Shown: piece by piece, positions 1-64,000 of the stretch | How positions within the stretch are numbered: the stretch's first letter is position 1 | Layout: the number at the start of each line of letters is the position of its first letter | Assembly (NCBI RefSeq): GCF_002909375.1 | Contig: NZ_PPXD01000026.1 | Location: 248,001-312,000 of the forward strand | Direction of reading: 5' to 3' | Length of the DNA stretch: 64,000 nucleotides | Origin: Cryobacterium zongtaii | GTDB lineage: Bacteria > Actinomycetota > Actinomycetes > Actinomycetales > Microbacteriaceae | Made by a program: the position numbers and the translations under genes | Notes under the pieces: generated by a model | What the model saw: only the letters and a program-made list of their open reading frames with translations | Database searches by the model: none | What the model was told of the DNA's origin: nothing

Positions 1-1007
1 TGGCCGGGGCCGGCGACCACATCGTCTCCAGCGCCAACCTCTACGGCGGTTCGATCACCCAGCTCGACGTGACCCTGCGCCGCTTCGGCGTGGAGACCAC
101 CTTCGTGCAATCCGCCGACCCGGCCGACTACGCCGCCGCGATCACCGACAAGACCAAGCTGATCTTCGCCGAGACCGTCGCCAACCCGTCCGGTGAGGTC
201 GCCGACATCGAGGGCCTCGCCGCGGTGGCGCACGCCGCCGGAATCCCGCTGATCATCGACTCCACCATCGCCACGCCGTACCTCTGCCGGCCCATCGAGT
301 GGGGCGCCGACATCGTCATCCACTCCGCCACCAAGTTCCTCGGCGGCCACGGCACCACACTCGGCGGCGTGGTCGTGGAGAGCGGCCGGTTCAACTGGCA
401 CAGCGACAAGTTCCCGCTCTTCACCGAGCCGGTGTCCAGCTACGGCGGCCTGGAGTGGTCGGGTAACTTCGGTGAGTACGCCTTCCTCACGCGCCTCCGC
501 GCCGAACAGCTGCGCGACATCGGGCCGGTTCTCGCGCCGCACTCCGCGTTCCTGCTCGCCCAGGGTGTCGAGACGCTGCCCTACCGGCTGCAGGCTCACG
601 TGAACAACGCCCGCATCGTGGCCGAGTGGCTGGACGCCGACCCGCGCGTGGACTTCGTCAACTGGGCCGGGTTGCCCAGCCACCCGCACTACGAGCGCGG
701 CCTCAAATACCTGCCCAAGGGCCCCGGCTCGGTATTCAGCTTCGGCGTCAAAGGCGGCCGCGACGCCGGTCGCACCTTCATCGAGTCCGTCGACCTGGCC
801 AGCCACCTGGCCAACATCGGCGACGCCAAGACCCTCGTCATCCACCCGGCCTCCACCACCCACGCCCAGCTCAGCGAGCAGCAGCTCGCCGATGCCGGGG
901 TTCTGGCCGGCCTGGTGCGCATCAGCGTGGGCATCGAGGATGTCGACGACATCATCTACGACCTCGACCAGGCGCTCAGCCAGGCCGCAGCGGGGGGACG
1001 CTCATGA
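1..1007 (+). CDS. metY: O-acetylhomoserine sulfhydrylase, C-terminal part (5' end outside window)
   Basis: Makes homocysteine from O-acetylhomoserine and sulfide, a cytoplasmic PLP step of methionine synthesis. The reading frame is open from base 3 (AGAGDHIVSSANLYGGS...), so the gene starts before the window and its N-terminal third is missing. The Cys/Met-metabolism PLP-enzyme signature is visible: a DSTIATPYLCRP stretch, then SATKFLGGHGT containing the Schiff-base lysine, and near the end the FSFGVKGG and LVIHPASTTHAQLS blocks that are typical of MetY rather than MetB. The stop codon overlaps the next start as ATGA, so translation of the CoA-binding protein is probably coupled. Family assignment is firm; the choice of O-acetylhomoserine over cystathionine chemistry rests on overall similarity. 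Confidence 0.93.
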   Translation, partial: AGAGDHIVSSANLYGGSITQLDVTLRRFGVETTFVQSADPADYAAAITDKTKLIFAETVANPSGEVADIEGLAAVAHAAGIPLIIDSTIATPYLCRPIEWGADIVIHSATKFLGGHGTTLGGVVVESGRFNWHSDKFPLFTEPVSSYGGLEWSGNFGEYAFLTRLRAEQLRDIGPVLAPHSAFLLAQGVETLPYRLQAHVNNARIVAEWLDADPRVDFVNWAGLPSHPHYERGLKYLPKGPGSVFSFGVKGGRDAGRTFIESVDLASHLANIGDAKTLVIHPASTTHAQLSEQQLADAGVLAGLVRISVGIEDVDDIIYDLDQALSQAAAGGRS

Positions 1008-1567
1008 GCACCGAGACAGTCCAGCTCACCAACGGTTTGAGCTGCAGCGTTCCCACAAATTCGCCGCTGGCCAAGCTGCTGCGCACCCAGCGCACCTGGG
1101 AGGGCCCGGACGCCAAGGCGCGCCTGGGCATCCTGCGGCGGGCACAGTCGATCGCCATCGTGGGTGCCTCCCCCAACCCGGCCCGGTCCAGCTACTTCGT
1201 GGGCACCTACCTGCAACAGTCGAGCGACTACAGGGTCTACTTCGTCAATCCGCGTGCCGACACCATCCTGGGCCAGAAGGCCTACCCCGACCTGGCGTCG
1301 CTGCCCGAGGTACCCGACATCGTCGATGTCTTCCGCAAGGCCTCCGACATCCCCGCCGTGATCGACGACGCCCTCGCCGTGGGCGCCACGACGGTGTGGG
1401 TGCAGCTGGGCATCTGGAACCAGGAGGCCGCGGAGTACGGCGAGGCGAAGGGGCTCACCATTGTGATGGACCGCTGCATCAAGATCGAGCACGCCCGCTT
1501 CCACGGCGGCCTGCACCTGCTCGGTTTCGACACCGGGCAGATCACGGCGCGCAAGACCATCAGGTAG
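1004..1567 (+). CDS. CoA-binding domain protein (YccU-like)
   Basis: A 187-residue protein with a single Rossmann-type CoA-binding domain. The glycine-rich turn IAIVGASPNPARSSYFV lies near residues 50-65 and is followed by YRVYFVNPRADTILGQKAYPDLASLP, the usual continuation in this family. It begins with ATG at 1004, overlapping the metY stop by 4 bp. Free-standing CoA-binding proteins of this type sit beside metY or metX in many actinobacteria, and that pairing is what this context shows. The precise role is not established. A ligand-binding or regulatory part in acyl-homoserine metabolism is only inference from the coupling. Confidence 0.88.
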   Translation: MSTETVQLTNGLSCSVPTNSPLAKLLRTQRTWEGPDAKARLGILRRAQSIAIVGASPNPARSSYFVGTYLQQSSDYRVYFVNPRADTILGQKAYPDLASLPEVPDIVDVFRKASDIPAVIDDALAVGATTVWVQLGIWNQEAAEYGEAKGLTIVMDRCIKIEHARFHGGLHLLGFDTGQITARKTIR

Positions 1568-1589
1568 CCGCCCGCGTACGATAGAGCGG

Positions 1590-2969
1590 GTGACTGCGTA
1601 CGTATCGGCTCTCGACCTCTTCTCCATCGGAATCGGTCCATCCAGTTCCCACACTGTCGGCCCGATGCGGGCCGCCCTGGCCTTCGCCCAGCACCTCGCC
1701 GAGAGTGGGCGGCTGCCCGAGGTGCGCCGCATCCGCTGCTCGCTGTTCGGCTCGCTCGGCTCGACCGGTCTGGGCCACGGCACGCCCGACGCGATTCTGG
1801 CGGGCCTGGCGGGCCTCACCCCGGAGACCTGCGACCCCGCCGAGGTGCGCAACAGCTGGGTCAATCTCACCGACGGGTCCACCCTGCGCCTGAACGGCAG
1901 CCACCCGGTTGCTGTGCAGAAGAGCGACGTCGTCTTCGAACCGCGCACCCGACTGCCCGGACACCCCAACGCGATGACGCTGTCGGCCTGGGGGGACGAC
2001 TCGAGCGGCACCGCGCTGCTCGAGGAGACCTACTACTCCATCGGCGGCGGCTTCATCCGCCGCGACGGCGACCCGGTCCGGCCCGCAGCCACGGTGGTCC
2101 AGCCGATGCCGTACGCCTCGAGTGCCGCCCTGCTCGCGCTCTGCGACAGCCACGGCATCGGCATCTGCGATGTCGCGCGCGCCAACGAGGAAGCCATCCA
2201 CGGCGCCGACGGGTTGGATGCCGGGTTGGACGCGATCTGGGCCGCCATGCACGCCTGCGTCGAGGCGGGCCTGCGCGTGGACGGCACGCTGCCCGGCGGC
2301 CTCGGCGTCAAACGCCGCGCCTCCGCCATCCGTATGCAGCTGGAGGAATACGACGGTCTGCAGCAACGCGAGCGGGACACCTCGACCGAGTGGCTGCACG
2401 CCTTCGCCCTCGCGGTCAACGAGGAGAACGCGTCCGGCGGCCGCGTCGTGACGGCGCCCACCAACGGCGCCGCGGGCATCATCCCCGCCGTCGCCCACTA
2501 CTACCTGCGTTTTGTGCCCGGCGCGAGCGCGGCCGGCATCCGTCGGTTTCTGCTCACCGCGGTGGCGATCGGCTCGCTGGTCAAGGCGAATGCCTCCATC
2601 TCCGGCGCCGAGGGCGGCTGCCAGGCCGAGGTCGGCTCGGCCTGCGCCATGGCCGCGGGGGCGCTCTGCGCGGTGCTCGGCGGCACGCCCCGCCAGGTGG
2701 AGAACGCGGCGGAGATCGCGATGGAGCACCACCTCGGCCTGACCTGCGACCCTGTCGGCGGACTCGTTCAGGTGCCCTGCATCGAACGCAACGCCATCGC
2801 CGCGTCGACGGCGGTGTCGGCGGCCCGGCTGGCCCTACACGGCGACGGCACCCATCTGGTCTCGCTCGACACCGTCATCGAGACCATGCGGCAGACCGGC
2901 CTGGACATGATGACCAAGTACAAGGAAACCAGCGAGGGCGGCCTCGCGGTCAACGTCATCGAGTGCTGA
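1590..2969 (+). CDS. sdaA: L-serine ammonia-lyase, iron-sulfur type, single chain
   Basis: Deaminates L-serine to pyruvate and ammonia using a [4Fe-4S] cluster. The 459-residue length fits the single-polypeptide type with beta and alpha domains fused. Near the N-terminus is the substrate-domain motif [17 protein letters not shown]. The alpha domain carries [15 protein letters not shown], then the cluster-associated cysteines in [16 protein letters not shown] and [17 protein letters not shown]. The start is GTG at 1590, 22 bp after the CoA-binding gene, so it may continue that transcript. The gene is intact and converges with the DUF2207 gene, leaving only a 20 bp gap. Confidence 0.95.
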
Positions 2970-2989
2970 GCGCCCGGCCGTTCGGCGGG

Positions 2990-4879
2990 TCAGCGACCGC
3001 CGCCGCCACCGCCGCCGCCACCACCGCCGGAGAAGCCGCCACCTGAGGATCCTCCGGAGGAACTGCTGCCGCCGGAGCCCGACCAGGACGACCCCGAACT
3101 CGAACTCTCCGAGGGGGTGGTGGCGAAGGAGCCCGTGCCGATCGACCGAGCGAAGCCGGTGAAGTTCTGGCTGAACACTGCGGCGCCGCCGGCACCGGAG
3201 AACCAGTCCGGCGACGCATCCGTCGTGTCGTAGTAGTTGCCGAGCTCGCGCGCCCACTCCCGCTCGACGCCCCACAGCATCGCCCACGGCAGCAGCTTCT
3301 CGTGAAGCTTCACGATCAGGTCGGTGTCAATCGTGGCGGCGACCCGCTCCGCGCCCTCCGGACTCTGCAGCACCCGGATGCGGTCGGCTTCGGCCAACGC
3401 CAGATAGTCGCGCAGGCCCAGGAGGTAGTCGCGGTTCGCAGCGCCCTTCTCGGTCAAGCGATGTGGCATCTGATACATCACACCCAGCAGCACCAGGGCC
3501 AGGATGGTGCCAGGCATGAGCCAGCCGACCAGGGTGCTGCTGACCTCGTTCTGGCCGGCCCACCGGGTCACCAGCCAGGCGGGAGCGAGCAGCAGCGCAC
3601 CAGCGAGCGCCAGATAGCTGGGAATGCGACTCTTGCCCCTGGCGCGGTATCCGGACGAGGTCACCTCGTCGGAGATGCTGCCGCGCAACCGCACAAGCCG
3701 GTCACCGAGCTTGGGGTCAGCGGTATCCAGCCGCAGCCTGGCTCCGCCCTTCAGTTTGGGCATCAGCGCAGCGAGGATCTGCCGATCGGCGCTGCTCAAC
3801 CGGTGCGTGTCCACCACCTCGAGCGCGTATCGTCGGCTGGCCGGTTCGCTGGGCGACTCCACCAGGCGGGCGGCCCGGGTGACGGCGAAACTGATCACCT
3901 GCGCGGGCAGGCCCACCTTCTCTTTTCCCAGCATCGCGGCGGCCAGCATGACCGATAGCTCCTCCGGCGGGGTGTACTGCACCACGATGGTTCCGCGACC
4001 CCTGGCGTCGCGCCAGACGAAGGTGCGCAGGCCCAGCAGCATGAGCACGAAGAAGGCCGCGAAACCCAGAATGAGCCAGGGAGCCACGGTGACGATCCAC
4101 GATTCCTCCGGGCCGGGCGGCTGGGTGAAGGTGCCGGGGGCGAAGCCGATCGCCACCGACATGTTCTGTCCGGAGACCAGGTTCTGGCTCGTCGAGGTCA
4201 GCACGCTGCCGGCAGCATCCGTGCTGGTCTCAACGGCGCAGGTGGCGTCACCGCCGTAGTATCCGACGTAGCAGGCTGCCTCGCCGGTGAGGGCCGCGGT
4301 GAGGTCTTCGTCGAGGTGCAGGCGTGCTGTCACCGACCCAAACGGCTGCGCCCAGCCGGTGCCGTTCACGTCCCAGTAGAACTCCTCGGCGGCGGTATCG
4401 GCGAAATCACCGATCACGTCGCGCTGGGTGTATTCGAGGACGTAGGTGGTGCGTCCGTGCACGAAGTCGTCGGTGCCGAGGGCGAGTTCGGTGAAGTCGT
4501 CCCTGCTGCTTGTCTCGTAGGGCACCGGGGCGCCGGTCTCGTCGGTGACGCTGATGACCTGCACATCCATGTCGACGTACCGGTAGGAATCCGGGATGGC
4601 CCGGACGATGCCGCGGTTCTGGTCGGCTGCCGGGAAGTCGGCCACGATGGTCTCGACCGTGCGCAGGGTGGCGCGGCCGTCGGCATCCCGGCCCAGATCG
4701 TAGTCGACCGTGAACGAGTCGAAGGTGAAGTCGTTCGCACCGGCGGGTACGGATGCCGCCGGTGCGGCTGCCGAGGCGGCGGATGCCCCGGCCAGGGCCA
4801 GGCTCGCGGCCAGGGTCAATGCCGTGGCCAGGGCCGCGGCCAGTGCACGCCGGCGCGGCAGAATCTGTCGGTGTGTCAT
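2990..4879 (-). CDS. DUF2207 family membrane protein with glycine tail
   Basis: A 629-residue secreted or membrane protein. It has a signal peptide ([18 protein letters not shown], ending near ASAASAA), an extracytoplasmic DUF2207 domain (about residues 45-260), a strong membrane helix at about 265-288 ([21 protein letters not shown]), a cytoplasmic stretch and two further hydrophobic segments near 420-470. The C-terminus is low complexity: Ser/Gly repeats followed by eleven consecutive glycines and a final Arg. This glycine-rich tail is common in DUF2207 proteins. The function of the family is unknown. The gene faces away from the LysM lipoprotein gene, so the 234 bp between them should hold both promoters. 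Confidence 0.85.
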
Positions 4880-5113
4880 GGTTCCCCCGGCTCAATGATA
4901 TCCAGCGGGTGCCTGGCGACACGGCCCGGTGTCCCCCGTATTAGGCACAGCACGCCGGCTGCGCCGGGAGAATCCTGACCTAAACTGTCTTCTCGGGGGT
5001 ACACCATCAACGATCTCACCAGTTCACCGCAGTCGGCCGCGCCGCGCCTCTCTGTTCCGCGCCCAGCTGCACCGCGTCGCACTGCCCAGACCCGGCCGAC
5101 CCGACGGGCCGTC

Positions 5114-5560
5114 GTGCTTTCGGTGATGCTGGTCGGTGGCCTGGCCTTGGCCGGCTGCGCCGCCGCGCCCGCACCGGTGGTGACGGCGACTGTCGTGGTC
5201 ACCCAAACACCGACCCCCACGCCGACGCCCACGCCCACACCGACCCCCACGCCGACGCCGGTGGCCGAGGCGCCCGCGCCGGAGCTCACCGGAAACCCCG
5301 AGGTGCCGGCCGAGCCCATTCCGGAGGGCCCCGCCGTTGACCTCGGCGCGATTCCCGGCGCCCAGGCCGCGCCGGAATACGACGGCGCCGGCAACCCGAT
5401 CAGCTACACGGTCATCGAGGGTGATTCGTTCTTCGATATCGCCCAGCGCTTCGACCTGCCGATGCAGCAGCTCCTCCGCATGAACCCGAAGGTCGCCGGG
5501 CTCGGCGAGGACATCTACCTCCGCCAGGTCATCAACCTCGACTGGACCAAGACCGGCTGA
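5114..5560 (+). CDS. LysM-domain lipoprotein with Thr-Pro linker
   Basis: Probable cell-surface lipoprotein that binds peptidoglycan. A lipobox (LALAGC) is followed by a linker of about nine Thr-Pro dipeptides and a C-terminal LysM domain of about 50 residues (YTVIEGDSFFDIAQRF...LLRMNPKV). The first canonical start in frame is GTG at 5114. This gives only 14 residues before the lipobox Cys and no positive charges. The frame stays open upstream to the stop at 4976-4978, and that extension encodes TRPTRRAVVLSVMLVGG, a normal charged n-region. A GGGGG ribosome-site-like run at 4995-4999 lies 6 bp before an in-frame ATC at 5006, so a non-canonical start there is possible (see findings). Membership of the LysM family is clear. 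Confidence 0.8.
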   Translation: MLSVMLVGGLALAGCAAAPAPVVTATVVVTQTPTPTPTPTPTPTPTPTPVAEAPAPELTGNPEVPAEPIPEGPAVDLGAIPGAQAAPEYDGAGNPISYTVIEGDSFFDIAQRFDLPMQQLLRMNPKVAGLGEDIYLRQVINLDWTKTG

Positions 5561-5589
5561 GCCCGCGGGCCGGCGGCGACAAGCGCGGG

Positions 5590-6759
5590 TCAGCGCACGG
5601 ACGCGTGAATGCGTTCGATCAGCTCGATGGTGTGTGCCGAGTCGACAGCGTTCACCGGCAATGGCGCTCCGCGCAACAGCGCATTCGCCAGGCCCTCGTA
5701 GAAGGCCGTGTACTGGCCGCGCTGGGTCGGCACGACCTGGCTGGCGCCGTCGGCGCCGAGCCGGCCCCAGGTGGCTTCCGGTTCGAGGCCGAAGTCGGCG
5801 TCGCTGGGCAGGTTGCCGGCCTGGATGGCGGCCTCCTGGCCGTCCACTCCCCATTTGGTGTACCCCGCGGCCGAGCCGAGCACCCTGAACCGTGGGCCGG
5901 TCTGGGCCGCGAACGAGCTCACCCAGAGGTGCGAACGCACCCCGGAGCCGTGGTGCAGCGACACGAACGAATCGTCGTCGGCGGCGCCGCCCGGCCGGCG
6001 GGTGGACAGTTCGGCGGTGAAGTCATCGACCGGGCCGAAGAGCAGCACGGCCTGGTCGATCAGGTGCGCGCCGAGGTCATAGAGCACGCCGCCGCCCGCG
6101 GCCGGGGTCGCCCCGGCCTTCCAGCTGCGCGGGGTGCCGGGCTTGAAGAACTCGAACCTGGACTCGAATCTGTAGACGTCGCCGAGGGCGCCATCGGCCA
6201 GGAGCGCTTGCAGGGTGAGGAAGTCACCGTCCCAGCGCCGGTTCTGGAACACCGTGAGCGGAAGCCCCAGGCTCTCGGCCCGGTTCAGCAGCGCCCAGCC
6301 CTGCTCGGAATCCACTGCGAACGGCTTGTCGATGACCACGGCGAGGCCCGCATCGAGGGCGGCGTTGGCCAGCGCCACATGGGTGTCCGGCGGGGTGCCG
6401 ATGATCACGAGGTCGAGGTCGGCCGCCTGAGCGAACAGCGCCTCGGCGGTGGGTACGATCCGCACCCCCGGGTAGCTCTCGATGGCCTTGGCGCCCCGAT
6501 CGGGGTCGCCGGTCACGATGGCCTCGAGCGAGAAGTCGGGGTTGGCCGCGAGGAACGGTGCGTGGAAGACCCGGCCGGAGAGCCCGAAGCCGATCACGGC
6601 CGCGCGGATCGGGCCGGTCCGCGGGGTAGGCGTTCCCCCGGTGGCCGCCGAATTCGGCTGGGCGCCGTGCTGCGGTCCCGGACCGGGCCGCGGGCCCGGC
6701 TTGGGTGCCGGCTTCGGCGTCATGATCGGGGTTTCCGGCTGGTTGTCTGAAGTGGCCAT
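5590..6759 (-). CDS. Gfo/Idh/MocA family oxidoreductase
   Basis: NAD(P)-dependent oxidoreductase, probably acting on a sugar or cyclitol. The first 50 residues are a Pro/Gly-rich tail (PKPAPKPGPRPGPGPQHG) absent from typical family members. The Rossmann fold then begins with AAVIGFGLSGRVFHAPFL, followed by the VIIGTPPDTH and VIDKPFAVD segments, where the Lys belongs to the family EKP-type motif. The FQNRRWDGDFLTL stretch and C-terminal sheet domain complete the fold. The ATG at 6759 lies 6 bp after TAACCT on the minus strand, fitting a leaderless transcript and supporting this start despite the odd N-terminus. The substrate cannot be told from sequence. Confidence 0.88.
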   Translation of the reverse strand: MATSDNQPETPIMTPKPAPKPGPRPGPGPQHGAQPNSAATGGTPTPRTGPIRAAVIGFGLSGRVFHAPFLAANPDFSLEAIVTGDPDRGAKAIESYPGVRIVPTAEALFAQAADLDLVIIGTPPDTHVALANAALDAGLAVVIDKPFAVDSEQGWALLNRAESLGLPLTVFQNRRWDGDFLTLQALLADGALGDVYRFESRFEFFKPGTPRSWKAGATPAAGGGVLYDLGAHLIDQAVLLFGPVDDFTAELSTRRPGGAADDDSFVSLHHGSGVRSHLWVSSFAAQTGPRFRVLGSAAGYTKWGVDGQEAAIQAGNLPSDADFGLEPEATWGRLGADGASQVVPTQRGQYTAFYEGLANALLRGAPLPVNAVDSAHTIELIERIHASVR

Positions 6760-6797
6760 GGCCCGAGGTTACGCCGGTTCGGGCGCCCTCCCGCCCA

Positions 6798-6865
6798 CAA
6801 CTGTTCCCGTTCCGGGCAATTGCACCCGGCACACCGGGCGCACTTGTCCGCTTCGGGAACAGTTG
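6798..6865. repeat. 12-bp inverted repeat between two minus-strand genes
   Basis: Arms CAACTGTTCCCG (6798-6809) and CGGGAACAGTTG (6854-6865) are perfect inverse complements around a 44 bp loop that contains the palindrome GCAATTGC at 6816-6823. It lies in the 143 bp between the helicase stop and the Gfo/Idh start, so it could be a helicase terminator stem or an operator for the downstream gene. There is no T-run. Confidence 0.6.
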
Positions 6866-6902
6866 GGCGCGGTGAGGAGCGGGCGAGGAGCGGGACCGGC
6901 GG

Positions 6903-9401
6903 CTAGAGCCGGTTGATCCCGGTCACCGTCAACGCCGGCACTCCCAGTTCGTCGGACTCGGCGAGGTCGATCATGGCGCTGATGCCCCAGTCGTGGTCGC
7001 CGGCCGGGTCGTCGAAGATCTGCCGGGCGGTCCACACGGTGGCACCCTCGTCGAGGATGAGCAGTCCGGCGCCGCGGGCATTCGCCCCGGCCAGCAGTTC
7101 GTCATGATCGGCGTAGTAGCCGTCCATGGCGTCGGCCCAGGCATCTGCCCCGAAACCGCTGTCGCGGTCGAGGTCGCCGAGGGCGTCGTAATTCTCCAGC
7201 GCGGCCAGCTGCACCCGGCGGAAAAGTTCGTTCCGCACCAGGATCCGGAATGCCCGGGTGTTGGTGGTGAGCCGGTGCGGCGCGGGCGGCACCACGGCGT
7301 GCGCCGTCGACTCGTGCGCGGCCAGGTCGGGGTGGATGAGTTCCTCCCACTCGTCGAGCAGACTGGAGTCCACCTGCCGCACGAGCTCGCCGAGCCACTC
7401 GATCAGGTCGAGAAGGTCTTCGGTCTTGGCCTCGTCGGGGATGGTCTGCCGGGCGGCCCGGTAGGCATCCGAGAGGTAACGCAGCACCACACCCTCGCTG
7501 CGTGCGAGCTTGTAGTAGGCCACGAACTCGCCGAACGACATGGCCCGCTCGTACATGTCACGCACCACGGTCTTGGGCCGCAGCGGGAAGTCGGCGATCC
7601 AGGGCTGGGACTGCTTGTAGGTCTCGAACGCGTAGCTGAGCAGCTCGTCCAGGGGCTTGGGCCAGGTGATCTCCTCGAGCAGCTCCATCCGCTGGTCGTA
7701 CTCGATGCCCTCCTGCTTCATCGCGTTCACGGCCTCACCGCGGGCGGCGAACTGCTGACCCATCAGCACCGGCCGCGGGTCGTCGAGGGTGGACTCCAGC
7801 ACCGAGATCATGTCGAGGGCGTAGGTGGGCGCCTCGATGTCGAGCAGGTCGAACGCGGCAAGCGCGAACGGCGACAGCGGCTGGTTGAGCGCGAAGTTCG
7901 CCTGCAAATCGACGGTCAAACGGATGCTGCCGTCCGCACCCTGCTCCACGATCCCGGCCGCACGCAGGGTCTTGTAGATCCCGAGGGCCCGGCGGGCGTG
8001 GGCGAGCTGACGTTTCCACGGCTCGTGGTTGTCGAACACCAGCGAGTACACGTTCGCGAAAGCGTCGCCGCCGCGGGCGATCACGTTGATCAGCATGGCG
8101 CTGGTCATCTGCATGCTCGAGGTGAGGGTCTCCGGCTCGGCGTCGACGAGGCGCCTGAACGACGGCTCGCCCCAGGATACGAACCCCTCCGGGGCGCGCT
8201 TGCGGATGATCTTGCGCTTCTTCTTCGGGTCGTCACCGGCCTTCTGGATGGCCTTGAGGTTCTCGGTCTCGTGGTCGGGCGCCTGGATCATCACGGTGCC
8301 GGCGGTGTCGAAGCCGGCCCGGCCGGCCCGCCCGGCGATCTGGTGGAACTCGCGGGCGTTGAGCTGGCGCATTTTGACGCCGTCGTACTTGGTCAGGGCG
8401 GTGAACAGCACGCTGCGGATCGGCACGTTGATGCCCACGCCGAGGGTGTCGGTGCCGCAGATCACCCGCAGCAGGCCGCGCTGGGCGAGCTGCTCCACCA
8501 GCCGGCGGTACTTGGGCAGCATGCCGGCGTGGTGCACGCCGATGCCCATCCTGATCAGCCTGGAGAGGGTCTTGCCGAAGCTGGTGGTGAACCTGAACTC
8601 GCCGATGAGTTCGGCGATGGCCTCCTTCTGCTCCTTGGTGACCACCTTCACGCTGGAGAGCGCCTGGGCGCGTTCCAGGGCGGCCGCCTGGGCGAAGTGC
8701 ACGATGTACACCGGCGCCTGGCCGGTCTTGATCAGGTCCTCCACGGTCTCGTGCACGGGCGTGGTCTCGTAGAAGTAGTGCAGCGGCACCGGGCGCTCCA
8801 CACCGGTGACCACGGCGGTGTCCCGGTTGGTGCGGCGGGACAGGTCGGCGGCGATGTCGGTGACGTCGCCGAGGGTGGCCGACATCAGGATGAACTGCAC
8901 CCGCGGCAAGAGCAGCAATGGCACCTGCCAGGCCCAGCCGCGGTCGGGGTCGGAGTAGAAGTGGAACTCGTCCATCACGACCTGGTCGACCGGGGTGTCC
9001 TCGCCGTTCCGGAGCGCCAGGTTGGCCAGGATCTCGGCGGTGCAGCAGATGATCGGGGCGTCGGAGTTGACCGACGAGTCGCCGGTCATCATGCCCACGT
9101 TCTCGGCGCCGAAGATCTCCACCAGGGCGAAGAACTTCTCGCTCACCAGCGCCTTGATCGGGGCGGTGTAGAAGGTGCGCTTGCCGGCCGAGAGGGCGGC
9201 GAAGTGCGCCCCGATCGCCACCAGGGACTTGCCGGTGCCGGTGGGGGTGGACAGGATCAGGTTCGCGCCCGACACGATCTCGATGACAGCTTCCTCCTGC
9301 GCCGGGTAGAGCCGGAGGCCCGCATCCGCTGCCCACGCTTCGAAGGCCTCGAAAAGCTGGTCGGGATCGGTGTTGTGCGGGAGGGCGGTGAGGGTTGCCA
9401 T
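6903..9401 (-). CDS. DEAD/DEAH-box helicase with DUF3516 C-terminal region
   Basis: Superfamily-2 RNA or DNA helicase of the actinobacterial DUF3516 type, 832 residues. Motifs in order: Walker A STPTGTGKSLVA (about residue 50), motif Ib/TAPIKALVSEK, the DEFH box VVMDEFHFYSD in place of DEAH, motif III LMSATLGD, motif V CGTDTLGVGIN and motif VI HQIAGRAGRAGFD. The remaining 400 residues match the DUF3516 pattern. The ATG at 9401 is chosen over an upstream in-frame start at 9443 because GGGGGA sits just before it. Cellular role is not established; Ski2-like RNA helicases are the nearest well-known relatives. The gene lies 17 bp from the GH81 gene on the same strand and might receive read-through from the glucan operon. 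Confidence 0.92.
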   Translation of the reverse strand: MATLTALPHNTDPDQLFEAFEAWAADAGLRLYPAQEEAVIEIVSGANLILSTPTGTGKSLVAIGAHFAALSAGKRTFYTAPIKALVSEKFFALVEIFGAENVGMMTGDSSVNSDAPIICCTAEILANLALRNGEDTPVDQVVMDEFHFYSDPDRGWAWQVPLLLLPRVQFILMSATLGDVTDIAADLSRRTNRDTAVVTGVERPVPLHYFYETTPVHETVEDLIKTGQAPVYIVHFAQAAALERAQALSSVKVVTKEQKEAIAELIGEFRFTTSFGKTLSRLIRMGIGVHHAGMLPKYRRLVEQLAQRGLLRVICGTDTLGVGINVPIRSVLFTALTKYDGVKMRQLNAREFHQIAGRAGRAGFDTAGTVMIQAPDHETENLKAIQKAGDDPKKKRKIIRKRAPEGFVSWGEPSFRRLVDAEPETLTSSMQMTSAMLINVIARGGDAFANVYSLVFDNHEPWKRQLAHARRALGIYKTLRAAGIVEQGADGSIRLTVDLQANFALNQPLSPFALAAFDLLDIEAPTYALDMISVLESTLDDPRPVLMGQQFAARGEAVNAMKQEGIEYDQRMELLEEITWPKPLDELLSYAFETYKQSQPWIADFPLRPKTVVRDMYERAMSFGEFVAYYKLARSEGVVLRYLSDAYRAARQTIPDEAKTEDLLDLIEWLGELVRQVDSSLLDEWEELIHPDLAAHESTAHAVVPPAPHRLTTNTRAFRILVRNELFRRVQLAALENYDALGDLDRDSGFGADAWADAMDGYYADHDELLAGANARGAGLLILDEGATVWTARQIFDDPAGDHDWGISAMIDLAESDELGVPALTVTGINRL

Positions 9402-9418
9402 GATCCCCCAATCCTCCC

Positions 9419-11485
9419 CTATCCGGCCGGAGGAGTCCTCCACCGCATCAGCCAGGCCATCAGGTAGGCGCGGCTGTTGCCGTCGTCGATCCGCTCCTCC
9501 GGCAGGCTCGCCGCCGCGGTCAGGGCGTCGGATGCGGCCTCCGGGCCGCGCAGGCCGGCGTACATCAATAGGTAGTCGCCGAACATCACGTCATAGTTGC
9601 CTCCCGGCAGGGCGTCGGCGAGGTTGGCGCTCACCCTGTCGGGGTCGCCGCCGAGGTAGCCGGCAACCGGGCTCATCGGCAGCACCAGGATGCCCAGCAT
9701 GGCGCTGGGCTCGGCGCTGAACCAGGTGGCGTAGTCGCGCTTACCGCCCCAGACCAGCGACGTGACGGTGTGGTCGAAGCCCGCATAGACCGGATCGTCG
9801 AGGTCGAAGTCGGTCCAATAGGCACGGGACGAGGCCGCCTCACTGGAGAGCATCCACTCGGCCTCGGCCGCGAGGTCGGCCTGGTCGCTGGCGGCGGCCC
9901 AGAGCGCCAATCCGTTCCACGCGGTCACGGCCTCTGAACTGGATTCCTGGTTGTTCCCGTCGCCGAACGGCGAGGTGCCGCTGGCCCAGGAGTGGCCCGC
10001 GTAAGCGTCGAACACCCTTCGGTCCGGGAAGTATTCGCTGCCGCCGCTGGTGGCGAGGTCGGCGGCGAGCAGATTCAGCACCGGCGCCCAGCGCTGTGCG
10101 GCGTCGGGATCGTCGGCCGCGACCACCGCCGCGGCATAGAAGAAGTAGCCGTAGTGGAAATGGTGGTCGTTGAACTCCTCGGAGCCGAACGACGTGGCCA
10201 GGCCCACGATCCCCTTCGCGTCCGGGTCGTAGACGAAGCACCGTTCGGTGCGCTGGGCACAGGCGTCGGGGTCCATCCAGTCGTCGAGGGCGGTGCTGAG
10301 CCGGTCGGTGAGCGTGGCCACCGCATCATCGGCACCCACCTGCCGGGCCACCTCGAGCAGGTTCGCGGCCCGGTAGAGGGACTTGCCGCCGAAGTAGGTG
10401 TCGGCGGCGAAGGTCGTGGTGGCCGCCACATCAGCTCGCACCTGGTCGGCCAGCGCGGCGCGGTCCTCGTCACCGAGAGCCGAGAGGTCCAGGGCGCCGC
10501 TGGGAGTGACCGCGGGCACCGACCAGCTCAGCTGCCGGCCCTCGCACACCGTGAGCGCACCGTAGATGCTCGGGTACTCCCCCGCGGTGCACGACGCACC
10601 GTCGGCGAGACCCTGTGCCTGGTGCGGCAGCGCGGCGATCAGGGTGTCGCCGCCGTCGCTGGTGTCGTAGTGGATGGTCGTGGTGGCCGTATCCGTGCCG
10701 GCGCCGTACTCGACGCTGGTGCCGATGACCGGGTGCCGGGCCGCTTCGGCGAAGGCCGTGAGCGTGCCGCCGTCCGGCAGTGCGAACCAGGTCACGGATT
10801 GGCCGGCCGCGAGGGACAGGTCGGTGCCGGACGAAAGAGTTGCCGCACTGACCAGGCCGTAGGTGCTGCCGGCCACGTCGACACTCCACACGCCCTTTTC
10901 GGCTTCGTTGAAGGCTGTCGGCATGGTGAGGGCGACGTCCGCAGCGGCAGTGAAGGACACGAACGGCGACCCCTCGGCGATCACCGTGCTGCCGACCGTG
11001 GCGCCGTCGATGGACTGGCCGATCGTGACGGATGCTTCGTCGTAGGCGGTCACCGCCTGCTCCAGCCCGTCGCCGTCGCCGACCTGCACGCCGATCTGCC
11101 CGGCGAAGCCGCCCCTGATCACGTTGGTGTCCGCCGCCACCTCCGGCAGCCCGAAGGCGAAGCCGGAGTCGCTCAGTTGGAATGAGAGGGGCAGAGGGAA
11201 CACCGGCATCGATTCCTCGCCGAACACCAGACCGGAGAACCACCGGTTGGTCGGCGGGATGAGCCCGTCGGATAGGCGCGCTGTCGGCAGGGCTTTCAGA
11301 CTCTGCTGCGGAAGGGCGTCGACCAGCGGCGCGACCTCGTTGCCGGGGAAGATGGCCGCGCCAGGGGTCGAGGCCTCGGTGTCGACCGGTTCAACGGCAT
11401 CCGTCGTGGTGCACGCGGTGAGCGCGGCGGCGATCACCAGGCAGGTGGCGACGGCGAGGGTGCGCGGTGTTCTCTGCACGATCAC
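9419..11485 (-). CDS. GH81 family endo-beta-1,3-glucanase, lipoprotein
   Basis: Predicted surface-anchored hydrolase of beta-1,3-glucan, 688 residues. The signal peptide ends in the lipobox LTAC (Cys about residue 25). GH81 landmarks are visible: PTNRWFSGLVF near the N-terminus, the block EFNDHHFHYGYFFYAA (about residue 435) with the catalytic-acid region Asp, and SWASGTSPFGDGNNQESSSEA (about residue 490) holding the conserved glutamates. The gene is last in a three-gene operon. Its start overlaps the stop of the HlyD-like gene by 4 bp and follows the glycosyltransferase. A glucanase made with a polysaccharide synthase recalls the BcsZ cellulase of cellulose operons: it may trim, edit or release the polymer. 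If so, the polymer probably contains beta-1,3 linkages. This last step is inference. Confidence 0.87.
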   Translation of the reverse strand: MIVQRTPRTLAVATCLVIAAALTACTTTDAVEPVDTEASTPGAAIFPGNEVAPLVDALPQQSLKALPTARLSDGLIPPTNRWFSGLVFGEESMPVFPLPLSFQLSDSGFAFGLPEVAADTNVIRGGFAGQIGVQVGDGDGLEQAVTAYDEASVTIGQSIDGATVGSTVIAEGSPFVSFTAAADVALTMPTAFNEAEKGVWSVDVAGSTYGLVSAATLSSGTDLSLAAGQSVTWFALPDGGTLTAFAEAARHPVIGTSVEYGAGTDTATTTIHYDTSDGGDTLIAALPHQAQGLADGASCTAGEYPSIYGALTVCEGRQLSWSVPAVTPSGALDLSALGDEDRAALADQVRADVAATTTFAADTYFGGKSLYRAANLLEVARQVGADDAVATLTDRLSTALDDWMDPDACAQRTERCFVYDPDAKGIVGLATSFGSEEFNDHHFHYGYFFYAAAVVAADDPDAAQRWAPVLNLLAADLATSGGSEYFPDRRVFDAYAGHSWASGTSPFGDGNNQESSSEAVTAWNGLALWAAASDQADLAAEAEWMLSSEAASSRAYWTDFDLDDPVYAGFDHTVTSLVWGGKRDYATWFSAEPSAMLGILVLPMSPVAGYLGGDPDRVSANLADALPGGNYDVMFGDYLLMYAGLRGPEAASDALTAAASLPEERIDDGNSRAYLMAWLMRWRTPPAG

Positions 11486-12213
11486 AGCCCGATCGTCCGG
11501 AGGAACCCGAACAGGCCGTCGCTGGCGCCGGCGAGGAGGCCGTCGTCGCGCAGTTCTATCGTCGCCGTGACCGGGGTGCCGGGGGCGATGAGCCCGTTCG
11601 CGGCGCCGTCGACCAGGTCCGGGCTCAGGACCCTGGCCGTGGTCTCGGCATGGCCGTTCGCCGTCTGCACGTCCAGGGTGTCCATGGTCCCGGCCACCCG
11701 GGTCTGGTTCGGCAGCACGATGTCGACGGCGGCGCCGGGTTCGATCCGCGCGTAGTCGCCGCTGGTGAGGACGAAATCGGCCGACACGAACAGGGACCCG
11801 GCCTGGTCGATGACGGCGAGCACCTGCCCGGCCTGCACGAAGGAGCCGCGCTCGGTGCTGACGTCGGTGAGGGTGCCGTCGACGGCGGCGGTCAGGGTGA
11901 GCACGCCGTCCTCGGCCACCGAGTAGGCCACGCTGTCGACGGTGACCAGGCCTTCGGCAAGGTCGGCCTGCAGGGTGGGGCTCTGCAGGGTGAACAGCGC
12001 CTGACCCGCCCGCACCTGGTCGCCGTCCTCGACGAGTCGCTCCATGACGGTTCCGCCATAGTCGGAGCCCACTGGATACTCCGCCGCCTGAATTGAGGCG
12101 GAGGCGCTCATCACCTGGGCCTGCCGCTGGTTGAAGACGAGCGTGAGGACCGCGACGACGCCGACGACGACGACGAGTCCGAAGAAGAGCTTGAACCGGT
12201 TGGCCCAGGTCAT
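11482..12213 (-). CDS. HlyD-like membrane fusion/adaptor protein
   Basis: A 243-residue protein with one N-terminal membrane helix (residues 8-27, LFFGLVVVVGVVAVLTLVF) and an extracytoplasmic part built like HlyD-family adaptors. Two half-lipoyl motifs are seen: YGGTVMERLVEDGDQVRAGQALFTLQSP near residue 52 and AAVDGTLTDVSTERGSFVQAGQVLAVI near 110. A beta-barrel region follows (SGDYARIEPGAAVDIVLP). The usual long coiled-coil hairpin between the two lipoyl halves is very short, so this is a minimal adaptor. It overlaps the glycosyltransferase stop by 1 bp and the GH81 start by 4 bp. In rhizobial mixed-linkage glucan synthesis the BgsB partner of the BgsA synthase is also an HlyD-type protein, so a role in moving polymer across the envelope is likely but unproven. 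Confidence 0.85.
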   Translation of the reverse strand: MTWANRFKLFFGLVVVVGVVAVLTLVFNQRQAQVMSASASIQAAEYPVGSDYGGTVMERLVEDGDQVRAGQALFTLQSPTLQADLAEGLVTVDSVAYSVAEDGVLTLTAAVDGTLTDVSTERGSFVQAGQVLAVIDQAGSLFVSADFVLTSGDYARIEPGAAVDIVLPNQTRVAGTMDTLDVQTANGHAETTARVLSPDLVDGAANGLIAPGTPVTATIELRDDGLLAGASDGLFGFLRTIGL

Positions 12214-13925
12214 CAGGACACCATCCTTCGGGTCAGGGCGCGGGTGCGTCGTGCCAGGTGCGCCTCGTGCATTGCCGTGCCGACAAAAGTGCCCAGGATG
12301 AGAGTGTTGGTCACATTCCAGGCCGTGGCCAGGGTGAGGGTGCCGATCGAGAGGTCACGCCACACCGCCACCACCGAGGTGAGCAGGAGGAATACGAAGA
12401 AGAGCACCTGCGGGATCATGAAGTTGAACGGCGATCTCACCCGGGAGCGGTTGCCCGTGGCGCTCCAGTGCTGTTCCTTGCCGACCAGGACGTTCATCAG
12501 CGCGGCCACGTAGATGGGGAACGACGCCGTGGCGAGCATCAGGGTCTCCCAGCGGAACGAACCCATCGTGTAGAACGCCAGAAGCACCTGCATCAGGTAG
12601 AAACCCGCGTAGTACAGCAGCCAGGTCACCACCGTGGTGGAGAGGTTCATCGGGCGCAGGTCGAGGTAGATTTCCAGCGGTGGCACCAACAACAGCAGCA
12701 GCGGCGCGATCCCGGTGAGGTAGAAGGATGCCGTCACCAGGTACTGCAGACGCTGATCGAAGGTGAGACGGCGCCGAGGGCTGAGCGGGTTGCTGTGCAG
12801 CAGGATCTCGAAGCCGCCCGTGGCCCAGCGCAGTTGCTGTTTCGTGTACGCCTCCACGGTGTCCGGCGCGTGTCCGGTTGCCAGCACGGTGGGGATGTAG
12901 ATGGTTTTCCAGCCCGCCTCGTGCAGCTTCAGCGACGTCCAGACGTCTTCGGACTTGGAGTCGGTGTACATGCCGCCGATGTCGTTGATCGCATCTCGCC
13001 GGAAGATCACGTTGGTGCCCACGCAGAAAGCGGCGTTGAATCGGTTGCGACCGGGTTGGATGAACCTGTAGAAGACCGCCTGCATGTATCCGGCGCCGCG
13101 GGAGATGACGTTGTGCAGGTTGCGGTAGGCCTGGGGGGTCTGCACGAAGGCGACCTTGTCGTCGATGAAAAACGGCAGGGTCTCGATGAGGAACTCCCGC
13201 TTGGGCACGAAGTCGGCGTCGAAGATCACGAAGTACTCCGCAGTGCTCGCCGTGAGCGCGTGATTGACGTTGCCCGCCTTGGCGCCGTTCGAGCTCAGCC
13301 GGCGCAGGTAGCGCACGCCCAGCTCGGCGGCCAGATCACGCACCTCGTCGGAACGGCCGTCGTCCAACACCCAGGTGAGGTGCTCACCGTGCATCGCCCG
13401 CACCGCGGTGACGGTCTCCCGGATCACGTCGATGTCCTCACCATACGTGGTGATGAACACGTCGATGGTGGCCGGGTGGTCCCCCAGGTGCAGGGGCCAC
13501 CGCTCGGGCTGGTCCTTCAAGCCGTCCCGCGCTATTGATCTGCCGCGTACCAGAGTTGCCTGGGTACGGTGAAAGTCGAAATCCCGAGTATCTGTAGACC
13601 CGGACAGGATCGTCCACATCGACAGCAGCGCCTGGAAGATCAGGATCGACTCGGCCATGATCACGAGCGAGTATGGCAGCCAGTCGCCGCGGCTGGCCGG
13701 ATTGAGCAGGAAGTGAGCGTAGGCCAGGATTCCTACCGTTGCGATCAGAACCAGCATGACGAGGGACGGCGAGTGCGCGTGCCCCGTCGACTTGGGTCGA
13801 ACCGGGTGATCGTCGATCGCCAGTTGGTGGGTGGGGATCCGGTGCATAGCCTCGGGCGGCACTACTGAATCCACCGAGGATTCGGGTGTAGCGGGTATGC
13901 CAAGGCTGGGATGAAGGGAGGTCAT
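12213..13925 (-). CDS. Processive family-2 glycosyltransferase (cellulose/curdlan-synthase-like)
   Basis: Membrane polysaccharide synthase of 570 residues. Two membrane helices (about residues 52-74 and 82-108) precede a cytoplasmic GT-A domain with DVFITTYGE, DDG (about 190), FDADF, SED (standing for the usual TED catalytic base) and QQLRW (the Q-x-x-R-W motif of processive enzymes). Four to five helices follow, and there is no PilZ domain. This organisation is shared by cellulose synthase BcsA, curdlan synthase CrdS and mixed-linkage glucan synthase BgsA. The ATG at 13925 is preferred over in-frame codons upstream, whose translation is Arg/Pro/Ser-rich and not family-like. It is first in an operon with the HlyD-like and GH81 genes, pointing to a beta-glucan product. 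Confidence 0.88.
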   Translation of the reverse strand: MTSLHPSLGIPATPESSVDSVVPPEAMHRIPTHQLAIDDHPVRPKSTGHAHSPSLVMLVLIATVGILAYAHFLLNPASRGDWLPYSLVIMAESILIFQALLSMWTILSGSTDTRDFDFHRTQATLVRGRSIARDGLKDQPERWPLHLGDHPATIDVFITTYGEDIDVIRETVTAVRAMHGEHLTWVLDDGRSDEVRDLAAELGVRYLRRLSSNGAKAGNVNHALTASTAEYFVIFDADFVPKREFLIETLPFFIDDKVAFVQTPQAYRNLHNVISRGAGYMQAVFYRFIQPGRNRFNAAFCVGTNVIFRRDAINDIGGMYTDSKSEDVWTSLKLHEAGWKTIYIPTVLATGHAPDTVEAYTKQQLRWATGGFEILLHSNPLSPRRRLTFDQRLQYLVTASFYLTGIAPLLLLLVPPLEIYLDLRPMNLSTTVVTWLLYYAGFYLMQVLLAFYTMGSFRWETLMLATASFPIYVAALMNVLVGKEQHWSATGNRSRVRSPFNFMIPQVLFFVFLLLTSVVAVWRDLSIGTLTLATAWNVTNTLILGTFVGTAMHEAHLARRTRALTRRMVS

Positions 13926-14423
13926 CCGTCTCTCTTTCGGTACCGGATTCGGGTCCGGGGTTCGCGAACGGGATCTCGGGCGAGGTTCGCGTGCTGGTTC
14001 TGAGCGCGAGCATGAGCGGGTTCGACAGGGCCCTGAAACACGCGGCAACACCGACCGGGTCTGGCCTGGGTGTCGGCCGACCGGAGAGTGTGGGCATCGT
14101 CGTCCGGGTTCGCGGGATCTATCGGGATCGGGATCCGTGAGGGATCGGGATCCGTGAGGGATCGGGATGCGGATGGAGCGACGAGGTGCCGTAGGGTGCG
14201 GCGAAGACGACGGAACAGGGGAGGTCGGGTGCGACCGTTCGTCGTGGCGGGTAGGTTCACCATAGGTCCGTGGCGAGAGTTCTGACTATCGGTTCCCTCA
14301 ACGTTCTCGTGTTCGTAACACGGCTGTAACCCGGTGCTCGGCCCCGCTCTCACCCCCAGTCTCGTAAGGGATTCGTAAGGGCGGGTGCGCCCGTCTCACA
14401 GGCGGTAAATCTAAGCTGATCCC
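13926..14423. promoter_or_regulatory. 498-bp divergent intergenic region
   Basis: No credible gene is seen. The region separates the glucan operon (minus) from the membrane molybdoenzyme (plus) and is long for this dense genome. It holds a 17-bp tandem repeat (14127-14169), an inverted repeat CGTGTTCGTAACACG (14309-14323), and two further TCGTAAGGG-type copies at 14362-14380. On the plus side, TAAGCT 6 bp before the ATG at 14424 suggests a leaderless start. The palindrome is a candidate operator for either direction; the regulator is unknown. Confidence 0.55.
14127..14169. repeat. 17-bp tandem repeat, about 2.5 copies
   Basis: The unit ATCGGGATCCGTGAGGG occurs at 14127-14143 and identically at 14144-14160, followed by a partial third copy (ATCGGGATG) at 14161-14169. 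It lies about 200 bp upstream of the glycosyltransferase start, probably in its leader or promoter region. Confidence 0.85.
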
Positions 14424-15968
14424 ATGTCCAGCCCCGCCTCCCCGACACCGGCTCGCGCGCTGCCCGCCTTGGCCGGCCTGGCCGCGGTCCTGGCCGGATT
14501 CGGTCTCGCCGAACTTGTCGCCGGGCTCATCGCGCCCGGTGCCAGCCCGGTGCTGGTGGTCGGTGCTCTGCTGATCGATCTGGCGCCGGTCTGGGCCAAG
14601 GAACTGGTGATCTCGCTCTTCGGCACTGCCGATAAGGTGGCGCTGGTCGTCTTCATCGCCCTGGTCGCGGCGGTCCTGGCCGCACTGGCCGGCATCCTCG
14701 AATACCGGCGTGCCCCGTTCGGCCGGTTCGTGATCGTGGCCGCCGGCCTGGTCGCGCTCGCCGCGGCGCTCACCCGCGCCGGGGCATCCCCGTTCGACGC
14801 CGTGCCTCCGGTGCTGGCAATGGTGGTGGCCGCCCTGGTGCTCACGATGCTGATCAACAGGCTGCGCGTCCGCCGGGCCCCCACGGCGGCGACGGCCGAG
14901 CTGGACCGTCGCCGGTTTCTCGTTTACACCGGCATCAGCGCCGGTGCCGGCGTGCTCGCGGCCATCGGCGGCCAGCTGCTCACGGCCGGCAGCCGGGCAG
15001 CGGATGCGGCCAGGGCACTGTTCCCCCTGCCGGCACCTTCCACGCCGGGCACCCCGCTTCCCGCCGGAGCATCGTTCGACATCGATGGTCTCACGCCGAT
15101 CATCACCCCCAACGCGGAGTTCTACCGCATCGACACCGCCCTCTCGGTGCCGCGCATCGACCCGTCGACCTGGACCTTGAGGATCACCGGGCTGGTCGAG
15201 AACGAGGTGGAGATCGATTTCGCCGAGCTGCTGGCCCTGCCACTGGCGGAAAGCACCACCACGTTGGCCTGCGTGTCGAACTACGTGGGCGGCGACCTGA
15301 TCGGCAACGCCGTCTGGCTCGGCTACCCGATCCGTGACCTGCTCGCCAGGGCGAAGCCGCTCGCCGACGCCGACATGGTGCTGTCGCGCAGCCAGGACGG
15401 CTGGACCGCCAGCACCCCGCTCGAGGCCCTCACCGACGACCGCGACTCGATCCTCGCCGTGGGCATGAACGGCGAGCCGCTGCCTCTCGAACACGGCTAC
15501 CCGGTGCGGATGGTGGTGCCAGGCCTCTACGGGTACGTGTCGGCCACGAAGTGGGTCACCGAGCTGGTGGTCACCCGGTTCGACCAGGAGACGGCGTATT
15601 GGTCCACCCGCGGCTGGTCCCAGAAGGGTCCGGTGAAGCTGTCCTCGCGCGTGGACGTGCCCCGCGAGAATGCGAGCGTTGACGCCGGAACGGTGACGGT
15701 CGCCGGCGTCGCGTGGAGCCAACACGTGGGCATCTCGGCCGTCGACGTGCAGGTGGACGACGGCGACTGGAACCCCGCCACCCTGGCCGACGCGATCTCC
15801 GTCGACACCTGGCGGCAGTGGCGCTGGGATTGGGACGCCCCGAGCGGCTCGCACACCCTGCGGGTGCGCGCCACAGATGCCGACGGCTTGGTGCAGACCA
15901 GCAAGCTCGCCGATGTCGCGCCGGACGGCGCCACCGGCCTGCACGAAATCCGCGTGTCGATTTCGTGA
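14424..15968 (+). CDS. Membrane-anchored molybdopterin (sulfite-oxidase-like) oxidoreductase
   Basis: 514 residues. Four or five N-terminal membrane helices (about residues 10-155) lead to a DRRRFLVYTGISAGAG segment that looks like a retained twin-arginine element, then a molybdopterin domain. The Moco-ligand cysteine is in TTTLACVSNYVGGDLIG (about residue 290), followed by VPGLYGYVSATKWVTELVVT. A C-terminal Mo-co dimerisation domain (about 405-514) is present, as in sulfite oxidase and SorT-type enzymes. The catalytic domain should face the outside of the membrane. The substrate is not predictable. The stop overlaps the GTG of the DksA/TraR-like gene by 3 bp. A second, shorter molybdoenzyme lies 1.4 kb downstream. 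Confidence 0.9.
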   Translation: MSSPASPTPARALPALAGLAAVLAGFGLAELVAGLIAPGASPVLVVGALLIDLAPVWAKELVISLFGTADKVALVVFIALVAAVLAALAGILEYRRAPFGRFVIVAAGLVALAAALTRAGASPFDAVPPVLAMVVAALVLTMLINRLRVRRAPTAATAELDRRRFLVYTGISAGAGVLAAIGGQLLTAGSRAADAARALFPLPAPSTPGTPLPAGASFDIDGLTPIITPNAEFYRIDTALSVPRIDPSTWTLRITGLVENEVEIDFAELLALPLAESTTTLACVSNYVGGDLIGNAVWLGYPIRDLLARAKPLADADMVLSRSQDGWTASTPLEALTDDRDSILAVGMNGEPLPLEHGYPVRMVVPGLYGYVSATKWVTELVVTRFDQETAYWSTRGWSQKGPVKLSSRVDVPRENASVDAGTVTVAGVAWSQHVGISAVDVQVDDGDWNPATLADAISVDTWRQWRWDWDAPSGSHTLRVRATDADGLVQTSKLADVAPDGATGLHEIRVSIS

Positions 15969-16348
15969 CCACGTCGAAGCAGGTGCCCGGGTTGAGCCCG
16001 AGCAACATCGCCCATTTCGAGGGTCTACTGCGCGGTCAACGGTTCGATCTCGAGCGGGAGCTGGGCCGGCAGGGCGACACCCTGAACGCCGTGCGCGCGG
16101 CGCGCAGCGGCGGGGACGCCGACGACGAGCACGATCCCGAAGGCCCGACCCTCTCCGACGAGTGGTCGCTTCGGGCGGGGGTGCACGCCGAACTGGCCGC
16201 CTCCCTGGCTGCCATTGACGCGGCCCTGGTGCGCGTCGAGGACGGCAGCTACGGCCGGTGCCTGCGCGGGGGTGAGCCGATCGGCCGCGAGCGGCTCGAG
16301 GCCCGCCCGGCTGCGGAGCTGTGTATCGACTGTGCTCGGGAGGCGTGA
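15965..16348 (+). CDS. DksA/TraR-family protein with an incomplete zinc finger
   Basis: 127 residues. The first 90 are helical and charged; the C-terminus matches the DksA/TraR C4 zinc finger: YGRC-LRG-GEPIGRERLEARPAAELCIDCA. Family members have CxxC at the first knuckle. Here the second Cys is replaced by Gly (codon GGG at 16268-16270), leaving three of four cysteines. GTG at 15965 overlaps the TGA of the molybdoenzyme gene, so the two are coupled. Such small zinc-finger proteins often regulate transcription through RNA polymerase, but with an incomplete knuckle zinc binding may be weakened. Several DksA paralogues lacking cysteines are functional, so it need not be dead. Confidence 0.8.
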   Translation: MTTSKQVPGLSPSNIAHFEGLLRGQRFDLERELGRQGDTLNAVRAARSGGDADDEHDPEGPTLSDEWSLRAGVHAELAASLAAIDAALVRVEDGSYGRCLRGGEPIGRERLEARPAAELCIDCAREA

Positions 16349-16463
16349 CCGATTCGCTGGCATGGATGGCTCACCCCTCCTCCACAGGGCGGTCCTTTTC
16401 GACCCTCTCCACAGCTTGGTTTCTGGGCCGGGGAGTGTCGGTGGTGGGTGCTTCACTGACCCT

Positions 16464-16819
16464 ATGGCCACCTCAGCTGCCACTCCCGATCACACCCCCG
16501 AAAACACCCGCGATGCCGCTTCGGACCCCGCGGTCAGTGCTGCGGTGGATCCTGTCGCGGCGGCGATCAGCGCGGTCATCGACCCGCTGATCTTGAACGA
16601 GAAAGTGATCGCGGCCGGCTACGCCTGAAACACCAATCCAGCTTCACCACCCGCCAAGGCCCCGGCGGCGCCCTCACCTGGACCACCCCAAGCGGCAAAA
16701 CTTACACCTCAGCACCAGCCAACACCGACCCCACCACCTACGACCCCGCCGGCTACGTCACCGCCAACTACGACAGCCGCACACCGCGACTCGGAATCGA
16801 TGACCCTCCCCCGTTTTGA
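16464..16819 (+). pseudogene. DUF222/HNH endonuclease remnant with large internal deletion
   Basis: The first 54 codons (MATSAATPDHTPENTRDAA... to ...LILNEKVIAAGYA, stop at 16626) look like the N-terminus of a DUF222 protein. Starting at 16625 in a different frame, the text LKHQSSFTTRQGPGG, then LTWTTPSGKTYTSAPA and a final DDPPPF stop at 16817-16819, is the C-terminal tail usual for these HNH proteins. About 300-400 residues, including the HNH centre, are missing, and the two ends meet out of frame. The family is multicopy in Microbacteriaceae, and a full-length relative lies at the window's end. Recombination between copies or simple decay could explain the deletion. Confidence 0.75.
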
Positions 16820-16864
16820 CCGCCGCCTCTGGCCGGATTCCGGTGCACGCGCTACAACTAGGGC

Positions 16865-17251
16865 ATGAACGAGCCCGTTGATACCCCGGACGCCACCACC
16901 CGATGGATGCAGGGGTACCTCAAGGCCTGGTCCTCGAATGATCCCGATCACATCAACGCACTCTTCACCGAAGATGCCGAGTACTACACCGACCCGTTCG
17001 GGGAACCACGGCGCGGACGCCCCGCGATTGTCGCCGGGTGGCTGGATCACGCCGACGAGCCCGACAGTTTCACCTTCGAGTGGTCGCCGCTGATGATCAC
17101 CCCCGAGATGTCCATCATCGACGGCGTCACGCGCTACGCGGCCGGTCCGGTCTACAGCAACCTCTGGGTGATCCGCTTCGCTCCAGACGGCCGGGCCCGG
17201 GAGTTCATCGAGTGGTGGATGGACCAGGCCCGGCCGACCGAAGACAGCTGA
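16865..17251 (+). CDS. NTF2-like (SnoaL-type) protein
   Basis: 128 residues with the cone-shaped NTF2 fold pattern: TRWMQGYLKAWSSNDPDHINALFTEDAEYYTDPFGEPRRGRPAIVAGWL, then beta strands ending in a REFIEWWMDQ helix. Members include small isomerases, ring-cyclases and binding proteins, so no specific activity can be named. The ATG at 16865 lies just after CGCTACAACTAGGG, an apparent leaderless promoter with a near-copy before the next gene (17300-17313). The gene sits alone between the decayed DUF222 gene and the small molybdoenzyme operon. Confidence 0.82.
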   Translation: MNEPVDTPDATTRWMQGYLKAWSSNDPDHINALFTEDAEYYTDPFGEPRRGRPAIVAGWLDHADEPDSFTFEWSPLMITPEMSIIDGVTRYAAGPVYSNLWVIRFAPDGRAREFIEWWMDQARPTEDS

Positions 17252-17347
17252 GGGCCACGCCCGACTGGAGTCGTGACACTGGTGAATCGTCCCGGCACAC
17301 GCTACAACAGGGGTGACACAGGAACCCGCCGCAGAAAGGACACCATC

Positions 17348-17941
17348 ATGGGAATCGTCTCCTCAGGCTTTTTCGGCCGCGGCCGCCGCGACGACCCGGC
17401 TCTCCCACCCGGCCAGCACCTCACCGACGGGTTCCCGGTGCTTTCGGCCGGCCCCACCCCGCGGATCACTCCGGAGGAGTGGGAGTTCACCATCACCACC
17501 GAGACCGGCCAGGTGCACCGCTGGAGTTGGACGGAGTTCCTCGCGCTCCAGCAGGATGACGTGAGCCGCGACATCCACTGCGTCACCAGTTGGTCGAAGC
17601 TCGGCACCAGCTGGCGCGGCGTCTCGCTCGACACCCTCTTCGAATCGGTCGAGTCCGACTGCGAATTCACCATGGCGCACTCCTACGGCGGTTACACGAC
17701 CAACGTTCCGCTCGACGACCTGCTCGACGGCAAGGCCTGGATCGCGCACGAGTTCGACGGTGAGGCACTCGAACCGGCCCACGGCGGCCCGGCCCGCCTG
17801 CTGGTTCCGCACCTGTACTTCTGGAAAAGCGCCAAGTGGGTGCGCGGACTCGAGATGCTCCGGCAGGACGAACCCGGTTTCTGGGAGAGCAACGGCTACC
17901 ACATGTACGGCGACCCCTGGCGCGAAGAGCGCTACTGGTGA
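17348..17941 (+). CDS. Small sulfite-oxidase-like molybdoenzyme
   Basis: 197 residues, essentially only the molybdopterin domain, without membrane helices, signal peptide or dimerisation domain. The Moco-ligand Cys is in SRDIHCVTSWSKLGTSWRGV (about residue 77), followed by VPLDDLLDGKAWIAHEFDG, HGGPARLLVPHLYFWKSAKWVRGLE and a terminal GDPWREERYW typical of this cytoplasmic group. The start ATG at 17348 has an AGAAAGGA ribosome site. The stop overlaps the start of a flavin reductase by 4 bp, and a DUF6510 protein follows. The three probably form one electron-transfer unit, with the flavoprotein passing electrons between NAD(P)H and the molybdenum centre. Substrate unknown. Confidence 0.9.
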   Translation: MGIVSSGFFGRGRRDDPALPPGQHLTDGFPVLSAGPTPRITPEEWEFTITTETGQVHRWSWTEFLALQQDDVSRDIHCVTSWSKLGTSWRGVSLDTLFESVESDCEFTMAHSYGGYTTNVPLDDLLDGKAWIAHEFDGEALEPAHGGPARLLVPHLYFWKSAKWVRGLEMLRQDEPGFWESNGYHMYGDPWREERYW

Positions 17942-18687
17942 GAACCGGCTGGAGAGTGGCGGAGGTGATCGGCGTGACCCCGGAGACCCGGACCGCCCGC
18001 ACCCTGCGCCTGCGCTTGCCCGGCCTGACCGGGCACCGCGCCGGCCAGCATGTCGACGTGCGCCTCACCGCCCCAGACGGGTACACCGCCGTGCGCTCCT
18101 ACTCGGTCGCGTCGGCGTTGCCCGGGGACGAATTCGACCTCACGGTGGAGGAGCTGGCCGACGGTGAGGTGTCGCCCTATCTTGTGCACCAGGTTGCCGT
18201 GGGCGACCAGCTGGAGGTGCGCGGCCCGGTCGGCGGCTGGTTCGTCTGGGACCCAGCCGATCCCTCGCCCGTGCAACTCATCGCCGGCGGCTCCGGAGTG
18301 GTGCCGCTGATGGCCATGCTCCGCGCCCACGCGGCCGCCGACCCCGCCTCCCCCGGCGCCGCCGCCCCGTTCCGCCTGCTCTACTCGGTGCGCGCACCCG
18401 ACGCCGTCTACTACGGTGGCGAACTCGATGACCTGGCCCGCTCTCCGCTCGCGGATGTCTCCGTCGTGTACACCCGCCAGGCACCGGCCGGCAGTGGCCG
18501 GCCACCCCGGCGCCTGGATGCGGCGACCCTGGTGGAGAGCGTGCTACCGGCCGCCGACAACCCCGCCGTGTTCGTCTGCGGCGCCACCGCCTTCGTCGAA
18601 AGCGTCGCCGACTGGCTCGTGCAGGCCGGCCATTCCCCCGATCGGATCAAAACCGAACGCTACGGCGGCACCGGGACCAGACCGTGA
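17938..18687 (+). CDS. FAD-binding ferredoxin-NADP-reductase-like oxidoreductase
   Basis: 249 residues with both domains of the ferredoxin reductase family. The FAD domain shows RAGQHVDVRL and RSYSVAS (the RxYS flavin-binding motif, about residue 57). The NAD(P) domain shows LIAGGSGVVPLMAML (about 110), LYSVRAPDAVYY and VFVCGATAFVESVADWL. No 2Fe-2S domain is attached. GTG at 17938 overlaps the previous stop, and its own stop overlaps the DUF6510 start. It is the likely redox partner of the molybdoenzyme upstream. Confidence 0.9.
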   Translation: MRTGWRVAEVIGVTPETRTARTLRLRLPGLTGHRAGQHVDVRLTAPDGYTAVRSYSVASALPGDEFDLTVEELADGEVSPYLVHQVAVGDQLEVRGPVGGWFVWDPADPSPVQLIAGGSGVVPLMAMLRAHAAADPASPGAAAPFRLLYSVRAPDAVYYGGELDDLARSPLADVSVVYTRQAPAGSGRPPRRLDAATLVESVLPAADNPAVFVCGATAFVESVADWLVQAGHSPDRIKTERYGGTGTRP

Positions 18688-18962
18688 CCGACAACCTCGA
18701 CGACCTCGACTACCTGGACGGCAACGCCGCCGCCGGTCCGCTCAGCGAGTTCTTCGCCATCGACGTCGTCAGCGCCCGCGGCCGCTGCGCCTCCTGCGGC
18801 CGCATCGATGCCCTGGCCACCGCCCGGTTGTACCCCAACTCCCACGGACTGCTGTTGCGCTGCCCAGGCTGCGCCGAGATCCTGATGCGGCTCGTCGACA
18901 CCGGCGACAGCGTCTGCCTCGACCTGCACGGCCTGAGCTTCATCGAGCTGCGCCGCGGCTGA
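18684..18962 (+). CDS. DUF6510 zinc-ribbon protein
   Basis: 92 residues with two CxxC knuckles, RCASCGRIDALATA (about residues 33-46) and LRCPGCAEILMRL (about 59-71), making a small zinc ribbon. The spacing and the surrounding text match DUF6510 proteins, which repeatedly follow the molybdoenzyme and flavin reductase pair. GTG start at 18684 overlaps the reductase stop by 4 bp. Function unknown. A structural or electron-transfer role with its two neighbours is inferred only from the fixed gene order. Confidence 0.82.
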   Translation: MTDNLDDLDYLDGNAAAGPLSEFFAIDVVSARGRCASCGRIDALATARLYPNSHGLLLRCPGCAEILMRLVDTGDSVCLDLHGLSFIELRRG

Positions 18963-19041
18963 CGCGCTTCCCAGCTAATACCCGCTTCCACCCGCTTAGG
19001 CTGAGGTCGGCGGTTCCTCCGCCCTTCGAGCTGGAGTGTGC

Positions 19042-20220
19042 ATGCAGGGATCGGTCATTCTCGACGTCATTCTGGTCGTGCTGCTCGTCGCCAGTCTGGG
19101 CGCCGGCTACCGCAGCGGCCTGATCGGCAGCCTGAGCGGCGTGCTGGGCCTCGTCGCCGGCGCCGTCGCGGCGTACTTCGTGGTGCCGCTGGTGCCCACC
19201 TGGGTGTCCGCCGCCGAGTGGCGCACGCCGGCCTCCATCGCCGCGGCGCTGCTGCTGGTGATTGCCGGGCTCACCATCGGTGAGTCGATCGGTCTGGCCC
19301 TCCGCCGCCGCACCCCGCGCAAGCTGCGCGGCGTCGACAGGCTCTTCGGCGCCGTGATCGGCGTGGCCGCCGCCGCTGCCGTGATGTCGATGGTCGCGTT
19401 CAGCGTCGGCGCCCTGGGCATTCCCCCGCTCACCTCCGCCATCGCCTCGTCGGGGGTCGTGCGCACCATCGACTCGGTCACCCCCGATCCAGTGAAGAGC
19501 TTCCTCGCACAGCTGCGTTCCACCGTCGTCGACGACGGCCTGCCCCTGATCGCGGATGCCTTCGGCGGCCAGAGCCCGACCCTGCCAGAGGCCCAGCTCG
19601 ACAGCGCCGCGCTCGACACTGCCGCGGCATCCGTGCTGCGTATCACCGGCAACGCCGTCGCCTGCGGCCAGAGTCAGTCCGGGTCGGGCTTCGTGATCGC
19701 CCCCGAACGCGTGATGACCAACGCCCACGTTGTGGCCGGGGTCACCGAAGCCGTCGTGGAGGTGCCGGGAGCCGGCGCCTTGACCGGCGAGATCGTCTAC
19801 TTCGACCCCGTCGACGACCTCGCGATCATTGCCGTACCCGGTCTGGCCGCCGCACCGCTGACCCTGCAGGGTGACCTGGCCGTCGACAGCGAGGGCGTCA
19901 GCCTGGGCTACCCGTTCGGCGGGCCGTTCGACTCCGATCCGGCGAGGGTCATGTCGGTGGGTTCGGTGCTCGTCGCCGACATCTACGGCCAGTCCCCCAC
20001 CGCCCGGGCCGTGTACACGCTCGCCGCGGACGTGCAGCAGGGCGAGTCGGGCGGGCCGCTGCTCAGCGCCGACGGCCGGGTGGCCGGCGTGATCTTCGCC
20101 AAGGCGGCCAACACCGCCAACGTGGGCTACGCCCTGGCGATGTCCGAGGTCGCCCCGGTCGTCGACCAGGCCGACGGCCTCTCCGCTATGGTCAGTTCCG
20201 GTACCTGCATCCAGGGCTAG
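19042..20220 (+). CDS. MarP-like membrane serine protease (CvpA-type membrane domain plus trypsin-like domain)
   Basis: 392 residues. Four membrane helices in the first 150 residues (ILDVILVVLLVASLGAGYRSGL at the start) form the CvpA-like part. The extracytoplasmic protease follows, with the triad visible: His in VMTNAHVVAG, Asp in DPVDDLAIIAVPG and Ser in QQGESGGPLLS. Two cysteines, in NAVACGQSQ and near the C-terminus in SSGTCIQG, could form the disulfide seen in mycobacterial MarP. That protease is needed for acid and oxidative stress resistance; the same role here is plausible but untested. ATG at 19042 follows GGAG at 19033-19036, better than GTG at 19036. Confidence 0.92.
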   Translation: MQGSVILDVILVVLLVASLGAGYRSGLIGSLSGVLGLVAGAVAAYFVVPLVPTWVSAAEWRTPASIAAALLLVIAGLTIGESIGLALRRRTPRKLRGVDRLFGAVIGVAAAAAVMSMVAFSVGALGIPPLTSAIASSGVVRTIDSVTPDPVKSFLAQLRSTVVDDGLPLIADAFGGQSPTLPEAQLDSAALDTAAASVLRITGNAVACGQSQSGSGFVIAPERVMTNAHVVAGVTEAVVEVPGAGALTGEIVYFDPVDDLAIIAVPGLAAAPLTLQGDLAVDSEGVSLGYPFGGPFDSDPARVMSVGSVLVADIYGQSPTARAVYTLAADVQQGESGGPLLSADGRVAGVIFAKAANTANVGYALAMSEVAPVVDQADGLSAMVSSGTCIQG

Positions 20221-20250
20221 GTCCGCCGGAAGCGGGGGTATGGTGACCGC

Positions 20251-21651
20251 ATGACTTTTCGGCCAGAGGACTACCGGGCCCCACTCGAGCAGGCGGTTCG
20301 GTCCGCCGCCGAGTGGTTGGATTCGCTGCCGTCCCGGCCCGTGAAACCGGCGGCGCCGGTCGACCAGCTGGCGGCGGCCTTCGCCCGCGCCCTTCCAGAG
20401 GAACCTGCCGATCCCGCCGCGGTGGTGGCCGAGCTGGCCACGCTGGCCGAACCCGGACTGATGGCCATCGGCTCCGGCCGCTTCTTCGGCTGGGTGATGG
20501 GCGGCACCCTGCCCGCGGCCCTGTCGGCGGACTGGCTGGTGAGCGCGTGGGACCAGAACGGCGGACTGCGCTATGCGACACCGGCGACCGCGGCGATCGA
20601 GGAACGAGCCGGTGCCTGGATTCTCGACCTGCTGCATCTGCCAGCCTCGAGCGCAGTGGGCTTCACCACCGGCGGCACGATGGCTAACTTCGTCGGCTTG
20701 GCCGCCGGCCGAGGCGCGGTGCTCCGCGCGGTCGGCTGGGACGTCAACCGTGATGGCCTGACCGGCGCACCACGGGTGAGCGTACTGGCCGGCGCCGAGG
20801 TGCACAGCTCGGTGATCCTCGCCCTGCGCTACCTGGGCTTGGGCGAACCGACCCTCGTCGCCGCCGACCCGCAGGGGTGCATCCGTCCCGACGCCCTGGC
20901 GGACGCACTGGCGACGGTCACCGGTCCCAGCCTGGTCGTCCTTCAGGCCGGCAATCTGCACTCGGGCAGCTTCGACCCGATGCGCGAGTCGATTCGGTTG
21001 GCCCACGATGCCGGGGCCTGGGTGCACGTCGACGGCGCCTTCGGGCTGTGGGCGGCAGTGAGCCCCCGCTGGGCTCCCGCCCTGGCCGGACTGGACACCG
21101 CCGATTCGTGGGCGACGGATGCCCATAAGACCCTCAACGTTCCCTACGATTGCGGCATCGCCATCGTCGCCGACCCGACCGCCGCGCGGTCCGCGTTCGC
21201 GGCACACACCAGCTACTTCGTGCGGGACGACGCCGGCACCGCCGACCCGATGGATCTGGTGCCGGAGCTGTCCCGACGCGCGCGCGGCGTTCCGGTGTGG
21301 GCGGCGATGCGCTCCCTCGGTCGCAGCGGCACGGTGGCCCTCGTCGAGGGACTCGCCGACAACGCCAGCGCCCTCGCCACAGGGTTGGCGGCGCTGCCCG
21401 GTGTCGAGGTGCTCAACGACGTGGTCTTCACCCAGGTGTCGGTCTCGTTCGGCACCGATGACCGCACGGTCCGGGTGACGCAGGCCCTCATCGCGGACGG
21501 GGCGGTCTGGATGTCCGGGTCGGTCTGGTCGGGGCGGGCGGTGTTGCGCATCTCGGTCAGCAACTGGTCCACGGATGCCGCCGATGTGGCTGTGGCCGTC
21601 GACGCCGTCGCGCGCGCCCTGGCCACGGTCACCACCGCCGACCGGGGGTGA
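20251..21651 (+). CDS. PLP-dependent decarboxylase / aminotransferase-fold enzyme
   Basis: 466 residues of the group II pyridoxal decarboxylase family (glutamate, aromatic amino acid and related decarboxylases). Landmarks are GFTTGGTMANFVGLAAGR, the HSS of VHSSVILALRYLGL, HVDGAFGLWAA (Asp that pairs with the PLP nitrogen) and WATDAHKTLNVPYDCG, where the Lys of DAHKTL binds PLP (about residue 290). The substrate cannot be assigned; related genes in this family are often annotated as aspartate aminotransferase family. It begins with ATG 30 bp after the MarP-like gene, so it may be co-transcribed. Confidence 0.9.
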   Translation: MTFRPEDYRAPLEQAVRSAAEWLDSLPSRPVKPAAPVDQLAAAFARALPEEPADPAAVVAELATLAEPGLMAIGSGRFFGWVMGGTLPAALSADWLVSAWDQNGGLRYATPATAAIEERAGAWILDLLHLPASSAVGFTTGGTMANFVGLAAGRGAVLRAVGWDVNRDGLTGAPRVSVLAGAEVHSSVILALRYLGLGEPTLVAADPQGCIRPDALADALATVTGPSLVVLQAGNLHSGSFDPMRESIRLAHDAGAWVHVDGAFGLWAAVSPRWAPALAGLDTADSWATDAHKTLNVPYDCGIAIVADPTAARSAFAAHTSYFVRDDAGTADPMDLVPELSRRARGVPVWAAMRSLGRSGTVALVEGLADNASALATGLAALPGVEVLNDVVFTQVSVSFGTDDRTVRVTQALIADGAVWMSGSVWSGRAVLRISVSNWSTDAADVAVAVDAVARALATVTTADRG

Positions 21652-21681
21652 CCCCACTCGCGCAGCTGGCAGACTGAATCC

Positions 21682-22386
21682 ATGACTATCACCGCCGCCG
21701 CAGACGGCTCGGCCCTTGGCAACCCCGGACCGGCCGGCTGGGCCTGGTACATCGACGACAACAACTGGGCCGCCGGCGGCTGGAAGCACGCCACCAACAA
21801 TCAAGGCGAGCTCAAGGCCGTCCTCGAACTGTTCCGCGCCACCGCGCACGTGGACGACGACCTGCTCGTGCTCTGCGACAGCCAGTACGTCATCAACGCC
21901 ATCACCAAGTGGATGCGCGGCTGGAAGGCCAAGGGCTGGCGAAAGGCCGACGGCAAACCCGTGATGAACCTCGACCTGTTGCAGGAGCTCGACGAGGCCC
22001 TGGTGGGCCGCAAATACCGGTTCGAGTGGGTCAAGGGCCACGCGAACCACCCGCTCAACGAGGCCGCCGACTCCCGCGCCCGCGCCGTCTCCGAGGCGTA
22101 CCAACGGAACGCCACGATCCCCACCGGGCCGGGCTTCGTGGCCGGCGGGCCGGTGCCGGCTGCCGCGGTTGTGAAGACGGCGGCAGCAACGACCCCGGCT
22201 GCGAAGACCGCGCCGGCGAAAATCGCCGCACCACGCGCATCCGCCGACCTCGGCCTGTTCGACTTCGAGGTCGAGCGCCCGCACACCGTGCAGGTCTCGC
22301 TCAGCGCCGAGGAACTCGGCCGGCTCAAGCGCCGGGCGAGCGGGCGCGGAGTCAGCCCGGAAGAGCTGCTCCGCGACCTGATCTGA
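21682..22386 (+). CDS. RNase H1-family protein with C-terminal extension
   Basis: 234 residues. The first 145 form a type 1 RNase H domain that cleaves RNA in RNA-DNA hybrids. The catalytic carboxylates are in AADGSALGNPGPAGW, NNQGELKAV, LCDSQYVINAI and the final NEAADSRA. A linker rich in Ala, Pro and Lys (about 160-190) leads to a 40-residue tail ending in VSLSAEELGRLKRRASGRGVSPEELL, which reads like a ribbon-helix-helix (Arc/CopG-like) motif. This may add nucleic-acid binding. The stop is directly followed by the stop of the convergent sugar porter, with no bases between. Confidence 0.9.
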   Translation: MTITAAADGSALGNPGPAGWAWYIDDNNWAAGGWKHATNNQGELKAVLELFRATAHVDDDLLVLCDSQYVINAITKWMRGWKAKGWRKADGKPVMNLDLLQELDEALVGRKYRFEWVKGHANHPLNEAADSRARAVSEAYQRNATIPTGPGFVAGGPVPAAAVVKTAAATTPAAKTAPAKIAAPRASADLGLFDFEVERPHTVQVSLSAEELGRLKRRASGRGVSPEELLRDLI

Positions 22387-23898
22387 CTAGCGCCGCGGCT
22401 TGACCTTCGGCTTCGCGGCGTTCTTGTTCGGCAGCAGCGTATTGGCCTCGTCCAGCGACATCCCGTTGGTCTCCGGCACCTTGGTGAGCACGAATAGGAA
22501 GGACAGGCCGGCGAACAGGGCGTACATGCCGTAGGTGAGCGGCAGCGACCAGGCCGACATCGGCGGGAACGTCACGGTGATGAGGAAGTTCGCGATCCAC
22601 TGCGCGGCCGCGGCCAGGCCGAGAGCCTTGGCGCGGATGGTGTTCGGGAAGATCTCCCCGAGCAGCACCCAGACCACCGGTCCCCAGGAGGCACCGAAGG
22701 AGATCACGAAGACGTTCGCAGCCACGAGAGCGATCGGTCCCCACGCACCCTGCAGCGCGAGCTCGCCATCGACCATGACCGACTGGCTGAACGCCACGGC
22801 CATAGTCGCCAGCGACACCGTCATGCCGATGGAACCGGTCAGCAGGATGGGCCGGCGGCCGACCCGGTCGACCAGCGCTATCGCCACCAGAGTGACCAAA
22901 ATGTTCGTCACGGACGTCGCGACCGAGATGGCCAGCGAACTGGACTCTTCGAAGCCCACCGCGCTCCAGAGCGTCGTCGAGTAGTAGAAGATCACGTTGA
23001 TGCCCACGAACTGCTGGAACACCGACAGGATGATGCCCACCCAGACGATGGGCTTGAGACCGAGCATCGGGCCGCGCAGCGACCCGGTGCGCTTGGCGCG
23101 GGTGTCGTCCTCGATCGAGGCCTTCATGTCGCGCAGCTCACGGTCCACGTCGCCGTGCGGCCACACCTTGTGCAGCACCTCGCGCGCCTTCTCCTCCTTG
23201 TCGTGCAGCACCAGAAAGCGCGGCGATTCGGGCAGCAGCAGCGCGATCACGCCGTACACGACCGCGGGGATGGCCGCGACCAGGAACATCCAGCGCCAGG
23301 CCTCCAGCCCCCACCAGAACATCTCGCTGGCGCCGCCGGCCGTCGACGCGAACACGGCGTCGGAGAGCAGGGCGGCGAAAATACCGATGGTGATCGAGAG
23401 CTGCTGCAGGGAGCCCAACCGGCCACGCATCTGCCGTGGCGAGATCTCGGCGATGTAGGCGGGGGCGACCACCGAGGCGAGCCCGATACCGATACCCCCG
23501 ACGACGCGCCAGACGATCAGATCGACCACCCCGAACGCGAGTCCGGAGCCGATCGAGCTGGCGAAGAACACGATCGCGCCCACGAGCATCACCGGGATGC
23601 GCCCGAACTTGTCCGCGAACCGTCCGCCGAGGAAGGCGCCGGTGGCCGCGCCGAGCAGGGCACTGGCCACGGCGAACCCGGTGATGGCCTCGGTGAGGCC
23701 GAACTGCCCCTGGATGGCCTCGACCGCCCCGTTGATCACCGAAGAGTCGAACCCGAAGAGGAACCCTCCGAACGCGCCGGCGATGGCCAGCGCGATGACC
23801 TTACGATTTGTCGCTGGTTTGCCATCCCGGCCAGCCGATGTGCCAGCCGATGTGCCGGCCGGCGTCCGGTCCTTCTTCGGTTCTGTCCTGTTAGTCAT
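22387..23898 (-). CDS. Sugar porter (MFS), copy 1 of a tandem pair
   Basis: 503-residue proton-coupled sugar transporter with 12 predicted helices. Sugar-porter signatures are present: DKFGRIPVM (loop 2-3), PESPRFLV before the central loop, QQFVGINVIFYYS in helix 7, DRVGRRPI and PETNG after helix 12. ATG at 23898 is chosen because GGGGGAAG lies 5 bp before it; GTG at 23904 is the alternative. About 90 percent of its residues by eye match the gene at 24017-25513, and the duplication includes part of the upstream region. The tail is Lys/Arg-rich (KPKVKPRR). Substrate is probably a hexose, pentose or inositol. Confidence 0.93.
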   Translation of the reverse strand: MTNRTEPKKDRTPAGTSAGTSAGRDGKPATNRKVIALAIAGAFGGFLFGFDSSVINGAVEAIQGQFGLTEAITGFAVASALLGAATGAFLGGRFADKFGRIPVMLVGAIVFFASSIGSGLAFGVVDLIVWRVVGGIGIGLASVVAPAYIAEISPRQMRGRLGSLQQLSITIGIFAALLSDAVFASTAGGASEMFWWGLEAWRWMFLVAAIPAVVYGVIALLLPESPRFLVLHDKEEKAREVLHKVWPHGDVDRELRDMKASIEDDTRAKRTGSLRGPMLGLKPIVWVGIILSVFQQFVGINVIFYYSTTLWSAVGFEESSSLAISVATSVTNILVTLVAIALVDRVGRRPILLTGSIGMTVSLATMAVAFSQSVMVDGELALQGAWGPIALVAANVFVISFGASWGPVVWVLLGEIFPNTIRAKALGLAAAAQWIANFLITVTFPPMSAWSLPLTYGMYALFAGLSFLFVLTKVPETNGMSLDEANTLLPNKNAAKPKVKPRR

Positions 23899-24016
23899 CG
23901 CCACTTCCCCCGCATTCGCTGGTGTCTTCGCCGTCTGGGCAACCCGAAAATCCTACGCCTGCCTCGCACCAGCGGATGACACACAGCGGGATGCCGCCGT
24001 TCCGACGATCACCCGA

Positions 24017-25513
24017 CTAACGCCGCAGCACCGGCTCCGCCTTCGTCGCTGCCTTCGGCTTTGCGGAGTTCTTGTTCGGCAGCAGAGTGTTTGCCTCGTC
24101 CAGAGACATCCCGTTGGTCTCGGGCACCTTCGTGAGCACGAACACGAACGACAGCCCTGCGAACAGGGCGTACACACCGTAGGTGAGCGGCAGTGACAGC
24201 CCTGCCATCGGCGGGAAGGTCACGGTGACGAGGAAGTTCGCGACCCACTGGGCGGCGGCAGCCAGGCCGAGGGCCTTGGCACGGATGGTGTTCGGGAAGA
24301 TCTCCCCGAGCAGAACCCAGACCACCGGTCCCCAGGAGGCACCGAACGACATGACGAAGACGTTCGCCGCGACGAGGGCGATCGGTCCCCAGGCGCCCTG
24401 CAGGGCGAGTTCGCCGTCGATCATGACCGACCGGCTGAACGCCATCGCCATGGTGGCCAGCGACACCGTCATGCCGATGGATCCGGCCAGCAGGATGGGG
24501 CGGCGGCCGATCCGGTCGACCAGGGCGATCGCCACCAGGGTGACCAGGATGTTCGTCACCGACGTGACCACCGAGATGGTCAGCGAGCTGGACTCCTCGA
24601 AGCCCACCGCGCTCCACAGCGTGGTCGAGTAGTAGAAGATCACGTTGATGCCCACGAACTGCTGGAACACCGACAGCAGAATGCCCACCCACACGATGGG
24701 CTTGAGGCCGAAGACCGGGCCACGGAGCGAGCCGGTGCGCCTGGCCCGCACATCGTCCTGGATCGAGGCCTTCATCTCGCGCATCTCGCGGTCGACATCT
24801 CCGTGCGGCAGCACCCGTTCGAGCACCTCGCGGGCCTTGCGCTCCTTGTCGTGCAGCACCAGATAGCGCGGCGACTCGGGTAGCAGCAGAGCGACGACTC
24901 CGTAGATGAGGGCCGGTACCGCGCTGACCAGGAACATCCAGCGCCAGGCCTCCAGGCCCCACCAGAACATCTGGCCGGCGCCGCCGGCGGTAGCGGCGAA
25001 GATGGCGTCCGAGAGCAATGCGGCGAAGATACCGATGGTGATGGAGAGCTGCTGCAGCGAGCCCAACCGGCCACGCATCTGCCGTGGCGAGATCTCGGCG
25101 ATGTACGCGGGCGCCACGACCGAAGCGAGCCCGATGCCGATACCGCCGACGACCCGCCAGAGGATGAGGTCGACGACGCCGAAGGCGAGCCCGGATCCGA
25201 TAGAGCTGGCGAAGAAGATGATCGCGCCGACGAGCATGACCGGGATGCGGCCGAACTTGTCCGCGAAACCGCCGCCGAGGTAGGCGCCCGTCGCAGCTCC
25301 GAGCAGGGCGCTGGCGACAGCGAACCCCGTGATGGCTTCGGAGAGGCCGAATTGACCCTGAATGGCCTCGACCGCCCCGTTGATCACGGAGGAGTCGAAC
25401 CCGAAAAGGAACCCTCCGAACGCCCCGGCGATGGCCAGCGCGATGACCTTACGATTTGTCGCCGGCGTGACCGTCGGTGTCGCTTCTCTCGTCAATTCCG
25501 TCGTGGCTTGCAT
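24017..25513 (-). CDS. Sugar porter (MFS), copy 2 of a tandem pair
   Basis: 498 residues, the same family and organisation as the porter at 22387. Differences cluster at the N-terminus (MQATTELTREATPTVTP) and C-terminus (KPKAATKAEPVLRR) and in the central loop around LERVLPHGDVDRE. The core helices are nearly identical, including QQFVGINVIFYYS and PESPRYLV. ATG at 25513 has GAGGAAG 5 bp upstream and is preferred to the ATG at 25540. Both copies share TTGCCCAGACGGCGA on the minus strand shortly before the gene, so promoter or operator sequence seems duplicated too. Separate or dosage functions are both possible. Confidence 0.93.
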   Translation of the reverse strand: MQATTELTREATPTVTPATNRKVIALAIAGAFGGFLFGFDSSVINGAVEAIQGQFGLSEAITGFAVASALLGAATGAYLGGGFADKFGRIPVMLVGAIIFFASSIGSGLAFGVVDLILWRVVGGIGIGLASVVAPAYIAEISPRQMRGRLGSLQQLSITIGIFAALLSDAIFAATAGGAGQMFWWGLEAWRWMFLVSAVPALIYGVVALLLPESPRYLVLHDKERKAREVLERVLPHGDVDREMREMKASIQDDVRARRTGSLRGPVFGLKPIVWVGILLSVFQQFVGINVIFYYSTTLWSAVGFEESSSLTISVVTSVTNILVTLVAIALVDRIGRRPILLAGSIGMTVSLATMAMAFSRSVMIDGELALQGAWGPIALVAANVFVMSFGASWGPVVWVLLGEIFPNTIRAKALGLAAAAQWVANFLVTVTFPPMAGLSLPLTYGVYALFAGLSFVFVLTKVPETNGMSLDEANTLLPNKNSAKPKAATKAEPVLRR

Positions 25514-25681
25514 AGAAACTTCCTCGTTTTCGCTGGTCATCGCCGTCTGGGCAATCCGTGAAGACTACGCCTGGCCCGCACTCGGGGGGACCAAGAGATG
25601 GAGTCCAACGTCCTAAATGTTGCGCGAGCCGCTATATTCGGTCATCTTTCGCGGGCGCACCGAGCGTGGTAGGTATGGCCC

Positions 25682-26578
25682 ATGACGCGATTCCTCGGGG
25701 TGGATCTGGCTTGGGCAGAAGGCACGGCCGCGAAACCGGCCAATGAGAGCGGGCTCGCCTGCATCGACGAGACCGGCCGGGTGATCGAGGCAGGGTGGGC
25801 CCGCGGCATCGACGAGGTCGTCGACTGGATCCAGCGGCTAGGCGAGCCGGGCGCGGTACTCGCCATCGACGCACCGCTCGTGGTGAACAACCCCACCGGA
25901 ATGCGGGAGTGCGAACGGGAAACCGGGTCTCGCTACGGTCGCTGGCACGTGGCGGCCAACGCCTCGAATCAGGCCCTGCCGCGTCTCGGCGGGGTCACCC
26001 TGCGCGGCCGGCTGGAGCAGCTCGGCTGGGCCTACACCGATGGCCTTGCCCCCGTCGGTGCACAGATGTGCAGTTTCCTGGAGTGCTACCCCTACACCAC
26101 CCTGGTTGGCGCGCCGGAGTTCGGCTACGACGACAAACGGCCCCGATACAAGCGGATGGGGTCTGCCCTCCCGATCCTCGAACGTCGCGCCGAGCGTGCT
26201 CTGGTCTGCGACGACCTCATCGAGCGGATGTGGCGACTGCACGCGGCCTCGCCGCCACTGGACCTGGCCACCCACGCGGCCTCCGACAGCCTGGTCACCG
26301 AGCCGACACCGTTGGCCGACGCCGCCTACAAGCACCGCGAGGATCTCATCGACGCGCTGCTCTGTGCCTGGACGGCGTCGCTCTGGCACCGCTACGGCAC
26401 CGCACGCAGCCAGGTCCTCGGTGCCGCTGACCCGCTGGTCGTGGACGGTCGCCGGGGCACCATCATCGCGCCGGCCCGTCTTGAGCAGCGCCGCGGCGAC
26501 GACCGTGTCCGGGCCGCCGCACTCGCTGCCGCCGCGTTCAGCGCACCGGCAGCCAGCGCCCCTTCACTCGTTCGGTGA
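25682..26578 (+). CDS. DUF429 family protein (RNase H-like fold)
   Basis: 298 residues. The N-terminal FLGVDLAWAEG and later VLAIDAPLVVNN give the two acidic strands of the DUF429 pattern, a family with a predicted RNase H-like nuclease fold. CSFLECYPYTTLVG and YKHREDLIDALLCAWTASLW follow as in other members. The conserved carboxylates are therefore kept (about residues 7, 60 and 225). Biological role not known. The 3' end overlaps the convergent small gene at 26538-26828 by 41 bp. Confidence 0.85.
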   Translation: MTRFLGVDLAWAEGTAAKPANESGLACIDETGRVIEAGWARGIDEVVDWIQRLGEPGAVLAIDAPLVVNNPTGMRECERETGSRYGRWHVAANASNQALPRLGGVTLRGRLEQLGWAYTDGLAPVGAQMCSFLECYPYTTLVGAPEFGYDDKRPRYKRMGSALPILERRAERALVCDDLIERMWRLHAASPPLDLATHAASDSLVTEPTPLADAAYKHREDLIDALLCAWTASLWHRYGTARSQVLGAADPLVVDGRRGTIIAPARLEQRRGDDRVRAAALAAAAFSAPAASAPSLVR

Positions 26579-26828
26579 CCAGCCAGCTCACCGGGGCGGC
26601 GACCTGCCCGGTCTTCGCAACGACGTGGTCGCCGATGGCCAATGCGGCGGTGCCGTCGTCGGCGGTGAAACGCACCGTGGCGCGGGCCGACCCGGCCACC
26701 ACGGCCAGGTCGGAGGCCTCCACGGTGGTGAGCTCCGCGGCGGCGCCGGCGGCGGCGGGCAGTACGGCCTCCGGTCGCACCCCAGGCTGCAGGGCGCCGA
26801 TAGACATGATCACGCGGTAGGACGGCAT
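26538..26828 (-). CDS. Conserved-looking small hypothetical protein
   Basis: 96 residues, MPSYRVIMSIGALQPGVRPE to WLVTERVKGRWLPVR. No known motif is recognised. The protein alternates hydrophobic and polar residues and reads like a small beta-rich domain (VRFTADDGTAALAIGDHVVAKTG). It starts at an ATG at 26828 and overlaps the DUF429 gene tail-to-tail by 41 bp. The VOC-family gene lies 19 bp upstream on the same strand, so the pair may be one transcript. Support for it being a gene is its position, sensible composition and lack of a better alternative on either strand between 26579 and 26828. Confidence 0.6.
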   Translation of the reverse strand: MPSYRVIMSIGALQPGVRPEAVLPAAAGAAAELTTVEASDLAVVAGSARATVRFTADDGTAALAIGDHVVAKTGQVAAPVSWLVTERVKGRWLPVR

Positions 26829-26847
26829 TGCCCCAGAGTACGGGGCC

Positions 26848-27219
26848 TCACTCAGGCGGCGGCAGCTGCTGCAACGACCAGGTGTTGCCGTCGGGGTCGG
26901 AAAAGTACACGAATCGACCCCAGTCCTGCTCGTCCACCTCGCTGGCCTCCACGCCCGCGGCCACCAGCTGGGCCCTCGCGGCATCCGCGTCGGCGACGAC
27001 CATCTGCACGCCCCGCTGCGAGCCGGGCGGCATATCGGTCATGCCCTCGCCGAGCACGATCGAGCACGCGGATCCCGGCGGGGTCAGTTGCACGAACCGC
27101 ATGGCCTCGTTGACCCTCTGGTCGTAGTCGGCGTTGAAGCCGACCTGGTCGACGTAGAACGCCTTGGCCCTGTCGACGTCGGTGACCGGGATACTGACGA
27201 GTTCGATCTTCATGTCCAT
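26848..27219 (-). CDS. VOC (glyoxalase/bleomycin resistance fold) protein
   Basis: 123 residues forming one vicinal-oxygen-chelate domain: IELVSIPVTDVDRAKAFYVDQVGF at the start, then RFVQLTPPGSACSIVLG and the closing RFVYFSDPDGNTWSLQQL. The usual metal-ligand positions of glyoxalase I are not clearly all present, so activity is uncertain. ATG at 27219 has GGAGG 6 bp upstream. VOC proteins of this short type can be dioxygenases, isomerases or resistance proteins; nothing here decides. Confidence 0.88.
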   Translation of the reverse strand: MDMKIELVSIPVTDVDRAKAFYVDQVGFNADYDQRVNEAMRFVQLTPPGSACSIVLGEGMTDMPPGSQRGVQMVVADADAARAQLVAAGVEASEVDEQDWGRFVYFSDPDGNTWSLQQLPPPE

Positions 27220-27288
27220 GGCGAACCTCCGGTTATGGGCTGAGTGTCACTCGAACGGCGCCAGCCTACGACGGAGCGGGTGCTGCCG

Positions 27289-28398
27289 CTAGAAGCGGAT
27301 GTCGCGGCGCGACCGGGTGACCTCGGCCAGCACGTCGGGCAGCACCTGCACCCCGGTGCCCGGGCCGGTCGGCACCCGCAGGTGCCCGTCCTCGAGTACG
27401 AACGGGGCGGTGAGGTCCTGGGCGTAGTAGCGGTCAGAGGCCGAGGTGTCCCCCGGCAGCACGAAGTTGGGCAGGCCGGCGAGGGCCACATTGGCGGCCC
27501 GGCCGATGCCCGTCTCGAGCATCCCGCCGCACCAGACCGGCACCCCGTGCGCGGCGGCGACGTCGTGGATGCGGCGGGCCTCGAGGTAGCCGCCCACCCG
27601 CGACGGTTTGACGTTGATGATGCTGCACGCGCCAAGGCTGATCGCCGCGGCGGCGTCCTGCGCCGACTCGATCGACTCGTCCAAGCACACCGCGGTGCCA
27701 ATCAGCCGGGCCAGCGCCGCGTGCCCGAGCAGGTCCCGCTCGCCCAGCGGCTGCTCGATCAGGAGCAGGTCGAACGGGTCGAGCCGGGCGAGGTGCCGGG
27801 CATCCGCCAGCGTGTATGCGGTGTTCGCATCGACCTGCAGCAGCAGGTCGGGGCCGAACCTCTCGCGAACGGCACGCACCGGGGCGAGGTCCCAGCCCGG
27901 TTCGATCTTGAGCTTGATACGCAGGTAGCCCTGGGCGAGGTAGCCGGCCACGGCCTCGAGCAGCTCGTCGACGGTGTCCATGATGCCCACCGAGACGCCG
28001 GCCGGCACTGTGTCGTGCACGGCGCCGAGGTAGCCGCCGAAGGATTGGCCGCTCTGGCGCAGCTGGGCGTCGAGGATTGCCGCCTCCAACACGGCCTTAG
28101 ACATCTGGTGGCCCTTGACCGGGGCGAGGGCGGAGCCCACTCGCTCGGCGGTGAGGTCGTCGCCGAGGGCCTGCAGCCGCGGGATGAGGTGGTCGCGGAT
28201 CACCAGGTCGCTGGCATCGATGAACTCCGAGCTGTACAGCGGCCGCACCTCGGCGGCGCACTCCGCCCAGCCCTCGGCGTGGGCGGTCGACACGTGCACC
28301 AGGGTGATTTCCCGTTCGGTGATGGTGCCGAACGAGGTGCGGAACGGCCGCACCAGCGGCAGGCTCACCCGGCGCAGCTCGATATTCTCGATTCTCAT
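27289..28398 (-). CDS. menC: o-Succinylbenzoate synthase / N-acylamino acid racemase family enzyme
   Basis: 369-residue enolase-superfamily enzyme. The capping domain starts MRIENIELRRVSLPLVRPFRTSFG. In the barrel the catalytic KxK is in LRIKLKIEPGW (about residue 165), metal ligands are Asp in LQVDANTAYT, Glu in LLIEQPL and Asp in VCLDESI, and the second catalytic Lys is in IINVKPSRVGG (about 263). The sequence fits the MenC subgroup that also racemises N-succinyl amino acids. No other menaquinone gene is nearby, so either activity is possible. ATG at 28398 was chosen because translation upstream is not family-like. Confidence 0.85.
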   Translation of the reverse strand: MRIENIELRRVSLPLVRPFRTSFGTITEREITLVHVSTAHAEGWAECAAEVRPLYSSEFIDASDLVIRDHLIPRLQALGDDLTAERVGSALAPVKGHQMSKAVLEAAILDAQLRQSGQSFGGYLGAVHDTVPAGVSVGIMDTVDELLEAVAGYLAQGYLRIKLKIEPGWDLAPVRAVRERFGPDLLLQVDANTAYTLADARHLARLDPFDLLLIEQPLGERDLLGHAALARLIGTAVCLDESIESAQDAAAAISLGACSIINVKPSRVGGYLEARRIHDVAAAHGVPVWCGGMLETGIGRAANVALAGLPNFVLPGDTSASDRYYAQDLTAPFVLEDGHLRVPTGPGTGVQVLPDVLAEVTRSRRDIRF

Positions 28399-28492
28399 GC
28401 GCCGGCGCTCTTCATGAACGGAGTCTAGCCACACCGGATTTCGGGGCGCATGCCCAGCCATCCGCACGGGATCGTCGATTAGGGTTCGAAGA

Positions 28493-29398
28493 ATGAGCAG
28501 CCTCGTGGATGGATTCGTGAGCAGTTGGCGTTCGCACCTGCTTGTCACCCTCTCGGGCAACGACGAGGGTCGGCCGGCCTGGGTCGGCACCATGGAGCTG
28601 GGCGACGACGCCGGCTTCTTCGGGCCGGGTTCGGCGTCCTGGGCGGTGCACGGCGGCATGGCCACCATGGTCGCGGGCATCCGGGCGCTGCTCATGCAGA
28701 CCCTGCACCCTGGCGCGATGGCCGGCGTGCACGACTGGTCCAGGTACCGGGAGGATCCGCTCGGCCGGCTCAGCGGCACCATCCAGTGGCTGGTCACGGT
28801 GACGTTCGCCGCCACGGAACAGGCCGAGCGTGAGTCGGGCCGGGTGGGCCGGTTCCACGAGCGGGTCGTGGGTAGCTACGTCGACGCGCAGGGTGTTCAG
28901 CGGCCCTACTCTGCCGGCGACCCCGAGCTGCTGTCCTGGGTGCACGTGGTGTTCACGGATGCCTTCCTGGCCAGCCACAGGCTCTGGGGCGGCCCGATCC
29001 CCGGCGGCGCCGACAGGTACGTGCGGGAGTGGGCCAAGGCCGGCGAACTCGTCGGCGTGCAGGACCCGCCCCGGTCGGACGCCGAGCTCGCTTCGCAACT
29101 GCGGGCGTTTTCCGACGCGGGTGTGCTGATGGGCGGCGACCGGGTCGCGGAGGCCGTGCGGTTCATCAGGCACCCGCCGCTCCGGCGCGGCATGCTGCCG
29201 TTCTACCGCATCATGTTCGCCGGCGCCGTGGCATCGATCCCGGTCGAATACCGACGGATGCTGGGCCTTCGCCGCAGCCCCCTACCCGTGGTCTGGGCCA
29301 CCGGCGCTGTGCTCGGCCTGGTGCGGCTGCTGCTCGGCGCCTCCTCCACCTCGGAGGACGCGGCCCGGGCCCGTATCGCCCGCCTCGCCGTGTCCTAG
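28493..29398 (+). CDS. MpaB-like oxygenase (DUF2236)
   Basis: 301 residues of the family that includes latex-clearing protein Lcp and fungal MpaB. Visible features are MLMQTLHP-like text RALLMQTLHPGAMAGVHDWSRYREDPLGRL (about residues 62-92), then WLVTVTFAATEQAERE, where His and Arg residues of the family heme site reside, and a hydrophobic C-terminal segment VVWATGAVLGLVRLLLGAS. Family members are b-type heme oxygenases or uncharacterised. The stop overlaps that of the convergent membrane protein gene by 4 bp. Confidence 0.85.
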   Translation: MSSLVDGFVSSWRSHLLVTLSGNDEGRPAWVGTMELGDDAGFFGPGSASWAVHGGMATMVAGIRALLMQTLHPGAMAGVHDWSRYREDPLGRLSGTIQWLVTVTFAATEQAERESGRVGRFHERVVGSYVDAQGVQRPYSAGDPELLSWVHVVFTDAFLASHRLWGGPIPGGADRYVREWAKAGELVGVQDPPRSDAELASQLRAFSDAGVLMGGDRVAEAVRFIRHPPLRRGMLPFYRIMFAGAVASIPVEYRRMLGLRRSPLPVVWATGAVLGLVRLLLGASSTSEDAARARIARLAVS

Positions 29399-30399
29399 CC
29401 GCGCGCCCGGCGGGACTCTCTGAGGAGGGTGCGGGTGATGGCTCCGAAGGTGACGGCGACCAGCGCCGCCGCGATGGCCAGGACCAGCGCACTCGGCTGC
29501 ACGATCGACTGGCCGGCGAGGGCCTGGCCGGTCACCAGGGCCAGCACGCCCAGGTAGAGGCCGACCAGGGCGCGCAGAATGCCGCGGCGCGCGAGCGGAC
29601 GGGCGAGGGCGGGCATCCGTCGGGCGAGGGCTTCGAGCAGCAGGGCCGCCAGCGGTAGCACCTGCAGGGCGTGCATACCCACGAAGTGCGGGATGCGCAG
29701 GTCGCCGGCCACGGTGCTCCAGCCCAGCAACGGCAGGCTCGGACCGCCGTCGGCGACTCCGACGGTGTGCGCGCCCACGATGCCCTGATAGTCGTCGAGC
29801 TGGGCCGCGGTGGGTCCGGTCATCAGGAACGCCAGGCCCATGCCAACCAGGGCGATGAGCAACCCGGAGCGGATCGCGAGGGCCCGGCCCGGGTCGCCGA
29901 GGTCGGCGCGGAGCAACAGGATGGCGATGGGCACGGCAGCGACCCAGACCGTGACGATGGATGCCGCCATGACCGACCAGAGGGCAGCGTGGAACCCCGT
30001 CGACACGTTGAAGTGACTGGTCAGGCCGGCCGCGGCCGCTCCCACGATGATCACCATCTCCACGACCAGGAACACGGCCGCGACGGTGCCGGCCCACCAG
30101 GCCAGCCGACGAGACCGAGCCTTAGCCGCTGGCAACAGCCCGATCAGCCAGGACAGGGTCACGGCGTAGACGCCCACCGAGATGGCGAACTTGAGCGGCT
30201 TGGCCCAGAGGGGCGCCCCGGTGACGGTGCGGGGATCGACAGCGAGGCCCACCAGAGCGCCGGCGGTGACCACGGCCATCGCGAGAGCGAGCCAGAGCAG
30301 CGGTCGGTGCCACCTGATGGTGGGCGGGGCGCCGGACGCGGGGCCGGTGAGCAGGGTGCTGCGAAACGCGGTTCTGGTTCCGGTGCGAGTACTGGCCAT
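29395..30399 (-). CDS. Polytopic membrane protein of unknown function
   Basis: 334 residues with eight or nine hydrophobic segments, beginning LLWLALAMAVVTAGALVGLAV. Polar motifs kept between helices include LWAKPLKFAISVGVYA (loop after helix 1), SHFNVSTGFHAALWSVMA and IPHFVGMHALQVLPLAALLLEA. The two histidine-containing segments could bind heme or metal, which is speculation. It lies 30 bp downstream of the MerR gene on the same strand, so it may be that regulator's target. Not recognised as a named family. Confidence 0.8.
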   Translation of the reverse strand: MASTRTGTRTAFRSTLLTGPASGAPPTIRWHRPLLWLALAMAVVTAGALVGLAVDPRTVTGAPLWAKPLKFAISVGVYAVTLSWLIGLLPAAKARSRRLAWWAGTVAAVFLVVEMVIIVGAAAAGLTSHFNVSTGFHAALWSVMAASIVTVWVAAVPIAILLLRADLGDPGRALAIRSGLLIALVGMGLAFLMTGPTAAQLDDYQGIVGAHTVGVADGGPSLPLLGWSTVAGDLRIPHFVGMHALQVLPLAALLLEALARRMPALARPLARRGILRALVGLYLGVLALVTGQALAGQSIVQPSALVLAIAAALVAVTFGAITRTLLRESRRARG

Positions 30400-30429
30400 G
30401 ATGACGGACTCCTGACGGGATGGGGGGAC

Positions 30430-31053
30430 TTACGGGTTGGGCGGTGCTGGATACCGGCGGGCGGAGACGTGCTCCTGCGCCGCTCGGCGGAGGGCGGCAA
30501 AGAGGGCATCGCCGAGCACTGTGCCCACGACCACCATCTCCGTCTTGGATTCGCGGTCGGTGCGGGCGTCGATCTCGTCGAGGTCGGCCTCGGCCACGGC
30601 GAGCGCCGCGGCCGCGTAGCCGGGCACCCAACCGCTGAGGTCGGGTTGGCCGAGCTCGGCGAAGGTCTGCAGTACCCGGGCCGCGGCCAGGCGGCCGGGA
30701 TTGTCCGGCGATACGTGCCATCCGCTCAGCACCGCATCGACCTGGGCCACGGCCTCGGGCGACAGGGCCGCACCGTCGATCTGGGGCGAGACCGTGCGCT
30801 GGGCGATGTCGAATGTGTGGGACAGGCCCAGGTCCGAGTCGATGGCATCGATCACCTGGTGGGCGGCGGCGATGCTGAGTCCGCCCACCTCCAGCAGGCC
30901 ACGGATGACGCGCAGCCGGCGCAGGTGCTCCGGCCCGTACAACGACTGGTTCGGACCCTGCCGCTCCCCCGCCGGCAGCAGGCCCTCCCGCAGGTAGTAC
31001 TTGATCGTCGCCACCGGGATCCCACTGGTCGTGCTCAGCTGCGCCATCCTCAT
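30430..31053 (-). CDS. MerR-family transcriptional regulator
   Basis: 207 residues. The N-terminal winged helix reads MAQLSTTSGIPVATIKYYLREGLLPAGERQGPNQSLYGPEHLRRLRVIRGLLEVGGLS, a standard MerR DNA-binding domain. The C-terminal 130 residues have no cysteine pattern for metal sensing, so an organic ligand or other signal is more likely. Directly upstream is a promoter with an 18 bp spacer containing the dyad CTATCGGATAG, fitting MerR-type autoregulation. The membrane protein gene 30 bp downstream is probably in the same operon, and the SulP gene diverges. Confidence 0.92.
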   Translation of the reverse strand: MRMAQLSTTSGIPVATIKYYLREGLLPAGERQGPNQSLYGPEHLRRLRVIRGLLEVGGLSIAAAHQVIDAIDSDLGLSHTFDIAQRTVSPQIDGAALSPEAVAQVDAVLSGWHVSPDNPGRLAAARVLQTFAELGQPDLSGWVPGYAAAALAVAEADLDEIDARTDRESKTEMVVVGTVLGDALFAALRRAAQEHVSARRYPAPPNP

Positions 31054-31056
31054 GCA

Positions 31057-31089
31057 GATAGTTTAGCTATCGGATAGTGACACTGTCTA
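31057..31089 (-). promoter_or_regulatory. MerR promoter and operator dyad
   Basis: Reading the minus strand, TAGACA (31084-31089) and TAAACT (31060-31065) are separated by 18 bp. The spacer holds the palindrome CTATCGGATAG (31067-31077), and a second dyad GATAG-N5-CTATC spans 31057-31071. The -10 box ends 6 bp before the ATG at 31053, so the mRNA would be nearly leaderless. A dyad in a long spacer is the usual MerR operator arrangement. Confidence 0.6.
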
Positions 31090-31105
31090 TACCCGGGAGC
31101 TGCGG

Positions 31106-31139
31106 CGCGATCACAGTTACACCGCGATTACAGTTGCAC
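31106..31139 (+). repeat. 17-bp direct repeat before the SulP start
   Basis: CGCGATCACAGTTACAC (31106-31122) is followed head to tail by CGCGATTACAGTTGCAC (31123-31139), 15 of 17 bases the same. The second copy ends 1 bp before the GTG at 31141, leaving no ribosome site. It may be a regulator site overlapping the promoter of a leaderless SulP transcript. Confidence 0.7.
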
Positions 31140-31140
31140 A

Positions 31141-32625
31141 GTGTCCCAACGCCCCGCCATCCCCATCCCGCCGACCGTGCGCGCCACCCTACGTCGGCCG
31201 AAGGCCCTCAGCGTCGAGGTGCTCGCCGGTGTGGTCACCACCCTGGCGCTGATCCCCGAGGTGATCTCGTTCTCGATCATCGCCGGTGTCGACCCGAAGG
31301 TGAGCCTGATCGCCTCCGTGGTTCTGGCCATCTCGATGTCGTTCCTCGGCGGCCGCTCCGCCATGATCACCGCAGCCGCGGGCGCCGTGGCCCTGGTGGT
31401 GGCGCCGCTCGTGAAGGACCACGGGGTGGAATACCTGCTGCCCGCGGTGTTGTTGGCCGGGATCGTGCAGATCCTCTTCGGTGTCACGGGCCTGGCCCGG
31501 CTGATGCGGTTCATCCCGCGGTCGGTGATGATCGGCTTCGTCAACGCGCTGGGCATCCTGATCTTCGTCGCCCAGGTGCCGCACCTTCTGGATGTTCCGT
31601 GGCTGGTCTACCCGCTTTTCGCCCTAACTATCCTCATCGTGCTCGGGCTGCCCCGATTCACCAGGGTGGTGCCCGCCCCGCTGGTGGCCATCGTGGTGGT
31701 CACCGCGATCGCCATGACCTGGCACCTGGCCGTGCCCACCGTCGGCGACCAGGGCGACGTGTCCGGCGGCCTGCCCGGCATCACCCCGCTGCTCGTACCG
31801 CTGAACCTGGAGACCCTGCAGATCATCTGGCCCACCGCGCTGAGCGTGGCCTTCGTGGGGCTCGTGGAGACCCTGCTCACCGCCAAGCTCGTCGACGACA
31901 TCACCGACACCCGCTCCCCCAAGGGCCGCGAGGCGTGGGCGCTGGGGATCGCGAACATGCTCGCGGGCCTCTACGGCGGCATCGCCGGCTGCGCGATGAT
32001 CGGCCAGACCGTCGTGAACGTGAAGCTCGGCCGGGCCCGCACCCGCATCTCCACCTTCGTGGCCGGGGCCTTCCTGCTGTTGCTGGTCACCGCGCTCAGC
32101 GGCCTGATGGAGCAGATCCCCATGGTGGCCCTGGCCGCCGTGATGATGGTCGTGGCCATCACCACCGTCAACTGGCACAGTGTGCGTCCGGGCACGCTGC
32201 GCCGGATGCCCGTGCCCGAGACCGTCGTGATGCTCACCACGGTCGCCGTGGTCGTGGCCACCCACAACCTGGCCATTGGCATCGGCGCCGGCGTCGTGCT
32301 GGCCATGGTGCTGTTCGCGCGGCGGGTGGCGCACGTGGTGCGTGTGGACCGGGTACTCGCCGACGACGGCCAGTCGGTGCGCTACGCGGTGAGCGGACCG
32401 CTGTTCTTCGGCAGCAGCAACGACCTCGTCGAGCAGTTCTCCTACGGGGTCGACCCCGCCGTCATCGACGTGGACCTGTCCCAAGCGCAGATCTGGGATG
32501 CGTCCACCGTCGCGGTGCTCGACTCCGTCGAAACGAAGTACCGCCAGCACGGCGCCACGGTCACCTTCCACGGCCTGGACGAGCGTAGCCGGGCCATGCA
32601 CGGGCGACTCACCGGGCAGTTGTAG
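31141..32625 (+). CDS. SulP-family anion transporter with STAS domain
   Basis: 494 residues. About eleven membrane segments cover residues 25-395, starting VLAGVVTTLALIPEVISFSIIAGVDP, the SLC26/SulP signature region, with FIPRSVMIGFVNALGILIF and GGIAGCAMIGQTVVNVKLGRARTRIST further on. A short cytoplasmic STAS domain (about 405-494) ends the protein (VIDVDLSQAQIWDASTVAVLD). Substrate may be sulfate, bicarbonate or dicarboxylates. No carbonic anhydrase or sulfate gene is adjacent. GTG start at 31141 abuts the 17-bp direct repeat. Transcription is divergent from the MerR gene. Confidence 0.9.
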   Translation: MSQRPAIPIPPTVRATLRRPKALSVEVLAGVVTTLALIPEVISFSIIAGVDPKVSLIASVVLAISMSFLGGRSAMITAAAGAVALVVAPLVKDHGVEYLLPAVLLAGIVQILFGVTGLARLMRFIPRSVMIGFVNALGILIFVAQVPHLLDVPWLVYPLFALTILIVLGLPRFTRVVPAPLVAIVVVTAIAMTWHLAVPTVGDQGDVSGGLPGITPLLVPLNLETLQIIWPTALSVAFVGLVETLLTAKLVDDITDTRSPKGREAWALGIANMLAGLYGGIAGCAMIGQTVVNVKLGRARTRISTFVAGAFLLLLVTALSGLMEQIPMVALAAVMMVVAITTVNWHSVRPGTLRRMPVPETVVMLTTVAVVVATHNLAIGIGAGVVLAMVLFARRVAHVVRVDRVLADDGQSVRYAVSGPLFFGSSNDLVEQFSYGVDPAVIDVDLSQAQIWDASTVAVLDSVETKYRQHGATVTFHGLDERSRAMHGRLTGQL

Positions 32626-32663
32626 CCCGGCCAGGGTGCCGCCACCCGCTCGTGGCATGTGAC

Positions 32664-32772
32664 GTGCGCGGCGGCACGTGTTGTGCGTCGCGGCACACGT
32701 TGTGCGCGGCGGCACATGTTCTAGCGCGTGCCGCCGGAACTAAGGTGTGCCGCGGGAGCCAACGCGTGCCGC
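32664..32772. repeat. Six-unit 19-bp phased repeat array with orientation switch
   Basis: Three 19-bp units (32664-32682, 32683-32701, 32702-32720) share GTGCG-N-N-GCGGCAC-N-N-GTT. Their cores GCGGCAC start at 32671, 32690 and 32709. The inverse core GTGCCGC then starts at 32728, 32747 and 32766. All six are spaced exactly 19 bp, and the orientation flips after the third. The array lies between the convergent stops of the SulP and aminopeptidase genes. The two halves could fold into a large stem, so a bidirectional terminator or a repeat-family insertion are both possible. Confidence 0.8.
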
Positions 32773-32781
32773 GAGCCGCCC

Positions 32782-34059
32782 CTACGCCCCGGCGAAGAAC
32801 GCGCCGATCGCGGCGGACAGCGAGAACGGGTCGTTCACATGGGCAAGCTCCCGCGCGGAGTGCATCGACAGCAGCGGGATGCCCACATCCACGGTGCGGA
32901 TGCCCAGCCGGGTGGCCGTGAGCGGCCCGATCGTAGAGCCGCAGGGCACCGTGTTGTTCGACACGAACTCCTGAAACGGCACGCCGGCGGCGGCACTGCA
33001 GCGCGCCCACAGGGCCGCACCGGCCGCATCCGTCGCGTAGCGCTGGTTACCGTTGATCTTGAGCAGCGGGCCCCGGCCGGCCAACGGCACGTTGGCCGGG
33101 TCGTGCCGCTCCGGGTAGTTCGGGTGCACGGAATGGCCGGCGTCGGCCGAGACGCACCAGGAGTCGGCGTAGGCGCGCTTCCGCTCCGACATCGTGGCAC
33201 CGAGGTCATCGCCGATGCGGCTGAGGATGTCGTCGAGCATCGGCCCGCTCGCCCCCGACCTGGACTGCGACCCCAGCTCCTCGTGGTCGAACGCGGCGAG
33301 CACGTTGATGGTCTCCTCGCTGCCCGAGGACCGGATCAGCGCCACCAGGCCGGCGTGCACCGAGGAAAGGTTGTCCATCCGGCCCGCGGCGAAGAGCTCG
33401 TTGTGCAGGCCGAACCGGGCCGGCGGGTTGGTGTCGGCGGTGAGGATGTCGTAGCCGGCGACGTCCTCAGGCGCCACCCCGGCGAGCGCGGCCAGATGCC
33501 CGACCAGGTCGGCCTGGCGGAGGTCGCCCACCCCGAACACCGGGTTGAGGTGCCGCTGCCGGTCGAGGCTGAGCGCCTCGTTGGCGGTGCGGTCCAGGTG
33601 CACGGCCAGCTGCGGGATGCGCAGGAACGGGCCGGTGCGCACCAGGTGGGCCACCCCGTCGGTGCTGACCAGCCGGCCGGCGAGCTCGAGCTCACGGTCG
33701 AGCCAGGAGTTGGCCAGCGGACCGCCGTACACCTCGACGCCGGCCTGCAGCCAGCCGTAGGACCCGGTGGTGGGCTTGGGCTTGAGCTTGAAGCCCGGTG
33801 AGTCGGTGTGCGACCCGAGGATCCGGAACGGAGTGGTCGGCGTGGCCCCGGCCGGTTGCACCCACGCGACGATGGCGCCGTCCCGCACGACGTAGAAGCG
33901 GCCGGCGCTCGTGCCGGCCGTCCAGTCATCCGCCTCGTCGCGGCGCTCGAATCCGGCGTCGTCGAGCCGCCGGGCGGCCTCGGCTGCCGCGTGGTACGAC
34001 GACGGCGACGCGGTGATGAAGCTGGCGAAGTCGTCGATGTATGCCGAGAGTGAAGTCAT
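32782..34059 (-). CDS. apeB: M18 family aminopeptidase
   Basis: 425-residue zinc aminopeptidase that removes N-terminal, mainly acidic or hydrophobic, residues. Metal and catalytic motifs of M18: His in ILGSHTDSPGFKLKP (about 80), Asp in GRMDNLSSV (about 225), Glu pair in FDHEELGSQSRSGA (about 260), Asp in SADAGHSVHPNYPERHD, and the C-terminal His in LLSMHSARELAHVNDP (about 400). ATG at 34059 gives the family-typical beginning SLSAYIDDFASFITASPSSYHAA. The protein is cytoplasmic, with no signal peptide. It diverges from the GH65 gene. Confidence 0.93.
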   Translation of the reverse strand: MTSLSAYIDDFASFITASPSSYHAAAEAARRLDDAGFERRDEADDWTAGTSAGRFYVVRDGAIVAWVQPAGATPTTPFRILGSHTDSPGFKLKPKPTTGSYGWLQAGVEVYGGPLANSWLDRELELAGRLVSTDGVAHLVRTGPFLRIPQLAVHLDRTANEALSLDRQRHLNPVFGVGDLRQADLVGHLAALAGVAPEDVAGYDILTADTNPPARFGLHNELFAAGRMDNLSSVHAGLVALIRSSGSEETINVLAAFDHEELGSQSRSGASGPMLDDILSRIGDDLGATMSERKRAYADSWCVSADAGHSVHPNYPERHDPANVPLAGRGPLLKINGNQRYATDAAGAALWARCSAAAGVPFQEFVSNNTVPCGSTIGPLTATRLGIRTVDVGIPLLSMHSARELAHVNDPFSLSAAIGAFFAGA

Positions 34060-34134
34060 GACTCCATCCAACCACCCGCACCTCGACAAGCGCGGCCAGC
34101 GGTGCGACTCTCGGGACCAGACGAGGAGGCCACC

Positions 34135-36717
34135 GTGACCGAGACCGAGAACGAGAACGACAACCCGGTCGACCCGTGGCTGCTGCGCTTCGACGGGTTC
34201 GACCCGGAGGCGGAGGGCTACCGCGAAGCGCTGTGCACCCTCGGAAACGGCTACTGGGGCACCCGCGGCGCCGCTCCGGAGGCGCGCACGGATGCCGTGC
34301 ACTACCCGGGCACCTACCTCGCCGGGGTCTACAACCCGTTGAGCACCGAGGTACACGTGGGCGAAGCCATCGGTGAGACCGTGGCCGCCGGCGAGCCCGG
34401 TATCCGCACCCCGTTCGAGCCCGCGCCCGGCGCGCCGACGGCGGGGGTTCCCGGTGAGCACGTGCGCGACGACGAACACCTGGTGAATGCCCCCAACTGG
34501 CTCTCCCTCTGGTTCCGCACCGGCAGCGGCAGCAGCAGAGTGGGCGACTTCACCGCCCCCGACACCGGCTGGTTCCATCCGGAGACCGCGGACCTGCTCG
34601 ACTACAACCAGGAACTCGACCTGCGCCGTGGTCTGCTCACCCGGCTGATGCGGTTCCGTGACGCGCGCGGCCGTGTCACCCGGGTGCAGAGCCGGCGGTT
34701 CGTGTCCCAGGCGTCGCCTCACGTTGCGGTGCTCGAGACCACCTTCGTCGCCGAAGACTGGTCGGGGCCTCTGACCGTGCGTTCGGCCATCGATGGCCGG
34801 GTGGCCAACCGCAACGTGGCCACCGACAGGCTGCTCGCCCACCTGCACCTGATGCCTCGCACCACGCGGGAGCTGAGGGGGGACGCGGTGCTGCTCGAGG
34901 TGGAGACCACCCGGTCGGGCATCCACATCGCCATGGCCGCCCGCACCCGCGCCTATTCCGGCGACACCCTGCTCGAACCCGAGAGACGATTTCTCACCGA
35001 CTCCAGCCGCTGGGTCGCCCACGAGTTCGACCTCACCCTCGAGAGCGGTGTCCCCCTCCGGGTTGAGAAGGTCGTCGTCGTGAGCACCTCCAGGGACCGT
35101 GCGATCCTCTCCCCCTCGATGGCGGTGGCCACCTGGCTCGGCCGGCTTCCGGAGACCGCCGAGCTCCTCGCCGCGCACGAGCGGGAATGGGAGATTCTCT
35201 GGGACGAATTCGCGGTGCACCTGCACGATGGTTCGCGGCAGTCGCTCGCGCTCAACGTCAACACCTTCCACGTTCTGCAAACCGTGGCCGCTGTGGATGC
35301 CGACCTCGACGCCGGTGTGCCCGCCCGCGGACTGCACGGTGAGGGGTACCGCGGCCACGTCTTCTGGGATGAGATGTTCGTCTACCCGGTGCTCACCCTG
35401 CGCCGGCCCGACCTCAGCCGCATCCTGCTGGGCTACCGGTACCGTCGGTTGGGCGAAGCCAGGGCCGCCGCGACTGCGGCCGGCCACGAGGGCGCCAGGT
35501 TTCCCTGGCAGAGCGGCATCGATGGCCGCGAGGTCACCCCCACCGAGCTCTTCAACCCGCGCACCAACCGGTGGATGCCGGACCACTCGGGCCTGCAGCA
35601 CCACGTGGGCCTGGCGATCGCCTACAGCGTGTGGGGCTACTACCAGGCCACCGGAGATGTCGAGTACCTGATCGAGCAGGGCGCCGAGCTGCTGCTGGAG
35701 ATCGCCAGGTTCTTCGCGTCCCTCACCGACTACGACGACGTGTTCGACAGGTTCGACATCGGCGGGACGATGGGGCCCGACGAGTTCCACGACGGGCTCC
35801 CCGGCCACCCCGGCGGGGGTGTGCGCACCAACGCGTACACCAATGTGATGGTCGCCTGGCTGATGCGCCGCGCCGTCGACACCGTCGCCGTGCTCGAGGG
35901 CCGGGCCTGCCGGCCGTTGTGGAACCGGCTGCGGCTCGGGCCCGACGAGGTGGACACCTGGGAAAGGATCGGCCGGCGCCTGCGGCTGGCCTTCCATGCC
36001 GACGGGGTGATCAGCCAATTCGACGGGTACGAGGCCCTGCCCGAGCTGGACTGGGCGCACTACCGGGACACCTACGGCAGCACTGACCGTTCGTTGGGCC
36101 GCCTGGACCTGATCCTCAATGCCGAGGGTGACAGCAGCAACAACTACAGGGTCGCCAAGCAGGCCGACGTACTGATGCTGCTCTACCTGTTCTCGGCCGA
36201 GGAGCTGCGCGACCTGGTCGAGGAGCTGGGCTACTCGCTCTCCCCCGACCAGATCCGGCGCACGGTCGAGTTCTATCGCACCAGGTCGACGCACGGCTCG
36301 ACGCTGAGCAATGTGGTGCATTCCTGGGTGGATGCCCGCGCCGACCGCGAACGCTCCTGGGACTCGCTCTGCCGGGCGCTGACCAGCGACCTCGACAACG
36401 GCCGGGGCGGCACCACCCACGAGGGCATCCACCTGGGCGCGATGGCGGGGTCCGTCGACATGGTCGTGCGCTGCTACACCGGCCTGGAGATCCGCGACGA
36501 CATGCTCTGGCTGCACCCCGTGCTGCCGGCCCGGCTCGAGAAGATCGCCTTCAGCATCAACTACCGAGACCAATCGGTGCACGTCGAGGTCACGCCGACC
36601 ACCCTCAGGCTTCAGCTGCCCAGCGGCGGGGCCACGCCCATCCGGGTGCGCGTCGAGGGGCGGGAGGCGCAGCTGTATCCGGGGCAGACCCACGATTTTG
36701 TGCTCGGCACGGCGTGA
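34135..36717 (+). CDS. GH65 family disaccharide phosphorylase/hydrolase
   Basis: 860 residues covering the three GH65 domains: N-terminal beta-sandwich (LGNGYWGTRGA near residue 35), (alpha/alpha)6 barrel and C-terminal sheet. The catalytic acid is the Glu of GGTMGPDEFHDG (about 560), and the phosphate-binding loop is STHGSTLSNVVHSW (about 720). LHGEGYRGHVFWDEMFVYPVL is the usual substrate-site block. Members phosphorolyse maltose, trehalose, kojibiose or nigerose to beta-glucose 1-phosphate. GTG at 34135 is chosen because GAGGAGG lies 5 bp before it. The partner beta-phosphoglucomutase is not adjacent; the only HAD protein is at 61.8 kb. Confidence 0.92.
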   Translation: MTETENENDNPVDPWLLRFDGFDPEAEGYREALCTLGNGYWGTRGAAPEARTDAVHYPGTYLAGVYNPLSTEVHVGEAIGETVAAGEPGIRTPFEPAPGAPTAGVPGEHVRDDEHLVNAPNWLSLWFRTGSGSSRVGDFTAPDTGWFHPETADLLDYNQELDLRRGLLTRLMRFRDARGRVTRVQSRRFVSQASPHVAVLETTFVAEDWSGPLTVRSAIDGRVANRNVATDRLLAHLHLMPRTTRELRGDAVLLEVETTRSGIHIAMAARTRAYSGDTLLEPERRFLTDSSRWVAHEFDLTLESGVPLRVEKVVVVSTSRDRAILSPSMAVATWLGRLPETAELLAAHEREWEILWDEFAVHLHDGSRQSLALNVNTFHVLQTVAAVDADLDAGVPARGLHGEGYRGHVFWDEMFVYPVLTLRRPDLSRILLGYRYRRLGEARAAATAAGHEGARFPWQSGIDGREVTPTELFNPRTNRWMPDHSGLQHHVGLAIAYSVWGYYQATGDVEYLIEQGAELLLEIARFFASLTDYDDVFDRFDIGGTMGPDEFHDGLPGHPGGGVRTNAYTNVMVAWLMRRAVDTVAVLEGRACRPLWNRLRLGPDEVDTWERIGRRLRLAFHADGVISQFDGYEALPELDWAHYRDTYGSTDRSLGRLDLILNAEGDSSNNYRVAKQADVLMLLYLFSAEELRDLVEELGYSLSPDQIRRTVEFYRTRSTHGSTLSNVVHSWVDARADRERSWDSLCRALTSDLDNGRGGTTHEGIHLGAMAGSVDMVVRCYTGLEIRDDMLWLHPVLPARLEKIAFSINYRDQSVHVEVTPTTLRLQLPSGGATPIRVRVEGREAQLYPGQTHDFVLGTA

Positions 36718-36749
36718 ACCGTGTCAGGGGGTCCCGTTAGCCTGAGGGA

Positions 36750-37229
36750 ATGGCCAGAAACGTCGCAACCAGCACCACCGTCTCCCTGCCCGACCTGCTC
36801 GATTTTGTGCGGCCGCGGCACCGGATGCTGCTCGCCACCACCCGCAGCGACGGCCGGCCGCAGATGTCGCCGGTCTCCGGCGGCGTCGACGATGCGGGCC
36901 GCCTGGTGGTCTCCTCCTACCCGTCGCGGGCGAAGACCCGAAACGCCGAACGCGACCCGCAGACGTCGGTGCTCGTGCTCTCGGACGAGTGGGACGGCGC
37001 CTGGGTGCAGGTCGACGGCACCGCCGAGATTCTGCACATGCCGGCCGCCGGCGACGGGCTGGTCGATTACTACCGCTGCATCGCCGGCGAACACCCGAAC
37101 TGGGCGGAGTACCGCCGGGCCATGGCCCTGCAGGACAAGTCCTTGATCCGGATCACGCCCACCCGGTGGAGCCCGATCGCGACCGGCGGGTTCCCCGCCG
37201 ATGTGGCCGCCAGGCTCGACGCGCAGTGA
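36750..37229 (+). CDS. PPOX-class F420-dependent oxidoreductase (TIGR03618-like)
   Basis: 159-residue split-barrel flavin/F420-binding protein: LLDFVRPRHRMLLATTRSDGRPQMSPVSGGVDD at the start, YPSRAKTRNAERDPQTSVLVLSDE, and a C-terminal RITPTRWSPIATGGFP. This matches the actinobacterial group that binds coenzyme F420 rather than FMN, although cofactor use is by analogy. ATG at 36750 follows a GAGGGA site. The stop overlaps the GTG of the RecQ-like gene by 3 bp, so the two are coupled. Confidence 0.88.
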   Translation: MARNVATSTTVSLPDLLDFVRPRHRMLLATTRSDGRPQMSPVSGGVDDAGRLVVSSYPSRAKTRNAERDPQTSVLVLSDEWDGAWVQVDGTAEILHMPAAGDGLVDYYRCIAGEHPNWAEYRRAMALQDKSLIRITPTRWSPIATGGFPADVAARLDAQ

Positions 37230-39367
37230 CGTCAGACGCCGTGACCATGGACGACGTGACCGACACCCGCGAGGCCGCCCTCGAGATCCTGCGCACCCTC
37301 GTGGGCCGGCCCGACGCCGACTTCCACGAGGGCCAGTATGAGGCCATCGAAACCCTCGTCGACCAGCGCCGCCGGGCCCTCGTGGTGCAGCGCACCGGCT
37401 GGGGCAAGTCGGCGGTCTACTTCGTCGCGACCCTGCTGCTGCGCCGCCAGGGTGCCGGCCCCACCATCCTGGTGTCCCCGCTGCTGGCCCTGATGCGTGA
37501 CCAGGTGGCCGCCGCTGCCCGCGCCGGCGTGCGGGCCGTGTCGATCAACTCTGCCAACGCCCACGAGTGGACCGACGTGCTCGCTGCGCTCCGCGCGGAC
37601 GAGGTCGACGTTCTGCTGGTCTCCCCGGAACGCCTGAATAACCCGTCCTTCCGCGACGAGCAGCTGCCCGCGCTGCTCGAGCGGGTGGGGCTGCTCGTGG
37701 TCGACGAGGCGCACTGCATCTCGGACTGGGGCCACGACTTCCGGCCGGACTACCGGCGCCTGCGGGACCTGATCGCGGCGATGCCGGCCGGAGTGCCGGT
37801 GCTGGCCACCACGGCCACGGCCAACAGCCGGGTGGTGACGGATGTGGCGGAGCAGGTATCGGTCGGGGGCAGTGACGTCGTCACCGTCCGCGGTCCGCTC
37901 GCCCGCGCGTCACTGCGCCTGGGCGTGTTGCGCCTGCCGGACTCCCGCGCGCGGTTGGCCTGGCTGCTCAGCCACCTCGCCGACTTGCCCGGCAGCGGCA
38001 TCATCTACACCCTCACGGTCTCGGCCGCCGAGGACACCGCCCGGCTGCTGCGGGATGCCGGCCACGCCGTCCGCGCGTACACCGGCCAGACCGACACCAC
38101 CGAACGCGAGGAGTCCGAGGGGCTACTCAAGGCCAACCAGGTGAAGGCCCTCGTGGCCACCAGCGCCCTGGGCATGGGCTTCGACAAGCCCGACCTGGGC
38201 TTTGTGCTGCATCTCGGCGCCCCCAGCAGCCCGGTCGCCTACTATCAGCAGGTCGGCCGTGCCGGCCGCGCCACCGAGAATGCCGACGTGTTGCTGCTGC
38301 CGGGTGTTGAAGACGAGGCCATCTGGCAGTACTTCGCCACCTCGTCGATGCCCAGCCAGCACAAGGCCGAGGCCGTGCTGCAGGCGCTACACGCCAACGG
38401 TGGCGCCCCGCTGTCCACGCCCGCCCTGGAGTCCCGGGTCGACCTCCGGCGTTCCCCGCTGGAACTGCTGCTCAAGGTGCTCGACGTCGACGGCGCCGTG
38501 CACCGGGTGACCGGCGGCTGGCTGGCCACCGGACAGCCCTGGGTCTACGACAGCGATCGCTACGAGCGCATCGGCGCGGCAAGGGTGGCCGAGCAGAACG
38601 CCATGCTCGACTACGAACGCATCTCCGGCTGCCGGATGGAGTTCCTCCAGCGCGCTCTCGACGACGACACCGCCGTGCCCTGCGGCCGCTGCGACAACTG
38701 CACGGCCCCCTGGTACCCCACCGACGTTCAGGCCGATGCGGCGGGCACCGCGGCCTCGGCCCTGGACCGGGTGGGCGTGGCCCTGGAACCCCGCGCCCAG
38801 TGGCCCACCGGCGCCGACAGGCTCGGCGTGAGCGCCAAGGGCCGCATCGACGCCGGCGACAGGGTGCTGCCCGGTCGCGCTCTGGCCCGACTCACCGACC
38901 TGGGCTGGGGCAACACCCTGCGCGATACTTTCGCGCCCAACACCCCGGATGCGCCCGCCTCGCCGGCGCTGCTGGCCGCCTGCGTGCGGGTGCTCGCCGA
39001 GTGGGGCTGGGCCGAACGGCCCGTGGGCGTGGTGGCCATGCCGTCCCGCCGGCATCCGCTGCTGGTGGCCTCGGTGGCCGCCGAACTCAGCCGGGTGGGG
39101 CGGCTGCCGCAACTGGGCACGCTGAGCCTGGTGGGCGCGGGGCCCACCGGCGAATCCGGCGGCAACAGCGCCTATCGGCTCTCCAGCGTCTGGGGCGCCT
39201 TCGAGGTCGGCCCGGAGCTGGCCGCGAACCTGGCCGGAGCCGACGGGCCGGTGCTGCTGGTCGACGACCTCGGCGACAGCCGGTGGACCCTCACCGTCGC
39301 CGGCCGGCTGCTCCGCCGCGCGGGCGCGCCGGGCGTGCTGCCGTTCACGCTGGCGCTGCGGTCGTAG
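37226..39367 (+). CDS. RecQ-type DNA helicase with phosphoribosyltransferase-like C-terminus
   Basis: 713 residues. Helicase motifs: Walker A QRTGWGKSAVYF (about 50), LVSPLLALMRDQV, DEAH box LVVDEAHCISDWGHDFRPDY, ATTATAN, ALGMGFDKPDL and QQVGRAGRA. The RecQ zinc-binding region is kept (GCRMEFLQ...VPCGRCDNC, about 470-495). The last 150 residues (about 560-713) are not a normal HRDC domain. They end in GPVLLVDDLGDSRWTLTVAGRLLRRAGA, which looks like the PRPP loop of a type I phosphoribosyltransferase (VDDxxxTGxT) with Ser-Arg in place of Thr-Gly. GTG at 37226 overlaps the previous stop. Predicted role is DNA repair; the tail's role is unknown. Confidence 0.88.
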   Translation: MTSDAVTMDDVTDTREAALEILRTLVGRPDADFHEGQYEAIETLVDQRRRALVVQRTGWGKSAVYFVATLLLRRQGAGPTILVSPLLALMRDQVAAAARAGVRAVSINSANAHEWTDVLAALRADEVDVLLVSPERLNNPSFRDEQLPALLERVGLLVVDEAHCISDWGHDFRPDYRRLRDLIAAMPAGVPVLATTATANSRVVTDVAEQVSVGGSDVVTVRGPLARASLRLGVLRLPDSRARLAWLLSHLADLPGSGIIYTLTVSAAEDTARLLRDAGHAVRAYTGQTDTTEREESEGLLKANQVKALVATSALGMGFDKPDLGFVLHLGAPSSPVAYYQQVGRAGRATENADVLLLPGVEDEAIWQYFATSSMPSQHKAEAVLQALHANGGAPLSTPALESRVDLRRSPLELLLKVLDVDGAVHRVTGGWLATGQPWVYDSDRYERIGAARVAEQNAMLDYERISGCRMEFLQRALDDDTAVPCGRCDNCTAPWYPTDVQADAAGTAASALDRVGVALEPRAQWPTGADRLGVSAKGRIDAGDRVLPGRALARLTDLGWGNTLRDTFAPNTPDAPASPALLAACVRVLAEWGWAERPVGVVAMPSRRHPLLVASVAAELSRVGRLPQLGTLSLVGAGPTGESGGNSAYRLSSVWGAFEVGPELAANLAGADGPVLLVDDLGDSRWTLTVAGRLLRRAGAPGVLPFTLALRS

Positions 39368-39372
39368 CCGAG

Positions 39373-40383
39373 CTACTTCACGGCGTGGAGCCGAAAACTC
39401 TCCCGCTCGCCGGCCTCGTTGGTGTCCTGGCTGTGCGCGGCGAGCACCGACAGACGCACCAGGTCGGCTCCGCGCAGGCCGGGCCAGCCCTGCACCAGTC
39501 GGCGCCATTCGCTGGGCACCGCGGCCAGGCCCCACTGGGCGGCGAGCAGCGCACCGGCTATGCCGGCCACAGCGTCGGTGTTGCCGCCGCCGCGCACGGC
39601 CGCCTCGATGCCCAGACGGTACTGGCCGGCATCCGCTGTCGCGCCGGGCTCGTCACGGGTGTGCACGATGGCCGACCAGGCACCCTGCACCGCCTGCACG
39701 ACCCAGCCGTTGCGCGTGAAATCGCGGGGCTGGCGGCGTTCGGCGTGGTTGATGCGCGCCGACCAGAGTTCACGCCGGCCCGGCGACAGGGTGCCCAGAC
39801 CCACCCGCAGGTCGAGTTCTCCGGTCAGGACGGTGTGGCGGATGGCCAGCCCCCAGAGCACGCAGGCGTCCCCGGCGTCGGTCTCGCAGTGGGTGAGCTC
39901 GCTCAGCCGGCGTGCGGCGTCGGCCAGGCCGTCGGGATCGTGCAGGAACGCCAAGGCCACCGGGGCGGTGCGGAGCAGGCAACCGTTGCCGGCGCTTCGG
40001 CCCACTCTGTCGTGCCGAGCGCGGGCGGCGGCCCGGACGGCGGCGGCCGTCCGGTCCGGTCCGGACAACGCGGCGTCGAGCTGGTTGCCGGCGTACGGCG
40101 CGGTGTCGGCCCAGTCCACCCACTCCGCGGTGATGAGGTCGAGAGTGGACTCCTGGCGCAGATCGAGTCCGTCGGCCACGGCGCGCGCCACCGGGACGGC
40201 CAGGGCCGTGTAGTCGGTCCACTCCCCTCGGGCCCAGGTCGTGCCGGCTCCGCCGCGCATCCCCACCACCGCGGTGGGCGGCAGCGGACCCGCGTAGGCG
40301 TATCCGGCACCCAGGGCATCCCCACAGGCCATGCCGAGTAAAACAGCGGCCGAACGATCGTGCTGAGCCGACGACAATTTCAT
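39373..40383 (-). CDS. ADP-ribosylglycohydrolase family protein with altered metal site
   Basis: 336 residues of the DraG/ARH fold, whose active members remove ADP-ribose from proteins or nucleotides with two magnesium ions. GMACGDALGAGYA opens the protein. The first metal motif, usually WTDDT, reads EWTDYTALA (about 55), so one of two adjacent Asp ligands is Tyr. The second motif reads RGGGNTDAVAGIAGALLAA (about 265), with Asn where many have Asp. These changes may weaken hydrolysis or shift substrate. It converges with the RecQ-like gene, 5 bp apart, so a link to DNA repair is possible but not shown. Confidence 0.85.
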   Translation of the reverse strand: MKLSSAQHDRSAAVLLGMACGDALGAGYAYAGPLPPTAVVGMRGGAGTTWARGEWTDYTALAVPVARAVADGLDLRQESTLDLITAEWVDWADTAPYAGNQLDAALSGPDRTAAAVRAAARARHDRVGRSAGNGCLLRTAPVALAFLHDPDGLADAARRLSELTHCETDAGDACVLWGLAIRHTVLTGELDLRVGLGTLSPGRRELWSARINHAERRQPRDFTRNGWVVQAVQGAWSAIVHTRDEPGATADAGQYRLGIEAAVRGGGNTDAVAGIAGALLAAQWGLAAVPSEWRRLVQGWPGLRGADLVRLSVLAAHSQDTNEAGERESFRLHAVK

Positions 40384-40455
40384 GCGTACTCCTTCGGGTT
40401 GAGTGCGACGGCGGCAGCATATGCCGAAAGCCCCGGAGCCGACAGGTTCTCGAAC

Positions 40456-40465
40456 GGGGGGGGGG
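40456..40465 (+). repeat. Ten-base poly-G tract
   Basis: A run of ten consecutive G residues lies about 100 bp upstream of the ABC transporter operon, in the 185 bp spacer after the ADP-ribosylglycohydrolase start. It is the longest homopolymer noticed in the window. It could vary in length between cells or sequencing runs. Confidence 0.9.
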
Positions 40466-40568
40466 CACGGGAGTCGTCACATCGTCATCCGGCGTCATCG
40501 GAATATTCAGAACCGGGCCGGGCTTGTTAACCTGGTACGTAACGCCCGCATCTTGATCAGCACATTGG

Positions 40569-41402
40569 ATGAACACATACATGAAGCGCCACCTCGTCTC
40601 CGCCACCGTCCTCACCATTGCCGCCGCGGTGGCCCTGACCGGGTGCAGCGCCTCCGCCGGTGATTCCGGCAGCGACGGCGCCGCGGCCGGCACCGACGAG
40701 TCGCTGAGTTCGGTCCTCGAATCCGGCACCCTGACCATCGGCACCGAGGGCACCTACCGGCCGTTCTCGTACCACGCCGACGGTTCCGGCGAGCTCACCG
40801 GCTATGACGTCGAGGTGGCCCGCGCCGTCGCCGACCAGCTGGGCGTTGAGGCCGAATTCGAAGAGACCCAGTGGGACGCGATCTTCGCCGGCCTCGAAGC
40901 CGGCCGTTTCGACACCATCGCCAACCAGGTGTCGATCACCCCGGAGCGCGTGGAGGCTTACACGTTCTCCACCCCGTACACCTACTCCACCGGCGTCATC
41001 GTGGTACCGGAGGACAACACCTCCATCGCGTCGTTCGCCGACCTGGCCGGCAAGACCACCGCCCAGTCGCTCACCAGCAACTGGTACACGCTGGCCACCG
41101 AGAGCGGCGCCACCGTGCAGTCCGTTGAGGGCTGGGCCCAGTCCGTCGCCCTCGTCGAGCAGGGCCGCGTCGACGCCACCGTCAACGACAAGCTGACCTA
41201 CCTCGACTACAAGAAGCAGACCGGCGCCGCGGGCCTGAAGATCGCCGCGGAAACCGAGGAGCGCTCCGAGAGTGCCTTCGCCTTCGCCCCCGAGGGCACC
41301 GCTCTGGCCGAGGCCGTGTCGGATGCCCTCGCCACGCTCAGCGAGGACGGTACCCTGGCCGCCATTTCCGACACCTACTTCGGAGCTGACGTCTCGCAGT
41401 GA
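40569..41402 (+). CDS. Polar amino acid (cystine-type) ABC transporter, solute-binding lipoprotein
   Basis: 277-residue family-3 binding protein. The lipobox LTGC (Cys at about 26) follows a short signal peptide. The binding domain shows GTLTIGTEGTYRPFSYH, GYDVEVARAVADQLG, EFEETQWDAIFAGLEAGRFDTIANQVSITPER and DATVNDKLTYLDY, a set typical of cystine-binding FliY/TcyA proteins. ATG at 40569 and ATG at 40581 (MKRHL) are both possible starts; neither has a strong ribosome site. The stop overlaps the permease start by 4 bp. A solute range including cystine is likely, not proven. Confidence 0.92.
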   Translation: MNTYMKRHLVSATVLTIAAAVALTGCSASAGDSGSDGAAAGTDESLSSVLESGTLTIGTEGTYRPFSYHADGSGELTGYDVEVARAVADQLGVEAEFEETQWDAIFAGLEAGRFDTIANQVSITPERVEAYTFSTPYTYSTGVIVVPEDNTSIASFADLAGKTTAQSLTSNWYTLATESGATVQSVEGWAQSVALVEQGRVDATVNDKLTYLDYKKQTGAAGLKIAAETEERSESAFAFAPEGTALAEAVSDALATLSEDGTLAAISDTYFGADVSQ

Positions 41403-42067
41403 GCGAGTCCACCTGGCAACTCCTGCTTGATTCGCTGTGGCCCCTGATCCACGGTGCCATCACCGGAACGATCCCGTTGGCCCTGGCGTCATTCGCGATC
41501 GGACTCGTGCTGGCCCTGGGCCTGGCGTTGATGCGCCTGTCGAAGCGCCGGTGGCTGTCCTCGATCGCACAGGTCTACATCTCCATCGTGCGTGGCACCC
41601 CGCTGCTGGTGCAGTTGTTCGTGATTTTCTACGGCCTGCCCTCGCTGGGCATCGTCATCGACCCGTGGCCCAGCGCCATCGTCGCGTTCTCGATCAACGT
41701 CGGCGGCTACGCGGCCGAGGTGATCCGCGCCGCCATCCTCTCGGTGCCCAAGGGCCAGTGGGAGGCCGCGTACATGATCGGCATGTCGCACCGGCGTGCC
41801 CTCACCCGCATCATCCTGCCGCAGGCGGCCCGGGTGTCGGTGCCGCCGCTCTCCAACACCTTCATCAGCCTGGTCAAGGACACCTCCCTGGCCTCGCTGA
41901 TCCTGGTCACCGAGCTGTTCCGCGAGGCCCAGCAGGTGGCAGCCTTCAGCCAGCAGTTCATGGCCCTGTACCTCGAGGCCGCCCTGCTCTACTGGGTCAT
42001 CTGCCTGGTGCTCTCCAGCGGCCAGGGCGTGCTCGAAAAGCGATTGGACCGCTATGTCGCCCACTGA
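41399..42067 (+). CDS. Amino acid ABC transporter permease
   Basis: 222 residues with about five membrane helices and the HisM-type permease motif: GTIPLALASFAIGLVLALGLALMRLSK at the start, ISIVRGTPLLVQLFVIFYGLP, then the EAA loop EVIRAAILSVPKGQWEAAYMIGMSHRRALTRIILPQAARV that contacts the ATPase, and NTFISLVKDTSLASLI. GTG start overlaps the binding-protein stop. The 3' end overlaps the ATPase start by 14 bp. It probably forms a homodimer channel. Confidence 0.93.
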   Translation: MSESTWQLLLDSLWPLIHGAITGTIPLALASFAIGLVLALGLALMRLSKRRWLSSIAQVYISIVRGTPLLVQLFVIFYGLPSLGIVIDPWPSAIVAFSINVGGYAAEVIRAAILSVPKGQWEAAYMIGMSHRRALTRIILPQAARVSVPPLSNTFISLVKDTSLASLILVTELFREAQQVAAFSQQFMALYLEAALLYWVICLVLSSGQGVLEKRLDRYVAH

Positions 42068-42860
42068 CCAGAAGCTGCTCACGGTTCGAGGCCTGCAGAA
42101 GAGCTTCGGGGACAACCAGGTCCTGAAATCCATCGACCTCACCGTCGCGCGCGGCGAGGTGCTCGCGCTGATCGGGCCGTCAGGCTCGGGCAAGACCACC
42201 GTGCTCCGCTGCCTGAACGGCCTGGAGATCGCCGACGGCGGCACCATCGAGATCATCGGAGCGGATGACGCGACTCACGCACCCGTGACCATCGACTTCG
42301 CCGCTGCCCACGGATCCCGCGCCGGCGTTCCGAAGAAGACCCTCGGCACATTGCGGGACCGCTCGGCGATGGTCTTTCAGCACTACAACCTCTTTCCGCA
42401 CAAGACCGTGCTCGAAAATGTGATGGAAGGACCCGTCGTCGTGCAGCGGCGCCCCCGAGCCGAGGTAGAGACCGAGGCCCTGGCGCTGCTGGAGAGGGTC
42501 GGCCTCGGTGAGAAGCGCGACAGCTACCCGTTCGAACTGTCCGGTGGGCAACAGCAGCGGGTGGGCATCGTCCGGGCCCTGGCCCTCCGACCTACCCTGC
42601 TGCTCTTTGACGAGCCGACCAGCGCCCTGGACCCCGAGCTTGTCGGCGACGTGCTGCGCCTGATCAAGGAGCTCGCCGCAGAGGGCTGGACGATGGTGAT
42701 CGTCACCCACGAGCTCGAATTCGCCCGGGAGGTGGCCACCGAGGTGGCTTTCGTCGACGGCGGCACCATCGTGGAGCACGGCGATCCGAAGGAGATGCTG
42801 CGGAACCCCCAGCACGAGCGCACCCGCCAGTTCCTGCATCGGCTGCTGTTCCCGTTCTGA
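42054..42860 (+). CDS. Amino acid ABC transporter ATP-binding protein
   Basis: 268-residue ABC ATPase. Walker A is GPSGSGKTT (about 40), the Q-loop is VFQHYNLFPHKTVLENV, the signature is LSGGQQQRVGIVRAL (about 162), Walker B is LLLFDEPTSALDPE and the H-loop is VIVTHELEFAREVA. A 25-residue insert between strands (DATHAPVTIDFAAAHGSRAGVPKKT) is found in the cystine TcyN group. With the two genes upstream it completes an importer. A short palindrome TGCACGTGCA followed by five T (42863-42877) may help termination. Confidence 0.94.
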   Translation: MSPTDQKLLTVRGLQKSFGDNQVLKSIDLTVARGEVLALIGPSGSGKTTVLRCLNGLEIADGGTIEIIGADDATHAPVTIDFAAAHGSRAGVPKKTLGTLRDRSAMVFQHYNLFPHKTVLENVMEGPVVVQRRPRAEVETEALALLERVGLGEKRDSYPFELSGGQQQRVGIVRALALRPTLLLFDEPTSALDPELVGDVLRLIKELAAEGWTMVIVTHELEFAREVATEVAFVDGGTIVEHGDPKEMLRNPQHERTRQFLHRLLFPF

Positions 42861-42900
42861 TCTGCACGTGCATTTTTGGGCCCTGCACTAACCTGATCAG

Positions 42901-43596
42901 GTGAATTCCGCTGCTGTGCCCGCCGGGCTCGACGACTCCCCGACCCCTTTCCGACGCGCCGTGGGGGTGCTGCGCATCTTGCTGGCCGCGCTCGTGCTGG
43001 CCGCTATCGTGACCCAGATCACCGACCAACTCCTGAACGACGCGTTCGACCCTGCCGCGTACTTCGGTTTCTTCACGATTCAGTCCAGCCTGATGAACGT
43101 GGTGGTGCTCTTCGTCGGCGGTGTCCTCGCGCTGCGCCTGGCTGCCGAACCCGAGCTGCTGGCGCGGGTGCGGATGTCGACGCTCGCGTACGCCGTGATC
43201 ACCGGGGTGGTCTACAACCTTTTGCTGCGCAACCAGCCCGCCGACGGCACCTTCGAGGGGCTGACCTGGCCCAACGAGGTCCTGCACGTGTGGGCGCCGG
43301 CCCTGATCCTGCTCGACTGGCTGCTGGCACCGGGCCGCCCGGCGCTGGCCTGGAAGCGGATCTGGTTCGCGCTGATCTACCCGCTGGTGTGGCTGGCCTA
43401 TGCGTTGTTGCGCGGCACGTTCACCGACTGGTGGACCTACCCGTTCCTCAACCCCGACGAGCCGGGTGGCTGGCCGTCGGTGTTCCTCTACGTCCTGGTG
43501 ATCGCCGTCGTCATCGCGGGCATCTCGGCCATCGCGATCGGGCTGAGCCGGCTGGGTCGGCGCACCTCGCCGGATCTGGAGCCGGGATTGGCCTGA
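42901..43596 (+). CDS. Pr6Pr family membrane protein
   Basis: 231 residues with six predicted helices. Family landmarks are FGFFTIQSSLMNVVVLFVGG, YNLLLRNQ, WPNEVLHVWAPALILLDWLL and YPLVWLAYALLRGTFTDWWTYPFLNPDEPGGW, the last being the most characteristic block. The function of Pr6Pr proteins is unknown. GTG at 42901 lies 6 bp after TAACCT, which suggests a leaderless transcript, so it is probably not read from the ABC operon. Confidence 0.85.
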   Translation: MNSAAVPAGLDDSPTPFRRAVGVLRILLAALVLAAIVTQITDQLLNDAFDPAAYFGFFTIQSSLMNVVVLFVGGVLALRLAAEPELLARVRMSTLAYAVITGVVYNLLLRNQPADGTFEGLTWPNEVLHVWAPALILLDWLLAPGRPALAWKRIWFALIYPLVWLAYALLRGTFTDWWTYPFLNPDEPGGWPSVFLYVLVIAVVIAGISAIAIGLSRLGRRTSPDLEPGLA

Positions 43597-43635
43597 GCGT
43601 CACCTGCCGTTCACCTCGGCGACGGAGACTGCAGC

Positions 43636-44019
43636 ATGACTAATCCCGTCACGCAGCGAGTACAGGACTACACCGACCTGGTCGCCCATGGCGGCCGTGA
43701 GCTGACGGATGCCGTGGCCGTTCTCGCTGCGGGCGACGGGCCGCTCGTGGCGCACGGCCCCGGCGGTGAACATCCGGCCGGCCTGGTTCTCGCGTTGACC
43801 CTGCTCGCCGCGGGACTGCCGCACGACGAGGCCGTGGCCGCCGCGCTGCTCGCCGAGCCGCAGCCGGACGCCCTGCGGGCTGCCCTGGCCACCATCGACG
43901 CTCTCGGCGGTGCCGAACCGTACCTACTCCGGCACGGACTGACCGTGTCGCACTTCCACGCCCTGCGGGAACGGTTCGCGGGTGACGACGCCGGCCTCGC
44001 GGCCGGCGATGTGAGCTGA
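43636..44019 (+). CDS. Degenerate tyrosine-phosphatase-like protein
   Basis: 127 residues. The text GPLVAHGPGGEHPAGLVLALTLLAAGLPHDEAVA lines up by eye with the active-site loop of protein tyrosine phosphatases of the PF13350 type, whose pattern is VHCTAGKDRTGWVAALLL. Here the nucleophile Cys is Gly and the loop Arg is Pro. The C-terminal ALATIDALGGAEPYLLRHGLTVSHFHALRERF matches the usual last helices of that family. The N-terminal half of the enzyme is absent. It could be a pseudoenzyme that binds a partner or a decaying gene. No neighbour hints at a role; an ATG start at 43636 precedes a fully open frame. Confidence 0.65.
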   Translation: MTNPVTQRVQDYTDLVAHGGRELTDAVAVLAAGDGPLVAHGPGGEHPAGLVLALTLLAAGLPHDEAVAAALLAEPQPDALRAALATIDALGGAEPYLLRHGLTVSHFHALRERFAGDDAGLAAGDVS

Positions 44020-44022
44020 AGC

Positions 44023-44400
44023 TCAGGTCGTCATCACCAGCCGGCGCTGCCGCATGGCCAGGAACAACGGGAACGTGAACGCGAACGCCGTGACCAACCC
44101 GAATACGACGTAGGCCCAGCCTGCGCGCATGCCGAGCCGGCGGGCCTCCACGATGATGAAGACGCTGCCGGCGATCGCCGCCACGAGCAGGTCGGTGGTC
44201 AGCGACGACACCGCCGGTCCGCTCATGGTCCAGTCGCCGATGAAGTCGCTGGCCTGCATGATCGCCTGGATGTTCCAGGTCCAGGTGCCGATCAGTCCCA
44301 CGATGGCCAGGGCCAGGTAGACGAACGTCAGGGTCGTCCAGCCCGCGGCGGCGGACGAGGAGGCGGGTTGCGCGGCGGGCTCGGAAGGTGTGCGGCTCAT
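44023..44400 (-). CDS. DUF2834 membrane protein
   Basis: 125 residues with three membrane helices. FVYLALAIVGLIGTWTWNIQAI, SSLTTDLLVAAIAGSVFIIVEARRLGMR and a third segment ending FTFPLFLAMRQRRL follow the DUF2834 pattern closely. Unknown function. ATG at 44400 is preferred to GTG at 44406. The first 20 residues are Ala/Ser/Pro-rich and cytoplasmic. It lies 38 bp after the SbcC start on the same strand, so it may be transcribed with sbcDC. Confidence 0.82.
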   Translation of the reverse strand: MSRTPSEPAAQPASSSAAAGWTTLTFVYLALAIVGLIGTWTWNIQAIMQASDFIGDWTMSGPAVSSLTTDLLVAAIAGSVFIIVEARRLGMRAGWAYVVFGLVTAFAFTFPLFLAMRQRRLVMTT

Positions 44401-44438
44401 GAACACAGTGTGCCGCGATCCGCTCGATCGCGGCGTGC

Positions 44439-47432
44439 CTACGGGATTATTTCGCTGTAGCCCTGCGCGGTCACCCTGATCGCGAGCTTCGCCGGGATCT
44501 GCTCCTTCATCGACTCGACGTGGCTGATCAGGCCGATGGTGCGGCCGCCGGCCCGCAGGCTGTCGAGGGTACTCATGGCCGTCTCGAGGGTCTCGGCATC
44601 CAGCGACCCGAATCCCTCGTCCACGAAGAGGGTGTCCAGCGCGATGCCGCCGGCCTGGTTGGAGACCACCTCGGCGAGCCCGAGTGCCAGGGCGAGCGAC
44701 GCGAGGAAGGTCTCGCCGCCGGACAGCGAGTGAGTCGCCCGCGCCCGGCCGGTGTGCTCGTCCCGGATCGCCAGCCCGAGTCCGGCCTGGCTGCCACGGT
44801 ATTGCAGGGCGTCGTCGTGTTCGAGCGCGTACCGGCCGCCGGTCATGGTGCGCAGCCGGTTGTTCGCCGCGGCGATGATCTCCTCGAGCTGCGCGGCCAG
44901 CACGTAGGTCTCCAGCTTCATGCGCTTGGTGTTCGGGTCGTCGCCGTGCACCACGGCGGCGAGCTGACGCACCTGGGCCTGGGTGGTGAGCAGGTCCGCG
45001 GCGAGGGCGAACCGGGCCCGGGCATCCCCCACCAGGGCGGTGAGCGCGGTGGCACGTTCACGCAGCGATTCCCGGCGGGCCAGGGCGTCGTCGCGGGCGG
45101 CGCCGGCGGCCTGAAGGGCGAGCCGGGTCGGGTCGAGGTCGATGGGGTTCTCGGGCAGCCCGGCCAGGTCGGCCTCGGCCAGCACCCCGCGGGCGCCGGC
45201 GAGGTCGTCGTCGTAGGCGCGGATGGCGGCCTGACCAGCCTGCATCTCGGCCGGGCTGAGCCGGGCGAGTCCGGCGGCGGCCTCGTCGGCGAAGCCCTCC
45301 TCGTGCAGCTGCGCCGCCAGCGCCTCGGTGCGTGCCTCGACCGCCCGCCGGGCCGACGCGGAGGTGGCCAGCGCGTCGGCCAGTGCGCGGGCGGCGTCGA
45401 GCTCGCTGTGCAGCCGGCCGGCCCGCTCGGTGACGCTGTCGAACCCGGCCCGCTGGGCCTGGACGCGGCCGGCGATGCCGTCGCGCTCGGTCCGGCGTTC
45501 CGCCAGGTGCACGGTGGCTTCGTCGCGCGCCAGCTGCAGCGGGGCCAGGGCGGCCTGGGCCTCGGCCTGGTCGGCGCGCAGGCGGGCCAGCTCGGCCTCG
45601 AGGGCGGGCAGCCTGGCGCGGTGGTCGGCAGCCACGGCGAGGGCATCCTCTGCCTGCCGGAGTGCCGCATCGAGCGTGTCGGAATCATCGTCGCCGGAGC
45701 GGGTGCGGGCGGTGGTGAGCAGGGTATCGACGTGCAGGGACTGAGTGCGGGCGGCGTCGACGGCCCCCTGACGGCGACTCATCAGGTCGCGGGCGTCGTC
45801 GAGGTCGTCGTCGGTGACGGGTGCGGCGTCGCCGGTCATGGGCGCCGGGTGTTCGGTGGCCCCGCAGACCGCGCAGGGCTCGCCGTCGACGAGACCGGCG
45901 GCGAGCTCAACGGCAAAACCGCCGAGCCGGGCGTCCACGAGCTGCTGATAGTGCAGGGCGGCCGCGGTGTTCTCCGCCACGGCCTCCCGTTCGGCGCGGT
46001 GTACCCCCACCAGTTCGGTTTCCAGCCGGCGCACGTCGTCGGCCGCGGCCAGTGCAGCCTCGGCCCGGGCCAGTGTCGCTTCGGCCTCCGGGGCGCGGGC
46101 GGCGCCGAGGGTCGCCGCGGCGAGGGCATCCGTTGCCGCGTCGATGCGCTCGGGCAGCGCGAGCAGCAGCAGCCTGGCGGCGTCGAGCGCCTCGATCTGG
46201 GCGGCCGTGCGGCGCTCGAGTTCGGTGATCTGCTCGTCGAGGGCGGGCAGCCTGCGTTCCTCGACGAGCAGGTCGTCGAGGCTGCCGAGCTGGCGCAGCC
46301 TGTCGTCGATCAGGGTGCTGAGGCCGGCGGCATCTGCTGAGTCTGCGTCGTCGTCGTCGGCGACAAGCCGCTTCCAGGCGGCCCGGGCGGCGGTCGCTGT
46401 GGCCTCGGCCGTGCCGACCGAGGCGTCGGCATCGATGCGGGCGCGCACCTGCGGCCAGACCCTGGCGGCGTGCTCGGCCAGGCGCAGGGCTTCCCGGCTG
46501 CCGAGCATCTCGTCCCCGCGCTCCTCGAGAGCGGTCAGCGTGCGGGCCGCCGCATCCCGGCGGTCCTGGCGTCGGCGCCGGTCCTCGGCGGCCTGGTACT
46601 CGGCGGTGGCCGCTGTCAGGGCCGCGGAGGCGGTTTCGGCGTGCCGGGTCGCGGCCGCCAGCCGGCAATCGAGGGTGTCGAGCGCCGCGTCGAACCAGCC
46701 GAGGTCAGGGTCGGCCGGGGACTCGGGTCGGGTGTCTTCGTCGTCGTCGCGCCACAGCTGGCGCAGGGTCGCGGCCACGATCCCGTCGATCTCATGCCGC
46801 ACCAGCGTCAGCTCGTCGTCGAGCACCTTGCGCCGGGTGAGCAGCTCGGTCTCCAGCTGCTGGAACCGAAGGGTGCCGAACAGGGTGCGGAGCACGGTGA
46901 GTCTGTCGTCGGTCTTGGCCAGCAGGAAGCGCTGGAACCGGTTCTGGGCCAGCAGGATCACCTGCAGGAACTGGTCTTGCTTCAACGGCAGGATCCGGCT
47001 GAGCTCGGTGCCCACATCCACCGGGCGGGCGGCGATGCCCACCCAGTCGCCGGTGCCGTCGGTGCCGGCGCTGAGCCGCTCGAGGCGCGCATCCGGCTGC
47101 GCCGTGGTGGTGCCCACGCCACGCTTCTTGGCCTTCTCAAAGCGCGGGGTGCGGTAGACCCTGTAGGTGTCGCCCTTGAGGGTGAACTCGAGCTCGACGA
47201 AGCTCGGGTCGGCCGGGTCGCAGTGGTCGCTGCGCAGCCGCAGTTCGCTGCCGTCGAACCGGGGCACCGAGCCGTACAGGGCGAAGCAGATGGCGTCCAG
47301 GATGCTGGACTTGCCCGCGCCGGTCTTGCCGGTGATCAGGAAGATTCCGTCGGCGTCGAAGCGGGTGAAGTCCACCTCCTGCTCGGTCTTGTACGGGCCG
47401 AAGCCGGCGATGCGCAGCCGGGTGATCTTCAT
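44439..47432 (-). CDS. sbcC: SbcC DNA repair nuclease ATPase subunit
   Basis: 997-residue Rad50-like ATPase that with SbcD cuts hairpins and protein-blocked DNA ends. The N-terminal lobe has ITGKTGAGKSSILDAICFALYG (Walker A, about 35). Two long coiled coils flank the zinc hook EPCAVCGATEHP (CxxC, about 525). The C-terminal lobe has the signature THSLSGGETFLASLALALGLAEV and Walker B LDTLFVDEGFGSLD. ATG at 47432 overlaps the sbcD stop. Coding is intact throughout. Confidence 0.95.
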   Translation of the reverse strand: MKITRLRIAGFGPYKTEQEVDFTRFDADGIFLITGKTGAGKSSILDAICFALYGSVPRFDGSELRLRSDHCDPADPSFVELEFTLKGDTYRVYRTPRFEKAKKRGVGTTTAQPDARLERLSAGTDGTGDWVGIAARPVDVGTELSRILPLKQDQFLQVILLAQNRFQRFLLAKTDDRLTVLRTLFGTLRFQQLETELLTRRKVLDDELTLVRHEIDGIVAATLRQLWRDDDEDTRPESPADPDLGWFDAALDTLDCRLAAATRHAETASAALTAATAEYQAAEDRRRRQDRRDAAARTLTALEERGDEMLGSREALRLAEHAARVWPQVRARIDADASVGTAEATATAARAAWKRLVADDDDADSADAAGLSTLIDDRLRQLGSLDDLLVEERRLPALDEQITELERRTAAQIEALDAARLLLLALPERIDAATDALAAATLGAARAPEAEATLARAEAALAAADDVRRLETELVGVHRAEREAVAENTAAALHYQQLVDARLGGFAVELAAGLVDGEPCAVCGATEHPAPMTGDAAPVTDDDLDDARDLMSRRQGAVDAARTQSLHVDTLLTTARTRSGDDDSDTLDAALRQAEDALAVAADHRARLPALEAELARLRADQAEAQAALAPLQLARDEATVHLAERRTERDGIAGRVQAQRAGFDSVTERAGRLHSELDAARALADALATSASARRAVEARTEALAAQLHEEGFADEAAAGLARLSPAEMQAGQAAIRAYDDDLAGARGVLAEADLAGLPENPIDLDPTRLALQAAGAARDDALARRESLRERATALTALVGDARARFALAADLLTTQAQVRQLAAVVHGDDPNTKRMKLETYVLAAQLEEIIAAANNRLRTMTGGRYALEHDDALQYRGSQAGLGLAIRDEHTGRARATHSLSGGETFLASLALALGLAEVVSNQAGGIALDTLFVDEGFGSLDAETLETAMSTLDSLRAGGRTIGLISHVESMKEQIPAKLAIRVTAQGYSEIIP

Positions 47433-48574
47433 ACGGTGGCCTCGGTGGTATCGCCCAGGACCTCGGCGACCAGCTCACGCTCGAAGGCGCTCAGGCCCAC
47501 ACCGTTGCGCACGAACTCCAGGAAGCCGGCCACGATTTCGGGGTCGCTCTTGTGCTTGACCCGGTCGGAATAGGTGGATTCCTCGGTCGCCTGCGTGATG
47601 GTCGGGCGGTGCTCGAGGGCCACACAGTGCGGAAAGCGCTTTTGCAGGGTGCGCATGCCGTCCAGCGGCCGCACCCGGTCCGTCAGCACCGCGGCGATCC
47701 AGTCGTTCTCGAACGAGGTGAAGGCGTCGTCGTGAGCAAGGGACTCGAGCTCCCCCGTGACCACCCGCAGGCGCCGGGGAATCGGCAGGTCGACCCACTC
47801 GGTCTCGGCCAGTCCGTTCGCATCGAGATCGACGAGCCAGCCGCCGCGGGGCTTGTCGGCCTCGGCGAAGGAGTAGTGCAGCGGGGCTCCCGAGTAGCGC
47901 ACCCTGTCGGTGATCTGCGCGCGACCGTGGATGTGGCCCAGCGCGACGTAGTCGGGGCCGTCGAAGACGTTCACCGGAACGAGGTCCAGGCCGCCGGCGC
48001 TGATGTCGCGCTCCACATCGCTGGCGGCGACTCCCGCTGCGAAGCAGTGCGCGAGCACCACCGAGCGGCCGCCGCGGTCGGCGAGGTCGGCGCGCACCTG
48101 CCGCATGGCCAGGCCCAGCACCTGTTCGTGGGTCTTGAGGAGCTCGTCGGGGTAGTGGTGGCGCACCAGGGCGGGTTCGAGGAAGGGGATGCCGTAGAAG
48201 TGCACGGGGCCGTGTTCGTCGTCGATCGAGATCGGGGTGCGGTACTGGTCGAACCCGGTGACCACGTGGATGCCGGCGAGCCCCGCCCACTCCGACTGGA
48301 AGCCGAGCCGGGTGGCCGAGTCGTGGTTGCCGCTGGTCATCACCACCCGGGCGCCGGTGGCGTGCAGGCGCGCCAGGGTGCCGCTGAGCAGGGTGTAACT
48401 GTCGGCGGACGGTGTGGCCGAATCGAAGATGTCACCGGCCACGGCGACCACGTCGACCCCGCGTTCGCACACGATGTCCACGAGGGCGTCGAGCACGAGC
48501 GCCAAGTGGTCAAGGGTCGAGTGGGTGTGGAAGGTGCGCCCGATGTGCCAGTCACTCGTGTGCAGGATCTTCAT
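47429..48574 (-). CDS. sbcD: SbcD exonuclease subunit
   Basis: 381-residue metallophosphoesterase partner of SbcC. The dimetal motifs appear in order: HTSDWHIGR (about 5-13), AVAGDIFDSA, MTSGNHDSA (about 87-93), VVLAHCFAAG and ALGHIHGRAQ. The C-terminal cap domain continues to residue 381. ATG at 48574 begins MKILHTSDWHIGR as in most family members. The stop overlaps the SbcC start (ATGA), giving coupled expression. Promoter should lie in the 107 bp before the divergent SDR gene. Confidence 0.95.
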   Translation of the reverse strand: MKILHTSDWHIGRTFHTHSTLDHLALVLDALVDIVCERGVDVVAVAGDIFDSATPSADSYTLLSGTLARLHATGARVVMTSGNHDSATRLGFQSEWAGLAGIHVVTGFDQYRTPISIDDEHGPVHFYGIPFLEPALVRHHYPDELLKTHEQVLGLAMRQVRADLADRGGRSVVLAHCFAAGVAASDVERDISAGGLDLVPVNVFDGPDYVALGHIHGRAQITDRVRYSGAPLHYSFAEADKPRGGWLVDLDANGLAETEWVDLPIPRRLRVVTGELESLAHDDAFTSFENDWIAAVLTDRVRPLDGMRTLQKRFPHCVALEHRPTITQATEESTYSDRVKHKSDPEIVAGFLEFVRNGVGLSAFERELVAEVLGDTTEATV

Positions 48575-48681
48575 ATCACTCACGCTACCGTCGGCCACCG
48601 ACAGTACTGGCCAGAGCCCCGCGCGTGTACATTCCCCGTCGAACTCGTTTGTCGAGGGTCGACTCGAATGGAGGAAACACC

Positions 48682-49419
48682 ATGGCACGTGTCAGCGGCA
48701 AGGTCGCACTCATCAGTGGTGGAGCGCGGGGACTCGGTGCCGCGATGGCCCGTCGCCTCGTCGAGGAGGGCGCGCAAGTGGTTATCGGGGATCTGCTCGA
48801 TGAGGACGGCAAGGCCCTCGTCGCCGAACTGGGCGAGGCCTGCCGGTACGTGCACCTCGACGTGACCCGCGCCCAGCACTGGGACGCCGCCGTCGCCGTC
48901 GCGGTGGACGACTTCGGCGGGCTCGACGTGCTCGTGAACAACGCCGGGATCGTGAACTTCGGTCCCATCGAGGAGTACACCCTGGAGTCCTGGAACACCA
49001 TCATCGCGGTCAACCTCACCGGAGTGTTCCTCGGCATCAAGGCGGCGGTGCCGATGATCATCCGGTCGAAGGCGGGCTCGATCATCAACGTGTCCTCGAC
49101 CGCCGGCCTGCAGGGCTACGAGGCGCTCCCCGGCTACGTGGCGGCGAAGTTCGGGGTGCGCGGGCTCACCAAGTCCGTCGCGCTGGACCTCGGCAAGTAC
49201 AACGTGCGGGTCAACTCGGTGCATCCGGGCGCCATCGCCACCCCGATGACCGCCGGGCTCGATGTGCCGCAGAACCACGTGGCGCTGCACCGCATCGGCC
49301 AGGCCACCGAGGTGGCGAACCTGGTGCTGTTCCTGGCCAGTGACGAGTCGAGCTTCTCCACCGGAGCCGAGTTCCTCACCGACGGCGGCGAGCTGAGCGG
49401 CCTGTCGCACTACCAATAA
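48682..49419 (+). CDS. Short-chain dehydrogenase (3-alpha/20-beta-hydroxysteroid dehydrogenase-like)
   Basis: 245-residue classical SDR. Cofactor motif SGGARGLGAAMARRL (about 12-26) with GDLLDED downstream points to NAD rather than NADP. NNAGIVNFG is kept, and the catalytic Ser, Tyr and Lys are in INVSSTAGLQGYEALPGYVAAKFG. HPGAIATPMT and the C-terminal FLTDGGELSGLSHYQ resemble 3-alpha/20-beta-hydroxysteroid dehydrogenases and glucose dehydrogenases. ATG at 48682 follows GGAGG. The substrate is uncertain; it stands alone between sbcD and a decayed gene. Confidence 0.9.
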   Translation: MARVSGKVALISGGARGLGAAMARRLVEEGAQVVIGDLLDEDGKALVAELGEACRYVHLDVTRAQHWDAAVAVAVDDFGGLDVLVNNAGIVNFGPIEEYTLESWNTIIAVNLTGVFLGIKAAVPMIIRSKAGSIINVSSTAGLQGYEALPGYVAAKFGVRGLTKSVALDLGKYNVRVNSVHPGAIATPMTAGLDVPQNHVALHRIGQATEVANLVLFLASDESSFSTGAEFLTDGGELSGLSHYQ

Positions 49420-49422
49420 GTC

Positions 49423-49800
49423 TCACCATCCCCGGGCCCGCAACCGCCGCGTGATCCGCGCCGCCAGGGCGGCCGGGTCCAGCAGGTCGTCGTCGGTGAA
49501 CTGCAACAGCGTGTACTCGGGGTAGACCAGGTCACCCCTGGCCAGGAACCGGCCGTTCTCGTCGAACACGTTGTCATTGCATTCGGGTTCCGGAAGCCCG
49601 GCGAGCACGATGATCACCCGGAGCATCGATTCCCGCGGCGATTCCGAACGCGTGCGAAGGAGCGGGAGTGCGGCTCTGGCGCGCTGCAACCCCCTGCGAC
49701 CCGAATAGCACTCCAACGCAGCCGAGAACCAGTACACCGCGCTCGACGAGGTCGTCCGGCGCGAGCCTGAGCCGATGCCCCAGAACGGCCGGTCGAGGAC
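49423..49800 (-). pseudogene. Decayed actinobacterial endonuclease-domain gene
   Basis: Minus-strand remnants of the common actinobacterial protein with an N-terminal antitoxin-like part and a C-terminal PD-(D/E)XK (DUF559-like) nuclease. A piece GHRLRLAPDDLVER (about 49750-49790) lies in one frame. A second frame (49423-49737) holds GRRGLQRARAALPLLRTRSESPRES, LPEPECNDNVFDENGRFLARGDLVYPEY and then LQFTDDDLLDPAALAARI. The nuclease core between PEY and LQF, about 45 residues, is missing, and so is roughly 100 residues before GRRG. The gene is therefore broken by a frame change and two deletions. Confidence 0.7.
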
Positions 49801-49899
49801 GGCACGGACATCCCGCCTTCATTTCGTCTGCGAAGGCGGGAAGTCCGCAACTCACCCCGGGAACTGTCGGCTTGCATTCAGGGATCTTTGTTTATCTGT

Positions 49900-49949
49900 G
49901 TTTGTGTTGACAAGCAAAAACAAACGGGTCTAAAGTCAGGAATACAAAC
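49900..49949 (+). promoter_or_regulatory. Promoter and DeoR-type operator of the fructose operon
   Basis: TTGACA (49907-49912) and TAAAGT (49931-49936) are 18 bp apart. GTTTGT at 49900-49905 and ACAAAC at 49920-49925 form an inverted pair around the -35 box, and ACAAAC recurs at 49944-49949. The surrounding AT-rich text stands out in this GC-rich genome. Such boxes suit repression by the DeoR-type protein encoded just downstream, with fructose 1-phosphate as likely inducer by family analogy. Confidence 0.7.
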
Positions 49950-49997
49950 TTTTGCGCGACTCCCCCCGGGCCGCGTTCTCACCGTCGAGGAGGCCCG

Positions 49998-50786
49998 ATG
50001 TTCGCCGAAGAGCGTCAGTCGATGATCGCCGAGATGGTGTCCGACCGCAGCCGGGTCACCGTGAACGAACTGGCCGTGCGCTTCGACATCACCCCGGAGA
50101 CCGTACGCCGCGACCTCTCCGCCCTCGAACTGAGCCGGCACCTGCGCCGCGTGCACGGTGGCGCCGTGGCCATCGACCGGCTGAGCATGTCCGAGGCCAG
50201 CCTCGAAGAGCGCCAGACCCAGCGCCACGACGAGAAGGCCCGCATCGCCGATGCCGCCCTGGCCATGATCCCCGCGAGCACAACGGGGTCGATCATCCTG
50301 GACTCCGGCACCACCACCGAACTGCTGGCCGACCGGCTTCTCGAGTGGACGCCGGCCAACCCCGGCGACCAGCTCCTGGTGATCACCAACGCCCTCCCCA
50401 TCGCCTACAAGCTGGCGGGCAACGAGGCCATCTCGCTGCAGATCCTCGGCGGCCGGGTGCGCGGCCTCACCCGGGCCATCGTGGGCACCCGCACCACCCA
50501 GATGCTCGACGCCATGCGCCCCGACATCGCCTTCGTCGGCGCCAACGGCGTGGCCGCCGACTTCGGCTTCAGCACCCCCGACTCGGTCGAGGCCGCCGTG
50601 AAGACCGCGATCGTGCGTTCCGCCCGCCGCGTTGTCGCGCTGGCCGACTCCTCAAAGCTCGACCAGGAAACCCTGGTCAGGTTCGCTGCTCTGAGCGACA
50701 TCGACGCGCTCATCACCGATGCTCCCCCTTCCGCTGAACTTGCCGCAGCCCTGGCCGCGGCGGATGTCGAGGTCGTAATCGCATGA
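49998..50786 (+). CDS. fruR: DeoR/GlpR-family regulator of fructose use
   Basis: 262 residues. The DNA-binding helix-turn-helix reads ERQSMIAEMVSDRSRVTVNELAVRFDITPETVRRDLSALELSRHLRRVHGGAV, the complete DeoR signature. The sugar-phosphate domain has ILDSGTTTELLADRL, ITNALPIAYKLA and FVGANGVAADFGFSTPD. ATG at 49998 follows an AGGAGG site (49988-49992 region). The stop overlaps the 1-phosphofructokinase start by 4 bp. The position at the head of a PTS operon supports a fructose repressor that senses fructose 1-phosphate. The upstream GTTTGT/ACAAAC boxes are its likely operator. Confidence 0.9.
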   Translation: MFAEERQSMIAEMVSDRSRVTVNELAVRFDITPETVRRDLSALELSRHLRRVHGGAVAIDRLSMSEASLEERQTQRHDEKARIADAALAMIPASTTGSIILDSGTTTELLADRLLEWTPANPGDQLLVITNALPIAYKLAGNEAISLQILGGRVRGLTRAIVGTRTTQMLDAMRPDIAFVGANGVAADFGFSTPDSVEAAVKTAIVRSARRVVALADSSKLDQETLVRFAALSDIDALITDAPPSAELAAALAAADVEVVIA

Positions 50787-51754
50787 TCGTCACACTCACC
50801 CCCAACCCCAGCCTGGACCGCACCATCGAACTCGCCGGCCCGCTCGCGCGCGGCGACGTACAGCGCGCCCTGGACGCCCATCAGGAACCCGGCGGCAAGG
50901 GTGTCAACATCTGCCGCGCCCTGGCAGCCTCGGGCATCGAGAGCCTCGCGATCCTGCCCGGCGACGCGGATGACCCGGTGCTGCTCGCGCTGACCGCTCA
51001 GGGCATCCCGCACCTCGGCCTGCCGATCGGCGCGACCCTGCGAAGCAACATCGCGATCACCGAACCGGACGGCACCACCACCAAGGTGAACGAACCCGGT
51101 CCGGTGTTGACCAACGAGCAGCAGTCCGCCCTGGTGGAGCTCGTCCTCGAGAAGGCCGAGGGCGCCAGCTGGCTGGTGCTGGCCGGTTCGCTGCCACCCG
51201 GGGTGCCGGACACCTTCTACGCCGACCTCACCCGGGAGCTCAAGACCCGCTTCGGCGCCGCGGCTCCCAAAGTCGCCATCGACTCCTCAGGTGCCCCCCT
51301 GGCCGCGGCCATCAGCGCCGGCCCCGACCTGCTCAAGCCCAACGCCGACGAACTCGCCGAGCTCACCGGCATCTCAGACCCGGACAGCCTCGAGGCCGAC
51401 CCGCACCTGGCCGCACGCGCCGCGCAGACCCTGATCACCGCGGGAGTCGGCGCCGTGCTGGCCACCCTCGGTTCCCAGGGCGCCCTGCTGGTCACCGCGG
51501 AGGGCTACTGGCTTGCCACTCGTCCCCCGATCGTCGCGGTTTCGACCGTCGGCGCCGGAGATTCTTCGCTGGCAGGTTTCCTGCTCAGCGACTTGGCCGG
51601 AGCATCCGCCCCGGACTGCCTGCGTCAGGCCGTCGCCCACGGCGCCGCTGCCGCATCCCTGCCCGGCTCAACCGTGCCGGCCGTGACCCAAACCGACCCC
51701 AGCGCCGTCACAGTGACGGCATTTGCTACACATCCAAAGGAGGATGACCAGTGA
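50783..51754 (+). CDS. fruK: 1-Phosphofructokinase
   Basis: 323-residue PfkB-family kinase that converts fructose 1-phosphate to fructose 1,6-bisphosphate. Motifs: LTPNPSLDRTIEL at the start, PGGKGVNICRAL (substrate site, about 36-47), LAGSLPPGVP and VSTVGAGDSSLAGFL (about 250) with the catalytic Asp of GAGDS. ATG overlaps the regulator stop, and the stop overlaps the fruA GTG start. The order regulator, kinase, transporter is the standard fructose operon arrangement. Confidence 0.95.
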   Translation: MIVTLTPNPSLDRTIELAGPLARGDVQRALDAHQEPGGKGVNICRALAASGIESLAILPGDADDPVLLALTAQGIPHLGLPIGATLRSNIAITEPDGTTTKVNEPGPVLTNEQQSALVELVLEKAEGASWLVLAGSLPPGVPDTFYADLTRELKTRFGAAAPKVAIDSSGAPLAAAISAGPDLLKPNADELAELTGISDPDSLEADPHLAARAAQTLITAGVGAVLATLGSQGALLVTAEGYWLATRPPIVAVSTVGAGDSSLAGFLLSDLAGASAPDCLRQAVAHGAAAASLPGSTVPAVTQTDPSAVTVTAFATHPKEDDQ

Positions 51755-53796
51755 GTGCACTGATTACCCCAGAGCTCGTTGCTTTGGACCAGAACCTCGG
51801 TGCCGCGCCGGCGACCGTGATTCGGCACCTCGCCGAGCTCGTCGTCGGAGCCGGCCGAGCCACCGAGATCGACGGGCTGTACGCCGACGCCCTCGCCCGC
51901 GAAGCCAAGACCTCCACCGGCATCCCCGGCGGACTCGCCATCCCGCACTGCCGTTCGAGCGCGGTCACCGAGCCGACGCTGGCCGTTGCCCGTCTGTCCC
52001 AGCCGGTCGACTTCGGGTCGGCCGACGGACCCGCCGACCTGATCTTCATGATCGCCGCCCCCGAAGGCGCCGACCAGGACCACCTGAAGATCCTGTCGAA
52101 GCTGGCCCGGTCGCTGATGAAGGCCGACTTCACCGCAGCCCTCCGCGCCGCGAAGACCCCCGAGGAGATCGTGACCCTGGTCACCGACATCGTCGCACCG
52201 GTCACCGCGGCGACCACAGCCGGAGCGCACTCCACCTCCGCCGCCCCGCGCGTCACCGCGGCGCCCACCGGAGCCGGCACCGAGGGCACCCCGGCCAACG
52301 GGGCCCGCCGTCTCGTCGCCGTCACCGCCTGCCCCACCGGCATCGCCCACACCTACATGGCAGCGGACGCGCTCGTCGCGGCCGCCAAGGAGATGGGCAT
52401 CGACCTGCAGGTCGAGACCCAGGGTTCCGCCGGAGCGACCCCGCTGGCCGCCTCGGTCATCGACTCCGCCGACGCCGTCATCTTCGCCGTTGACGTCGAT
52501 GTGCGCGACAAGGGCCGGTTCGCCGGCAAGCCCCTCGTGCAGTCCCCCGTCAAGCGCGCCATCGACGACCCGAAGAAGATGATCCAGGAGGCTCTCGCCG
52601 CCGTGGACAACCCGAACGCCCGCCGCGTCAGCGGTGGCGGCGCCGCGGCATCCGACTCGGTGTCCGAGAACGAGCACATGGGCCAGAAGATCAAGCGTGC
52701 CCTGCTCACCGGTGTCAGCTACATGATCCCGTTCGTCGCCGGTGGAGGCCTGCTCATCGCCCTGGGCTTCCTGCTCGGCGGCTACGACGTCACCGACGTC
52801 GCCGACGACGTGGTGCTGCAGAACAGCCTGTGGAACCTGCCCGAGGGAGGCCTGGCCATCTACCTGGGCGCGGTCTTCTTCAAGATCGGTGCCCTGTCAA
52901 TGGGCTTCCTGGTTCCGGCCCTGGCCGGATACATCGCCTACGGCATCGCCGACCGCCCCGGCATCGCTCCCGGCTTCGTCGCCGGTGCGGTCTCGGGCTT
53001 CATGGGTGCCGGCTTCCTCGGCGGCATCGTCGGTGGCCTGCTCGCCGGTATCGCTGCGGCCTGGATCGGCTCGTTCGACGTGCCGCGCTGGCTCCGTAGC
53101 CTGATGCCCGTCGTGATCATCCCGCTGCTGGCCTCGATCTTCGCCTCCGGACTGATGTTCCTGGTGCTCGGTGGACCGATCGCCTGGCTGACCGTCGCCC
53201 TGAACGACTGGCTCAGCGGCATGACCGGCGCGTCGGTTGTCATCCTCGGCATGATCCTCGGCCTGATGATGGCGTTCGACCTCGGTGGCCCGGTCAACAA
53301 GGTGGCCTACTCCTTCGCCGTCGCCGGCCTGGGTGCCGCAACGCTGGCCAACCAGGCGCCGTGGCAGATCATGGCCGCGGTCATGGCCGCCGGCATGGTG
53401 CCGCCGCTCGCGATGGCCCTGGCCACCGTGCTCGACCGCAAACTGTTCAGCCCGGTCGAACGCGACAACGGCAAGGCAGCCTGGCTGCTGGGTGCGTCGT
53501 TCATCTCCGAGGGCGCGATCCCGTTCGCCGCGGCCGACCCGCTGCGTGTGATCCCGGCGAGCATGCTCGGCGCGGCCACCACCGGTGCGCTGACCATGGC
53601 CTGGGGTGTCACGTCGAAGGCGCCGCACGGTGGAATCTTCGTGTTCTTCGCCATCGAGAACGTTTTGGGCTTCATCCTGGCGATCCTGATCGGCACCGTC
53701 ATCTCGGCCATAGCGGTAATCGTGCTCAAGCGCTACGTCCGAAAGACCCCGACTTCGGGGTCCATCCAGCAGAACAACACCCTGGTGACCGCCTAA
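51751..53796 (+). CDS. fruA: Fructose PTS EIIABC transporter
   Basis: 681-residue fused phosphotransferase transporter with domains A, B and C. EIIA (about residues 1-150) has its phospho-His in GIPGGLAIPHCRSS. EIIB (about 190-290) has the phospho-Cys in VAVTACPTGIAHTYMAADAL. EIIC (about 315-665) spans the membrane from GVSYMIPFVAGGGLLIALGFLLGGYDVTD onward and includes EGAIPFAAADPLRVIP. It takes up fructose as fructose 1-phosphate, which the neighbouring kinase uses. A GTG start at 51751 follows AAAGGAGGA. Confidence 0.95.
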   Translation: MSALITPELVALDQNLGAAPATVIRHLAELVVGAGRATEIDGLYADALAREAKTSTGIPGGLAIPHCRSSAVTEPTLAVARLSQPVDFGSADGPADLIFMIAAPEGADQDHLKILSKLARSLMKADFTAALRAAKTPEEIVTLVTDIVAPVTAATTAGAHSTSAAPRVTAAPTGAGTEGTPANGARRLVAVTACPTGIAHTYMAADALVAAAKEMGIDLQVETQGSAGATPLAASVIDSADAVIFAVDVDVRDKGRFAGKPLVQSPVKRAIDDPKKMIQEALAAVDNPNARRVSGGGAAASDSVSENEHMGQKIKRALLTGVSYMIPFVAGGGLLIALGFLLGGYDVTDVADDVVLQNSLWNLPEGGLAIYLGAVFFKIGALSMGFLVPALAGYIAYGIADRPGIAPGFVAGAVSGFMGAGFLGGIVGGLLAGIAAAWIGSFDVPRWLRSLMPVVIIPLLASIFASGLMFLVLGGPIAWLTVALNDWLSGMTGASVVILGMILGLMMAFDLGGPVNKVAYSFAVAGLGAATLANQAPWQIMAAVMAAGMVPPLAMALATVLDRKLFSPVERDNGKAAWLLGASFISEGAIPFAAADPLRVIPASMLGAATTGALTMAWGVTSKAPHGGIFVFFAIENVLGFILAILIGTVISAIAVIVLKRYVRKTPTSGSIQQNNTLVTA

Positions 53797-53838
53797 CATT
53801 AGTGGGCACCATTAACGCCGAAGAATAGAGGAAGTTCC

Positions 53839-55524
53839 GTGCAGAGTTTCACAGGAGTAGGGGTCAGCCCCGGACGAATCGTAGGATCCGTCCGGCAGAT
53901 GCCCAAAGCCGTGAGCGAGCCGCCAGCAGGAGAACAGCTGGCCTCGTCGACGACGGCAGAGGATGCCGCCGTCACACTGCGCGCAGCCGCGAAGGCGGTG
54001 CAGGCCGAGCTCAAGCAGCGCTCGGTCAGCGCCACCGGAGCGGGTAAGTCGGTTCTCGAGGCCACGGCACTGATGGCCGCGGACCCCATGCTCATCAAGG
54101 GCGCCGTGAAGTTGATCAACACCGGCACCTCCGCTGAGCGGGCGATCTGGGAGTCCGCGGCATCCGTGGCCGAAATGCTGCACAACCTCGGCGGCTACAT
54201 GGCCGAGCGGGCCACGGACGTCCTCGACGTGCGCTCCCGGATCGTCGCGGAACTGCGTGGGGTGCCCGCACCGGGCATCCCCGCCTCCGACGAACCATTC
54301 ATCCTCGTCGCCGACGACCTGGCGCCGGCCGACACGGCCACGCTGAACCCGGCCGTCGTGCTGGCCTTGGTCACCTCCGGCGGCGGACCGCAGTCGCACA
54401 CCGCGATCATCGCCCGCGCCCTCGGCCTGCCGGCCGTCGTCGCCGCGGTCGGTGTGGAAGCCATCGCTGACGGCACCCAGGTCTACGTCGACGGCGCCGC
54501 CGGCAGCATCAGCGTCGACCCCGACGCCGACCAGCTCGAGGCCGCCACGGCTTGGGCCGCCAACGCCGCCACCCTCGCGGTGTTCTCCGGCGAGGGCGTC
54601 ATGGCCGACGGTCACCTCGTGCCGCTGCTTGCCAACGTTGGCGGGGCAGCGGATGCCGTCAAGGCCGCCGCCGCCGGCGCCCAGGGCGTTGGCCTGCTGC
54701 GCACCGAGTTCTGCTTCCTCGACCGCGACGAAGAACCCACCCTCGACGAGCAGGTCACCGCGTACCGCGGCGTCTTCGACGCGTTCCCCGGCAAGAAGGT
54801 CGTCGTACGCACGCTCGACGCCGGCGCCGACAAGCCGCTCCCCTTCCTCACCGACGCATCCGAGCCGAACCCGGCTCTCGGCGTGCGCGGCTACCGCACC
54901 GACTTCACCTCGCCCGGCGTGCTCAAGCGCCAGCTGGCCGCCGTGGCGACCGCCGCAGAGGGCACCGAAGCGGATGTCTGGGTCATGGCCCCGATGATCT
55001 CCACCGCCGAAGAGGCCGCAGACTTCGCCCGCATGTGCGGCGAGGCCGGGCTCAAGAACCCGGGTGTCATGGTCGAGGTTCCCTCCGCCGCGTTGACGGC
55101 CGAGACCATCCTCGGCGAGGTGAACTTCGCGAGCCTCGGCACCAACGACCTCACCCAGTACGCCATGGCCGCCGACCGCCAGCTCGGCCCGCTCGCCGCG
55201 CTGAACACGCCGTGGCAGCCCGCCGTGCTGCGCCTGATCCAGCTCACCGTGGCCGGCTCCGTCGCCGAGGGCAACAACAAGCCCGTCGGTGTCTGCGGCG
55301 AGGCCGCGGCCGACCCTGCTCTGGCCGTGGTGCTCGTCGGCCTGGGCGTGAACACCCTGTCGATGACCGCTCGCGCCCTCGCCGCTGTCGCTGCAGTGCT
55401 GGCGAAGGTCACCGTCGAAGAGGCCCAGCGCCTCGCCGGCATCGCCCTGGCTGCCCCGAGCGCCCTCGAGGCGCGTGCCCGGGTTCGCGCCGAGCTGCCC
55501 ATTCTCGACGAACTGGGGCTCTAA
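53839..55524 (+). CDS. ptsI: PTS enzyme I (PEP-protein phosphotransferase)
   Basis: 561 residues. It takes phosphate from PEP and passes it to HPr. The N-terminal HPr-binding and phospho-His domain has GGGPQSHTAIIARALGLPAVV (active His about 185). The PEP-binding barrel has GVGLLRTEFCFLDRDEEP, RTLDAGADKPLPF, NPALGVRG, LGTNDLTQYAMAADRQ and the catalytic Cys in VGVCGEAAADP (about 485). GTG at 53839 with GAGGAAG just before it. A 42 bp gap separates it from fruA, and a 13 bp stem hairpin follows before ptsH. Confidence 0.95.
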   Translation: MQSFTGVGVSPGRIVGSVRQMPKAVSEPPAGEQLASSTTAEDAAVTLRAAAKAVQAELKQRSVSATGAGKSVLEATALMAADPMLIKGAVKLINTGTSAERAIWESAASVAEMLHNLGGYMAERATDVLDVRSRIVAELRGVPAPGIPASDEPFILVADDLAPADTATLNPAVVLALVTSGGGPQSHTAIIARALGLPAVVAAVGVEAIADGTQVYVDGAAGSISVDPDADQLEAATAWAANAATLAVFSGEGVMADGHLVPLLANVGGAADAVKAAAAGAQGVGLLRTEFCFLDRDEEPTLDEQVTAYRGVFDAFPGKKVVVRTLDAGADKPLPFLTDASEPNPALGVRGYRTDFTSPGVLKRQLAAVATAAEGTEADVWVMAPMISTAEEAADFARMCGEAGLKNPGVMVEVPSAALTAETILGEVNFASLGTNDLTQYAMAADRQLGPLAALNTPWQPAVLRLIQLTVAGSVAEGNNKPVGVCGEAAADPALAVVLVGLGVNTLSMTARALAAVAAVLAKVTVEEAQRLAGIALAAPSALEARARVRAELPILDELGL

Positions 55525-55538
55525 GCCCCACGCGTCAA

Positions 55539-55582
55539 CCGCGCGATGTGCTGCCGCCTCATGGCGTGTGCACATCGCGCGG
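55539..55582 (+). terminator. Hairpin between ptsI and ptsH
   Basis: CCGCGCGATGTGC (55539-55551) and GCACATCGCGCGG (55570-55582) form a perfect 13 bp stem with an 18-base loop. No T-run follows, so partial termination, an mRNA-stabilising stem or a site that sets the ptsI to ptsH ratio are all possible. It can also fold in the antisense direction. Confidence 0.6.
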
Positions 55583-55620
55583 GCAATACAGTTGTAATCC
55601 GTACAGTTTCAGGAGGAACC

Positions 55621-55899
55621 ATGTCAGAACGTACCGCCACCATCGCCAGCCGCGTCGGCCTGCACGCCCGTCCCGCAGCGATCTTCGCTGAGGCCGTCGG
55701 CGCACTGCCGATCGAGGTCACCATCGCGCTCGAGGGCGACCCGGCCGACGACGCCATGGACGCGTCGAGCATCCTGTCGCTCATGAGCCTGGGTGCCGCA
55801 AACGGCCAGGTCGTCGTGCTGCGCGCAGAGGGCGACGGAGCGGATGAGGCCCTCGAAGGCCTCGTCAAGATCCTCGAGACTGACCTCGACGCCGAGTAG
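55621..55899 (+). CDS. ptsH: PTS phosphocarrier HPr
   Basis: 92 residues. Carries phosphate from enzyme I to EIIA. The phospho-His is in ASRVGLHARPAAIF (about residue 15), and the regulatory-site region is DASSILSLMSLGA (Ser about 46 to 47). The start ATG at 55621 is fixed by AGGAGGA at 55611-55617; earlier in-frame codons belong to the hairpin leader. It is the last gene of the fructose cluster and is followed by a strong intrinsic terminator. Confidence 0.95.
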   Translation: MSERTATIASRVGLHARPAAIFAEAVGALPIEVTIALEGDPADDAMDASSILSLMSLGAANGQVVVLRAEGDGADEALEGLVKILETDLDAE

Positions 55900-55912
55900 A
55901 ACCCGCGTCACC

Positions 55913-55951
55913 GAAAACAGCTCGCTCGCCTCCGGCGGGCGGGCTGTTTTC
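55913..55951 (+). terminator. Intrinsic terminator after ptsH
   Basis: GAAAACAGC (55913-55921) pairs with GCTGTTTTC (55943-55951), and the inner bases continue the stem with G-T pairs around a TCCG loop. The stem is GC-rich inside and the right arm ends in TTTTC, the classic rho-independent form. It closes the fructose PTS cluster. Confidence 0.85.
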
Positions 55952-56059
55952 ACATGTGCTGCCAGGTGCGCCGTGATTTAGGCAGATACCCAGTTACGCG
56001 CCGCCGGCCCCGGCTATCGTTTCCCCTATCCTCAACGACGAGCGAATAGGACCTGCCTC

Positions 56060-56302
56060 ATGACCGATCTGCAGAATGACCCCGCGCCGGCCTCTGGACC
56101 AGACGCACACAGCATCCAGGACTGGACCGACCTGGGCAAGGAAATGTGGTCGTACCTGACCGGTAAGAGTGCCGTCATCGACTACAGCTTCATCGACATG
56201 ACGGTCGAGGTTCCCCGCGATATCGGGCCAGACGCGCCACGGGCAATCTGGAAGCTCAATGGCACCCTGAGGGTGACCACGAGCGAGAATCCGGCCGACT
56301 AG
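56060..56302 (+). CDS. Small hypothetical protein upstream of an FHA gene
   Basis: 80 residues, acidic, with no membrane segment or known motif. The core DWTDLGKEMWSYLTGKSAVIDYSFIDMTVEVPRDIGPDAPRAIWKLNGTLRV reads as one small alpha-beta domain. ATG at 56060. The FHA-domain gene begins 4 bp after its stop, so the two are likely co-transcribed. In-frame codon use agrees with its neighbours. Function unknown; an interaction with the FHA protein is only inferred from proximity. Confidence 0.75.
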   Translation: MTDLQNDPAPASGPDAHSIQDWTDLGKEMWSYLTGKSAVIDYSFIDMTVEVPRDIGPDAPRAIWKLNGTLRVTTSENPAD

Positions 56303-56306
56303 ACCC

Positions 56307-57188
56307 ATGGGCAGCACCCGGCTCGATATCGATCTGGTCTTCTCGATCGACCCGGCCGACGGTGAACCGGCCGAGGACCAGGCCCACGGCACCATCCGTG
56401 CGAACGGCCTGGAGATCGAGGTGTTCCTCAGCGATCCCGAACGATTCGTGCGTGCTCGGATGTCGTCGCTGCCGGCCCTCCGCACCCTCGCCGCCGATCT
56501 GGCCGAACGCGGACTCGTGGTCTCGGTGAGCGGGCCCGACGGGGTGATCGCGCGGATGGGCGCCGTGCAGGCGCCGCTTGCCCAGCGTCTGGTCACGAAG
56601 TCTCCGCACCTCGTAGTGGGCAGCACCGCCGCGGTAAGCCCGTTGCTGCGGCGCTGGCGGCAGCCCGCCGCACCGGAGCGGACACTGCCGCTGCCTCCCC
56701 CGACCCCGTTCCCGCTGGTGCCCACCCTGGCCCGGCGCATCCGGCGGCGTGTCACAACCACGCACTACGCCCCCGGAGCCGGCCGGCCGCGCCTGATCTT
56801 CGTGGTGGGGTCGGAGTACTGGAATGGCCAGCCGCCGCGGGAATTCGACCTTTTGCCCGGCGTGACCCGGATCGGCAGCGCTGAAGACGCAGACCTGCGT
56901 CTGGAGGGGCTGGACGCGTTGCACGCCGAGATCCGGCACGACGAGAACGACGAGTATCTCCTCGTGGCACTCGGCCCAGTGGGCGGCGGTGCCCGGACGG
57001 ATGACCCGTCGTCGGGCCAGATTCTGCGCACCGGCGCCCGCCTCGAGATGGGTAGCTGGCGCATGGGGTTCTTCCGGGAGGAATACGCCGACCACGGCCG
57101 GCCGTTCGGTGGCCGACTCGGCGGGGAGCTCTCGGTACAGAAACCGCAGCCGCCCCGGGACCGGACTACCCGGCGACCTCCGCCGTGA
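56307..57188 (+). CDS. FHA-domain-like protein
   Basis: 293 residues. The C-terminal third contains a forkhead-associated fold: PPREFDLLPGVTRIGSAEDADLRLEGLDALHAEIRHDENDEYLLVALG (about 180-230), where RIGSAEDADLRL and HAEI correspond to the phosphothreonine-binding strands. The N-terminal 100 residues (LDIDLVFSIDPADG..., SGPDGVIARMG) form an unrecognised domain, followed by a basic Arg-rich linker (LARRIRRRVTTTHY). It probably binds a Ser/Thr-phosphorylated partner. The 3' end overlaps the convergent exporter gene by 23 bp. Confidence 0.8.
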   Translation: MGSTRLDIDLVFSIDPADGEPAEDQAHGTIRANGLEIEVFLSDPERFVRARMSSLPALRTLAADLAERGLVVSVSGPDGVIARMGAVQAPLAQRLVTKSPHLVVGSTAAVSPLLRRWRQPAAPERTLPLPPPTPFPLVPTLARRIRRRVTTTHYAPGAGRPRLIFVVGSEYWNGQPPREFDLLPGVTRIGSAEDADLRLEGLDALHAEIRHDENDEYLLVALGPVGGGARTDDPSSGQILRTGARLEMGSWRMGFFREEYADHGRPFGGRLGGELSVQKPQPPRDRTTRRPPP

Positions 57189-58767
57189 CCGGCAGTTCTT
57201 CGCGTTCGAGGGGCCTGCCCGTCAGCCGCAGGCTGGCGAGAAGCCCCACAACCAGGAACCCGGCGGCCGCGTACGCCGAGTAGCGGGTGCCTTCGCTGAA
57301 TGCCTCGCGGGCCGCGTCGGCCACTGCCGGGCTCTGGGCATCCAGCGACGGGATGGCTGCTCCCGCGCTGTCGACGACGACATCGACGATCTGCGCGCTC
57401 GTCGCCGCCGGCACCTCGAGTTCGGCGAGCCTGGCGTCCAGGGACAGCCCGACCGAGGTGAACAGCACGGTGCCGAGCACGGCGATGCCCAGCGCCGAGC
57501 CGATCTGCCTGGCCGTGCTCGAGGTTCCGGAGCCTTGGCCGCTCTGGTCGACCGGCACGTCGCCGAGCACGACGCCGGTGAGTTGGGCCGTGGCCAGGCC
57601 GACGCCCATGCCGTAGACGAACAGGAACGGCACGATCGACAGCCACGTCGCATCCACCGTGATGACGGTGCCGAGGCCCGCCACCCCGAGGATCTCGGCG
57701 ACGATGCCCACCCGCACGATGGTGAGCGGCGAGACCCGGTTGCCCAAGGCCCCAGCGACGCCGCTGGCCACGAACGATCCGATGGCCAGGGCCAGCAGTA
57801 CGAACCCGGTCTGCAGGGCGTCGTAGCCGAGCACGTTCTGCAGCCAGAGCGGCAGTGAGAGGATGATGCCGAATTCGCCGAGCGACACGATCAGCGCGGC
57901 GATGTTGCCGTTGCGGAACGACGGGATGCGGAAGAGCGAGAACGCCAGCAGGGTGGATTTGCCCTGCCGTTGCCGTCGGAGGCCCCACCGGATGAAGGCG
58001 GTGCCTGACACCAGGGTGACGAGGAAGGCAACCGGGATGATCGACAGGTTGAACGGCCAGGTCCAATCGCCCAGGGTCGGTGCCGTCTCGGTGAGCCACC
58101 AGCCGTACGTGCGGCCCTCGATGAGGCCGAACACCAGGGTGGCGCTGGTGATCACCGAGAGAACCGCGCCGACACCGTCGATCCGGCGTGGTTCGCCGGC
58201 GTCGCGCGATTCGGATACGAAGACCAGGATCCCGGCAACGATGAGGATGCCCAGCGGCACGTTGATGCCGAACGCCCAGCGCCAGGAGAAGTAGGTGGTG
58301 AGCCAACCGCCCAGCAGCGGGCCGACGGCGACCATACCGCCGATCGTGGAGCCCCAGATGGCGAAGGCGATGCCGCGGTCCCGACCGCGGAAGGTGGCGT
58401 TGATCAGCGACAGGGTGGTGGGCAGCACCATGGCGCCGCCGATGCCCTGCACCAGCCTGGCGGCGATGAGCAGGTCGCCGGTCTGGGCCATCGCGGCCAG
58501 CACCGACGCCAGGGCGAAGATCACTACTCCGGTGAGAAGGATGCGCCGGCGCCCGTAGCGGTCGGCGAGGGTGCCGAAGACCAGCAGGAGGGCGGCGAAT
58601 ACGAGGGTGTAGCTCTCCTGCACCCACTGCACCTGGGTGGAGGTGATGTCGAGGTCGTCGATGATCGAGGGGATCGCGACGTTGACGATGGTGGAATCGA
58701 CGATGATCAGCGCGACGGCGATGCTGATGAAGACCAGGCCCAACCAGCGGCGGCGTGCCCCGGTCAT
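57166..58767 (-). CDS. DHA2-type (14-helix) MFS drug exporter
   Basis: 533 residues with about 14 helices. Motif A is FGTLADRYGRRRILLTG (loop 2-3), motif C-like text GPLLGGWLTTYFSWRWAFGINVPLGILI is in helix 5 and SGQGSGTSSTARQIGSALGIAVLG is typical of the DHA2 group (EmrB/QacA type). Substrates are usually hydrophobic drugs or dyes. ATG at 58767 overlaps the stop of the upstream TspO gene by 4 bp. A divergent MarR regulator with a palindromic operator suggests induction by a ligand of MarR. Confidence 0.92.
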   Translation of the reverse strand: MTGARRRWLGLVFISIAVALIIVDSTIVNVAIPSIIDDLDITSTQVQWVQESYTLVFAALLLVFGTLADRYGRRRILLTGVVIFALASVLAAMAQTGDLLIAARLVQGIGGAMVLPTTLSLINATFRGRDRGIAFAIWGSTIGGMVAVGPLLGGWLTTYFSWRWAFGINVPLGILIVAGILVFVSESRDAGEPRRIDGVGAVLSVITSATLVFGLIEGRTYGWWLTETAPTLGDWTWPFNLSIIPVAFLVTLVSGTAFIRWGLRRQRQGKSTLLAFSLFRIPSFRNGNIAALIVSLGEFGIILSLPLWLQNVLGYDALQTGFVLLALAIGSFVASGVAGALGNRVSPLTIVRVGIVAEILGVAGLGTVITVDATWLSIVPFLFVYGMGVGLATAQLTGVVLGDVPVDQSGQGSGTSSTARQIGSALGIAVLGTVLFTSVGLSLDARLAELEVPAATSAQIVDVVVDSAGAAIPSLDAQSPAVADAAREAFSEGTRYSAYAAAGFLVVGLLASLRLTGRPLEREELPVTAEVAG

Positions 58768-59573
58768 GCGGTGGCCGATGCGGTGGTGTTCAGCCGGCGC
58801 GGCGCGCGGATGCGGAGGAACAGCGTGACGACGAGCACCACGACGACCGCCACGATCGCGGTGATCGCGGTGGGAGTGGAGAGCAGGTCGCCGGTGAGCC
58901 TCGCGAACGCCACCCAGCCAAGGCCCCAACAGAGGGCGAGGGTGGGGGTGAGCCTGCCGCGGCCGACCACGGCCAGGAGCACGCCGACGAGCCCGGCCAC
59001 CGCGATGATCAGGACACCCCAGGCATCGGCGGCCAGGCCGAACCCGTCGAAGCCGGCGGCGACGAGGGCTGCCGTGATGTTGGCGGCGGTGGCCACGCAG
59101 ACCCAACCGAGGTAGAGGCCCATGGTGCCGTCGACCAGAACGGTCTCCAGCAGGGACCGCGGGCGGGTGTCAAGGATGATGAGGAACGCCCAGACCAGCA
59201 CGGCCAGAAGCAGGACTATCACCGGAACGCTCAGCCAGAGCAGGTCGAACTGCACGCTGAGGATCCAGGCCGCGTTCAGCAGCAGCGAGGCGGCCACTGG
59301 GTAGCCGAGGCGGCGCTGGCGGGGGTCGGTCTTCTGCCTCGGCAGGAACTGCCAGATGGCGTAGAGCACCAGCCCGGCGTAGATCGGCGTCCAGATGGCG
59401 AAGGCCGGTCCGCCCGGGGCGATCGGAGTGGCATCGGCGGCCAGCGCTCCCCCGGAGGCGTTCTGGATGGGCGTGCCGCCCGCGGCGCCCGAGCCGATGA
59501 ACGATCCGACGAGGGCGAGGATCGCACTGATCAGGACGGTGCTCTGGCGGAGCAGATCGCGAGATGTGGACAT
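58764..59573 (-). CDS. TspO/MBR-related tryptophan-rich membrane protein
   Basis: 269 residues, longer than the roughly 160 of classical TspO, with about seven to eight helices. The block IAPGGPAFAIWTPIYAGLVLYAIWQFLP (about residues 50-78) matches the first TspO repeat, and LLNAAWILSVQFDLLWLSVPVIVLLLAVLVWAFLIIL contains the WxxxF-like helix 3. The last two or three helices (LALCWGLGWVAFARLTGDLL) are extra. A GGAGGAGA site precedes the ATG at 59573. First gene of an operon with a DHA2 exporter, divergent from a MarR regulator. A ligand such as a porphyrin or stress compound could be handled by both, which is inference. Confidence 0.85.
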   Translation of the reverse strand: MSTSRDLLRQSTVLISAILALVGSFIGSGAAGGTPIQNASGGALAADATPIAPGGPAFAIWTPIYAGLVLYAIWQFLPRQKTDPRQRRLGYPVAASLLLNAAWILSVQFDLLWLSVPVIVLLLAVLVWAFLIILDTRPRSLLETVLVDGTMGLYLGWVCVATAANITAALVAAGFDGFGLAADAWGVLIIAVAGLVGVLLAVVGRGRLTPTLALCWGLGWVAFARLTGDLLSTPTAITAIVAVVVVLVVTLFLRIRAPRRLNTTASATA

Positions 59574-59597
59574 GGGGTTCTCCTCCGTCGCGGCGAA

Positions 59598-59617
59598 TTG
59601 GTCAGCTAGCTGACTAA
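59598..59617. promoter_or_regulatory. Palindromic MarR-type operator
   Basis: GTCAGCTAGCTGAC (59601-59614) is a perfect 14 bp palindrome, extended to 20 bp (59598-59617) with one mismatched pair. It sits 25 bp before the tspO start and 26 bp before the marR start, the place expected for a repressor that controls both directions. Confidence 0.75.
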
Positions 59618-59642
59618 CCCACGGTAGCAGTACATTGAGGGG

Positions 59643-60068
59643 GTGACCACTCCCGATGCCATGGCCCAGTGGCCGAACGGTCGACTGCTTTCCACGGCTG
59701 CCCGGCTGGTGGAGCATGCCTGGGTCGAAGCCCTCGCTTCCCTCGGCCTCACCCATGCCGGCCTGATTGTGTTGCACCTGCTCGGCGACGGAGCCCGCAG
59801 TCAGACCGAACTGGCCCGGCAGGCACGGGTGCAGACTCAGACCATGTCGCGCACCCTGGACAGGCTGGAGCGGGAGGGTCTGGTGGCACGCATCCGGGAC
59901 GAGCGCGACGCCCGGCGCCACCTGGTGACCCGCACCGACGCGGGCACCGCCGCGTGGCAACAGGCCCGCACCCTCGAGGCCGACGTGTTTCCCCCGCTCG
60001 AGAACGCCGACGAGCTGCGCGCAGCCCTGCTGCAGATCATCACAGCGTCCTCGGCGGAGCGCTGGTAA
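59643..60068 (+). CDS. MarR-family transcriptional regulator
   Basis: 141 residues with the winged-helix core: LTHAGLIVLHLLGDGARSQTELARQARVQTQTMSRTLDRLEREGLVARIRDERDARRHLVTRTDAG, a full MarR domain with the wing Asp-Arg pair (DERDARR). GTG at 59643 follows a GAGGGG site. It diverges from the tspO and exporter genes, with a 14 bp palindrome between. The likely role is ligand-relieved repression of the exporter operon and itself. Confidence 0.92.
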   Translation: MTTPDAMAQWPNGRLLSTAARLVEHAWVEALASLGLTHAGLIVLHLLGDGARSQTELARQARVQTQTMSRTLDRLEREGLVARIRDERDARRHLVTRTDAGTAAWQQARTLEADVFPPLENADELRAALLQIITASSAERW

Positions 60069-60093
60069 TCCGGCTCGCTCTGTCCCTGCTGGC

Positions 60094-61788
60094 TCAGAGC
60101 CCGCCGACGAGTCGCTTGAGCTGCTGCACCGATCGGGCGGTGTCGTCGAGGACAACGGGGACCGTGGCGTCGCTGCGCTCGGCCCGGGCGACGAGCATGC
60201 CGTAGACCAGGGTATTCTCACCGCTTTCGTGGGCCGCCTCCGCGGCCTGGCCGAGCTCCTCGATGTAGAGCAGCCTGTCGTGCCGGTCGCCGAGCCGCTT
60301 CACCAGCGGTTTGGCCGCCCGGGCGACGTGCGCGTAGCGCCGACGGAGCTTCGCGAATCGGGCGGCAGTGTGGGCGCGCTTCGCGGCCGTTTTCTTCGCT
60401 GCCGTCCTGGCCGACTTCTTGGCGGCCGACTTCTTTGTGGGTGGCTTCGTCGCCGTCGCCTCGGCCACGGGGTCGGCTGACGCCACGGCGGCAGCGGCGT
60501 AGCGCAGCCGTCGGGCGGCCTTGCGCACCTCGTGCAACGCCGGCTCCGGCTCATCCGCGTCGGACACCGTGGCGGTGAGCTGCTCCAGCGCGGCGACGGC
60601 CCTGCCGAGGTCCCGCTTGATCTCGGCGGCGGCGGGACGGTCCGCCTTCGGGGTGATCGGCGGCCAGGCCGTGAAGCTCTCGAGGGCATCAAGAAGCCGG
60701 TAGTAACGCGTACTCAGGAGATACTCGCGCACCGCTGCGAGGCCCTCCGCGTAGTCCCGGCGGGCTCCACCGACGAGCCGGGTTCGCGCATCCTCGGTGG
60801 GGTATTCGGCGACGCCGGCGAGTTCTTCGACCAACCGGGCGGCGCGCACTTCGGCGTCGCGGGCTCGGCCCAGCTCGACTCCGAGGTGCTTGAGCTCGAA
60901 GCGCAGCTCCTTCACCGGGGCCTTTTCAAACAATCTCGCGTAGACCGCGAGGACGCTGCGCAGGCGGCGCACCGTGGTGCGCATGTGATGGATCGCGTCC
61001 GGGGCATCCGCTCGCGCCCGGGGATCGGCGTCGACGAGGGTCGCGGTCAGGTCGCGGAGCGCTCCGACAACGACGGCACCAGCGGAGTCCGGCTGCTGCA
61101 GGGCGGGGGCGGGGAGCAGTCCCGGCAGCACCTCGGCGCCGTCGAGCTCGGTCAGGGACTCCACGCCCACGGCACGAGCGATCTTGGCCGCACTCGTGGA
61201 CGGGGTGGCTCCGGCGGTGAGCAACACCTGTTCGACGGAATCGAGCAGTCTGGTGCGCTTCTTGCGGGTGTCGGGGGCGCCATCCAGAAGCTCGAGCTCC
61301 CATTCGCGCCACTTGCGGTACGTTCCACCGCGCACATCGGAGGCGGAGACGAGGTCGTCGGCGATCTCGGCGAGGGCGTGGCCATCGGTGTCGGTGAGTC
61401 GCACCGTGGTGCGCACAGTGCTGACCCGGGCCAGCGGGGTGAGCGGCCGGTCGCGCACAATCGCGCGCACCGGCTCAAGCACCTCGGCGGGGATGTGTTC
61501 AGAACCGTCAGCGTCGCCGATGTCCAGTGGCCAGTGCACCTCCGTGCGCCCCTCGACAGCCGGCATCTTGAGGTGCCAGCCGGCATCGCCGCCACCCTCA
61601 CGGCGGCGCAGAACGATGCGGTGGCGGGCCAGGTCATGATCGGCAGTGTCGTAGTACACGGCCGTGAGCACACAAGGCACCTCGGCCGGGTCGGCGGTGA
61701 TGCCGTCGAGCCCCTGCAGCGACGGAACGGGCCGCAGCCCCTCGACGTCGTACTTACGCTCGATCTCGGTCTGCTCTCGCCCTGTCAT
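60094..61788 (-). CDS. CYTH and CHAD domain protein with Lys/Ala-rich insert
   Basis: 564 residues. The CYTH tunnel domain (about 1-200) opens with EQTEIERKYDV, which holds the ExExK signature, and continues TAVYYDTADHDLARHRIVLRRREGG and AEIADDLV. The CHAD helical domain (about 235-560) has RVHHMRTTVRRLRSVLAVYARLF-like text (IHHMRTTVRRLRS) and LHEVRKAARRLRYAAAAV, rich in conserved His and basic residues that bind polyphosphate in other CHAD proteins. Unusual is an insert of about 25 residues (about 447-470) with four Lys-Lys pairs among Ala and Ser (TKKSAAKKSARTAAKKTAAKR). CYTH enzymes hydrolyse triphosphates. Together the domains suggest polyphosphate binding or turnover. The HAD gene lies 9 bp upstream. 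Confidence 0.9.
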   Translation of the reverse strand: MTGREQTEIERKYDVEGLRPVPSLQGLDGITADPAEVPCVLTAVYYDTADHDLARHRIVLRRREGGGDAGWHLKMPAVEGRTEVHWPLDIGDADGSEHIPAEVLEPVRAIVRDRPLTPLARVSTVRTTVRLTDTDGHALAEIADDLVSASDVRGGTYRKWREWELELLDGAPDTRKKRTRLLDSVEQVLLTAGATPSTSAAKIARAVGVESLTELDGAEVLPGLLPAPALQQPDSAGAVVVGALRDLTATLVDADPRARADAPDAIHHMRTTVRRLRSVLAVYARLFEKAPVKELRFELKHLGVELGRARDAEVRAARLVEELAGVAEYPTEDARTRLVGGARRDYAEGLAAVREYLLSTRYYRLLDALESFTAWPPITPKADRPAAAEIKRDLGRAVAALEQLTATVSDADEPEPALHEVRKAARRLRYAAAAVASADPVAEATATKPPTKKSAAKKSARTAAKKTAAKRAHTAARFAKLRRRYAHVARAAKPLVKRLGDRHDRLLYIEELGQAAEAAHESGENTLVYGMLVARAERSDATVPVVLDDTARSVQQLKRLVGGL

Positions 61789-61797
61789 GTGTCCTGT

Positions 61798-62580
61798 CTA
61801 CTCCCTCGGCTGGGTCTGGAGAACAAAGACCACGCCGTGATCGTGCAGTTCGATGCTCAGGCGGTCGAGGCTGGACACAACGAGGTCGGCGTCCAGCTCG
61901 TCGGCCGAATGAGTGCCGACAACGCCGATCGTTGCGCAGCCGGCTGCGCGACCCGCGGCGAGTCCGGCGGGAGCGTCTTCGACGACCACGCACTGGCGGG
62001 CGTCGAGGCCGAGCCTGTCGGCGGCCTCGAGGAACGGGTCGGGCGCCGGCTTTCCCTTGACGGTGTCTTCGACGGTCACCACCGTGGCCGGGGCCGTGAA
62101 TCCGGCGGATGCGAGACGGGTGTGGCACAGCTCCCGAGGACAGGACGTCACGATCGCTCGGCGTTCTTCGGGGATGACGGCCATCAGCTCAGCAGCTCCG
62201 GGCAGGATGGTGATGTCGTCGGTGTCGCTGAGTTCGAGCTCATTGACCCGGGCGAACGACGTCTCGACCTGGTGAGCCGGGACCAGATCGGCGATCATTT
62301 CGCGGCCCGGACGGCCATGCTGCACGCCGGCGAAGAGCGCACCAAGACCCATTTCGTCGGCCCACTGCTGCCAGGACCGGTTCACGGCCTTGGTCGAGTC
62401 GACCAGGGTGCCGTCCATGTCGAAAAGTACGCCCTGAAAGACCCGTCCGAGCACGGCGTGCGCCTCACTCTCGGCAGCAGGCTCCGGAACCGCCTGCAAA
62501 ATGCTCTGGAGATCGGCCTCGATATCAGCGCCGGCCATCCTTTCGCCGATGGTGCCGGCCGAGTTTTCGGAGGTCGTCAT
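61798..62580 (-). CDS. HAD-family hydrolase (phosphosugar phosphatase / phosphoglucomutase-like)
   Basis: 260 residues. After an acidic 50-residue extension the HAD fold starts with VFQGVLFDMDGTLVDSTKA (nucleophile and acid Asp at about 59 and 61). Motif II is AIVTSCPRE, motif III Lys is KGKPAPDPFLEAADRLGL and motif IV is CVVVEDAPAGLAAGRAAG. The cap domain and GKPAPDPF type are those of 2-deoxyglucose-6-phosphatase, DL-glycerol phosphatase and beta-phosphoglucomutase. ATG at 62580 is used; upstream translation is not family-like. If it is a beta-phosphoglucomutase it could serve the GH65 gene at 34.1 kb, but they are 26 kb apart. Confidence 0.85.
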   Translation of the reverse strand: MTTSENSAGTIGERMAGADIEADLQSILQAVPEPAAESEAHAVLGRVFQGVLFDMDGTLVDSTKAVNRSWQQWADEMGLGALFAGVQHGRPGREMIADLVPAHQVETSFARVNELELSDTDDITILPGAAELMAVIPEERRAIVTSCPRELCHTRLASAGFTAPATVVTVEDTVKGKPAPDPFLEAADRLGLDARQCVVVEDAPAGLAAGRAAGCATIGVVGTHSADELDADLVVSSLDRLSIELHDHGVVFVLQTQPRE

Positions 62581-62714
62581 GGTGATTCCATTTTCCGAAG
62601 CACCTTCGTGGTCACAGTCATGCTTCTCCTTCGACCCTAACGAAGGCCGGTTGGCGGGCGGTAATTGCACGCGTGCCGACAGGCTCACGCGACCGGCGGA
62701 CCCTCGGGCGGTGG

Positions 62715-64000
62715 CTACTCGTCCTGTCGTCGGGTCTTCGGGTCGTGGGCGCGGTGTTGGGGTGGTTTTCGCCAGGTGGCGGTGGGGTCGATCCAGCGTG
62801 GGGCTTTGACTTCGGGCATGCCCAGGACCATGCGGATGTGCCATCCGGAGGTGTCGATGTTGTGGTGGTGATACCAACACAGCAAAACCCCGTTCGAGAC
62901 GTTGGTGGGGCCGCCGTTTTGCCACGGTGTCACGTGGTGGACTTCGGTCCATTGCGGTGGGCAGGTGCAGCCCGGGATGATGCAGCCGCCGTCTCGGGCG
63001 GTGATCGCTTTGCGTTGCAGCGGGGTGAAGCAGCGGACTTTGTCGCCGAGGGCGAGGACGGCGCCGGTGCCGCCGAAGAAGATCGGCCGGAAGCCGCCGT
63101 TGTCGACCATCTGGTTGATCGTTTTCATCGAGACGGGGCCCTCGACGCCGTCGATCCAACCGACCCCGACCCCGTTGATCAGGTCGGTTGCGTTCACGTG
63201 CACCATCACCGTCGGCGGCATCCCGCCCATGGTCGGGGTGCGGGGGTCTTGGGCGACCTGGACGAGGATGCCGCGGAGAATATCGGCGCGTTTCTGACCG
63301 CCGTCGCGTTCATCGAGGATCTCGCCGGGAACGAGTTCGCCGGCCTCGATGCGCTTTTGTTCGTCCGCGGACGGGAACGCGGGTGCGCTGCGCGCGGACT
63401 GGAACGTGTTGAACAGGTTCTGCATGATGCCCTTGAGCTCCGGGGTCACCCCACCGCGCAGCGGGTGCAGGCCTTGGCTGAGTTTGCCGAACGAGAACGT
63501 GGATTTGGCTTCGAGGATCTCCGCGGTGGGCGCGGCACCGTCCGGGTTCAACACCGCCTGCCACGTCGCCGCCATCTCCCGAATCCGGTCCGCCGGGAAG
63601 GTGAACCCCGCCGACGCACCCAGACGCCGGACCGGCCCCGCGCAGACGGCGTCGTCGGCTGTGTCGCCGGGTCCGGGGGTGCGGGCGAACACGGACCCGG
63701 TCGCGGACTCCACCAGCGCGGCCTCACCACCGTCAACGTTGGCCTGGTCTGCGTCGAAGCGGCCGTGCACCTTGTAGTCGGCCAAACCCTTCACGATGTT
63801 CTCCGCCGCATCAAGACCGATCTCCCCGGCCGCCAAGGCTGCGGCCACGAACGGGAACTCGGGCTCCAGCACCAGGCCGCCCAACATCCGCGGTGCGACC
63901 TTCTCACCCAGGGCCACCCGCCGTTTCATCTCCGGACCCGACATGCCCGTCAACCGAATCAGCAAATCCGTGGGGTGCGAGGCGCCCAACCGCCACGCCA
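62715..64000 (-). CDS. DUF222/HNH endonuclease family protein (5' end outside window)
   Basis: About 428 residues of a longer minus-strand gene; codons continue past 64000, so the true start is not visible. The DUF222 part contains IRLTGMSGPEMKRRVALGEKVAPR and AAENIVKGLADYKVHG. The C-terminal HNH domain reads RDGGCIIPGCTCPPQWTEVHHVTPWQNGGPTNVSNGVLLCWYHHHNI, with His-His, Asn and His ligands in place. These proteins occur in several copies per actinobacterial genome, often decayed, and may have a mobile or toxin-like origin. A broken relative lies at 16464. The C-terminal tail after HNH (RKPPQHRAHDPKTRRQDE) differs from the one seen in that remnant. Confidence 0.88.
   Translation of the reverse strand, partial: AWRLGASHPTDLLIRLTGMSGPEMKRRVALGEKVAPRMLGGLVLEPEFPFVAAALAAGEIGLDAAENIVKGLADYKVHGRFDADQANVDGGEAALVESATGSVFARTPGPGDTADDAVCAGPVRRLGASAGFTFPADRIREMAATWQAVLNPDGAAPTAEILEAKSTFSFGKLSQGLHPLRGGVTPELKGIMQNLFNTFQSARSAPAFPSADEQKRIEAGELVPGEILDERDGGQKRADILRGILVQVAQDPRTPTMGGMPPTVMVHVNATDLINGVGVGWIDGVEGPVSMKTINQMVDNGGFRPIFFGGTGAVLALGDKVRCFTPLQRKAITARDGGCIIPGCTCPPQWTEVHHVTPWQNGGPTNVSNGVLLCWYHHHNIDTSGWHIRMVLGMPEVKAPRWIDPTATWRKPPQHRAHDPKTRRQDE

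Follow-up and report, generated by a model that had tools for sequence, protein, structure and literature searches.

A three-gene locus in the window, a 64,000-nucleotide stretch of the Cryobacterium zongtaii contig NZ_PPXD01000026.1, raises the question of how curdlan is made and re-used in Gram-positive bacteria such as Cellulomonas. A curdlan-type polymer of Cellulomonas flavigena was described in works of 1990-2011 cited in PMC3544764; this species makes and re-uses curdlan, with no enzymes assigned in PMC3544764, PMC3035266 and PMC10819609. Aniline blue is said to stain native Cellulomonas curdlan only once it has been extracted with alkali (PMC10819609). The genes behind the C. flavigena polymer have only been guessed at, and the locus provides a precise three-gene candidate (hereafter, the triad) that, judged from sequence, is likely to supply the answer. 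The three genes are as follows.

12213..13925, minus strand: GT2 synthase, 570 aa from the ATG at 13925 (Pfam, PDB match and model)
11482..12213, minus strand: HlyD-type adaptor, 243 aa (HlyD_3 match and model)
9419..11485, minus strand: predicted GH81 endo-beta-1,3-glucanase lipoprotein, 688 aa (PF17652 and PDB 6fop)

The layout of the original prediction, three minus-strand genes overlapping by 1 and 4 bp, was confirmed on open reading frames, strand and coordinates. A single base pair (12213) was common to the GT2 stop and the HlyD ATG, and a 4-bp overlap (11482-11485) joined the HlyD stop to the GTG start of the GH81 gene. The GT2 reading frame is open to a GTG at 14051, and the ATG at 13925 was taken as its start. 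Spacing from the GT2 stop to the HlyD start was -4 to +1 bp in 33 of 33 loci, these being the members of a set of 80 named loci for which the start-site pattern worked; at locus L129, the HlyD start lies 4 bp before the GT2 end. The promoter scan returned no promoter-like sites (0.5 by chance), and the terminator scan returned three terminator-like sites (1.7 by chance). No fourth conserved gene was found, the near neighbours of this locus being present in 7 of 100 loci. Among 34 representative loci, the most widespread upstream neighbour was a luciferase-like gene (8 loci) and the most widespread downstream neighbour was a LytR_C gene (7 loci), with two of each kind assigned by Pfam. All of these neighbours were in Cellulomonadaceae, Promicromonosporaceae and Sanguibacteraceae.

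The three-gene set is a conserved module. A GT2 orthologue was detected in 24 of 199 Microbacteriaceae genomes (18 genus codes) and was adjoined by a GH81 gene in all 24, compared to 7 of 175 GT2-less genomes with any GH81, such that GH81 presence tracked GT2 presence (Fisher 5e-25, kinship ignored). Both HlyD and GH81 adjoined the GT2 in 26 of 26 orthologous places in this family. The 80 named loci, which are the best 80 of 251 relatives, all carried GT2 with HlyD, and 78 carried GH81 as well; the other two end at contig edges. In the genus of C. cellasea, HlyD and GH81 were both present at 7 of 7 loci, and each of the 7 genomes searched carried the set, the proven producer C. flavigena not being among them. 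Relatedness of the GT2, HlyD and GH81 proteins was correlated over 88 loci (Mantel r 0.76-0.82), and in the two genomes with two triads the three proteins of each triad had their nearest relatives in the same set of loci. The same gene order at the orthologous places examined, together with the invariant catalytic residues described below, argues for more than chance, and the expectation that the gene set is conserved together was borne out.

The synthase was examined for family, fold and motifs. It scored over the Pfam cut-offs for GT2 families and Cellulose_synt, and its best PDB sequence match was BcsA (E 6e-50). The predicted model (pLDDT 75) matched the membrane channel fold of BcsA (Z 28.8, 458 residues, 3.2 A), and the 14 PDB sequence matches comprised cellulose synthases and one archaeal mannosyltransferase with no hyaluronan synthase among them. 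A grouping with non-processive or hyaluronan-type enzymes, which would have counted against the original prediction, was not seen. It carries DDG, KAG, DAD, QTPQ, SED and QQLRW, and the D, D, D, QxxRW pattern with KAG and QxPH/Q was found in 88 of 88 distinct loci, with S for T in QTPQ in one row. PilZ was not found by Pfam in this GT2 or in any of the 18 of the aligned triad set, in agreement with the predicted processive type with DAD, SED and QxxRW but no PilZ. The motifs are positioned as follows.

13356..13364, minus strand: DDG motif, aa 188-190, invariant in 88 of 88 distinct loci
13212..13220, minus strand: DAD motif, followed by F239 as in CrdS and BgsA (H in BcsA)
12945..12953, minus strand: SED motif, catalytic base by comparison with BcsA and RiGT2
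12825..12839, minus strand: QQLRW motif, from the alignment of 88 distinct loci
12453..12467, minus strand: WSATG, at the FxVTxK gating-loop position of BcsA, CrdS and BgsA, with the lysine missing

The altered gating motif was general among triads (W..TG in 88 of 88 distinct loci, K missing in 32 of 32), at a position where FxVTxK is described as fully conserved in the BcsA, CrdS and BgsA families (PMC6821405). By phylogeny, 32 triad GT2 proteins formed one clade (support 99/99) outside BcsA, CrdS and BgsA, which offers a distinct group of synthases in which to study linkage choice. The GT2 departs from each known class: from BcsA by its TIGR03030 score (252 bits versus a cut-off of 699) and the missing PilZ, from CrdS by its placement elsewhere in the tree, and from BgsA by a position outside that clade. 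Catalytic-domain identity was about equal to all three (BcsA 36.2%, CrdS 37.5%, BgsA 37.6%). The channel residues of CrdS are reportedly Q237, Q259, K270, H374, W422, E439 and H442 (Oehme et al.); two of the seven were present in triad GT2 proteins, and both are also found in BgsA. Residues F239, Q265 and Q282 (32 of 32) were common to the triad GT2 and CrdS/BgsA and differ from BcsA. At 10 sites separating BcsA from CrdS/BgsA (3 versus 7 rows), the triads followed CrdS/BgsA at 3 and BcsA at 1, had their own residue at 2 and were variable at 4. At 118 sites separating CrdS from BgsA (3 versus 2 rows), they followed CrdS at 14 and BgsA at 11, had their own residue at 29 and were variable at 64. 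A product call from GT2 residues was rejected, the site counts giving no decision.

Two other products were weighed on this evidence. A mixed-linkage (1,3;1,4)-beta-glucan like that of BgsA or RiGT2, of which GH81 would cut the 1,3 runs only, is improbable in our estimate. The HlyD partner, the lack of PilZ and an R293 shared with BgsA (K in CrdS) match such a synthase, and the GT2 is equally distant from CrdS and BgsA; however, it falls outside the BgsA clade, and the 118 sites leave the choice undecided. Cellulose or another glycan, with a GH81 that serves foraging or antifungal attack and only happens to be in the operon, appears very unlikely. The top sequence and fold match to BcsA and a BcsA-like Y286 are in its favour. 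Against cellulose stand the PilZ result and a lack of BcsB among the ten proteins scanned from the window; BcsB adjoins two of the cellulose synthases fetched.

The triad was compared to known systems. Like the bcs cellulose operons, in which BcsZ is a hydrolase of the operon's own product, the triad combines a BcsA fold with a hydrolase, but PilZ is missing, an HlyD-type partner replaces BcsB and the hydrolase is a predicted beta-1,3-glucanase. In the crdASC curdlan operon of Agrobacterium, a GT2 with D,D,D,QxxRW, SED and QTPQ (CrdS, also without PilZ by Pfam) adjoins the HlyD-family CrdA. By contrast to the triad, crdASC has a GT2 of another clade that keeps FxVTxK, the gene order HlyD-GT2-CrdC, a CrdC without Pfam match that is not a GH81, and a CrdA that is twice as long as the triad HlyD and barely exceeds the HlyD_3 cut-off. 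The mixed-linkage bgsBA operon of Sinorhizobium meliloti and Rhizobium etli likewise pairs a GT2 lacking PilZ with an HlyD-type protein, but BgsA belongs to another clade and has TED and FxVTxK; the published operon consists of two genes, and BgsA has a C-terminal c-di-GMP site (PMC5567048). The pairing named for BgsA in the original prediction was supported, with an HlyD-type gene adjoining BgsA, and CrdS is paired in the same way, a point that the original prediction did not mention. RiGT2 of Romboutsia ilealis is likewise a BcsA-like GT2 of a Gram-positive, compared here by its description rather than its sequence; it is a mixed-linkage synthase with a PilZ domain, unlike the triad GT2, and the main text of that paper never mentions actinobacteria, GH81 or HlyD (PMC10374906).

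The second protein scored 44 bits for HlyD_3 (cut-off 22.2), and its predicted model (pLDDT 82) consisted of an N-terminal TM helix, two lipoyl halves and a beta-barrel, similar to ZneB and MacA (Z about 12-13). Pfam and the model thus agree on a barrel-sandwich (lipoyl) domain with an N-terminal membrane anchor. The long alpha-helical hairpin was missing from the model, where a helix of just 8 residues (79-86) separates the lipoyl halves, and the description of a minimal HlyD-type protein was upheld. Such a hairpin-less adaptor suggests a possible way for HlyD-type partners to assist synthases where the cell lacks a Gram-negative outer membrane.

The third protein matched the GH81 C-terminal domain PF17652 at 192 bits (cut-off 25.6), and its best PDB match was the GH81 6fop (E 8e-65, aligning residues 68-680). 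The N-terminal domain PF03639 scored 17.9 bits versus a cut-off of 25.6 in this protein and matched at E 0.001 in 6 of 16 triad GH81 proteins. Together with the lipobox, the PF17652 and 6fop matches corroborated a lipoprotein with GH81 blocks. The following residues were located.

11411..11413, minus strand: lipobox cysteine, aa 25, of LTAC, invariant in 16 of 16 aligned triad GH81 proteins
10166..10168, minus strand: D440 of NDHHFHYGYF, aligned with the solved GH81 motif, in 88 of 88 loci
9932..9946, minus strand: E514 to E518 of GNNQESSSEA, by 6fop alignment, both Glu in 88 of 88 loci

Motif conservation was counted by alignment columns; strict text patterns matched just 55 and 65 of 78. A loose lipobox pattern, with start codons not fixed, was found in 65 of 78 named loci, and the remainder comprised 11 Cellulomonas rows with an N-terminal hydrophobic stretch (by eye) and 2 that were unclear. 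The triad GH81 proteins thus look tethered to the membrane. A GH81 was reported in C. fimi culture fluid (PMC4780727) and, if it is the triad enzyme, counts against firm tethering. GH81 was the sole Pfam domain in 16 of 16 triad enzymes, which are compact, and five unlinked GH81 proteins (one each from 3 of the 7 triad-less genomes with a GH81 and two from the triad-bearing genome G084) were large modular proteins with F5/8C, fn3 or CWB2 modules. Although a Paenibacillus GH81 attacks yeast cell walls (PMC9609564), as an antifungal enzyme would, the strict GH81 linkage in Microbacteriaceae and the named loci, the apparent tethering and the modular build of the same-family unlinked enzymes all argue against a foraging enzyme beside a cellulose synthase.

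Endo-beta-1,3-glucanase is given as the sole activity reported for the GH81 family in PMC9609564, in which barley mixed-linkage glucan, CMC and cellulose were uncut by the enzyme described, with minor activity for other GH81. Since GH81 barely or never cuts mixed-linkage glucan, pure beta-1,3-glucan fits the triad better than a BgsA-like product. Synthesis would here be coupled to a hydrolase from a family with one reported activity. The triad is thus probably a curdlan-type beta-1,3-glucan synthase together with an adaptor at its exit and a glucanase, tethered to the membrane, by which the product is trimmed or mobilised, and the original interpretation as a whole is partly supported. Counting against a curdlan-type product are the position outside the CrdS clade, the about equal identity to BcsA, CrdS and BgsA, the BcsA-like Y286, the altered FxVTxK and the few CrdS channel residues. 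A further proposal, that the triad is a Gram-positive curdlan operon whose GT2 lineage gained beta-1,3 specificity independently of alphaproteobacterial CrdS, is tentative, and we hold it at slightly less than even confidence.

In the proposed mechanism, the GT2 would polymerise glucose from UDP-glucose and push the chain out by a membrane channel of its own. The HlyD-type protein, membrane-anchored with its barrel outside and with no hairpin long enough to reach an outer membrane, may dock at the exit as a short adaptor by analogy to BgsB. The GH81, presumably held at the outer face of the membrane by a lipid, for which an N-terminal helix probably substitutes in Cellulomonas, would cut the emerging or stored polymer and so influence chain length, release or sugar recovery under carbon shortage. 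It is also possible, if rather unlikely, that the polymer is the same and GH81 chiefly mobilises stored surface glucan under carbon starvation instead of editing chains during synthesis. Curdlan of C. flavigena vanishes on nitrogen-rich, carbohydrate-free medium (PMC10819609), the mode of its re-use is called unclear in PMC3544764, and a second, larger GH81 gene lies directly downstream at four Cellulomonas loci. On the other hand, gene overlap and membrane tethering point to a role while the polymer is being made, a mobilising enzyme would be expected to be regulated freely, and C. fimi and C. gilvus, both said to have GH81, did not grow on added curdlan (PMC3544764, PMC3035266). C. gelida reportedly does not produce curdlan (PMC3544764, PMC3035266), and this, like the lack of growth on added curdlan, also counts against a curdlan-type product.

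The original prediction knew of no description of the three-gene set in actinobacteria. This stands for the operon link, as no paper linking GT2, HlyD and GH81 was found among the titles and abstracts listed by searches of open-licence literature, but not entirely for the synthase: two CrdS-like GT2 proteins in each sequenced cellulomonad were previously named with regard to curdlan (PMC3544764), and the GT2 part is thus not wholly new. Two of 7 genomes, one of them that of C. cellasea, encode a second, longer CrdS-like GT2, which could instead be responsible for curdlan synthesis. If the curdlan operon proposal is true, the built-in tethered GH81 would give the cell a surface glucan that it can make and recover, Cellulomonas curdlan would be explained, and unrecognised curdlan would be predicted in Cryobacterium, Curtobacterium, Frigoribacterium, Demequina and others. 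To our knowledge, no polymer chemistry is known for any triad bearer named here. Likely beta-1,3-glucan making would be extended to seven actinobacterial families. Many of the triad bearers are soil and plant actinobacteria.

As the original prediction had claimed and an ORF check bore out, the three genes (the triad) lie head to tail on the minus strand, with overlaps of 1 and 4 bp:

12213-13925, minus strand, GT2 synthase gene, matching the Pfam GT2 and Cellulose_synt families
11482-12213, minus strand, HlyD-type gene, overlapping the GT2 gene by 1 bp and the GH81 gene by 4 bp
9419-11485, minus strand, GH81 gene, with a lipobox (LTAC, Cys 25) and a GH81 C-terminal domain (192 bits)

Upstream of the triad, a molybdopterin oxidoreductase gene on the plus strand points away; downstream, a DUF3516 helicase gene is on the same strand as the triad. 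The operon's near neighbours were found in Cryobacterium loci only (7 of 100 loci). At 14424-15968 and 17273-18687 lie molybdopterin oxidoreductase-like genes in divergent orientation and a gene for an FAD/NAD oxidoreductase.

The triad operon is real and widespread. Its co-conservation in actinobacteria, which the original prediction had proposed to check, was evident in relatives' loci with the same gene order and strand. Among 199 Microbacteriaceae genomes, the window GT2 had 26 close matches in 24 genomes (61-74% identity, self excluded), after which the best match fell to 34% identity (E 4e-58). An HlyD gene adjoined GT2 in all 24 short-flank loci and was followed by at least the start of GH81 in 23; for the 24th, L014, GH81 was seen in its longer version, L045. 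In all 20 long loci, both second copies included, the genes followed one another as GT2-HlyD-GH81 on one strand, and with GH81 positions added the triad was complete at 26/26 GT2 places. A GH81 search of the same genomes gave 31 positives, namely the 24 triad genomes and 7 others with GH81 in frames of 1084-1960 aa (co-occurrence with GT2 by Fisher test 5e-25, not corrected for kinship). The triad genomes represented 18 genus codes; distribution was patchy, with the triad absent from the three other sampled genomes of the window's own genus.

Beyond Microbacteriaceae, 251 relatives were found and the best 80 examined. GT2 followed by HlyD on one strand was detected in all of these 80, with GH81 next in 78; contig ends cut GH81 in L084 and L094 and fall 43 and 573 bases past HlyD in L086 and L125, respectively, and GH81 is split over frames in L085. 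The latter (Naasia aerilata, L085:9477-11490) has three overlapping frames, from either sequencing errors or a broken gene. GT2 was present in 7/7 genomes of the genus that includes C. cellasea, each with adjoining HlyD and GH81. Families among the tree rows were Microbacteriaceae, Cellulomonadaceae, Promicromonosporaceae, Sanguibacteraceae, Demequinaceae, Propionibacteriaceae and Nocardioidaceae; locus L076, labelled Acidobacteria bacterium, has a Microbacteriaceae-type triad and is probably mislabelled. Of 101 loci (window, L036-L055 and L056-L135), 96 had all three genes and a GH81 stretch of >550 aa, and in the 88 of these with distinct GT2, the GT2 motifs DDG, KAG, DAD, SED and QQ.RW and GH81 residues D440, E514 and E518 were unchanged.

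Pairwise distances of the three proteins were correlated (Mantel r 0.76-0.82), which shared descent by itself could explain. More telling for joint inheritance are two genomes, G084 (L042 and L037) and G076 (L044 and L038), each with two diverged whole triads, one nearest Cryobacterium-type loci and the other of another type. In all four triads, the nearest relatives of the three proteins came from the same locus set. Loci shared flanking genes within lineages only; thus, the unit is the three genes.

By PDB search, the window GT2 matched BcsA (cellulose synthase) best (E 6e-50), and it scored 252 bits, far below the cellulose synthase cut-off of 699. Its predicted structure (pLDDT 75) aligned to BcsA with Z 28.8 over 458 residues (3.2 Å), compared to Z 24.0 over 321 residues for an archaeal mannosyltransferase, 22.7 over 466 for plant cellulose synthase and 21.4 over 391 for hyaluronan synthase. 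In a tree of 50 rows (RiGT2, CcsA and CslA left out), the 32 triad GT2 formed a single clade (99/99), CrdS (curdlan synthase), BgsA (rhizobial mixed-linkage glucan GT2) and kin a second (100/99) and BcsA a third (99/98), with long branches that meet flagged by the program. The phylogeny called for by the original prediction sets triad GT2 apart from all three references, and the model is consistent with a BcsA fold. The GT2 of L139 was assigned as CrdS by its crdASC layout and the fit of 7/7 numbered CrdS residues, supported by a crdA of 1455 bp, near the 1458 bp given in PMC10819609. Triad GT2 resembled CrdS and BgsA in F after DAD, QTPQ and Q282, and BcsA in Y286; unlike all three they had W..TG in place of FxVTxK, which is fully conserved in the BcsA, CrdS and BgsA families according to PMC6821405. 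GT2 sequence by itself does not tell the linkage made. As predicted for the window protein, no PilZ domain was detected by Pfam in 18/18 triad GT2, which makes BcsA-like gating by c-di-GMP unlikely. A 971-aa cellulose-synthase-like GT2 lies <1 kb from the triad GH81 in L040 (2630-5545). C. cellasea and one relative carry GT2 of comparable length (L153, L154), and in many Microbacteriaceae there is a GT2 whose identity of about 41-47% is confined to a short stretch.

The triad adaptor is of HlyD type like CrdA of the curdlan operon and BgsB of the mixed-linkage operon (PMC9495663), whereas BcsB is next to BcsA in two of three cellulose loci. CrdA barely passes the Pfam HlyD cut-off (24.2 vs 22.2 bits), and CrdC, the third crdASC product (L139:6908-8188), had no Pfam match. 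The "minimal" form originally ascribed to the adaptor held up: it is about half the size of CrdA/BgsB, and its predicted model combines a single TM helix with a barrel and two lipoyl halves and lacks the long hairpin (Z 12.9 to ZneB over 184 residues, 3.2 Å, tied with MacA).

The window GH81 aligned to PDB 6fop over residues 68-680, with its N-terminal domain at 17.9 bits, below the cut-off of 25.6. Triad GH81 were single-domain (16/16), and 65/78 had a lipobox pattern; 11 from Cellulomonas without one had an N-terminal hydrophobic stretch by eye, and the anchoring signal of L093 and L133 was unclear. By these signals, triad GH81 look tethered. By comparison, five unlinked GH81 carried F5/8C, fn3 or CWB2 modules. 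Endo-beta-1,3-glucanase is the sole activity reported for GH81 according to PMC9609564, whose own enzyme left barley glucan and cellulose uncut, with minor activity noted for others; a mixed-linkage glucan, as in the BgsA/BgsB system, is an unlikely product. Another polymer, with GH81 unrelated to its synthesis, is quite improbable given a glucanase gene fixed beside GT2. A beta-1,3-glucanase that looks tethered and is co-translated with a beta-glucan synthase instead points to beta-1,3-glucan, much as the cellulases of cellulose operons point to cellulose. The best reading of the operon, and a fairly likely one, is that it makes a beta-1,3-glucan and tethers a glucanase that may either edit or mobilise the polymer. 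Our literature searches found no paper linking the three genes; the triad would be a variant of the synthase-dependent beta-glucan operons.

The sections of PMC3544764 used here report that C. flavigena makes curdlan abundantly and other cellulomonads a little; they also report unclear re-use of curdlan by C. flavigena, GH81 in all three sequenced cellulomonads and two GT2 in each (35-39% identity to Agrobacterium curdlan synthase), and make no connection of GT2 with GH81. Triad GT2 of seven Cellulomonas genomes, C. flavigena not among them, were 31.5-41% identical to CrdS over 276-466 residues, and the triad GT2 probably corresponds to one member of each pair in that paper. A second, longer GT2 passing E 1e-30 was detected in only 2/7 genomes (38-39% identity to CrdS over about 180 residues), which agrees only loosely with two per genome. 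Nor do reports that C. fimi and C. gilvus do not grow on added curdlan (PMC3544764), that C. gelida makes none (PMC3035266) and that GH81 occurs in C. fimi culture fluid (PMC4780727) fit the triad reading simply. In four Cellulomonas loci (L102, L108, L118 and L121), the triad is closely followed, on its own strand, by a second GH81 match; that of L102 (11769-15344) is a 1191-aa frame with fn3-like and binding-module-like C-terminal parts by eye.
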